Shown piece after piece: positions 1 to 40,893 of a stretch of 40,893 bases of DNA (the stretch's first letter is position 1; every line of letters begins with the position of its first letter). The translations under genes were made by a program, and so were the position numbers. A model generated the notes under the pieces. It searched no databases. It saw nothing but the letters and a program-made list of their open reading frames with translations, and was not told the DNA's origin. Origin of the DNA: Gammaproteobacteria bacterium (GTDB taxonomy: Bacteria; Pseudomonadota; Gammaproteobacteria; Steroidobacterales; Steroidobacteraceae); the NCBI GenBank assembly GCA_003132425.1, contig PKXS01000105.1, positions 15,896 through 56,788 on the forward strand. The letters are read 5' to 3'.

Positions 1-503
1 AGCACGGGCGCGCCGCGCAGGGAAATCCGCGAGCGCCGTGCCCACAACCCGGCGGATTTCAGATCCGCCTCGCGCAAGGCGCGCGCGGTGAGCGCATTCT
101 GCGCCGGCAACCAGGCGTATTCGTAGGAGCTGCGCTCGATGCCCGTCAAATCGCTCAAAGTCTCGCCCAAAGCCGAATCACCCAATTCGGCCAGCCACGG
201 GTGCGCGCACAAAGTGGAGTCCGGCATCACCGTTTGCGCGAACACCCAAATCTGCTCGCCGCAGCGCATGGCAACGTCCCTGAACAAACCCGCATTATCT
301 TCGGCCCGCAGCCCTGACTTGTGTCCCGCGTTGAGCAGCCCCGACCATTGATCGACCAGGCGCAGCGCAAACCGCTGACCGCATGCCGCTTTCAGCCGCA
401 GCGTGAGCAGACCCTTGCCGATGAGCCAGGGGCGCAGCCGCGCATCCATCGGCAATTGTCCTAGTCGTTCTGCGGGCACCCATTGAGTGGTCACGACCGG
501 CAT
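1..503 (-). CDS. ubiC: Chorismate lyase (UbiC), C-terminal part cut by window edge
   Basis: Hand translation of the minus strand from ATG at 503 is open to the window edge: MPVVTTQWVPAERLGQLPMDARLRPWLIGKGLLTLRLKAACGQRFALRLVDQW...LRAEDNAGLFRDVAMRCGEQIWVFAQTVMPDSTL... This matches the UbiC pattern (PWL..GSLT.RL, R.V.L.C....W.FA.T..P..TL). Missing from the ORF track because it has no stop in the window. Confidence 0.85.
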   Translation of the reverse strand, partial: MPVVTTQWVPAERLGQLPMDARLRPWLIGKGLLTLRLKAACGQRFALRLVDQWSGLLNAGHKSGLRAEDNAGLFRDVAMRCGEQIWVFAQTVMPDSTLCAHPWLAELGDSALGETLSDLTGIERSSYEYAWLPAQNALTARALREADLKSAGLWARRSRISLRGAPV

Positions 504-504
504 T

Positions 505-2592
505 CTACCCGACCCGACCGTATTGCTCGGCGTGACCTACCCAGCGGCGGATGAGCGGCGCCACCTGCAGGGGCCAATCGCGAAGCAGAGCCTGCGCGGC
601 GATCTGCACTCTGGGCAACAAATCGGCGTCCCGCAACAAATCGGCAACCCGCATCTGCGCGAGTCCGGTCTGGCGCGTGCCCAATAACTCTCCCGGCCCG
701 CGCAATTCTAGATCGCGCCGCGCAACCACGAACCCATCGTTGGTGTTGCGCATCACGGCCAGCCGTTCGCGCGCCAGTGAGGATAGAGGAGCGCGGTAGA
801 GCAACAAACAAGAGCTCGAGTGCTGTCCGCGGCCCACCCGCCCGCGCAGTTGATGCAGCTGCGCAAGTCCCATTCGTTCGGCGTTCTCGATGACCATGAG
901 CGTTGCATTGGGCACATCGACGCCCACTTCTATGACGGTGGTCGCCACCAAAAGCTGGATTTCCCCGCTCTTGAATCGCCGCATGGTGCGTTCCTTCGCC
1001 GCCGATGGCATGCGCCCGTGCACCAACCCCAGGCTCAATTCGGGTAAGGCCTCCGCCAGGGCCGCCGCGGTTTCCTCGGCCGCCTGGTAGGGCATTTCCT
1101 CCGACTCATCGATCAGCGGGCACACCCAGTACGCCTGCCTACCTTCGAGACAGGCGGTCCGTATCCGCAGGACCACCTCCTCGCGCCGTGCATCGGCGAG
1201 CACCACGGTTTTCACGGGAGTACGTCCCGGCGGCAACTCATCGATCACGGAAACGTCGAGATCGGCGTACGCCGTCATGGCGAGCGTGCGCGGGATCGGT
1301 GTCGCGGTCATGATCAATTGATGCGGTTGATGGCCGTCTTGAGCGCCCTTTTTTCGTAATGAGAGGCGCTGATGCACGCCAAAGCGATGCTGCTCATCCA
1401 CGATCACCAGCGCAAGCGCCGCGAATTCCACGTGCTCTTGAAAGAGCGCATGGGTGCCGACCACGATCGCTGCGTGTCCGGCGCGAACACTTAAGAGCGC
1501 GGCGTCGCGCGCTTTGCCCGTCTGACGCCCGGTCAACAGCGCAACAGCGATGCCCAGCGGCTCGAACCAATGGCGGAAATTCTGCGCGTGTTGGTCGGCC
1601 AGCAGCTCCGTCGGCGCCATCAACGCCACTTGCCGGCCCGCTTGGACCGCCAGTGCCGCGGCGAGCGCGGCGACCAGCGTTTTGCCGCAGCCCACATCCC
1701 CTTGCACCAAGCGCAGCATCGGTATAGGACATCTCATGTCCTGCTCGATCTCGCGCAACGCCCGGACTTGCGCTCGGGTCAAGCGAAACGGCAATGCGGC
1801 CAGCAATTTCTCCTTCAGCGCGCCATCGCTCTTAAGAGGCCACCCTGGATCGCTTTGAATGCGTTGCCGCAATAGCTTGAGCGACAACTGGTGTGCCAGC
1901 AGTTCCTCGAACGCCAACCGGCGCTGCGCCGGATGCCGCCTGTCGAGCAATAAATCCACGGGCGCGTCCGTCGGCGGCGTATGCACGTATATCAGAGCCT
2001 CGCGCAAAGCAGGCAGGCGCGAATCCGCCAACAGGGACGGCGGCACCCAGTCCTCGAGGTCGCGATCGGTGGTTTGCTCGAGCGCCATGCGGACCAACAT
2101 CCGTAGGCGACCCTGAGTCACGCCGGAGGTTATGGGGTAAATGGGCGTGAGGTGATCCTCGGGCGCTCGCGCGGCCTGCGGGCCGACCCGATATTCGGGA
2201 TGCACGATTTCCAGGCCTTTCACGCCGCGCCGCGCTTCGCCGAAACAGCGTATACGCGCGCCGCGGGCGAGGCCATCCTGCTGCTTCGCAGTGAAATAAA
2301 AAAACCGCAACGTCAAGAAGCCGGAGCCGTCGCCGATTCTGCACAGCATTTGCCGGCGCCCGCGGAAGGCGACTTCCGTCAGCAGCACCTCGCCCTCGAC
2401 CGCCGCCCGCTGGCCGGCGCGCAGCTCTCCTAAGGGGACCACTCGCGTGCGATCCTCATAGCGCAAGGGCAATAAGAATAGGAGGTCCTGAATGGTCTCC
2501 ACGCCCAAGGCGAGCAATCGCCCGGCGAGCGTATCGCCGACGCCGCGTAGCGAGGTGACCGGCCGTGGCTCGCTCACAAGGCGACGATGCAC
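505..2592 (-). CDS. recG: ATP-dependent DNA helicase RecG
   Basis: 695 aa; Walker [54 protein letters not shown] motifs typical of RecG. Confidence 0.97.
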
Positions 2593-2954
2593 TCCACTTC
2601 GACCTGCGCTCCGCGCGGCAGCGCGGCGACTCCCACGGCTGCCCGCGCCGGGTAGGGTTCGCGAAAATACTCGGCCATGACCTTATTGACGAGCGCGAAG
2701 TGGGAAAGATCGATCAAGAAAACGGTTGCCTTGACGACATCATCGAAGCTTGCGCCCGCTGCCGCGACGATGGCCTTTAGATTCTCAAAGACTTGGCGCA
2801 CCTGCGCCTCGATGTCGCCCTTGACCATCTCCTTCGTCGCCGGGTCCAGGGGAATTTGCCCTGAGACCCATATCGTATTACCCACGCGCACGGCCTGAGA
2901 ATAAATGCCGATGGCGGAGGGAGCGTTGGCGGTCGAGATGGTTTGTTTGCTCAT
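2574..2954 (-). CDS. ridA: RidA/YjgF family reactive enamine/imine deaminase
   Basis: 126 aa; ends [46 protein letters not shown]; RidA signature. Confidence 0.95.
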
Positions 2955-2987
2955 AAGCTCAAGTATGCTCGGGGTTAGGCGGCGCCG

Positions 2988-5147
2988 TCAGGCCAATGTG
3001 CGATACACACGCTGCACGTCCGGCATGCGCCGGATGGTTTTGATCACGTGAGCCAAATGCTTGCGGTCGCGCACCTGCAGCAGGAATTTGAGAGAAGAGC
3101 TGCTCACGTCGCGTTCCTCGAGCGATACCTGATCGATATTGGTTTCGGTGCCCGCCACGCTGGAAGCGACCGCGGCCAGCACGCCCACCCGATTGATTAT
3201 TTCCAGTTGGATCTCGGAACTGAACAAGCGGCCGTGCGTTGCCGCCCAAGCCACCGACAGCCACTTCTCGGGTTGTTTGCGATACTCGGCGAGATTACCG
3301 CAATTTTGACGGTGAATCATCACGCCGCGGCCGGCGCTTAAATAAGCCATGATCGGATCGTTGGGGATGGGGAAGCAGCAGCGCGCGCAGGTGACCAGCA
3401 ACCCTTCGGTGCCGGCGATCATCAGCGTGCCGCTGCTTGCCTGAGCGTGCTCTCCCGCATCCCGCGGCGGCTGCAGACGCCGCGCAACCAGAGGCGCCAA
3501 TCGCTCGCCCAAGCCGATCTTTTCGTACAACTCATCGGCGTCCTTCAAATTGAACTCTTTGACCACCGCGTCGATTTCCGCGGACGGAATCTTCTTCAGA
3601 CTGATCGAAAATTCGTCGAGCGCCAGCCCCAGCAAGCGCCGGCCCAGCTCCAGCGCCTCGCCCCGCTTCAGGTTCTTCAGGTACTGTCTGATTGCCGCGC
3701 GAGCCTTCGCCGTCACCAAGAAGCTTGACCACGAGGGATTCGGTGTCGCGCCCTTCGCGGTGATGATCTCCACCGTTTGACCGTTGCGCAGCGGCGTGCG
3801 CAGCGGCACCAAGCGCCGGTCGACCTTGGCGGCGACGCAGCGATTGCCGATATCCGTATGAATCGCATAAGCGAAATCAACCGCGGTCGCGCCGGTCGGC
3901 AGGCGCAGTATTTTTCCCTTCGGCGTAAACACATAAACCTTATCCGGAAACAGATCGACCTTGACGCTTTCCAGGAATTCCTCGGAACTGCCGCCTTCCT
4001 GGATTTGCACCAGGCTCGCGAGCCACTCGCGCGCGCGGTCGTGCTCGAGGCCGCCGAACGCGTCGCCGCCGGATTTATATTTCCAATGTGCCGCGATGCC
4101 GGACTCGGCGACGCGATGCATCGGCTCGGAGCGGATCTGCACTTCGATGGGTATGCCGTTGGGGCCGAACAGAGTGGTGTGCAGCGATTGGTAGCCGTTT
4201 ACCCGCGGGATGGCAATGTAATCCTTGAAGCGTCCGGGCATCGGCTTATAGACGCTGTGCACCAGACCCAGAGCCCGATAACACGTGTCGGCATTGTCGA
4301 CGATGATGCGAAGTCCGTACACGTCGACCATTTCGTTGATGGAGATGCCCTTGGTCTGCATCTTCTTGTAGATGCTGTACATGTGTTTCTCGCGGCCTTC
4401 CACGCCGGCGGCGATCTGCGCCTTCCGCAGCGCGACTTTGAAGGTCTCGGCGATCCTTCCGATGAATTCCTTTTGATTGCCGCGGGCGCGCTTCAGCTCG
4501 CGTTCCAGCACCTTGTAACGGTACGGATACAGCGCCCTGAATCCCAGATCCTCGAGTTCCAGCTTGACCGCGTAAAGACCAAGGCGCTCGGCAATCGGCG
4601 CGTAGATCTCCAGGGTCTCGCGCGCGCTGCGGCGGCGCTTGACCGGCGGCATCACGCCCAGGGTGCGCATGTTGTGCATGCGGTCGGCGAGCTTCACCAT
4701 GATCACGCGAATGTCGCGCACCATCGCCAGCAGCATTTTGCGAAAGCTCTCGGCTTGAGCTTCTTCGCGATTCTTGAACTGAATCTGATCCAGCTTGCTG
4801 ACGCCGTCGACGAGCTCGGCGACCACCTGACCGAAAATCGTCGCGATCTCTGCCTTGGCGGTCGGCGTATCCTCGATCACATCGTGCAGAATCGCGGCCA
4901 CCAGCGTGTCGGCGTCCAGATGCAGATCCGCGAGGATGTCGGCGACGGCGACCGGGTGCGTGATATACGGTTCGCCCGAGACGCGCTTCTGGCCGTGATG
5001 CTTGGCGGCCCCGAAGTCATAGGCCTCGCGCACCCGCTCGACTTGCGCGGGAGACAAATAAGCTTCGAGTTTGTCTAAGAGCTGGCTGATCCCCGTGGAG
5101 CGTCTTCCACCGGGCAGGAAACCGAGTATGGAAGACGCATAATCCAT
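2988..5147 (-). CDS. spoT: Bifunctional (p)ppGpp synthase/hydrolase SpoT (RelA/SpoT family)
   Basis: 719 aa; HD hydrolase region (HDVIEDT), synthetase (YGLRIIVDNADTCYRALGLVHSVYKPMPGRFKDYIAIPRVNGYQSLHTTLFGPNGIPIEVQIRS), TGS and C-terminal ACT domain; next to rpoZ. Confidence 0.97.
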   Translation of the reverse strand: MDYASSILGFLPGGRRSTGISQLLDKLEAYLSPAQVERVREAYDFGAAKHHGQKRVSGEPYITHPVAVADILADLHLDADTLVAAILHDVIEDTPTAKAEIATIFGQVVAELVDGVSKLDQIQFKNREEAQAESFRKMLLAMVRDIRVIMVKLADRMHNMRTLGVMPPVKRRRSARETLEIYAPIAERLGLYAVKLELEDLGFRALYPYRYKVLERELKRARGNQKEFIGRIAETFKVALRKAQIAAGVEGREKHMYSIYKKMQTKGISINEMVDVYGLRIIVDNADTCYRALGLVHSVYKPMPGRFKDYIAIPRVNGYQSLHTTLFGPNGIPIEVQIRSEPMHRVAESGIAAHWKYKSGGDAFGGLEHDRAREWLASLVQIQEGGSSEEFLESVKVDLFPDKVYVFTPKGKILRLPTGATAVDFAYAIHTDIGNRCVAAKVDRRLVPLRTPLRNGQTVEIITAKGATPNPSWSSFLVTAKARAAIRQYLKNLKRGEALELGRRLLGLALDEFSISLKKIPSAEIDAVVKEFNLKDADELYEKIGLGERLAPLVARRLQPPRDAGEHAQASSGTLMIAGTEGLLVTCARCCFPIPNDPIMAYLSAGRGVMIHRQNCGNLAEYRKQPEKWLSVAWAATHGRLFSSEIQLEIINRVGVLAAVASSVAGTETNIDQVSLEERDVSSSSLKFLLQVRDRKHLAHVIKTIRRMPDVQRVYRTLA

Positions 5148-5171
5148 CGTTGCTCTTGACTAAGGCGGGTC

Positions 5172-5450
5172 TTAGTCCCCTAACCCAAGCTGCGGGGCGC
5201 GGAAATCCGCCGGCATGTCGAGCTCGCTCGCCGGCTGCTGCGCAGGCTCTTCCGGCTCTTCCAACATCTCCAACGTGATATTTCCGGCCGCAATCTCGCG
5301 CAGTGCCACCACCGTCGGTTTGTCGTTTTCCCAGTCAACGGTCGCTTCCGCGCCGTTTGCCAAGCGCCGGGCCCGCTTTGCGGCCAGCAGCACCAGGTTG
5401 AATAGATTGGGTTCGTTCTGCAGACAGTCTTCGACCGTGATACGCGCCAT
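5172..5450 (-). CDS. rpoZ: DNA-directed RNA polymerase omega subunit
   Basis: [33 protein letters not shown]...[11 protein letters not shown]; rpoZ-spoT gene order. Confidence 0.97.
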
Positions 5451-5499
5451 GGTTAGGGTTCCGTTAAGGGGGTTGAAATCATAGCAGAAATACGCGGCG

Positions 5500-6159
5500 C
5501 TACGCCGGGTTCAATAATCCGGCCGCGAAGCGCGCCAGGCCTGGCCGGACCGCAGCCAGGGCGCCGCCGCGCTCCTCGACGATGGCCTGCAAATCCGCCA
5601 AAGCTTGTTCGAAGCGATCGTTGATCACCACATAGTCGAATTCGGTCCAATGCGTCAGATCCTCACCCGCATCCCGCAAGCGGCGTTGGATTACGACCTC
5701 GGAATCGCTGCTGCGCGCCCTAAGCCTCTCCTCGAGCGCGCGGCGCGAGGGCGGCAAAATGAAGATGCTGCGTGCCTCCGGCAGCCGCGCGCGCACCTGG
5801 CGAGCACCCTGCCAGTCGATTTCCAGCAGCAGTTGCGCTCCCTGCTCCAAGGCGGTCCGCACCGCCCGCACACCGGTGCCATAGAAGTTGTCGAATACCC
5901 GCGCATGCTCGAGAAACTCGCGTTGCGCGACCATTTCCTGAAATCGCTCCTGCGTCACGAAGTGGTAGTCGCGTCCCTCGATCTCGTTGGGCCGCGGCTT
6001 GCGGGTGGTGAAGGAGACGGAGAACCGCATGCGCGGCTCGCGCTCCATCAGCGCTTTGACCAGGCTGGTCTTACCCGCTCCCGAAGGAGCGGCAATCACA
6101 TACAGCCGCCCGTCATTGAACGGCGCAGGTTCATTCGGCGGTTCTGCGGCGCTTGGCAT
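5500..6159 (-). CDS. gmk: Guanylate kinase
   Basis: [25 protein letters not shown]...[23 protein letters not shown]; 219 aa. Confidence 0.97.
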
Positions 6160-6165
6160 CGCACG

Positions 6166-7029
6166 CTACTCGATGTTCTGCACTTGCTCGCGCATCTGCT
6201 CGATCAGCACCTTCATGTCGACCGCCGCGCGGGTCGTTTCGATGTCCTGAGACTTCGACGACAGCGTGTTTGCCTCGCGATTAAGCTCCTGCATCAAGAA
6301 ATCCAGTCGCCGGCCCGCGGGTTCCTGGCCGTCGAAGGTCTTGCGAACTTCGGCGACATGGCCGCGCAGACGGTGAATCTCCTCGTCCACATCAAGCCGC
6401 TGAGCCAGCATCGCCAGCTCCTGCTCCAGGCGTTCGTGATCGACATCGCTGACCAGCTGGGAAATTCGCTCGAGCAATTTCGCCCGCATTCGGGCCCGCA
6501 CCTCCGGCAGCCGGTCCGCTACCAGCGCCGCGAAATCAATCAGTCCGGCGCAGCGCTGCTCCAGAGCCTGTTGCAGGCGCGCGCCTTCGCTGTCGCGAAA
6601 ACGCGCGAGTCCCGCGAGAGCCTCGCTCAACAAAGAATGAGCCGCCGTAATCAGCGGCGCGGCATCGCGGCCGGCATCGCGCACCACGCCCGGCCAACGC
6701 AGCAGGTCCATCACATCGATGCGCGCCGCCGCGCCGGCTTGTGCGGCGATTTGCTGCGCCCTTTGCGCCAATGAGGCGAGCAGGTCCGCATCGACTTCGA
6801 GCGAACCCGCCACCACTGCGGGTCGAAAATGCAGAGAACACTCGACTTTGCCGCGCCGCACGGAACCTGCGATGGTTTGGCGGAACTCCGCCTCGGCGGC
6901 GCGGAACTCCTCCGGCAAGCGACAGCCGATTTCGAGATAGCGATGATTGACCGTCTTCAGCTCCCAAGCCAGCAATCCCCACGGATATTGCCGCTCGCCC
7001 CGCGCAAAGCCGGTCATGCTACGAATCAT
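6166..7029 (-). CDS. yicC: YicC/YloC family endoribonuclease
   Basis: MIRSMTGFARGE...WELKTVNHRYLEIGCRLPEE ... RRLDFLMQELNREANTLSSKSQD; YicC N- and C-terminal signatures. Confidence 0.95.
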   Translation of the reverse strand: MIRSMTGFARGERQYPWGLLAWELKTVNHRYLEIGCRLPEEFRAAEAEFRQTIAGSVRRGKVECSLHFRPAVVAGSLEVDADLLASLAQRAQQIAAQAGAAARIDVMDLLRWPGVVRDAGRDAAPLITAAHSLLSEALAGLARFRDSEGARLQQALEQRCAGLIDFAALVADRLPEVRARMRAKLLERISQLVSDVDHERLEQELAMLAQRLDVDEEIHRLRGHVAEVRKTFDGQEPAGRRLDFLMQELNREANTLSSKSQDIETTRAAVDMKVLIEQMREQVQNIE

Positions 7030-7093
7030 AGGGTCTCAAGCGAAAATCGGCCATAATCAGCTTTTTAGTTTATCAGATGCCAAGGAGCCGTCA

Positions 7094-7840
7094 TTGCAGA
7101 TCGAGACCGCGGATGTGAGCCTGATTGGCCACCGCGAAGAGAATCAAGACCGAGTCGCAGTCGCGGCCGCCGAACAGGCGGTTCTCTTGGTCGTGCTCGA
7201 TGGCATGGGCGGTCATGCGGAGGGTGCGCGAGCCGCCGAGACGGCGCTGTCGACGCTGCTCGAAGCGTTTTGGCAGACGCCGCATCCTATTTTCGATCCG
7301 CTGGGGTTTCTGCATTTGTCGCTGGGCCGGGCACATGAAGAAGTGGTCAAGCTTGGCGTGGGTTTGAGCATCGAGGCGCGTCCGCGCGCGACCTGCGCCG
7401 TGTGCTTGGTTCAGGATGCCGCCGCCTACTGGGCGCATGTGGGGGACAGCCGCGTCTACCAGCTGCGGCAGGCCCAGGTGTTGGAACGCACGCGTGACCA
7501 CAGCCATGTGGAAGTATTGCTGCGCGAGGGCTTGATCACCGAGGCGGAGGTTCACGGCCACCCGATGCGAAACTACGTCGAGTGTTGTCTTGGAGGCGAT
7601 GCGGTGCTGCCCGAAATGAGCATTTCGACGCGGCGCAGACTCAAGTCGGGCGATGTGTTGCTGCTCTGCACCGACGGCTTGTGGGCAAATATGGCGGACC
7701 AGGATTTCGTACGCTTCGCGCAAGCGTCGGGCAAGCCCTTACGCGATACGCTGACCGATCTCGGCACTCGAGCGGTGGCGGCGTCGGCGCCTTATAGCGA
7801 TAACACCAGCGCGGCCGCGCTGCGCTGGCGCGCGGCATGA
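7094..7840 (+). CDS. PP2C-family serine/threonine protein phosphatase
   Basis: [59 protein letters not shown] motifs. The track starts at 6947 (TTG) inside yicC; a TTG at 7094 with AAGGAG 6 nt upstream is a better start. Confidence 0.9.
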
Positions 7841-8559
7841 GCTCAAGGCCCAGCGGCCGCGCGCCCGATGAGTTGCGCACGGTGAGCTTCGTGCGCGGCT
7901 ACACGCAGCACGCGGAAGGTTCCGTGTTGGTGGGATTCGGCGCAACTCGCGTTCTTTGCACCGCTAGCATCGAGGACAGCGTGCCGTCATTCCTGCGCGG
8001 CGCTTCGCAGGGCTGGGTAACCGCCGAATACGGCATGCTGCCGCGCGCCACCCACACGCGTTCGGCGCGCGAAGCGGCTCGCGGCAAACAAACCGGCCGC
8101 ACGCAAGAGATACAACGCTTGATCGGCCGCGCGCTGCGTGCGGTCGTGGACCTCAAAGGATTGGGCGAGCGAACCGTGACTATCGACTGCGATGTGCTGC
8201 AGGCCGACGGAGGCACCCGAACCGCTGCCATTACCGGCGGGTTCGTGGCCTTGGCCGATGCGATCGACACGTTGCGGAAGAGACGCGCGATAGCCGCCAA
8301 CCCTCTGCACGGACAGGTGGCCGCGGTCTCGGTGGGAATTTACCGCGGCATCGCGGTCCTGGATATGGACTATGCGGAAGACTCGAATGCGGAAACCGAC
8401 ATGAACGTGGTCATGAACAGCGGTGGCGCGTTTGTCGAGCTTCAGGGCACGGCCGAAGGGCACGCGTTTCGCCGCCATGAGCTCGACCAGTTGCTGGATC
8501 TTGCCACGCAAGGCATCGCCCGGTTACATGCGGCACAGCTCAGCGCACGCTCCTCCTAA
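7837..8559 (+). CDS. rph: Ribonuclease PH
   Basis: [41 protein letters not shown]...[36 protein letters not shown] overlap with upstream gene. Confidence 0.97.
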
Positions 8560-9148
8560 GGTCCTGGTCATCGCCACCGGTAATCCAGGCAAGCTACGCG
8601 AATTTCATTCCTTGCTGGCCGGACTGCCTTTCGTGCTCGCGAGCCAAGCGGAACTTGGAGTGCCTGCAACTCCCGAAACAGGGTCGAGCTTCCTGGCGAA
8701 CGCGCTGCTGAAGGCGCGCCATGCCGCGGCGGCGACCGGCTGCGCGGCGATTGCGGATGACTCGGGACTGGAGGTCGATGCGCTGGGCGGCGCGCCCGGG
8801 ATCTATTCGGCGCGATATGCAGGTCCGGGCGCGGACGACGCGGCGAACAACGCGAAGCTGCTGGCAGCGCTCGCACACACACCGCCGGCGGAGCGCGGCG
8901 CGCGCTATCGATGTGCGTTGGCCTTCATCGACCGGGCGACCGACACGCAGTTGTGGACCGAGGGCGTATGGGAAGGAACCGTTCTCGATGCGCCGCGCGG
9001 CGCGGGTGGATTCGGATACGACGCCTATTTTTGGCTCCCCGAACTTGGCATGACGGCGGCCGAACTTAAGCCCCACGAGAAGAATCGGCGCAGCCATCGC
9101 GGCCTTGCGCTGCGCGCGCTGCGAGAGCAGCTGGCGGCGCAATTGTGA
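8528..9148 (+). CDS. rdgB: XTP/dITP diphosphatase (RdgB/HAM1)
   Basis: [20 protein letters not shown]...[26 protein letters not shown]...[23 protein letters not shown]. Start set to ATG 8528 (internal M of the track ORF), overlapping rph by 32 bp. Confidence 0.95.
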
Positions 9149-10299
9149 ATCCGGATCGCCTGCCGCTGTCGCTCTACGTCCACATGCCTTGGTGCGTGCG
9201 TAAATGCCCGTATTGTGATTTCAATTCCCATCAGCTGAAGTCCGCACAGCCGGACGGCGCCTACATCGATGCCCTGATTCGCGACGTCGACACTGAATTG
9301 CCGTTGATCGCGGACCGCAGGGTAGACACCGTATTCTTCGGCGGCGGCACGCCGAGCCTGTTCCAGCCCGAGGACTTCTCGCGTTTGCTGCAAGCGCTGC
9401 GCCGGCGGATCGACATCGCGAGCGGCGCGGAAATCACCTTGGAGGCGAATCCGGGCACCATCGAGCGCGGCCGGTTCGCGGGCTATAGGGACGCGGGGAT
9501 CAACCGGGTGTCGCTGGGAGCGCAAACCTTTGCGCCGCGCGCCCTCGAGCTGCTGGGCCGAATTCACACGGCAGAGGACACGCATCGCGCGGTGGAGGAT
9601 CTGCGCGCCGCCGGACTGGACAATTTCAATCTGGATTTGATGTACGCCCTGCCGCAGCAGACGCTCGAAGCAGCGATGGCGGATGTGAGCACCGCTTGCG
9701 CGCTGAACCCTGCGCATATTTCCTATTACCAGCTCACGCTCGAGCCGGGAACCGTGTTTCACGCCCGTCCGCCCGTGCTTCCCGACGAGGAGGCCGCCTG
9801 GCAAATTCAAATCGAGGGACAGAAGCACTTGGCCGCTGCGGGATACGAGCAATACGAGGTGTCCGCCTATGCGAAGGCGGGCGCGCAATGCCGCCACAAT
9901 CTCAACTACTGGCGCTTCGGCGATTACCTTGGGGTGGGCGCGGGCGCCCACGGCAAGCTCAGTGTCGCCGTTCCGGAGCGCATATTGCGCACGGCAAAGC
10001 CCAAGCAGCCTCGCGATTATCAAGCATGCGCCGGAGAAGCGAGCACTGCGTTCGGCGAGCGCAACTTCATCGCGACGGCCGATTTACCCTTCGAATACAT
10101 GCTGAATGCGCTGCGCCTCAACGAGGGATTTGCGACCCGCGATTTCCAGCGGCGCACGGGCCTGAGCTTAAGCTCAGTCGAGCCCGCGCTCGTGCGGGCA
10201 CAGGGCCGCGGATTATTGGAGGTGAGGGTGGACGGTTGGCGCCCGACCGCTCTGGGTAGGCGTTTCCTAAACGATCTGCAGGCCGCTTTTTTGGCCTGA
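9145..10299 (+). CDS. hemW: HemW-like radical SAM heme chaperone (formerly called coproporphyrinogen III oxidase-like)
   Basis: LSLYVHMPWCVRKCPYCDFNSHQL, FFGGGTPSLF, RVSLGAQTF; GTG start overlapping the rdgB stop (GTGA). Confidence 0.94.
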   Translation: MNPDRLPLSLYVHMPWCVRKCPYCDFNSHQLKSAQPDGAYIDALIRDVDTELPLIADRRVDTVFFGGGTPSLFQPEDFSRLLQALRRRIDIASGAEITLEANPGTIERGRFAGYRDAGINRVSLGAQTFAPRALELLGRIHTAEDTHRAVEDLRAAGLDNFNLDLMYALPQQTLEAAMADVSTACALNPAHISYYQLTLEPGTVFHARPPVLPDEEAAWQIQIEGQKHLAAAGYEQYEVSAYAKAGAQCRHNLNYWRFGDYLGVGAGAHGKLSVAVPERILRTAKPKQPRDYQACAGEASTAFGERNFIATADLPFEYMLNALRLNEGFATRDFQRRTGLSLSSVEPALVRAQGRGLLEVRVDGWRPTALGRRFLNDLQAAFLA

Positions 10300-10369
10300 G
10301 CTTATGCACACCAGCCGCCGCGCCTCGCACAAAGGGGCACCTACGACGCATAGCGTTTGCATTAGGTCA

Positions 10370-10680
10370 AATGACAACCGTAATTTATTGAAATATATAA
10401 TAAAACACTGCTTGTCTATTTTTTGACCAAGTTAACAATTATGCGAATTTCCGCTGTGCGGAATGCTGGTGCGGGGGAGCCATCCACAGATTTATCCACA
10501 GTTATTGTGGACAAATTGGCCGGCGATTGTCATTGAGTGGCTTATGTCAAATAACTTGTTCTGGGCGCATGCGTCCTATACCATGCGCGGCCCGCTTATT
10601 TTGCCGATCTGCTGAACGGCTATGAGCGCGGATAATCAGGCGTGGCGATCAGCTCCGGCGATCCCTCTTTTTGTGGATAC
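10370..10680. other. Candidate DnaA-box cluster with adjacent AT-rich tract (possible oriC/DUE or DnaA-regulated region)
   Basis: TTATCCACA at 10492-10500 (perfect consensus), TGTGGACAA at 10506-10514 (minus-strand TTGTCCACA, 8/9), CCATCCACA 10480-10488 (7/9), TGTGGATAC 10672-10680 (minus-strand GTATCCACA, 8/9). Hand count for 10381-10440 is 12 G/C of 60 (20% GC) in an otherwise GC-rich window. Confidence 0.5.
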
Positions 10681-10724
10681 CGTGGGCTCGTCGATTCTGC
10701 CGCCAGCGACAACTCGAGGTTCCT

Positions 10725-10958
10725 ATGAAAGCCGGCATCCATCCCGAATACAAAGAAATTTCCGTCACCTGTACCTGCGGGAACAAGTTCCAAACTCGCT
10801 CCACCATCGGGCACGATCTACAGGTCGAAGTCTGCTCCAATTGCCATCCGTTCTACACCGGCAAGCAGAAAATCGTGGATACGGGCGGTCGCGTCGACAA
10901 ATTCCGCAAGAAGTACGCGACGGCGGCACAGAAGGCGGCGGTTACACCGAAGCCCTAA
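10725..10958 (+). CDS. rpmE: 50S ribosomal protein L31 (zinc-ribbon type)
   Basis: [65 protein letters not shown]; four Cys conserved. Start set to the internal ATG at 10725. Confidence 0.97.
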
Positions 10959-11107
10959 GCCGCCGATTCAAGCTCGCAGAGCTTTAGTCTCGTTGATCCG
11001 TGCGCGAAGCTTCCCGCGCCCGCGCGCCCGCGCTTGATTCCGCAGTACCGCCGTGCAAGGCTGGCGGGCCATAACTGAATGAATCCTTATCTCCGCCGGA
11101 AAAGCGC

Positions 11108-12400
11108 ATGAGCACGAAATTCGAACTGAAGAACCTCGCCACCGGAAAGACGACTCAGCTGGATGTCATGTCGGGAACTATCGGACCCGACGTAATCGAT
11201 ATTTCGCACTTGACCAGAGACCAGGGAGTGTTCACGTACGACCCCGGGTTCATGGCCACGGCAAGCACCGAAAGCAAGATTACCTACATAGACGGCGATG
11301 CCGGGGTGCTTTTGTATCGTGGCTATCCGGTGGAACAGCTCGCGGAGAAATCGAGCTTTCTCGAAGTGGCGAATCTATTGATATACGGCACTTTGCCGAC
11401 CAAGGCGCAGCTCGATGCGTTCCTCAATTCGATCATGCGCCACACCATGGTCAACGAACACTTGTTGCGCTTTTTCCAGGGCTTTCATCACAACGCGCAC
11501 CCCATGGCCATGGTCTCGGCCGTGGTCGCTTCGATGGCGGCCTTTTATCATGATTCGACGGACATCCACGATCCGCGGCATCGCGAGATTTTCGCGCACC
11601 GAATCATCGCGAAATTACCGACCATCGCGGCCGCGGCCTACAAGCATTCGCTGGGACAACCCTTCGTCTATCCGCGCAACAATCTGCGTTACTGCGCCAA
11701 CATGCTCAATATGTTCTTCGCGGTTCCCTGCGAGACCTATGCAATCGATCCTGTCGCGGCCGAGGCGTTGGATTTACTGTTTATTCTGCATGCCGACCAT
11801 GAACAAAACGCCAGCACCTCGACGGTGCGCTTGGCGGGCAGCACGGGAGCGAATCCTTATGCGGCCATCTCCGCCGGCGTTTCCGCGTTGTGGGGCCCGG
11901 CGCACGGCGGCGCCAACGAAGCCGTTCTGGACATGCTGGACGGCATTGGTTCGGCGGCAAATATTGATAAATTTCTCGCGCGGGTCAAAGATAAGGATGG
12001 CGGTGTGCGGCTGATGGGTTTCGGCCATCGCGTGTACAAGAATTTCGATCCGCGCGCCAAGATCATTCGCGGCATGTGCTACCGCGTATTGGAAAAGCTG
12101 GGCAAGAGCAACGACCCATTGCTGGAACTGGCGGTGCGCCTCGAGGAAATCGCGCTCAAGGACGAATACTTCGTGTCGCGCAAGCTTTATCCGAATGTGG
12201 ATTTTTACTCCGGCATTATCTACAGCGCCCTCGGGATTCCGCCCTCCATGTTCACGGTGATGTTCGCGATCGCGCGCACCGCGGGCTGGGTCGCGCACTG
12301 GCAGGAAATGGTTTCCGACCCGCATAAAAAAATAGGCCGCCCGCGGCAGCTCTACACCGGGCCCACACAGCGCGATTACCAGCCGATCGAAAAGCGCTGA
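11108..12400 (+). CDS. gltA: Type II citrate synthase
   Basis: 430 aa; [81 protein letters not shown]. Confidence 0.98.
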
Positions 12401-12403
12401 AGC

Positions 12404-14011
12404 GTGCAAGAGCCCGCGCGAGCACAATGGGTTGCGTTGGCTGTGCTGCTCCTTGCTGGGGCCGCGCGCGGGGCGGTGGGCGAGGACAATGCGCTGAACG
12501 GCATGACCGCTTCTCAAACCAACCCTTGCGCAACTTCTGCAGGACTGGTCGCCGTCGGCACGGCGCAATGGAACGGTTGGGGCCGGGATCTCGACAATGC
12601 GCGTTACCAGCCGGAACCCGCGATCCGCGCGAGCGACGCGCCGCGGCTAGCCTTGAAATGGGCGTTTGGCCCTGGCGGCAGCGCTGGGTTCGGCCAACCG
12701 GCGATCGTCGACGGTCTGCTCTTCGTGGCCAGTTCCGCGGGCCGCGTGTATTCGTTGGACTCCCGATCGGGCTGCACTTATTGGACGTACGATGCGGCCG
12801 CAAAAATCCGCACCGGCGTTTCGATCGGCGAGCTCGCGCAGCCGCAAAAGGCGCCCCGGCCCAAGAGATCCAAGCGCAAGCTCGCGCATCTCGATGTTCT
12901 CAAAGCACCGAGCGCCGCCTTTTTCGGCGATGACAGCGCTACGGTCTATGCGCTGGACGCACAAAAGGGAACGCTGCTGTGGAGGACTCAAATAGACACG
13001 CATCCGCTGGCGCGCATCGCCGGGACACCGATCGTGTACCGCGACCGTCTCTACGTGGCGGTGTCTTCCGATGAGCAAAGCAAGATCTCGGACCTGAATT
13101 ACGGCTGCTGCACGTTTCGCGGCAGCGTCGTCGCGCTGGATATCCTCAACGGTCATGTCCTTTGGAAGACCTACACGGTCACGGAGGAGCCGCGGCCGTC
13201 TCGCACGAACAGCGCCGGAGTGCAGCAGTTCGGACCCGCCGGCGCACCCATATCGGCATCTCCTACCATCGACGGCAAGCGCGAAGCATTGTACGTCGGT
13301 ACCGGCAACTCCTACAGCAGCGACTCATCGCCGATGGCCGACGCGATTGTGGCGCTGGACCTGACTGACGGCAGGGTGCGGTGGGTCAAGCAATTGCCCG
13401 TTCAGGACGCCGCTGCCACCGGCGCCTTCGATGGCCCGCCGATTTTTCGAACGTTGGCCACGGGCAAGCAAATCCTTTTGGCCGCACAGGAATCCGGCTT
13501 TGTCTACGCCCTCGATCCCGATCGCGCCGGAGAAATTCTATGGCAAACCAAAACGAGCGACGCCGGGGCCGGCGGCGGCGTCCGTTCGGGCGCGGCGGCC
13601 GACCACCGCAACCTATACGCCGCAGTCTCGACCTTATTGTCGTCGCCAGAAACCTCGGCCGGCGGCCTAACGGCGCTCGATATTAGAACCGGGGCAAGGC
13701 GCTGGCGCACCCCGGCGCCATTGCCCGCCTGCGCCTGGACCGACCACGCTTGCTCGCATGCGCAATCGCAGGCGGTCACCGTGATGCCCGGCATTGCCTT
13801 CTTGGGCGCGATGGACGGCCATCTGCGTGCCTACTCGGCCATCGACGGTAAGGTCGTCTGGGACTTCGATACCGCGAAAGACTTCGAGACCGTCAACCAC
13901 GTCAAAGCGCGCGGCGGATCGCTGGACTACGGCGGTGCGGCTATCGTGAACGGCATCCTTTACGTCAATTCGGGCAATGTCCTGCTCGCTCTCTCAGTCA
14001 ACGGAAAATAG
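12404..14011 (+). CDS. Secreted PQQ-like beta-propeller protein (polyvinyl-alcohol dehydrogenase-like quinoprotein)
   Basis: 535 aa; N-terminal signal-like hydrophobic stretch (WVALAVLLLAGAARG); repeated propeller motifs VYSLDSRSGCTYWTYDA, VYALDAQKGTLLWRTQ, VVALDILNGHVLWKTY, IVALDLTDGRVRWVKQ, LTALDIRTGARRWRTP, AYSAIDGKVVWDFDT. Confidence 0.85.
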   Translation: MQEPARAQWVALAVLLLAGAARGAVGEDNALNGMTASQTNPCATSAGLVAVGTAQWNGWGRDLDNARYQPEPAIRASDAPRLALKWAFGPGGSAGFGQPAIVDGLLFVASSAGRVYSLDSRSGCTYWTYDAAAKIRTGVSIGELAQPQKAPRPKRSKRKLAHLDVLKAPSAAFFGDDSATVYALDAQKGTLLWRTQIDTHPLARIAGTPIVYRDRLYVAVSSDEQSKISDLNYGCCTFRGSVVALDILNGHVLWKTYTVTEEPRPSRTNSAGVQQFGPAGAPISASPTIDGKREALYVGTGNSYSSDSSPMADAIVALDLTDGRVRWVKQLPVQDAAATGAFDGPPIFRTLATGKQILLAAQESGFVYALDPDRAGEILWQTKTSDAGAGGGVRSGAAADHRNLYAAVSTLLSSPETSAGGLTALDIRTGARRWRTPAPLPACAWTDHACSHAQSQAVTVMPGIAFLGAMDGHLRAYSAIDGKVVWDFDTAKDFETVNHVKARGGSLDYGGAAIVNGILYVNSGNVLLALSVNGK

Positions 14012-14012
14012 C

Positions 14013-15578
14013 ATGCTCATTGCGAACGCGACCAATATGACGCGGCCCAGGCACTCATTGCTGGTCGCGCTGCTGCTGTGCGGCGTTTACCTTTCCACCG
14101 CATCCGCCGCCGCTGCGGGCGCGCAGCAAGGCGGTCCGGCGGTGCCGTCCATCGAGAATTCGGTGGTGAAAGTATTCTCCACCATGCGCTACCCGGACCC
14201 ATTCAAGCCCTGGACCAAGCAGGCGCCCGTGGAAGCGACAGCCTCCGGCGTCGTCATCGAGGGCAAGCGCATATTGACCAACGCGCATGTGGTTCTATAC
14301 GCAAGCCAGGTTCAGATTCAAGCAAGCGCGGCCGGCGATAGGGTCTCCGCCACGGTTGCGGCGGTAGCTCCTGGCATCGATTTGGCGGTATTGCAGCTGG
14401 ACGACCCGACTTTCTTCGACTCGCATCCGCCGCTGGCGCGCGCCGGTAAGCTGCCGCAGATCAAAGATGCGGTGCTGGCCTACGGATTTCCCACCGGCGG
14501 CGAATCGCTGTCCATCACCAAGGGCATCGTGTCGCGAATCGAGTTCGTGGCGTATCACGCTCCGGTCTCGGGCCTGCGCATCCAGATCGACGCCGCGATC
14601 AATCCCGGCAACAGCGGTGGCCCCGCCGTCGCGGGCGACAAGATGATCGGTCTCGCCTTCAGCAAGCTCGGCGGGGACACGCAGAACATCGCCTACATCA
14701 TCCCCAACGAGGAAATCGATTTGTTTCTCAAGGACGTCGCCAGCGGCCACTATGTGGGTAAACCGGCCATGTACGATGACCTGCAGACGCTCGAGAATCC
14801 CGCTCTGCGCACGTATTTGAAACTCGACAAGTCCGTCGAAGGCATGATCGTTCATCACCCCGAAAAGAGCGATGCGTCGTACCCGCTGCAGGAATGGGAT
14901 GTGGTGACGCACATCGGCGATGCCCCGATCGATAATCAAGGAATGATCAAGCTCGACCAGGACTTACGCGTGAGTTTCCGCTACCTCATTCAACGGCTCG
15001 CCAAGAATGGCCGCGTGCCGTTGACCATCGTCCGCGGCGGCAAAGTGCTGCAGATCGAGCTGCCCGTTTCGGCCGAGCACCCGATGCTTATCGCCGATTT
15101 GCATGGGGAATACCCTTCGTACTTCATTTACGGACCCTTGGTGTTCTCAAGGGCGACTCTGCAAATGTTGGCGGGCTTCCAAGGCAACATTGCCAAGGCG
15201 CGAGGTGTTGGTTATATAAAAAGCCCATTGGTGACCCGTTTCCTGGATCCTCCGGATGCCGATCTGCAAGATCTCGCCGTCGTCTCCTCGCCGTTCTTCC
15301 CCAACAAGCTCGCCAACGGCTACTCCAATCCCGTGGGATCGGTGGTGTCCTCGATCAACGGCACGCATGTGCGCAGCCTCGCGCACCTTGTCGCGCTCCT
15401 GCGCGACCTCAAGGACCCTTTCGTGAGCATCGAATTCGATCAAAAAGGCGGCGAAGCCCTGGTCTTTTCCCGCCCGGAGATGCTGGCTGCCACCGACGAT
15501 ATTTTGACCGACAACGGCGTGCGCTCGCAGGGCTCGCCCGACATGATGGCGGTTTGGCAGGGCAAGACGGTCAAGTAG
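14013..15578 (+). CDS. Trypsin-like serine protease of the Deg/HtrA family with PDZ-like C-terminal region
   Basis: ASGVVIEGKRILTNAHVV (His), IDLAVLQLDD (Asp), INPGNSGGPAVAGDKMIGLAFSKL (Ser). Start set to ATG 14013, just after the upstream stop (track ORF begins 13977). Confidence 0.9.
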   Translation: MLIANATNMTRPRHSLLVALLLCGVYLSTASAAAAGAQQGGPAVPSIENSVVKVFSTMRYPDPFKPWTKQAPVEATASGVVIEGKRILTNAHVVLYASQVQIQASAAGDRVSATVAAVAPGIDLAVLQLDDPTFFDSHPPLARAGKLPQIKDAVLAYGFPTGGESLSITKGIVSRIEFVAYHAPVSGLRIQIDAAINPGNSGGPAVAGDKMIGLAFSKLGGDTQNIAYIIPNEEIDLFLKDVASGHYVGKPAMYDDLQTLENPALRTYLKLDKSVEGMIVHHPEKSDASYPLQEWDVVTHIGDAPIDNQGMIKLDQDLRVSFRYLIQRLAKNGRVPLTIVRGGKVLQIELPVSAEHPMLIADLHGEYPSYFIYGPLVFSRATLQMLAGFQGNIAKARGVGYIKSPLVTRFLDPPDADLQDLAVVSSPFFPNKLANGYSNPVGSVVSSINGTHVRSLAHLVALLRDLKDPFVSIEFDQKGGEALVFSRPEMLAATDDILTDNGVRSQGSPDMMAVWQGKTVK

Positions 15579-15587
15579 CGGCGAAAT

Positions 15588-16199
15588 TCAATTCGGGCCG
15601 ATTAACTCGGACACTTCGCGGCTATCCGCGCGCTTCATCGGGCGACCGTCCACGGGCGAATACGGCGACTGGCGGATTCCGTCGATGGGGAAAACGGTCG
15701 CATCGACCGTGCGGCCGTTGGCTTCGAAGCGCAGGGCCGGATAATTGACGCTGCGTTCCGCGTCCATCTTGACGCGGCGCTCGTAGAATTCATGGGGCAC
15801 GCCGATCTCCATGAGACGCAGCGCTACCGACTCCGAGCGGTCCGCGAACAGATGCAGATTGATGTCGCTGTAATTGGTCGCGGTCCCCTTGAGTACGGAG
15901 CCCACCAAGCGCGGTTGGAATTCGCCCAGCAAGAGCATGGTGTCGAGTGCTATGCGGCGTTGCTCTTTGAGGCTGTGATCGTGCGAGTCGCGCCCGAATA
16001 GCCGCTGGCGTTCGCGCAGCGCGGCTTCAATTTCGATGTTCTTCGGCAGCACGGCGACGTCGTTGACGCCAAGGCGATCGGCCGCTTTGCGCTTCGCCTG
16101 CAAAAAGTCCTCGATGCCGTGCTCGGCCATGATCCGCGCCGCCTCCAGCGCCAATGCGCGGCGCAAATCCTCGGCACGCTGGGAATGCTTCTTCGCCAT
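15588..16199 (-). CDS. Putative nucleotidyltransferase-fold protein, function unknown
   Basis: 203 aa; RLVGSVLKGTATNYSDINLHLFAD resembles the hG[GS]...Dx[DE] pol-beta NTase motif; remainder unfamiliar. Confidence 0.55.
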   Translation of the reverse strand: MAKKHSQRAEDLRRALALEAARIMAEHGIEDFLQAKRKAADRLGVNDVAVLPKNIEIEAALRERQRLFGRDSHDHSLKEQRRIALDTMLLLGEFQPRLVGSVLKGTATNYSDINLHLFADRSESVALRLMEIGVPHEFYERRVKMDAERSVNYPALRFEANGRTVDATVFPIDGIRQSPYSPVDGRPMKRADSREVSELIGPN

Positions 16200-16209
16200 A
16201 GTCAGGAGC

Positions 16210-18684
16210 CTAGAATAGCGGCTTGTCGCCGTCGTTCATGGGATTGGCGTTATTCGACCCGTCGTAAACTTCAGCCTTGGGCAGCGTACCTTCGATAAAT
16301 TTCTCCATGATGCCGTTGGGGTCGTCTGCGCTCGCCAGCAAACCCGTGTCCGGGGCAATGCGCACCGTGACGATGCCGTCCGGCATCGGGAACATATGCT
16401 TTGGAGCGCCGGCAAGGGCCTCGTGCATGAAATATACCCAAGTCGGGAGCGCCACATGAGCGCCTTCCTCGCCGGCGCCCAGCGAGCGATCCTGGTCGAA
16501 ACCGGTCCAGACAGTGGTCACGAGATCGCCGTTGAAGCCTGAAAACCAGGCATCGTGTTGATCCGTGGTGGTGCCGGTCTTGCCTGCGATGTCGTCGCGA
16601 TTGAGCACGCGGGCACCCATTCCGGTGCCGTGGCGAATGACATCCTGCATCATGTCCGCCAACAAATAGGCCACTTGCGGCCTGATGATCTGCGGCGCGA
16701 GATCTTTCGCCGGAATCACGGATTTGCCGTCATGCGCAGCCTGGTCGAGTTGTGCCGAACGAGCGCCCGCGACGTTCTTAGCATCGCCGCCCGGCGCCCC
16801 TGCGGCGGCCGGGTCGGTGGCGCGGCCGCACTCGAAGCAGGCCAGCGCCGGTTCGGCCTGAAACACGGTCTTGCCGCTCGAATCTTCGATCCGGTCTATG
16901 TAGTAGGGCGTGACGCGAAAGCCGCCGTTCGCGAACGTGGCGTAGCCGATGGCAACTTGCAACGGGCTCAATTCGGCAGTGCCCAGAGCCAATGTCAGAT
17001 CGTCGGGTAGCTGCGATTTATCGAACCCAAAGCGAGTCACATAATTCCGCGCGTATTCGGCGCCGATGTCGCGCATCAGGCGCACCGATACCAAGTTCAG
17101 GGAATGCGCCAGCGCCTCGCGCAAGCGGACAGGGCCGAAGAACCGGTTGTCATTTTCCTTCGGCCGCCACGATAGATCCGCGTCGGTTTCGTCGACCACG
17201 ATGGGGGCGTCCATGACCACGCTTGCCGGCGTGTATCCCTTGTCGAATGCGGCCGAGTATATGAACGGCTTGAAGCCAGAGCCGGGTTGACGCCTGGCCT
17301 GAGTCACACGATTGAACTTGCTTTGGAAGAAATCGAAGCCGCCGATCAGGGCCGCCACCGCGCCGTCCTTCGGGTCCACCGACACCAGAGCGCTCTGCGC
17401 TTCCGGGACCTGCACAAACAGCAGCGAGTCGGCCGTGGTCCCCACCGTGTAGATCACGTCGCCGCGACTCAGGATTTCAGATGCTTGGGAGGGTGCGCGA
17501 TCGACCTTCTCGTCGGGTAATTCACGCCTTGCCCAGGACAGCTTTTCCCAGGGCAGGTTCACCTCGCCCAAATCCTTGACGTAGATCTTGGCGCTTTTCG
17601 CCTCGACCTCTTGCACGATGGCGGGTTTTAAGCCGCCGATGATCGGGAATTCGTCGAGCGCGGCGGCGAAGTCCGCCGCCGTGGTGATTTTCGACATATC
17701 GAGCTTCGCCGTCGCGCCTCGCCAGCCGTGGCGGCGATCGTATTTCAACAACCCCGTCCTCAAGGCCACGGTGGCGTCTGCCTGCAGGCGCGAATCGATG
17801 GTCGTGAAGACCTTGTAGCCGGCCGTGTACACGACGTCGCCGTACTTGGCCTGCATCGCGTTGCGCACCATTTCGGCGACGTAAGGGGCATCCACCTCGA
17901 TCATGGGTCCGTGCAGCCGCGACTCCATCGGGCTATCCTTCGCCTCGTCGTATTCGGCTTGCGTGATGTAGTGCAGATCCAGCATTCGTCCCAAGACATG
18001 GGCACGCCGGGTCTTCGCCGCCTCGGCACTGGCAACCGGGTTGACCACCGACGGTGCCGTCGGAATCCCCGCCAGCGTCGCCATTTCGGCGATGCTCAGT
18101 TGGTCCAGGCTCTTGCCGAAATAAACCTCCGCCGCCGCGCCCACGCCATAGGCGCGTTGACCCAGGAATATCTTGTTGACGTATAGCGAGAAAATCTCTT
18201 CTTTGGTGAATTCGGTCTCCATTAGCAACGAGATGTAGATCTCGCTCATCTTGCGCTTCATGTCGCGCCGCGGCGTCAGAAACATATCGCGCGCCACTTG
18301 CATGGTGATGGTGCTGGCCCCTTGGCGGATGCCGCCGGCCCGCGCATTGGCCAATGCGGCGCGCAAAATGCCCTGCCAATCCACTCCGTGATGGCTGAAA
18401 AAGCGGTCATCCTCGGTCGCCAAAAACGCCTGAATCAGCTTTTTGGGGATCTGGTCGTAGCGCACCGGTATGCGGCGCTGCTCGCCGATTGCGGCCATCA
18501 ATTTGCCGTCCCGGGTGTAGACGCGCAAAGGCACCTGCAGCTGCACGTCTCGAAGCGTGTCCACCTCAGGCAGTGCCGGCTTCAAATAGACATAAGCGCA
18601 CACATTGGCGAAGACAAGCAGCGCGATTGCACCAACAAAGGCGATACAAATGCGCGATATGAGAACTAGGTAACGTTTGGACAC
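16210..18684 (-). CDS. mrcA: Penicillin-binding protein 1A (bifunctional transglycosylase/transpeptidase)
   Basis: 824 aa; ATEDDRFFSHHGVDWQGILRAALANARAGGIRQGASTITMQVARDMFL (GT51), RQPGSGFKPFIYSAAFDKG (SxxK region), AGKTGTTTDQHDAWFSGFNGDLVTTVW (KTG); divergent from pilM. Confidence 0.97.
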   Translation of the reverse strand: MSKRYLVLISRICIAFVGAIALLVFANVCAYVYLKPALPEVDTLRDVQLQVPLRVYTRDGKLMAAIGEQRRIPVRYDQIPKKLIQAFLATEDDRFFSHHGVDWQGILRAALANARAGGIRQGASTITMQVARDMFLTPRRDMKRKMSEIYISLLMETEFTKEEIFSLYVNKIFLGQRAYGVGAAAEVYFGKSLDQLSIAEMATLAGIPTAPSVVNPVASAEAAKTRRAHVLGRMLDLHYITQAEYDEAKDSPMESRLHGPMIEVDAPYVAEMVRNAMQAKYGDVVYTAGYKVFTTIDSRLQADATVALRTGLLKYDRRHGWRGATAKLDMSKITTAADFAAALDEFPIIGGLKPAIVQEVEAKSAKIYVKDLGEVNLPWEKLSWARRELPDEKVDRAPSQASEILSRGDVIYTVGTTADSLLFVQVPEAQSALVSVDPKDGAVAALIGGFDFFQSKFNRVTQARRQPGSGFKPFIYSAAFDKGYTPASVVMDAPIVVDETDADLSWRPKENDNRFFGPVRLREALAHSLNLVSVRLMRDIGAEYARNYVTRFGFDKSQLPDDLTLALGTAELSPLQVAIGYATFANGGFRVTPYYIDRIEDSSGKTVFQAEPALACFECGRATDPAAAGAPGGDAKNVAGARSAQLDQAAHDGKSVIPAKDLAPQIIRPQVAYLLADMMQDVIRHGTGMGARVLNRDDIAGKTGTTTDQHDAWFSGFNGDLVTTVWTGFDQDRSLGAGEEGAHVALPTWVYFMHEALAGAPKHMFPMPDGIVTVRIAPDTGLLASADDPNGIMEKFIEGTLPKAEVYDGSNNANPMNDGDKPLF

Positions 18685-18703
18685 TTAAAACCGCTCTAAC
18701 TTA

Positions 18704-18732
18704 TTGCACCGGCGGAAGTGGGCATGCATATT
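18704..18732 (+). promoter_or_regulatory. Candidate sigma70-type promoter of the riboswitch-pil transcript
   Basis: TTGCAC (18704-18709)-N17-CATATT (18727-18732); a start site about 7 nt downstream would fall at about 18739, the 5' edge of the aptamer. Weak hexamers, supported mainly by position. Confidence 0.35.
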
Positions 18733-18738
18733 ACCGCC

Positions 18739-18826
18739 GGTTACATGGGCATACTCATCGAAAGATGAGGACGCAAAGCCACCGGTCTAAGGGGTTCAAA
18801 GCCTAGGACAGCGGGGTTGCCAGACC
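18739..18826 (+). ncRNA. c-di-GMP-I (GEMM-I) riboswitch aptamer upstream of pilM
   Basis: GGTTACATGGGCATA-CTCATC-GAAA-GATGAG-GACGCAAAGCC-ACCGGTCTAAG...CCTAGGACAGCGGGGTTGCC-AGACC. Matches the Vc2-type GEMM-I consensus: GGGCAnA junction, hairpin capped by GAAA, GACGCAAAGCC, CTAA tetraloop receptor-like, AGCGGGGTTnCC. Confidence 0.93.
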
Positions 18827-18840
18827 AAGCTTAACCAATC

Positions 18841-18863
18841 TCGCCTAATTAGAGCATAGGCGA
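18841..18863 (+). promoter_or_regulatory. Expression-platform hairpin directly 3' of the aptamer
   Basis: Perfect 7-bp inverted repeat TCGCCTA-attagagca-TAGGCGA abutting AAGAGG, a Shine-Dalgarno-like sequence. Confidence 0.55.
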
Positions 18864-18873
18864 AGAGGTCTGA

Positions 18874-18966
18874 ATGGATGAACGCCTTCCTCGATATCGC
18901 TACGAAACCTTCGTACGTCTCACTTTGCCGGCCGCGCACCTATCCGGCGGTGATTACCGTGAGTAG
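18874..18966 (+). CDS. Putative 30-aa leader ORF between riboswitch and pilM
   Basis: ATG at 18874 preceded by AAGAGG; translation MDERLPRYRYETFVRLTLPAAHLSGGDYRE*. Too short for the track; no homology evidence. Confidence 0.35.
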   Translation: MDERLPRYRYETFVRLTLPAAHLSGGDYRE

Positions 18967-19069
18967 CTTCACGTTCTATTTAACAGTTTCTTGCTAAGTT
19001 TGCTCGCCCTAAGCTAATCTCGAGCACCAGTTTCGGCCCCCAAGGTACTGAGCGAAAAAGGAAAAATCT

Positions 19070-20134
19070 GTGTGGTCGTTTGCCAAAAGATATCGTCCGC
19101 TCTTGGGACTTGACATAACCACCTCGTCGGTGAAGCTAATAGAGCTGACCATGTCGGGGGGGCAGTATCGCGTTGAGTCGTATGCGGCGGAGCCGACGCC
19201 GCACAACGCGATCAATGAAAAGGCAATCGTGGACGCGGAAGCGGTCGGTGAGGCGATTCGGCGCGCAGTGAAGCGCTCCGGCGCGAAAAGCCGTCTCGCT
19301 GCAATCGCCATCAGCGGCGACGCTGCGATCACGAAGGTCATTCAAATGCCTAAAAATCTAGGCGAAAACGAATTGGAAGGCCAGGTCGAGATGCAGGCGG
19401 ACCAATACATTCCGTTTCCGATGGAAGAGGTCAGTTACGACTATCAAGTCGTGGGTCCCTCCGAGAAGGATCCGGAAATGCTGGACGTGCTGTTGGTTGC
19501 GACCCGCACCGAGAACGTCGAGCAGCGGCAAGCGGCCGTCCAAGCCTCGGGCCTTACCGCGCATATCGTCGACGTGGAGGCATTTGCACTCGAAAACGCC
19601 TGCGCTTTGATGCGCCACCAAATGCCGGACGGGGGCCTCGATCGGACGGTTGCGGTGGTGGATTTTGGCGCCAGCAGCACCACTTTCAGCGTGCTGCGCG
19701 ACATGAAAGTGATATATACGCGCGATTTCGCGTTCGGCGGGCAGCAGCTCACCGAAGAAATCATGCGCACCTACGGATTGAGCATGGAAGAGGCGGGCCG
19801 CGCCAAGAAGGAAGGCGGCCTGCCGAGCAACTACCAGCCCGAGGTGCTCGATCCGTTCATCGATGACATGACGCAGCAGGTCAGTCGTTCGCTGCAGTTT
19901 TACCTGGCTTCCGGCAGCGGCCGCTCGCAGCCCGATCAGATATTGATTTGCGGCGGTTGCGCCAACATATCCGGCGTCGCGGAAGTCATTTCGAGCCGCG
20001 TAGGCGTGCCCGCCGATCGGGGCGATCCCCTCGGCAACATGAAGGTATCGTCGAAAGCGAAAGCACAAGCAGTGGCGCGAGACGCCACTGCGCTATTAAC
20101 AGCCTGCGGCCTCGCGCTGCGCAGCTTCGATTAA
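19070..20134 (+). CDS. pilM: Type IV pilus assembly ATPase-like protein PilM
   Basis: LLGLDITTSSVKLIELTMSGGQYRVESYA ... VVDFGASSTTFSVLRD ... ILICGGCANISGVAEVI; GTG start, AAGGAA RBS; first gene of pilMNOPQ. Confidence 0.96.
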   Translation: MWSFAKRYRPLLGLDITTSSVKLIELTMSGGQYRVESYAAEPTPHNAINEKAIVDAEAVGEAIRRAVKRSGAKSRLAAIAISGDAAITKVIQMPKNLGENELEGQVEMQADQYIPFPMEEVSYDYQVVGPSEKDPEMLDVLLVATRTENVEQRQAAVQASGLTAHIVDVEAFALENACALMRHQMPDGGLDRTVAVVDFGASSTTFSVLRDMKVIYTRDFAFGGQQLTEEIMRTYGLSMEEAGRAKKEGGLPSNYQPEVLDPFIDDMTQQVSRSLQFYLASGSGRSQPDQILICGGCANISGVAEVISSRVGVPADRGDPLGNMKVSSKAKAQAVARDATALLTACGLALRSFD

Positions 20135-20143
20135 AGAGCAGCC

Positions 20144-20734
20144 ATGCCGCGTATCAACTTACTCCCCTGGCGCGAACAAGAACGCAAAATCCGGCGTCGC
20201 GAGTTTCTCGTGGCCTCAGGCGGGGCGGTATTTGCCGCAGTGATATTCGCCCTGGCCGGCAAACTGGTGTATTCGGGTTGGACCGATTCGCAGATCGCGA
20301 AGAACAACCTCTTGAAAAAAGAGATCGTCAAGCTCGATGCACAGATCGCCGACATTCAGGATCTGGAGAATCGCAAGCAACGACTGGTCGCGCGCATGGA
20401 AATCATCGAGAAGCTGCAGAGCAGCCGGCCCAAAGTCGTGCATTTATTCGATGAGCTCGTGAAGACCGTGCCCGACGGTATTTACCTCACGCAGATCAAG
20501 CAAACCGGCAACAAACTCGAGCTTCACGGCATCGCGCAGTCGAGTACCCGCGTGTCGACGTTCATGCGCAATATCGATGCATCGGTATGGATGGACAACC
20601 CGGTGCTGCAAGTCGTCGAAGCAGCCAAGGATTCGCCCACCGGGGGCTCAAGCTTTACGCTCTTTACCGATACGGTGGGCGTGGACATCGACAACAACGG
20701 CGAAACCACGGTCAAGAAGGTTGCGGCGAAATGA
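20144..20734 (+). CDS. pilN: Type IV pilus inner-membrane protein PilN
   Basis: MPRINLLPWREQERKIRRREFL, one TM; ATGA overlap with pilO. Confidence 0.96.
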   Translation: MPRINLLPWREQERKIRRREFLVASGGAVFAAVIFALAGKLVYSGWTDSQIAKNNLLKKEIVKLDAQIADIQDLENRKQRLVARMEIIEKLQSSRPKVVHLFDELVKTVPDGIYLTQIKQTGNKLELHGIAQSSTRVSTFMRNIDASVWMDNPVLQVVEAAKDSPTGGSSFTLFTDTVGVDIDNNGETTVKKVAAK

Positions 20735-21369
20735 AATTTTTCGATCAACTCAAGACTCTCGATCCGCGCGATCCCGGCCGCTGGCCGGTGGCGGTCCGCG
20801 GATTCTTCGTCGCGCTCATTTTCGCGGTATGCGCGGGCTTTGCGTGGTACATGCTGGTCTGGAACGAGGACCGGCCGGTATTGCAGAAGGCCGAAGCGGA
20901 CGAGCAGGATCTGCGCTCGCAATTCGAGAACAAGCAGCAACGCGCGGCCAACCTTGAGGCCTACAAAGGCCAGCTCTCTGAAATGGAACGAAGTTTCGGC
21001 ACCATGTTGCGGCAATTGCCCGGCAAGACCGAAGTGCCGAATTTGCTGGTCGATATCTCTCAGACCGGCCTGGCAGCCGGACTTCAGGAGAAGCTGTTCC
21101 AGCCCGGCAGCGAGAAAGGCAACGGCTTTTACGCCGAATTGCCCATCAAAATCAAACTCGTCGGCAGCTATCATGAGTTCGGCGCGTTCGTCAGCGGAAT
21201 CGCCGCGCTGCCGCGAATCGTCACGCTGCACGACATCCAGATTGCGCCCACCGCCGGCGACAAAGGCTATGACAATTTGACCATGGATGTGACCGCCAAG
21301 ACCTATCGCTACATCGAAGACGAAGGCGCAGCGCATCCGGCCAAGAAAAAGACCGGAGGCGCCACATGA
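20731..21369 (+). CDS. pilO: Type IV pilus inner-membrane protein PilO
   Basis: MKFFDQLKTLDPRDPGRWPVAVR... PGKTEVPNLLVDISQTGLAAGL...YHEFGAFVSGIAALPRIVTLHDI; start set to ATG 20731 (track ORF extends into pilN). Confidence 0.95.
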   Translation: MKFFDQLKTLDPRDPGRWPVAVRGFFVALIFAVCAGFAWYMLVWNEDRPVLQKAEADEQDLRSQFENKQQRAANLEAYKGQLSEMERSFGTMLRQLPGKTEVPNLLVDISQTGLAAGLQEKLFQPGSEKGNGFYAELPIKIKLVGSYHEFGAFVSGIAALPRIVTLHDIQIAPTAGDKGYDNLTMDVTAKTYRYIEDEGAAHPAKKKTGGAT

Positions 21370-21875
21370 GCCGCACACCGCGAGTTGCTCTGATTTGCGC
21401 GGTGCTCGCCGGCCTGGTCGCGGCGGGGTGCTCCGGCGGCCAATCCGATCTGCAGAAATGGATATCCGACACCAAGAAAAAGCCGGGTGGAAGGATCCAG
21501 CCGCTGCCCGAAGTGAAGCCTTATGAAACCTATGTATACGGCGACGCCACTATGCGCTCGCCCTTTCAGCCGGCGAGCCCGAACTCAAGCCAAGCTTCCT
21601 TGAGGCCGAGCACCAGGCGTAACCGCGAGTTTCTCGAGGGCTTTTCGCTCGACACCCTCAAGATGGTCGGCACATTTAAAGTCGGCAGCAGCTTTTACGG
21701 ACTCGTGCAATCCAAAGACGGCTTGGTGCACAAGGTGCAGCCGGGCAATTATCTCGGGCAGAACGACGGCAAGGTTACCGAAATTACCGGCAGCAAAATT
21801 AGTCTCGTCGAAATCATTCCGGATGGTCTCGGCAGCTATATCGAGCGACCGGCCTCGTTGGCATTAACCGACTGA
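21366..21875 (+). CDS. pilP: Type IV pilus lipoprotein PilP
   Basis: Lipobox-like LVAAGCSGG; LQKWISDTKKKPGGRIQPLPEVKPYETYVY...LDTLKMVGTF...GLVQSKDGLVHKVQPGNYLGQNDGKV. Confidence 0.96.
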   Translation: MSRTPRVALICAVLAGLVAAGCSGGQSDLQKWISDTKKKPGGRIQPLPEVKPYETYVYGDATMRSPFQPASPNSSQASLRPSTRRNREFLEGFSLDTLKMVGTFKVGSSFYGLVQSKDGLVHKVQPGNYLGQNDGKVTEITGSKISLVEIIPDGLGSYIERPASLALTD

Positions 21876-21896
21876 GGCCACAGGGAGTATAAGAGT

Positions 21897-24020
21897 ATGA
21901 GTAGAATTCAGATACGAACGGCAATGATCGCAGCGATGGCGCTCTTCGCATTTGCGGGGGCCGCCTTCCAGGCTAGCGCCGCGGACTCGGTTCAGCTCCA
22001 GTCGATCGACGTTCAAACCCTGTCGGGCCAACAAGTGCAGCTGAAGCTGCACCTGAGCGGGCCTGCGCCCGAACCGCAGGCGTTCACGATCGACAAGCCG
22101 GCGCGCATCGCCTTTGACTTGCCGAATACCACGCTCGCACTGGCCTCGCGGCGCATTGACGTGCGCTCGGGAGGCGTCGATTCCGTGCTTGCGGCCGAAG
22201 CCAATGGACGTACGCGCTTGGTCGTCAATGTGGACGCGTTGCTGCCGTACACCACCAAAGTCGACGGAAATACTATTCTGGTTACGCTCGGCGCCCAGGC
22301 TGGGGATGCCGCGAAACAGACGGCTATGGCGCGCGCGGGTTCCGGACAAGCCCCGGCCGCGGCCGAGCGCGCGATTCGCACCATCGATTTCCGGCGCGGC
22401 GCCGACGGTACCGGGCGCGTGATCGTGCAGCTCACGGATCCGCGCACTCCCGTCAATATACGCCAGGAAGGCAACCAAATCGTGGTCGACTTTGTCGGCA
22501 CGCTGATGCCGAAAAATCTCATGCGCCGCTACGACGTGATGGACTTTGCGACCCCTGTGCAAACCGTCGATGCGGTCCGGGTGGAAGGCAGTTCGCGCCT
22601 GGTGATCACCGCTCAGGGTGATTTTGAGCAACTGGCCTACCAATCGGACAACGAGTACACGGTCGAGATCAAGCCGTCGACTAAGCACGCCGCGGCCGAT
22701 GACAAGAAGGAATACACCGGCGAGCGCCTGACCTTGAATTTCCAGGACATCGACGTGCGCTCCGTATTGCAGCTGCTCGCCGACACCAGCGGCCAAAACA
22801 TCGTCGTCAGCGATTCGGTCACCGGAAACTTGACGCTGCGCTTGCAAAACGTGCCCTGGGACCAGGCGCTGGACATCGTGCTGCGCACTAAGGGTCTCGA
22901 CAAGCGCCGTCAGGACAACGTGATCATCATCGGCCCGACTCAAGAACTTGCGTCGCGCGAGAAAGCCGAGCTCGCTGCCCACAAGGAGGTGCAAGAGCTC
23001 TCGCCCGTGCGCACCGAATTCATGCAAGTGAATTATGCGAAGGTGTCGGATCTTGCGAAGCTGATCAAATCGACCAATGCCAAGGATTCCATGCTGTCGC
23101 CGCGCGGCAGCCTTTCCGTCGATGACCGCACCAACACCTTGTTGGTGCAAGACACGGCGGAGAAATTGGCCGATATCCGGCGCTTGGTTCAAACCTTGGA
23201 CGTACCCGTCAAGCAAGTATTGATCGAAGCGCGCATCGTCATCGTGAGCGATACATTTGAGCGCGATTTGGGCGCCCAACTCGGGCTTGGCACCGCCAAT
23301 AGCAATGGCAACAACGGTCTCGTGTCCATAGCGGGCAGTGCGGCCGGCTCGGATGCCATAGCCAGCGCCGCCGCCACCCCTACTGCCGGCACGTCGCTGC
23401 TCACGGCCGCGCCTCTTGCCAATCGATACCTGGTCAATCTACCCGCTGCGAATGTGAACGGCAGCATCGGCATTTCTCTGTTATCGGGGAGCCACCTCAT
23501 CGATCTGGCGCTGTCGGCGGCGCAAAACGAGGGCAAGAGCGAAACAATCTCGGCGCCGCGCGTCATCACGGCGAACCAGAAGCAGGCGACCATCATGCAG
23601 GGTGTCGAGATTCCGTACCAGGAATCGGCGTCCAGCGGCGCCACGACCACTCAATTCAAGAACGCCGTGCTGTCGCTCAAAGTGACGCCCTTGATCACCC
23701 CCGATAACCGCGTGATCCTGGATCTCGATGTCAGCGACGATTCGGTCGGCCAGCAGGTCACCAGCGCCACCGGCGGTTCCGTGCCGTCGATCGACACGCG
23801 CGAAATCATCACCCAGGTACTGGTCAGCGACGGCCAAACCGTGGTTCTCGGCGGCATTCTGGATACCACCAAATCATATTCCGCCAATAAGGTGCCTTTC
23901 CTGGCCGACATTCCGATTTTGGGCTACTTGTTCAAGACCACGACGAATATCAATAACAAGACCGAACTGTTGATTTTCATCACGCCGAAGATCCTGCGTG
24001 AGGGTTCGAATTTGTATTGA
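21897..24020 (+). CDS. pilQ: Type IV pilus secretin PilQ
   Basis: 707 aa; N-terminal AMIN-like domains, LTLNFQDIDVRSVLQLLADTSGQNIVVSDSVTGNLTLRLQNVPWDQALDIVLRTKGL, secretin core ending PILGYLFKTTTNINNKTELLIFITPKIL. Confidence 0.97.
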   Translation: MSRIQIRTAMIAAMALFAFAGAAFQASAADSVQLQSIDVQTLSGQQVQLKLHLSGPAPEPQAFTIDKPARIAFDLPNTTLALASRRIDVRSGGVDSVLAAEANGRTRLVVNVDALLPYTTKVDGNTILVTLGAQAGDAAKQTAMARAGSGQAPAAAERAIRTIDFRRGADGTGRVIVQLTDPRTPVNIRQEGNQIVVDFVGTLMPKNLMRRYDVMDFATPVQTVDAVRVEGSSRLVITAQGDFEQLAYQSDNEYTVEIKPSTKHAAADDKKEYTGERLTLNFQDIDVRSVLQLLADTSGQNIVVSDSVTGNLTLRLQNVPWDQALDIVLRTKGLDKRRQDNVIIIGPTQELASREKAELAAHKEVQELSPVRTEFMQVNYAKVSDLAKLIKSTNAKDSMLSPRGSLSVDDRTNTLLVQDTAEKLADIRRLVQTLDVPVKQVLIEARIVIVSDTFERDLGAQLGLGTANSNGNNGLVSIAGSAAGSDAIASAAATPTAGTSLLTAAPLANRYLVNLPAANVNGSIGISLLSGSHLIDLALSAAQNEGKSETISAPRVITANQKQATIMQGVEIPYQESASSGATTTQFKNAVLSLKVTPLITPDNRVILDLDVSDDSVGQQVTSATGGSVPSIDTREIITQVLVSDGQTVVLGGILDTTKSYSANKVPFLADIPILGYLFKTTTNINNKTELLIFITPKILREGSNLY

Positions 24021-24030
24021 TTTGCCCCCG

Positions 24031-24062
24031 GCAGGGGAGGCCGCCATCTCGACCTCCCCTGC
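24031..24062 (+). terminator. Strong hairpin at the pilQ-aroK junction (atypical, no U-tract)
   Basis: Perfect 10-bp inverted repeat GCAGGGGAGG-N12-CCTCCCCTGC immediately after the pilQ stop. Confidence 0.4.
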
Positions 24063-24119
24063 ACCCTTCATGGACATCGTCCGCCGCCAGGCTCAATGGT
24101 CGACTATGATCGTCGGCCA

Positions 24120-24647
24120 ATGCTCTCCAAGCGCAACATCTTTCTAATCGGACCCATGGGGTCCGGCAAGACGGCCGTCGGACGGCATCTCGCGCGATTG
24201 TTTCGCTTCACTTTCCACGACAGCGATGCGGATATCGAATCCAAAACCGGCGTCGATATCCAGTTCATATTCGAGAAGGAAGGCGAGACGGGGTTTAGGC
24301 TGCGCGAAAAGGAGTCTATCGAGCGCCTGACGCGCCTCGAGTCGATAGTACTGGCGACCGGCGGCGGAGCCGTGATCGACGCGGACAATAGGCGAGTGCT
24401 TGGCGAACGCGGAGCCGTGATCTACCTGAAAACGTCCATCGACCAGCAACTCGAACGCACCCGGCACGCGCGCCATAGGCCGTTGCTGAACCACACGGAT
24501 CCGGAACAGAAGCTCAACGAGCTCATGCTGTGGCGAGCGGCGCTCTACGCCGAAATCGCTGATTACACGGTATCCACGGACGGCCGCCGGGTTCAGTTGG
24601 TGGCGGAGGAGATTTACCGCGAGCTTCGCCGGGCGCAGGGGCCCTAA
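24120..24647 (+). CDS. aroK: Shikimate kinase
   Basis: NIFLIGPMGSGKTAVGRHLARLF...DSDADIESKTGVDIQFIFEKEGETGFRLREKESI; start either 24096 or 24120. Confidence 0.96.
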   Translation: MLSKRNIFLIGPMGSGKTAVGRHLARLFRFTFHDSDADIESKTGVDIQFIFEKEGETGFRLREKESIERLTRLESIVLATGGGAVIDADNRRVLGERGAVIYLKTSIDQQLERTRHARHRPLLNHTDPEQKLNELMLWRAALYAEIADYTVSTDGRRVQLVAEEIYRELRRAQGP

Positions 24648-24666
24648 GCTTCGTATAATCGTTGCC

Positions 24667-25743
24667 GTGCAAACGCTTCAGGTAGATGTCGGGCATACGC
24701 GTTATCCCATAACGATCGGCTCAGGTCTGTTGAGCAACCGCGAACTGCTGGAGAGCCAAGTAGCCGCCGATGACTGCCTGATCGTGACCAACACTACGGT
24801 GGCGCATCTATACCTGCCGAATTTGCGCGCAAGCCTCGCCAAGCGCCGGGTCGCCGAGTGCATCCTGCCGGACGGCGAGCAGCACAAGACGTTGCAAACG
24901 GCCGGATGGGTGTTCGATGCTCTGGTAGCCAACAAGTTGAATCGGGACGCAACGGTGCTGGCGCTCGGCGGCGGCGTGATCGGGGACATCGCCGGTTTTG
25001 CTTCGGCCTGCTACCAGCGCGGAATCGGCTATGTTCAGGTTCCCACGACGCTGCTCGCCCAGGTGGACTCCTCCGTCGGCGGCAAAACCGGAGTGAACCA
25101 CCCGGCCGGCAAGAATCTGATCGGCGCCTTCTACCAGCCGCTCGCGGTGATCTGCGATACGGATACGTTGGCGACCTTGCCGGATCGGGTGCTGCGGGCC
25201 GGCCTCGCCGAAGTGATCAAGTACGGCTGCGTATGGGACCCGCTGCTTTTCGATTGGTTGGACCGCAACATGGCGAAGTTATTGGCGCGAGATGCGGATG
25301 CGCTCACCTATGCAATCGCGCGATCCTGCGAAATAAAGGCGACCGTGGTCGCCCAAGACGAACGCGAGCATAACTTGCGCGCCATATTGAATTTCGGCCA
25401 CACGTTCGGCCATGCTATCGAAGCGGCTACCGCTTATGACACATATTTACACGGCGAAGCGGTCGCCTTAGGGATGTTGATCGCCGCGGATCTGTCCCAT
25501 CGGTTGGGATTGACGAAAGCGCCCGTCAAAGAGCGGCTGCGGGATATTCTGAGGCAGGCCGGACTGCCGACGACACCGCCGCGAATCGGCGCGGAGCGCG
25601 CCTTGGAACTGATGCGAATGGACAAGAAAGTTCTTGCCGGCGCGCTGCGATTGGTTTTGCTCGAAAAGATCGGCAGGGTCATCGTGACGTCCGAGTATCC
25701 GCAGACCACGCTCGATGCCACATTGACAGAGTATTTTTCATGA
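24667..25743 (+). CDS. aroB: 3-dehydroquinate synthase
   Basis: [64 protein letters not shown] start. Confidence 0.97.
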
Positions 25744-26891
25744 CCAGTCTCGCGCCCTACGCTGCCCACGACGACCAATCGCGCGGCAGGCGGTTTCCAG
25801 AACCGAAGCCGGCCTATCGTTCCGAATACCAGCGCGATCGCGACCGCATCGTTCATTCCACGGCCTTTCGCAGACTGGTATACAAAACGCAGGTGTTCGT
25901 CAATCATGAGGGCGACCTTTACAGGACTCGGCTGACCCATTCGCTCGAAGTGGCGCAGATCGCGCGCACCATCGCGCGCGCCCTTAACCTCAACGAGGTG
26001 TTGTCCGAAGCCATATGTCTCGCCCACGATCTTGGGCATACGCCGTTTGGGCACGCCGGGCAAGACGCCCTTAATGAATGCATGAGGGATTTCGGCGGCT
26101 TCGAGCACAATCTGCAATCGCTGCGGGTGGTCGACACGCTCGAGGAACGCTACGCGGACTTTGACGGCCTGAATTTGAGTTTCGAGTGCCGCGAGGGAAT
26201 TCTCAAGCACTGCTCGCATAACAACGCGCTTCAACTCGGCGAATTGGGCGAGCGATTCATCAACCGGCGGCAGCCCGGATTGGAGGCGCAGCTGGCCAAC
26301 TTCGCCGATGAGATTGCCTATAACAACCATGATGTGGAGGACGGAATTCGGGCAGGTCTCATCAGCGCGGAGCAATTGCTGGAGGTGCCGCTATTCCTTG
26401 AATATCACGCGCAGGTGCTCGCCAAGTATCCGGCGCTCGCGGGCCGCCGCCTGGTCTATGAGATCGTGCGGCGCATGATCAACCGCCTCGTCACGGACTT
26501 GATCGACTCCTCGGCGGCGCGCCTCGGCGCATCGGGTGTGATGTCGATAGCCGAGGTAAGAGCCCATCCGGGGCCTTTGATCGGCTTCGGCGACTCCACG
26601 CGCGAACTTAACCTTGCGCTGAAGACATTTCTGCGCGAATACCTATACAAGCATTACAAGGTGCGCCGCATGACTTCCAAGGCGCGGCGCGTCGTGCGCG
26701 AGTTGTTCGATGCGTTTATCGACGATCCCGGCTTGATGCCCGACGAGCATCGAGCGGCCTGCACTCGAATGGAATTGCTGCAGGGCCCGGCCGGCCGAGC
26801 TCGCTCGGCCGCCGATTACATCGCCGGCATGACGGATCGCTACGCGATCTTGGAACATCGCCGGCTGTTCGATCCAAGCGAAAGAACTTGA
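25740..26891 (+). CDS. dgt: Deoxyguanosinetriphosphate triphosphohydrolase-like HD protein
   Basis: [57 protein letters not shown]...[17 protein letters not shown]. Confidence 0.94.
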
Positions 26892-27946
26892 GCACTGCGC
26901 TGAAGAACGATTTGCTGCTGCGCGCCTTGCTAAGGGAGCCGACGCCGCGGCGACCCATATGGTTGATGCGTCAGGCGGGACGCTATCTGCCGGAGTATCG
27001 AGCGTCGCGCGCGCGTGCCGGTGATTTCCTGGCCATGTGCACCAATCCGGAAATAGCCTGTGAGATCACTTTGCAACCCGTCGATCGATTTCCGCTCGAC
27101 GCCGCGATCCTGTTTTCGGATATCCTGACGATTCCGCACGCGATGAATTTGGGCCTGGAATTTGAAGCCGGCGAGGGCCCAAGATTCGAGCGTCCGGTAC
27201 GCACTGCGGGCGACATAGGCAAGCTCGGCGTCCCCGATCCAGGGCATGAGCTAAGGTACGTCATCGACGCCGTGGCCCTGGCTCGCCGTGAACTGGCGGG
27301 CCGGGTCCCGTTGATCGGCTTCGCGGGCAGCCCGTGGACGGTTGCCACCTATATGGTGGAAGGCGGGGGCAGCAAGGCGTTCGGCCATATCAAGCGCATG
27401 ATGTACGAATCGCCGCAAAATCTGCATCGCCTGCTCGAACTGCTCGCCAAGGCGACCATCCTGTATCTCAACGCGCAAATTGCCGCGGGCGCGCAAGCCG
27501 TCATGCTGTTCGACACCTGGGGCGGCATCCTGACTCCCTCGCAATATGAGGAATTCTCGCTGCGCTACATGGCGCAGATCGTGGACGCGTTGACCCGCAA
27601 CGCGGAAGGCCGGCGCGTGCCGAATATAGTGTTTACCAAGGGTGGAGGCGCCTGGCTGGCGAAAATCGCGGCGATCGGTTGCGACGCCGTCGGCGTCGAT
27701 TGGACCACGGATCTTGCCGCCGCAAGGCTAAGCGTCGGCGGACGCGTGGCCCTGCAAGGCAATCTTGATCCATCGGCGTTGTTCGCATCGCCTAGTACGC
27801 TGCGGGCCGAGGCATTGCGCGTTCTCGATGGTTACGGCCCGGGGCCCGGGCATGTATTTAACTTGGGCCACGGGATCACGCCCGACGTCGATCCGGAGCG
27901 CGTGGCCGCGCTGGTGGAGGCCGTGCGGGCCTACGTTCCGGGCTGA
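26888..27946 (+). CDS. hemE: Uroporphyrinogen decarboxylase
   Basis: [21 protein letters not shown]...[23 protein letters not shown]...[19 protein letters not shown]...[13 protein letters not shown]. Confidence 0.98.
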
Positions 27947-29610
27947 GCGCGAAACTCGTCGCGAAGCGCGCGCCGCAAGATCTTACCGACATTGGTCTTC
28001 GGCAATTCGGATCGGAAATAAACATGCTTCGGCACTTTGTAACCCGTCAGTGCTGCGCGGCAGTGCGCGATCAAGGCCTCCGCAGTGAGATTCGGGTCTT
28101 TTTTGACGACGAATAGCGCCACGACTTCTCCCGAGTTCTCGTCGGCCTGCGCAACCGCGGCAACCTCCAGCACGCCTGGGTGTTCGGCGGCGACGCTTTC
28201 GACTTCATTGGGATAGACATTAAAGCCCGATACCAGAATCATGTCCTTCTTTCGATCCTCGATGTAAACAAACCCACGGGAGTCCATGCGGCCAACGTCG
28301 CCCGTGCGCAGCCAATCCCCGAACATGACCTTTTCCGTTTCATCCGGCCGATTCCAATAGCCGCGCATGACTTGCGGGCCAAACACGCAAATCTCTCCTA
28401 CCTCGTTCACGGCCAACTCATTGCCCGCGTCGTTGCGAATCGAGACATCAGTGGACGAGATGGGTAATCCGATCGAGCCGTTGAAATCCAAGCCGATGGG
28501 ATTGATGCAGGCGGCCGGCGAAGTTTCGGTCAATCCCCAGGCCTGGGTGAGAATATTACCTGTCACCTTTTTCCACCGCGCCGCCACCACCCCCTGCACG
28601 GCCATGCCGCCCCCCAAGCTGACGCGCAGCGCACTGAAATCAACCGACTCGAATCCCGGAGTGTGCAGCAGCGCGTTGAACAGAGTGTTCACTCCGCTGA
28701 TAAACTGGAACTTGAACTTCTTTAGTTCTGCGACAAATGCGGGAAAGTCCCGCGGATTGGTGATCAGGATATTGCGCGCACCCAGGCGCATGAACAGCAG
28801 ACCGTTGGCGGTCAGCGAAAAGATGTGATACAGCGGCAGCGCGGTGATGACGACGCCGATCCTCTGTGTTTGCAACGACGGCTTGATCCAAGCGCTGGAT
28901 TGCAGGACATTGGCCACCATGTTGCGGTGCGTGAGAACCGCGGCTTTTGCGACGCCCGTGGTGCCGCCGGTATATTGCAGGAAGGCAATGTCCTGCGGGC
29001 CCACCGCGACCGGTTCGAGCTTGAGCCCAAGTCCCATGGACAGCGCGCCTTTGAAGCGCAGCGCGCCCGGAATATTCCAGGCGGGGACTTGCTTGCGCAC
29101 GTGCCTTAATACGAAATTCACGATAAATCCCCGCATCAGCCCCAGCAAATCGCCGACGCTGGTCACCAATACCTGTTTAAGTTCACTGCGAGGCAGCACT
29201 TCTTGCAGCACATGCGTGAAATTCTCGAGGATGACGATGGCTTTGGCGCCTGAATCCTTGAGTTGATGCTCAAGCTCGCGCGCCGTGTACAGCGGGTTGG
29301 TGTTGACGATCACCATTCCGGCGCGCAACGCGCCGAACAGCGCGACCGGGTACTGCAGGATATTGGGCATCATGAGCGCCACTCGATCGCCCGGAACAAG
29401 GCCGCCCATGTGCTGCAGCCACGCGCCGAAGGCGCGGCTCAGCTCGTCGAGCTGGGCAAAGCTCAAGGTGGCGCCCATGTTGGTGAAGGCCGGCAACGCG
29501 CGATGTTTCGCGCAGGCCTCTTCGAACATCTCTTTCAGCGAGGCATATTCGTCGGGGTCGATGTCCGCCGGTACGCCGGCGGGATACTGTTGCAGCCAAA
29601 TACGATCCAC
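27931..29610 (-). CDS. fadD: Long-chain fatty acid-CoA ligase
   Basis: [73 protein letters not shown]. Start probably GTG at 29610 ([14 protein letters not shown]); track start 29649. 16-bp convergent overlap with hemE. Confidence 0.94.
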
Positions 29611-29762
29611 GCGGGATGACTCCTCGTTCTTGTTCCGCGTGTATAGCATCGGTTCACGATGCCAGCAACGTTATCGAATGCGGTGACCGTCGTCTTTATC
29701 TGTAAAGTAGTGCTCCGCTGCGCCGCTGTGGACCGGATCAACTCAATTGATGGAGCCGAATT

Positions 29763-30158
29763 ATGAAAACTTGGCGACTATTCTGCCTCGGCGCCTGTGC
29801 CGCGCTGTCCGGTTGCGTCGTTGGCTATGGGCACTGCCTGTGGCTACAACCCGTTAAGAGCGAATTGACGGGGCGGGTGCACTTTCGCGACTATCCGGCC
29901 GCCGATGGCGTGGATAACGTGCCGGTACTGGTATTGGATCGCACCGCGTATGTATACGTGCCGACCTTGAGTCACTTATGTCTGTCTGCGGACGAAGTGC
30001 AACTTGTCGGCGTGTCCGAGTTTCCGCGAAACATCGGCGAGAACTCTCGCGTCAGCGTCGTCGGTTCGCTATTTCAAGCAGCTTCGGCTCGTCAGCACAC
30101 GCCCTTCCTGATGAATGTCGTTACAATTTCTTCATTATCGCCGGCCGCCGCACGCTGA
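29763..30158 (+). CDS. Hypothetical lipoprotein, 131 aa
   Basis: MKTWRLFCLGACAALSGC lipobox, then a short domain of unknown function. Confidence 0.65.
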   Translation: MKTWRLFCLGACAALSGCVVGYGHCLWLQPVKSELTGRVHFRDYPAADGVDNVPVLVLDRTAYVYVPTLSHLCLSADEVQLVGVSEFPRNIGENSRVSVVGSLFQAASARQHTPFLMNVVTISSLSPAAAR

Positions 30159-30258
30159 ACCCCGGAGCGGCCTATCCTAAGAGCCGAGGCGTTGGATTGA
30201 ACGCTAATCCGTTTACAATCCGCGCGGGGATTGAGCATAAACCAAGGAGAACACATTT

Positions 30259-30633
30259 ATGAAGCGTGGAAATCTGATCAGTTTGGCGGCCGCTCCGCTG
30301 CTGATGTTGGCGATGTCGCTGCCCAGCTATGCCGACACCACGGCTGCGCCGCCGGCAACTTGCAAGGACGGCACCACCTCCACTGTCACCGGTCATGGCG
30401 CGTGCAGCGGTCACGGCGGCGTTCAGAAGACGGCGAAAGCAGCGGCTCCCGCGGCGGCGGCAACTGCCGCAGCGCCTGCCCCTGCGAAGTCGACAACGGC
30501 AGCTGCCGGCAACACCGATCCGACCGGTGCAACGGCTAAATGCAAAGATGGTACTTATTCGAAGTCAAAGAGCCACTCGGGGGCGTGTTCGAAGCATGGC
30601 GGCGTTGCGGACTGGATTCCGGCCGCAAAATAG
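30259..30633 (+). CDS. Small secreted DUF3761-like protein with two repeat units
   Basis: Signal peptide (MKRGNLISLAAAPLLMLAMSLPSYA); repeat 1 CKDGTTSTVTGHGACSGHGGV, repeat 2 CKDGTYSKSKSHSGACSKHGGVADW; AAGGAGA RBS. Confidence 0.75.
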   Translation: MKRGNLISLAAAPLLMLAMSLPSYADTTAAPPATCKDGTTSTVTGHGACSGHGGVQKTAKAAAPAAAATAAAPAPAKSTTAAAGNTDPTGATAKCKDGTYSKSKSHSGACSKHGGVADWIPAAK

Positions 30634-30643
30634 CGTGCAAGTG

Positions 30644-30682
30644 CGGGCGGCGGTCCCTTAGAAGACCGCCGCCCGTTTATTT
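30644..30682 (+). terminator. Rho-independent terminator
   Basis: Perfect 12-bp stem CGGGCGGCGGTC / GACCGCCGCCCG, 8-nt loop, followed by TTTATTT. Confidence 0.88.
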
Positions 30683-31294
30683 GCGCAAGATGGGCCTCAG
30701 TGTCGGCCAAACGTTGTCGAGCAGTTTGGGCTGTCCGAGTTCGTTGGGGTGAAATCCGTCGGCCTGCATGAGCCGCGGGTTCATAGCAATGTCATTCAAC
30801 ACGAAAGGTATCAGCGGTAGCTTCTTATCGCGCGCCACCTCGCTGAACGCCAAGCGAAATTGTTCCGTGAATTCCGGACCGTAATTAGGCGGTATCCGCA
30901 TGCCCAGCAGCACGACACGCGCCCCGGCTGCCGTGGAAAGTTCAACCATCCGGGCCAAGTTATCGCGCATCTGGCCGACGGGCAGCGCGCGCAGACCGTC
31001 ATTGCCGCCGAGTTCGAGGATCACGATTCGAGGACGATGCAGCTGCAGCGCTCGCGGCAAGCGCGCCAGTCCGCCGGCGGTCGTTTCGCCGCTAACGCTG
31101 GCATTGACGACCTGGTAACCGTACCCTTCAATCTTGAGCTTTGTCTGCAGCAACGCCACCCAACCTTGCGCCGCCGCGTGATCTATCCCGTAACCGGCAC
31201 TGATGCTGTCGCCGAACACGAGAATCACGGGTGTTGCGGCTCCGGCCGAGACAGACGCAGCGATGAGTATCAGTAGGACCATAAACCGTTTCAC
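30677..31294 (-). CDS. tesA: GDSL-family arylesterase / acyl-CoA thioesterase I (TesA-like)
   Basis: VILVFGDSISAGYGI, LELGGNDGLRALP, DGFHPNELGQ. Start probably GTG at 31294 (VKRFMVLLILIAASVSAGAA signal peptide); divergent from ybbA-like ATPase. Confidence 0.92.
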   Translation of the reverse strand: MKRFMVLLILIAASVSAGAATPVILVFGDSISAGYGIDHAAAQGWVALLQTKLKIEGYGYQVVNASVSGETTAGGLARLPRALQLHRPRIVILELGGNDGLRALPVGQMRDNLARMVELSTAAGARVVLLGMRIPPNYGPEFTEQFRLAFSEVARDKKLPLIPFVLNDIAMNPRLMQADGFHPNELGQPKLLDNVWPTLRPILRK

Positions 31295-31305
31295 AGCCGC
31301 TCCCG

Positions 31306-31980
31306 ATGCAAGATCAAGTTGTTCTCGAAGCCAGAAATGTATCCAAGACAGTGACAAGCCCCGAGGGGCCGCTCACCATTCTCGCCGATGTCAGCCTCAG
31401 CGTGCTAACCGGCGAGACATTGGCGATCGTCGGCGCCTCCGGCGCCGGCAAATCCACCCTGTTGGCGTTGCTCGCAGGTCTTGATTCGCCCAGCACCGGC
31501 CGGGTGCTGATCGCCGGCGTCGATTTGACCGAGCTCGACGAAGATGGCCGCGCCGCCATTCGCGGCCGGCATGTAGGATTTGTATTCCAGTCGTTTCATT
31601 TGATTCCGTCGCTGACCGCCATGGAAAATGTCATGTTGCCTCTGGAACTGGCCAATCGTAGGGATGCACAGCCGGCGGCGGCGCTGGCGCTGCGGCAAGT
31701 GGGGCTGACGCCGCGCTTGGCGCATTATCCTAAGCAGCTATCCGGCGGCGAGCAGCAGCGGGTGGCAATCGCGCGTGCCTTCGTCACGCATCCAGCGGTA
31801 CTGTTCGCGGATGAACCGACGGGCAATTTGGATACGATGACTGGACAGCGCGTCACGGACCTTTTGTTCGAACTGAATCGCAGCGCCGGCAGCACGTTGA
31901 TTTTGGTCACCCACGACCGCGCTCTCGCGCGCCGCTGCGGTCGGGTGCTGGAACTTGACGCCGGCCACACCAGGAGCTAG
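31306..31980 (+). CDS. ybbA: ABC transporter ATP-binding protein (YbbA/LolD-like)
   Basis: VGASGAGKSTLLALLAGLD, LSGGEQQRVAIARAFVTHPAVLFADEPTGNLD, LVTHDRALARR; adjacent to tesA and FtsX-like permease. Confidence 0.92.
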   Translation: MQDQVVLEARNVSKTVTSPEGPLTILADVSLSVLTGETLAIVGASGAGKSTLLALLAGLDSPSTGRVLIAGVDLTELDEDGRAAIRGRHVGFVFQSFHLIPSLTAMENVMLPLELANRRDAQPAAALALRQVGLTPRLAHYPKQLSGGEQQRVAIARAFVTHPAVLFADEPTGNLDTMTGQRVTDLLFELNRSAGSTLILVTHDRALARRCGRVLELDAGHTRS

Positions 31981-31985
31981 CCCTC

Positions 31986-34475
31986 ATGCAGGTCATGCGC
32001 TTCGCCCTGCGCAACCTTTGGCGCGACTTGAAATCCGGCGAGCTCTCGGTCCTGCTGCTCGCCCTGACGGTCGCCGTTCTCTCGTTGACGGCCGTCGGGT
32101 TCTTTACCAGCCGAATTGCCCAGGGGGTGCGCGCACAGGCAACCGAAGTGCTGGCGGCCGATCTACGCCTGGAATCCGCCAATCCCATTCCGCAGCGTTA
32201 TTTTTTGCAGGCCCGGGCCAGGGGGCTTAAGAGCGCGCAAGAACTGACATTTCCAACGGCGATATTCAACGGCGATGCGAGCCAGTTGGCGGCAGTCCAT
32301 GCGGTGACCTCCACTTACCCGTTGCGCGGTCGCGTGCGGATTGCAGACGCGCCCTTCGGCGCATCGCGCATCACCGACCGGGTCCCGGGCCCCGGCGAAG
32401 CGTGGATCGACGCGCGCATCATTGCGCAGTTAAAAATACCGCTGGGAACATCGCTGCGAATCGGCGCTCAGCGGTTCCGGGTGACGGAGGTCCTCGACTA
32501 CCGCCCCGACCAGGGAACCGGCTTCGTGAACCTTGCGCCCGCCGTCATGCTCAACATTGCGGATGTGGCCGCGACCCAGCTCATTCAGCCCGGAAGCCGG
32601 GTGACGTACGCGGCGCTGTTTGCCGGCGCCGCGCCGGCGATAGCCGAGTTTCGCGACTACGTGACTGCGACCAAGGCGCCGGGCGAGCGTCTTCGCGAGG
32701 TCGAAGAGTCCAGCCGCCAGCTCAATTCTGCTATCGATCGTGCGAGCCGATTTCTGAATCTCGCAAGCCTCGCCGCTGTGTTGCTTGCCGCGGTGGCCGT
32801 GGTCATGGGTGCTCGCCGCTACGCGGCGCGCCATATCGACAGCGTCGCTCTGATGAAATGCATGGGTGCCGCTCAAAACTTCGTACTCGCGATATCCGTC
32901 ATTGAATTGTCCCTGTTGGCGGTTGCGGCCGTCGCCGCCGGCGCACTCCTTGGATATGTGGCCCAATCGGGGATCGCTTGGTTGCTGCGCGATCTCATTC
33001 GCAGTGAACTTCCCGCCGCCTCACTGGCGCCTCTGCCTATCGCGCTCCTCACCGTACTGGCAATGCTCATCGGCTTCGCGCTGCCGCCGCTGCTGCAGCT
33101 GAAAAGCACCCCGCCGGCGCGCGTGCTGCGTAAGACGGTCGCCGCGCCGCCGCTGCGCTACGGATTGAGCTACGTGCTCGCGCTGGCAGCGCTGGCCGCG
33201 ATTCTATGGGGCCTGGTGCGCGATACGGAGCTAGTGGCGAGCGTGTTCGCCGGAGTGTTGGGCGTGGGTCTATTGCTGACTCTGGCGGGCTACGGTCTGG
33301 TGCGATTGACCGGCCGTCTGCGGGGCGGAGTCGGAATCGCGTGGCGCTACGGGCTCGCCAATGTCTCTCGGCGCGGGGGCGGCAGCGTGGTGCAAATTGT
33401 CGCCTTCGGCTTAGGACTGATGGTGCTCCTGTTGCTTGCGGTCGTGCGCAACGATCTGCTCGCCGATTGGCGCCGCAGCCTTCCCGGCGACGTGCCGAAC
33501 AATTTCCTGATCAACATTCGCCCCGACGAGCGGCAGTCTTTGCAGGATTTCTTGCGGACGCGAGGCTTCGGGCGGCCGCAAATGTATCCCATGGTGCGCG
33601 CGCGCATCACCGCGATCAATTCAAAGCCCAGTGATTCGCTCAAGCTGTCCGGCGATACCGGCCGCATGTACATCGAGCGCGAACAGAACCTGACTTGGGC
33701 TGCAAATCTCATGGAAGACAACCAATTGGTCGCAGGCCGTTGGTGGGGACCGGCTGATGTCGGCAAGCACTTGGTATCGATTTCGTCCGAGTATCAAGAG
33801 GCTCTGCACTTGAAACTCGGCGACAAGCTTAGCTTCGATATTGCAGGTGAACCTCTCACGGTGGAGGTAGCCAGCATTCGTAAAGTGCGTTGGGACAGCT
33901 TCCGGCCGAATTTCTTTCTGGTGTTTCCGCCCGGCGTCCTGGACGGCGCCGCCAGCACCTACATGACCAGCGTGTATCTGACGCCGGCACAGCGGCCGGC
34001 GTTGGTCGATCTGGTGCGGCAATTCCCGACGGTCTCCGTGTTCGATGTCGACGCCATTCTCAAGCAGATTCGCCAGATCATGGACCGTGCGTCCCTGGCC
34101 GTTCAGTACGTGTTCTTATTCACCTTGGCGGCGGGCATCGTCGTGCTGCTCGCGGCCGTGCAATCGACTCGGGACGAGCGCCGTTATGAAAGCGCGATAT
34201 TGCGAACCCTGGGTGCCAGCCGCAGCACGGTGCTGCAGGGCGTCGCCGCGGAATTCTCCGCGCTGGGACTTCTCTCCGGTACATTGGCGGCCTTCGGCGC
34301 ATCCGGTGTCGGCTGGATCTTGGCGCATCGATTGTTTTCCCTGCAATACACGCTCGACCCCTGGCTGTGGATCGTCGGCTTGGCGAGCGGTGCGATTCTC
34401 GTCGGAGTCAGCGGCACGCTCGCCACGCGTCGCGTCGTCAATACTCCGCCCATCGTCACATTGCGCGACGACTAA
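31986..34475 (+). CDS. ybbP: FtsX-family ABC permease (YbbP-like)
   Basis: 829 aa; multiple TM blocks and two FtsX-like regions (LLAAVAVVMGARRYAARHIDSVALMKCMGA; LAAVQSTRDERRYESAILRTLGASRSTVLQGVAAEFSALGLLSG). Confidence 0.92.
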   Translation: MQVMRFALRNLWRDLKSGELSVLLLALTVAVLSLTAVGFFTSRIAQGVRAQATEVLAADLRLESANPIPQRYFLQARARGLKSAQELTFPTAIFNGDASQLAAVHAVTSTYPLRGRVRIADAPFGASRITDRVPGPGEAWIDARIIAQLKIPLGTSLRIGAQRFRVTEVLDYRPDQGTGFVNLAPAVMLNIADVAATQLIQPGSRVTYAALFAGAAPAIAEFRDYVTATKAPGERLREVEESSRQLNSAIDRASRFLNLASLAAVLLAAVAVVMGARRYAARHIDSVALMKCMGAAQNFVLAISVIELSLLAVAAVAAGALLGYVAQSGIAWLLRDLIRSELPAASLAPLPIALLTVLAMLIGFALPPLLQLKSTPPARVLRKTVAAPPLRYGLSYVLALAALAAILWGLVRDTELVASVFAGVLGVGLLLTLAGYGLVRLTGRLRGGVGIAWRYGLANVSRRGGGSVVQIVAFGLGLMVLLLLAVVRNDLLADWRRSLPGDVPNNFLINIRPDERQSLQDFLRTRGFGRPQMYPMVRARITAINSKPSDSLKLSGDTGRMYIEREQNLTWAANLMEDNQLVAGRWWGPADVGKHLVSISSEYQEALHLKLGDKLSFDIAGEPLTVEVASIRKVRWDSFRPNFFLVFPPGVLDGAASTYMTSVYLTPAQRPALVDLVRQFPTVSVFDVDAILKQIRQIMDRASLAVQYVFLFTLAAGIVVLLAAVQSTRDERRYESAILRTLGASRSTVLQGVAAEFSALGLLSGTLAAFGASGVGWILAHRLFSLQYTLDPWLWIVGLASGAILVGVSGTLATRRVVNTPPIVTLRDD

Positions 34476-35230
34476 CGCACGTCGAGAATCAGCCATCCTT
34501 CGGGGATCGGCTCGCCGCGAGGCGGCAGAGCTTCGATCCGAGCGGTGTAGATCCCTGCCGAGAGACCGGTGGTATTGAAGGTCAGTTGCAATTCGCCGTT
34601 CGAGTCTTTCAGCAAATTCTCGAGAATGAGCGCTCTTCCCTGATCTCTCTTGTCGACGATCATGCGAAATTGCATCAATTTCGTATAGCTCATATCGATA
34701 TGCAAATCCACGAGCTCCGGCGCGCTGCGAGTGACGACGATCCGAGCACGGTCCATGCCGGGAGCGCGGTCGGGAGACACGCGCAGATTGTTTTGCGTTG
34801 CCGGCTGCACCAGGGTGCCTTGCTGCATCAGCGTCCGGGTGTCCTCGAGCTCGCCGCGCAATAGCATGTATTTTCCAACAACGGTCCAGAAAGCCATTAG
34901 GCTCAGTACCGCGACGACACCCAAGCCGATCGAGAAATAAGTGGTCTTCCACCACGGCGGCGGCGGCTCGGTTAAATCCTGCGGCTGGCCGCTCGCGTCC
35001 AGCAGCTTTAGCGTCGCGTGCGCGCGCTCGGATAATTTCAACTCGTCCAAGTATTCGGGATGAGCGCGGCACCAGTTCTCAAGATCGCGAGCGCCCTTGT
35101 AGGGCAGCTTATTTTCCAGATAGCGTTCAATAAGCTGGTGATCTTCGATGAACTTGCGATCGAAGCGCGCCGCAGCAGGCTGCGCATTCCCTGCTGAGGC
35201 GGTGCGAACGTTCACGGCCGGGCATTCCAT
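34472..35230 (-). CDS. Single-TM protein of unknown function, possibly anti-sigma-like topology
   Basis: 252 aa; N-terminal soluble domain (IERYLENKLPYKGARDLENWCRAHPEYLDELKL), TM TTYFSIGLGVVAVLSLMAFWTVVG, extracytoplasmic beta-rich domain. Convergent stops overlap with ybbP. Confidence 0.7.
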   Translation of the reverse strand: MECPAVNVRTASAGNAQPAAARFDRKFIEDHQLIERYLENKLPYKGARDLENWCRAHPEYLDELKLSERAHATLKLLDASGQPQDLTEPPPPWWKTTYFSIGLGVVAVLSLMAFWTVVGKYMLLRGELEDTRTLMQQGTLVQPATQNNLRVSPDRAPGMDRARIVVTRSAPELVDLHIDMSYTKLMQFRMIVDKRDQGRALILENLLKDSNGELQLTFNTTGLSAGIYTARIEALPPRGEPIPEGWLILDVR

Positions 35231-35365
35231 TAGGCCCCAATAGTGCCGAATTTCACGGCCGCAATATGTGAAATGATCGGCAGAAGCAACAACTAACCGC
35301 CCTCATTGTTGAACGCCGTCACAAGAGCGCGGCGCTTGGCGCCGTTCTGCGCGCCGCGTGGGGAT

Positions 35366-36643
35366 TTACGGACGTCCGCTGTCCAAATCCGCCAGCGCCG
35401 CTTCACGCTGCGCCGAATTGAGGCGCCGCCAATCGATCTTCCTGCGGCCGTCCCTGCGCAGCTGTGCGTCGTCGACGCTGCGCAAGGGATCGCGCCGTCG
35501 GCTCCAGCGCCGCGGCAATGCCCCGGTGCGCCCATGCCGAACAAGATCGATTGCGGCTTGAATCACTTGCGCGTTGTTCGCGAGGTTGCCGTGCAACTCT
35601 TCGACAAAGTAAGTCTTGAGTTTGGGCAGTAATGCCGAGGCAAGCGGTACCGTGCCATCCCCGTTCATGTCCAAGGCGTACTCAAATCCGGCGGCCGTGC
35701 GGCGCACGCCGACCACCGTCTCCTGGTTGACGCCGACGATTTGGAACATGCGGGAATCCGGCCGGGCGAGCCCGGCTCGCGCCGCCGCTGCCTGCCCGAG
35801 TAGCCGCGCATTGGGCGCTGGGCCATCCGCGGGCCAGCAGCCGGGATCGAAAAGGTTGATTCGGCTCAGGCGCCGGGCGGTCGGCAGCAACTGATAGAGA
35901 CCGGGAAAAGTGCCGAAGACCTTTTCGGCGAGGTACTCGGGCGAGTGCTTGCGATCCAGCGTCGCGAGCTTTCGCACAAATGGGTACGTGCCGCGCAGGG
36001 CCTGTATGGGCGCGAAGGATCCATCGTTGGGCGTTCCCAGCAAAATGAGCCTGCGTACATAGCGCTTCGCCAATTTGCCGGCGGCCATTCGCGCAATCAG
36101 ACCGCCCATGCTGTGCGCAATCAACGTGACCGGTTTGGCATCGGCGGCAATGTGAGCCGCGAGAGCCGTCCCCAGCTCATCGAGCCCTAGGCGCCAATCG
36201 TAGGGAAAGAATGCGGCGTCACAACCGTCCAACTGCAGTTTCAGTTTCAGCTTCGCATAAGAGAACAGCAGCACGCCGCTGGACCGCAGCGCCTTGCCGG
36301 CGGGAAGCGTGAGGTTCGTCAAGCGGCCCGCCGCGATTTCCAGCGGATCAATCCACAGCACCCCGGACCGCGCGCCTCGATCGGCGTGGCCCAGCCGTGA
36401 ACCCATGATCCCGGGCAGGATCAGGACGCGCGGGCCGCGGCGCATTTTGGCTCTCTTGGCGGCTGCGGCCAGCACGGTGAGTTCTGCGTAGGCCTGAGCG
36501 CCGAAGTACTCGCGCAGGCTGTCCACGTGCGTGGACCCGGCCAGCGCGTCGAACACCGCGATGTCATCCGCCCTAAACGCCCAATCCGCATGGGTGAGGC
36601 GACGTGCAAGGGAATGCCGTGGGGCCGGCCGGCGCTTCGCCAT
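35366..36643 (-). CDS. LCAT-like alpha/beta hydrolase (lipase/acyltransferase)
   Basis: 425 aa; RVLILPGIMGSRLG, FFPYDWRLGLDELG, VTLIAHSMGGLIARMAAGKLAKRYVRRLILLGTPNDGS; late DGTVPLASA. Confidence 0.85.
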   Translation of the reverse strand: MAKRRPAPRHSLARRLTHADWAFRADDIAVFDALAGSTHVDSLREYFGAQAYAELTVLAAAAKRAKMRRGPRVLILPGIMGSRLGHADRGARSGVLWIDPLEIAAGRLTNLTLPAGKALRSSGVLLFSYAKLKLKLQLDGCDAAFFPYDWRLGLDELGTALAAHIAADAKPVTLIAHSMGGLIARMAAGKLAKRYVRRLILLGTPNDGSFAPIQALRGTYPFVRKLATLDRKHSPEYLAEKVFGTFPGLYQLLPTARRLSRINLFDPGCWPADGPAPNARLLGQAAAARAGLARPDSRMFQIVGVNQETVVGVRRTAAGFEYALDMNGDGTVPLASALLPKLKTYFVEELHGNLANNAQVIQAAIDLVRHGRTGALPRRWSRRRDPLRSVDDAQLRRDGRRKIDWRRLNSAQREAALADLDSGRP

Positions 36644-36661
36644 GGCGGGGTCCGCGAAGAC

Positions 36662-37558
36662 TCAGCTATTGCCGGTCATGACGCGAGCCACGACGTCGCA
36701 CACCGCCGAGATCACGGCGGTCCGCGTGCTGGATTTGCGCCAAACCGCACCTACCGTGCGCGATGGGACGGGTTTGGCGAATTGCCGTATCGTGAGGCCC
36801 CGCTGTGATCCGAACGGCGACTCCACGGCTAATTCCGGAAGCAGAGTGATGCCGAGACCAGCCACCACCATCTGCCGCAGTGTCTCGAGGCTCGTCGCTC
36901 GAAAGTCCTCCGGCTCGCGAATGTCGACACGGCTGCACACTTCCAGCGCCTGGTCGCGCAGGCAATGACCATCCTCCAGAAGCAGCAAGGTGTGCCCCTT
37001 CAAATCCTGCGCTCTGATCGTCGATTTCTTGGCCAACGGGTGGCCGTTGGGCAGCGCCACCGTGAAAGACTCCTTATATAGCTCACGCACATCCAAGCCG
37101 TCCGGCGCCGTCGGCAGCGCCATGATGCCGAGATCGATTTCGCCGTCGCGCAGCCGCTTGAGCAGGGGCTCGGTTTGATGCTCGTAGAGCATGAGGCCGA
37201 GGTGCGGCAACGCTTTGCGGATCTTTCGCGTGACACGCGGCAGCAAGTACGGGCCGATGGTAGGGATCAAGGCCATCTTGAGCTTGCCGGTGAAAGGATC
37301 GGTGTTGTTGCGGGCCAGGGCGATGATCTCCTCGCCTTCTCCGAGCATGCGGCGCGCTCGCACTACTACCTGTTTGCCCACCTCGGTGAGCTGCACGTTG
37401 TTCGGCTGGCGCTCCACCAGCTTCACTCCCAAGTACTCTTCTAGTTTCTTCAGTTGCGCCGACAGCGTCGGTTGGCTCACGAAGGTCCGCTCGGCCGCCC
37501 TGCCGAAATGCCCCGTGTCGGCCAGCGCGACCAAATACTTGAGATCCTTGAGATTCAT
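36662..37558 (-). CDS. oxyR: LysR-type hydrogen peroxide sensor OxyR
   Basis: MNLKDLKYLVALADTGHFGRAAERTFVSQPTLSAQLKKLEEYLGVKLVER; LLLEDGHCLRDQALEVC contains the redox Cys pair context; divergent from ahpC. Confidence 0.95.
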   Translation of the reverse strand: MNLKDLKYLVALADTGHFGRAAERTFVSQPTLSAQLKKLEEYLGVKLVERQPNNVQLTEVGKQVVVRARRMLGEGEEIIALARNNTDPFTGKLKMALIPTIGPYLLPRVTRKIRKALPHLGLMLYEHQTEPLLKRLRDGEIDLGIMALPTAPDGLDVRELYKESFTVALPNGHPLAKKSTIRAQDLKGHTLLLLEDGHCLRDQALEVCSRVDIREPEDFRATSLETLRQMVVAGLGITLLPELAVESPFGSQRGLTIRQFAKPVPSRTVGAVWRKSSTRTAVISAVCDVVARVMTGNS

Positions 37559-37586
37559 CTTTGTGCATCGCCGGGGGTACTTATCA

Positions 37587-37623
37587 ATAGATATAACCTA
37601 TCTATTCGATAGTATCAATTCAT
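37587..37623. promoter_or_regulatory. Candidate OxyR operator in the oxyR-ahpC intergenic region
   Basis: ATAG-N7-CTAT-N7-ATAG-N7-TCAT at 37587-37623; three of four tetrads match ATAGN7CTATN7ATAGN7CTAT exactly with exact N7 spacing. Confidence 0.85.
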
Positions 37624-37689
37624 TTCAGTAATTGGCCGCCGCCTGTCATTCTGTGCTCTGAAATCAATGACTGCTCGAGGAATAGCTCC

Positions 37690-38253
37690 ATGTCGCTTAT
37701 CAACACTGAAATAAAACCGTTCAAGGCTACTGCCTATCACAATGGCGAGTTCGTGCCGCTGACGAACGAGGACTTCAAGGGAAAATGGTCGGTCGTGGTG
37801 TTCTACCCCGCTGATTTCACCTTCGTTTGCCCGACGGAACTCGGAGATCTTGCCGACAACTATGCGGCGTTCCAGAAGCTGGGGGTGGAAATCTACGCCG
37901 TGTCGACCGATACGCATTTTGCGCACAAGGCTTGGCACGACACCTCCGATACGATCAGGAAGGTGCAATACCCGCTTGTCGGCGATCCGACCTCGGTATT
38001 GGCGCGCAATTTCCAAGTGTTGATCGAGGAAGAAGGGCTGGCTCTGCGCGGCACCTTTGTCATCGACCCGGCCGGCAAGATCAAGATCATCGAGGTACAC
38101 GACAATGGAATCGGCCGCGATGCGAAGGAGCTGCTGCGCAAGGTGCAAGCCGCGCAATATGTCGCGGCGAATCCCGGTGAGGCGTGCCCGGCGAAGTGGA
38201 CTCCCGGGGCGCAGACGCTGACGCCGTCTGTTGATTTGGTCGGCAGGATTTGA
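37690..38253 (+). CDS. ahpC: Alkyl hydroperoxide reductase subunit C (peroxiredoxin)
   Basis: [58 protein letters not shown]...[25 protein letters not shown]. Confidence 0.97.
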
Positions 38254-38362
38254 AGTCGCTCGACCCGCGCCTACAGTCGCGGTTGCAGGGATATCTTGCG
38301 CCGCCGCCCAATCGGCGCCGCCCCGAGTACAATGGCGGTGCGGTAAGCTTAAGAGGGCGTCG

Positions 38363-38836
38363 ATGTCGTCAGTTGCACCACCCACCAGATTTTCATCCGG
38401 CGTGGTTGTGGTCAGCCTCGTCGAGCGCAAGCTGAAGTTTCTTTTGTTGCGCGCCTATCGGAATTGGGATTTTCCGAAAGGTCTCGTGGAAGCGGGCGAA
38501 GAGCCGATCGATGCCGCCGTGCGCGAGGTACGCGAAGAGACGGCGCTGGACGACATATCCTTCGACTGGGGAACGGTGTACTTCGACACCGGGCCCTACA
38601 ACAAGGGCAAAATTTCGCGCTACTACATCGCGCGCAGCAAGGAAGTGAAGGTGAGCCTCCCTATAAACCCGGAATTGGGCGTGCCGGAACACCAAGAAGC
38701 CCGCTGGGTCGACGTCGACAGGGCTCTTGCCATGGTCTCGCCCCGCCTGCTGCCCGTGGTGCGATGGGCCTATGGCGTCGTCAATCACGGTCCGATGCTG
38801 GCGCAGACGGGCAGCCCGCGCGCAAATCTCAGTTGA
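38363..38836 (+). CDS. Nudix hydrolase (bis(5'-nucleosyl)-tetraphosphatase-like)
   Basis: Nudix box GLVEAGEEPIDAAVREVREETALDD; start set to ATG 38363 with an upstream purine-rich RBS. Confidence 0.9.
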   Translation: MSSVAPPTRFSSGVVVVSLVERKLKFLLLRAYRNWDFPKGLVEAGEEPIDAAVREVREETALDDISFDWGTVYFDTGPYNKGKISRYYIARSKEVKVSLPINPELGVPEHQEARWVDVDRALAMVSPRLLPVVRWAYGVVNHGPMLAQTGSPRANLS

Positions 38837-39477
38837 TGCAAAGGCTGCCCCGGGCGATTTCGATCACCTCGCCGCCGACGAAGACTTTTCGCTGTTCACT
38901 CACCTCGAGATACAGCGCTGAGGGCCGGCCGACTGCCTCGCCCTGAGCAATCTGCAGATTCACGGGCAGCGGCCGCTGCATGGCGAGACACCATCCACCG
39001 AAATTAGCTGTTGCGGAACCCGTCGCCGGGTCTTCGAGGTACGCGGCGACGCGCGGCGCAGCGCATCCTCCGAGGTGAGCGGCACGATCAACTGTTCCTT
39101 GCCGGCCTTGACCCACAGGGATCTGTCGCCAATATCGCTCTGCTCACGGCCAAGCGCGTGGCCCAAACGCGCACGCGGGACTTGCAGCTCGCGCCACGTG
39201 GCCGGCGGCGCCGTCAATGTCCAGCGGTCGCCCTGCGCGCTCACCTCAATCAGTCCAGCCTACATTTCCAATAGCAGCGTGTCGCCGCCCAGATTCAAAG
39301 CGCGGCACACATGCGCCGTACCCAGTGTCGGGTGGCCGGCGAACGGCATTTCACAACTTGGCGTAAAAATCCGCACCTTCGCGGCGCCGCGTTCTCGAAT
39401 ACACACAGTGCGTTGCCGGTGAGCGGCCCTCGGCCGTCGGTGAAGACGTTGACGATGCGAAACGCGTGGGTCCCCAT
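38829..39477 (-). pseudogene. Degraded PhzF-family isomerase/epimerase
   Basis: Family pieces in three reading segments: MGTHAFRIVNVFTDGRGPLTGNALCVFENA (start 39477), then AKVRIFTPSCEMPFAGHPTLGTAHVCRALNLGGDTLLLEM-stop(TAG, 39260-39262)-AGLIEVSAQGDRWTLTAPPATW..., then in another frame VAAYLEDPATGSATANFGGWCLAMQ. Confidence 0.88.
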
Positions 39478-39525
39478 GGTCGACCCAGTATTTGGGCGAC
39501 CCACGCCTGCCGCCGCCCTCCCCCT

Positions 39526-39675
39526 TTACGGGCGCACTACCAGTACGGGGGCCGGCGCGACGACCGCGACACGGGGGCCGCCCCAATAGCCGCGGTGATA
39601 TCCATAGGGCGCAACAACACAGCCTGCGGTGGCAATAAAAGTCAATGGAATCAATAACTTAAACAGCCGTTTCAT
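39526..39675 (-). CDS. Small lipoprotein, 49 aa (below ORF-track cutoff)
   Basis: Hand translation MKRLFKLLIPLTFIATAGCVVAPYGYHRGYWGGPRVAVVAPAPVLVVRP*; lipobox TAGC; AAAGGAG Shine-Dalgarno upstream. Confidence 0.7.
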   Translation of the reverse strand: MKRLFKLLIPLTFIATAGCVVAPYGYHRGYWGGPRVAVVAPAPVLVVRP

Positions 39676-39843
39676 AACGCCAACTCCTTTGTTTCTCGGT
39701 CTATGGAGAACAACGTGGGGCCGGCGTCAGGGATGACAGCATGAGCAGGCTAATAGGATGAAAAATGCTTAAGGCGCGACCGGCCGCCCCGCCATTCATT
39801 AAGAGTTCTTAATGCTTCGGGCAAGGAAGGGGAGCGACGCCGC

Positions 39844-40569
39844 TCATGCCAAAGTATGAAAGACCTTTTGCACGTCGTCGTCCTGTTCGAGTTTGTCGAT
39901 CAAGCTCAACACTTCCGCCGCCTGATCCTCCGGCAGCTCGATCGGCACAGCGCAGATGTATTCATGCTCTGCGGACAGCGGCGCGATGCCGCGAGCCTCG
40001 AGTGCTTCCTGAAGCTTGCCGAAGTCATTGAACGCGCAGCGAATCACCAGTTGTGGTTCGCCTTTTTCGCCGGTGCTCTCCCCCATTTCCTCGAGCCCGT
40101 GGTCGATCAGATCCAGCTCGAGTTCGTCGTGATCCTTGACGCCCGCCGGGTCGAGGCGAAAGACGCCCATTTTCTTGAACAGGAAACTCACGCTGCCGCT
40201 GGTGCCAAGATTGCCGCTGCCTTTCGCAAAAATATTTCGCACGCTCCCGACGGTGCGCGTGGGATTATCAGTGGCGGTCTCGACCAATAAGGCCACGCCA
40301 TGCGGTGCGTAGCCCTCATATAAAATTTCTTGATAGTTCGCAGCCTCCTTGCCCGAGGCGCGCCGTATGGCCGCGTCCGTCTTGTCCTTCGGCATGTTGA
40401 CGGCGCGCGCGTTCTGCAGGATGCGCCTGAGCGTTGAGTTCGACGCGGGGTCGGGGCCGCCGGCGTTGACGGCCATCGCAATATCTTTGGCGACCCGCGT
40501 GAACTGCTTTGCCATGCGGTTCCAGCGCGCGAACATCGCGTGCTTCCTGACTTCGAATATGCGTCCCAT
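39844..40569 (-). CDS. YebC/PmpR-family protein (variant N-terminus)
   Basis: [71 protein letters not shown]...[48 protein letters not shown]. Start set to ATG 40569. Confidence 0.93.
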
Positions 40570-40674
40570 AATTTTGCGTCCTACGATGCCGAATGCGGCC
40601 CGTTTCAGGACGCGCATGGTAGCAATACCCGGTCAAACCGCTAGACTTGCGGTTACTTCCCTAAGGCGTATCCC

Positions 40675-40893
40675 ATGAGTGCAGTCCCAGCGGACCCCAA
40701 CCCAAGCTGCGCAAGCTTCCGTGAACTGGCGCTCTCGGAACCCGTGCTGCGCGCGCTGACCGACGTCGGGTACGAATCACCGTCGCCTATTCAAGCCGCG
40801 ACCATCCCGGTCCTGTTATCCGGGGTCGATATGCTGGGGCAAGCACAAACCGGCACCGGCAAGACCGCTTCCTTCACCCTGCCGATGATCGAT
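40675..40893 (+). CDS. DEAD-box RNA helicase, N-terminal part (runs off window)
   Basis: Hand translation [74 protein letters not shown] motif and Walker A. Confidence 0.93.

Follow-up and report, generated by a model that had tools for sequence, protein, structure and literature searches.

The region analyzed here (the window) is a stretch of 40,893 nucleotides from a contig assigned to the gammaproteobacterial family Steroidobacteraceae. On its forward strand it carries the type IV pilus operon pilMNOPQ, in which the PilM, PilN, PilO, PilP and PilQ secretin domains were all confirmed by Pfam; genes for shikimate kinase and dehydroquinate synthase follow 3' of pilQ on the same strand. Upstream of the operon, also on the same strand, lies a c-di-GMP-I aptamer with a promoter-like motif of its own (P1); it ends about 245 nt before the pilM start codon, a GTG at 19070. 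The initial annotation had described a riboswitch in front of pilMNOPQ; the Pfam results confirm these genes, and the arrangement is kept across the lineage. The features discussed below are the following (P1 and P2 denote promoters, unless a helix or stem is named).

16210..18684 (-): class A penicillin-binding protein gene (mrcA/ponA), divergent; Transglycosylase, PCB_OB and Transpeptidase domains
18704..18732 (+): candidate promoter P1, sigma70-type; -35 TTGCAC 18704-18709, 17 nt, -10 CATATT 18727-18732
18738..18824 (+): c-di-GMP-I (GEMM-I) aptamer; RF01051, 82.2 bits, full length
18821..18872 (+): stem X hairpin, candidate switching helix; CAGACC 18821-18826 pairs with GGTCTG 18867-18872
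18865..18997 (+): uncertain short upstream ORF; GAGG 18865-18868 inside stem X, two candidate ATGs
18880..18959 (+): C-rich, G-poor spacer between stem X and P2; putative Rho-utilisation stretch
18958..18973 (+): predicted CRP/Vfr-type palindrome CGTGA-N6-TCACG; GTGA-N6-TCAC pattern
18979..19020 (+): putative P2 core; TTTAACAGTTTCTTGCTA 18979-18996, then TAATCT 19015-19020
19070..20134 (+): pilM, first gene of pilMNOPQ (operon to 24020); PF11104, E 5.9e-126

We searched the whole window with cmscan and Rfam 15. At the gathering threshold, the only family found was RF01051 (c-di-GMP-I), with a single match at 18738-18824 (+) that scored 82.2 bits (E 7.5e-15), against a cut-off of 35 bits. A rescan of 18600-19300 at a permissive E-value gave RF01051 again and no families beyond its clan. 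The alignment is gap-free over model positions 1-87 of 87, and thus full length, so that the equivalents of G20 and A47 can be assigned to G18748 (model position 11) and A18775 (model position 38); the C92 equivalent is 18820 or 18821, one of two adjacent Cs. The sequence GGGCATA occupies 18747-18753, and the hairpin CTCATC-GAAA-GATGAG (the P2 stem of the aptamer) 18754-18769, with its GAAA tetraloop at 18760-18763. Further aptamer motifs are GACGCAAAGCC, which begins at 18770, CCGGTCTAAG, and AGCGGGGTTGCC, which ends at 18821. All motifs quoted in the initial annotation are therefore present, and its coordinates for the aptamer were 1-2 bases off. An A at the G20 position defines the cGAMP (GEMM-Ib) type. 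The window does not have this Geobacter-type feature: since the residue is G18748, not A, and A47 is kept, c-di-GMP is favoured as the ligand, in agreement with the class and preference originally proposed.

The aptamer shows some peculiarities. Its GAAA loop is present, but the tetraloop receptor strand in P3 reads CTAGGA, against the consensus CTATGA, and close relatives diverge further; with this altered receptor, affinity or docking may differ from those of Vc2. Across the window's genus the receptor (window 18788-18808; leaders L033, L036 and L037) is altered or replaced, while the GAAA loop is retained. We also considered the canonical P1 helix of the aptamer (CCGG/CCAG), and rejected it: 85.7% of it is paired, yet this is no better than in shuffled sequences, and the window has a C-A mismatch. 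The same genome has 26 GGDEF matches, and two more RF01051 matches above the cut-off (72.1 and 39.3 bits), each immediately upstream of another gene. These two additional GEMM-I aptamers (L002:1501-1594 (-) and L003:1501-1581 (-)) are followed one by a FAD-linked-oxidase-like frame and the other by a lipoprotein-like frame broken by Ns; in contrast to the pilM aptamer, both have their downstream gene nearby.

Using PilM, we collected 80 relatives with 81-97% identity; close relatives come from MAGs of soil, bog and sediment that bear the label Gammaproteobacteria or Steroidobacteraceae. A sequence pattern located the aptamer at the same place in 58 of 79 readable pilM leaders, the window counted in. 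A covariance scan of 20 of the remaining loci added L087 and L108 (47.3 bits), and in L041 a run of Ns cuts through the aptamer position, so that some of the apparent absences are not real. There are nonetheless clear losses in the window's genus: the aptamer has a decayed P3 in L035, is truncated in L039, and is deleted in L045 and L051. On the PilM tree, its presence and absence require 12-13 changes. Among 114 gammaproteobacterial genomes of other genera (the window's genome not counted), 15 contained RF01051 and none had it adjoining an identifiable pilM, this gene being fragmentary or unclear in four (G079, G090, G117 and G129). Within the order, matching of coordinates showed a patchy association: aptamer and pilM are paired in most of the 22 genomes of the same genus, as well as in G023, G026, G027 and G033, and are not paired in G030, G034 and G038, among others. 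Two genomes of the order, G030 and G033, have an unusual expansion of RF01051, with 21 and 15 matches. In the open-licence literature we found no description of a pilM c-di-GMP riboswitch in this lineage, and nothing for Steroidobacter together with riboswitch.

Transcription from P1 is expected to start near 18739, at the very beginning of the aptamer, leaving little of the 5' strand of the aptamer P1 helix. Of 57 aptamer-bearing pilM leaders, 48 contain the P1 pattern, TTG-N3-N16..18-[CT]AT-N2-T, against 1.7% of shuffled leaders; the P1 -10 ends 36-39 nt upstream of the aptamer core GACGCAAAG; in more distant relatives it takes the form TTGCGC-N17-CATAGT. In a generic promoter consensus scan, the P1 of the window fell below threshold. 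A cultured relative, Povalibacter uvarum DSM 26723 (L112), has a similar layout with the aptamer core and a CRP-type box, but the P1 pattern had no match there. The four loci of the genus that lack the aptamer (L035, L039, L045 and L051) retain P1, which suggests that transcription from P1 matters to the operon. An inverted repeat, CCGGCGG ... CCGCCGG (window 18709-18741), flanks the P1 -10 and is partly conserved in the genus; it is a possible operator.

The most conserved block of the leader begins 112 nt upstream of pilM, and consists of the CRP-type box followed by TTTAACAGTTTCTTGCTA. The pattern GTGA-N6-TCAC, with up to 2 mismatches and within 180 nt of pilM, was present in 76 of 79 leaders. 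Its half-sites are nearly invariant and its central six bases variable, as expected for binding by a protein of the CRP family. The block is also found in the four aptamer-less loci named above and in loci of other genera that have no aptamer. In relatives outside the genus it runs on to an extended -10, TGnTATATA; of the 49 leaders where this -10 is recognisable, 44 have the box centred at -41.5 (the -10 being taken as -12 to -7). A CRP palindrome centred at -41.5 is the class II CRP arrangement, and a box near -61.5 is at the class I position. The P2 core of the window's genus has diverged from TGnTATATA, which leaves its -10 uncertain; the core could be read as a -35 TTGCTA, 18 nt and a -10 TAATCT, which would place the box at about -61.5.

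Genome-wide, CGTGA-N6-TCACG occurs at 8 sites, versus 1 for the reversed pattern. Elsewhere in the genome the P2 core had only one weak match, and we therefore claim no P2 regulon. The sole match to PF00325 (Crp-type HTH) in the genome is a protein of 259 aa (L113). Among PDB entries, this protein is most similar to Vfr and E. coli CRP (E ~1e-73); Xanthomonas CLP (3iwz) is lower, at 6e-61. Xanthomonas Clp is a CRP relative that responds to c-di-GMP; it was discarded as a model for the P2 regulator, the Crp-type protein of this genome being closer to Vfr and CRP. We also discarded the possibility that the P2 block is a coding signal, as its would-be silent positions are invariant and the changes to it in relatives outside the genus disrupt the frame. 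Conservation and geometry suggest binding by CRP/Vfr and activity of P2. We found nothing in open-licence papers on a riboswitch with an internal promoter. In many leaders outside the genus (within L058-L104), the final 40 nt upstream of pilM contain a hairpin, TTTTCAGG-N8-CCTGAAAAGGAAA, which adjoins the pilM ribosome-binding site; the window does not have it.

We did not find an intrinsic terminator between the aptamer and pilM in the window, where the sole hairpin-plus-T match was the CRP palindrome with a T-rich stretch; nor did we notice any, by eye, in the spacers of the relatives. The leader thus has no recognised expression platform: the terminator is missing, the pilM start is 245 nt away, and what is left is a covarying helix. 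This helix, stem X, is the only structure downstream of the aptamer with comparative support. Among 14 distinct sequences from the genus, 96.4% of its cells are paired, versus 10-46% in slid versions, and 5 cells are changed on both sides, with A-U to G-C and C-G to U-A exchanges; its covariation score was equalled by 1 of 500 shuffles. The 3' strands were placed through a multiple alignment and a consensus motif, and the position in L043 was shifted by eye. Since the loops do not align outside the genus, stem X was judged there by anchored duplex energies, whose mean z was -1.29 in the genus and -0.85 elsewhere, which suggests a counterpart in many of the outside leaders. The thermodynamic fold of the entire leader was no better than shuffled (z -0.92), and did not cleanly show either the aptamer or stem X. 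The first base of stem X is the final C of the GCC of the aptamer, and competition with the ligand-bound closure is therefore to be expected; this competition between helices is likely the switch.

As to how the switch would be read, the short ORF overlapping stem X could start at ATG 18874 (30 codons, stop 18964-18966) or at ATG 18878 (39 codons, stop 18995-18997). The window's subclade has 11 members, and in each of them stem X includes GAGG (GGG in one) in its 3' strand, 4-12 nt upstream of an ATG. In all 11, a frame remains uninterrupted as far as the P2 block, versus 6.9 expected given the ATG; the product of the open-frame probabilities is 0.004 if the sequences are taken as independent, which they are not. 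A conserved leader peptide was rejected, as the peptide is not conserved, and frames and sequences differ between relatives. The spacer that follows has 23 C and 12 G at 18880-18939. C exceeds G in this spacer in 42 of 54 aptamer-bearing leaders, but on average not in aptamer-less ones, a contrast that within the genus has a Mann-Whitney p of 0.012, on related sequences. From these features, ligand binding would free the GAGG, the short ORF would be translated, Rho would be kept off, and the P1 RNA would reach pilM. Such a readout, in which Rho and possibly the short ORF mediate an activating effect of the ligand on P1 read-through, is the one that we favour, but tentatively, and at well short of an even chance. 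The sister subclade has neither the short ORF nor its start codon, so that a short-ORF readout cannot be general.

The leader holds an aptamer, two conserved promoter-like blocks and a covarying helix, and the aptamer has been lost recurrently. We consider that this is best explained, with a probability of roughly 70%, by a c-di-GMP-I riboswitch acting on P1 transcripts, combined with a CRP/Vfr-type promoter, P2, that would make riboswitch-free pilM mRNA. P1 would give rise to a long leader that opens with the aptamer, and transcription from P1 presumably reads through into pilM. Bound ligand would hold the last Cs of the aptamer, at the ligand-pairing position, and so disfavour stem X, and the readout would decide whether P1 transcripts reach pilMNOPQ in usable form. 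P2, lying downstream of the aptamer, would yield pilM mRNA without it. The operon would then have two inputs, c-di-GMP through the P1 mRNA and cAMP-CRP/Vfr through P2. As P2 transcripts would not carry the aptamer, the riboswitch is confined to P1 transcripts if P2 is active; judging from conservation and geometry, it probably governs only part of the transcripts of the operon. The initial annotation had placed the whole operon under RNA-level control, which is too strong a claim, since the conserved CRP-type block between the aptamer and pilM would bypass the aptamer, and the loci that lost the aptamer still keep both P1 and P2. A more specific form of the two-promoter reading, a built-in bypass in which c-di-GMP gates the P1 mRNA only, cAMP-CRP/Vfr drives riboswitch-free P2 mRNA, and the helix controls translation of the short ORF and so the access of Rho, seems doubtful to us.

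Control of essentially all pilMNOPQ mRNA would be regained if P1 were the main promoter and the P2 block were no promoter in this genus, that is, with a conventional leader riboswitch. The aptamer is indeed kept upstream of pilM in most leaders (58 of 79), and P1 is well formed, whereas the -10 of P2 is not obvious in the window's genus. However, no other part of the leader is as conserved as the P2 block, which outlasts the loss of the aptamer and has class II CRP geometry in relatives, and neither a terminator nor the pilM start is near the aptamer; we thus regard this arrangement as unlikely. At the opposite end, the target of the riboswitch could be a short RNA made from P1, or the upstream ORF itself, with pilM scarcely affected and pilMNOPQ driven by P2. 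Such a division of labour would fit the proximity of P2 to pilM, the repeated loss of the aptamer while pilM and P2 remain, and the ORF that is open in 11 of 11 subclade members with its GAGG inside stem X. But the peptide is unconserved, its frame shifts among relatives, the sister subclade has no start codon, and P1 is kept at aptamer-less loci, suggesting that its transcription matters to the operon; we find it quite improbable.

The ligand could also be 3',3'-cGAMP instead of c-di-GMP. The GEMM RNA upstream of pilM in Geobacter metallireducens, the only biochemically studied pilM GEMM that we found, senses cGAMP, and the G20 position is a selectivity factor and not a hard filter (PMC9262584). 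Given the G rather than A at this position in the window, we hold this to be very unlikely, and c-di-GMP remains the ligand in the reading that we prefer.

With respect to known systems, the window resembles Vc2 of Vibrio cholerae and RF01051 in its full-length aptamer, GAAA tetraloop, G20, A47 and GCC. It differs in the receptor strand (CTAGGA, not CTATGA), in the unsupported P1 helix, and in a platform that is neither an intrinsic terminator nor located at the pilM start. The initial annotation had cited Geobacter for GEMM RNAs upstream of pil genes; a pilM case does exist there, but it is a cGAMP sensor, an ON switch that works through a terminator, and binding is lost once a downstream strand captures the ligand-pairing C (PMC9262584). 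Both systems have a GEMM aptamer before a pilM-led pilus operon and a downstream strand that captures, or in the window would capture, the ligand-pairing C, but the window has G20, no terminator, and an intervening putative second promoter. In Vc1-gbpA of Vibrio cholerae, CRP drives the promoter of the gene that bears the riboswitch leader (PMC4744006, PMC4545359). One gene is there, as in our reading, under both a c-di-GMP-I riboswitch and cAMP-CRP; in the window, in contrast, the CRP-type promoter would lie downstream of the aptamer and bypass it, and a CRP-type promoter behind the aptamer sets it apart from both the Geobacter pilM switch and Vc1-gbpA. Bc1-mcpE of Bacillus thuringiensis shares with the window a c-di-GMP-I aptamer, a long leader, of up to 220 nt in Bc1-mcpE, and a predicted transcription-factor site within the leader; Bc1-mcpE, however, contains two intrinsic terminators, and the authors of that study observed no alternative promoter within its leader (PMC11218506).

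In this locus, an RNA of a known class occurs in a new gene context and with an unusual promoter architecture. The RNA itself is ordinary, and what stands out is the two-promoter architecture together with the repeated loss of the aptamer. The recurrent losses, with both promoters kept, provide natural comparisons for the contribution of the riboswitch, and the locus cautions against assuming, from a good aptamer upstream of an operon, that every mRNA of that operon carries it. In this gammaproteobacterial lineage, c-di-GMP would be connected, at the level of RNA, with the alignment and secretin genes of the type IV pilus, with a riboswitch and a CRP-type promoter stacked in one leader, so that one input could bypass the other. 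If the bypass reading is true, a single pilus operon receives two second-messenger inputs, each through a transcript of its own.
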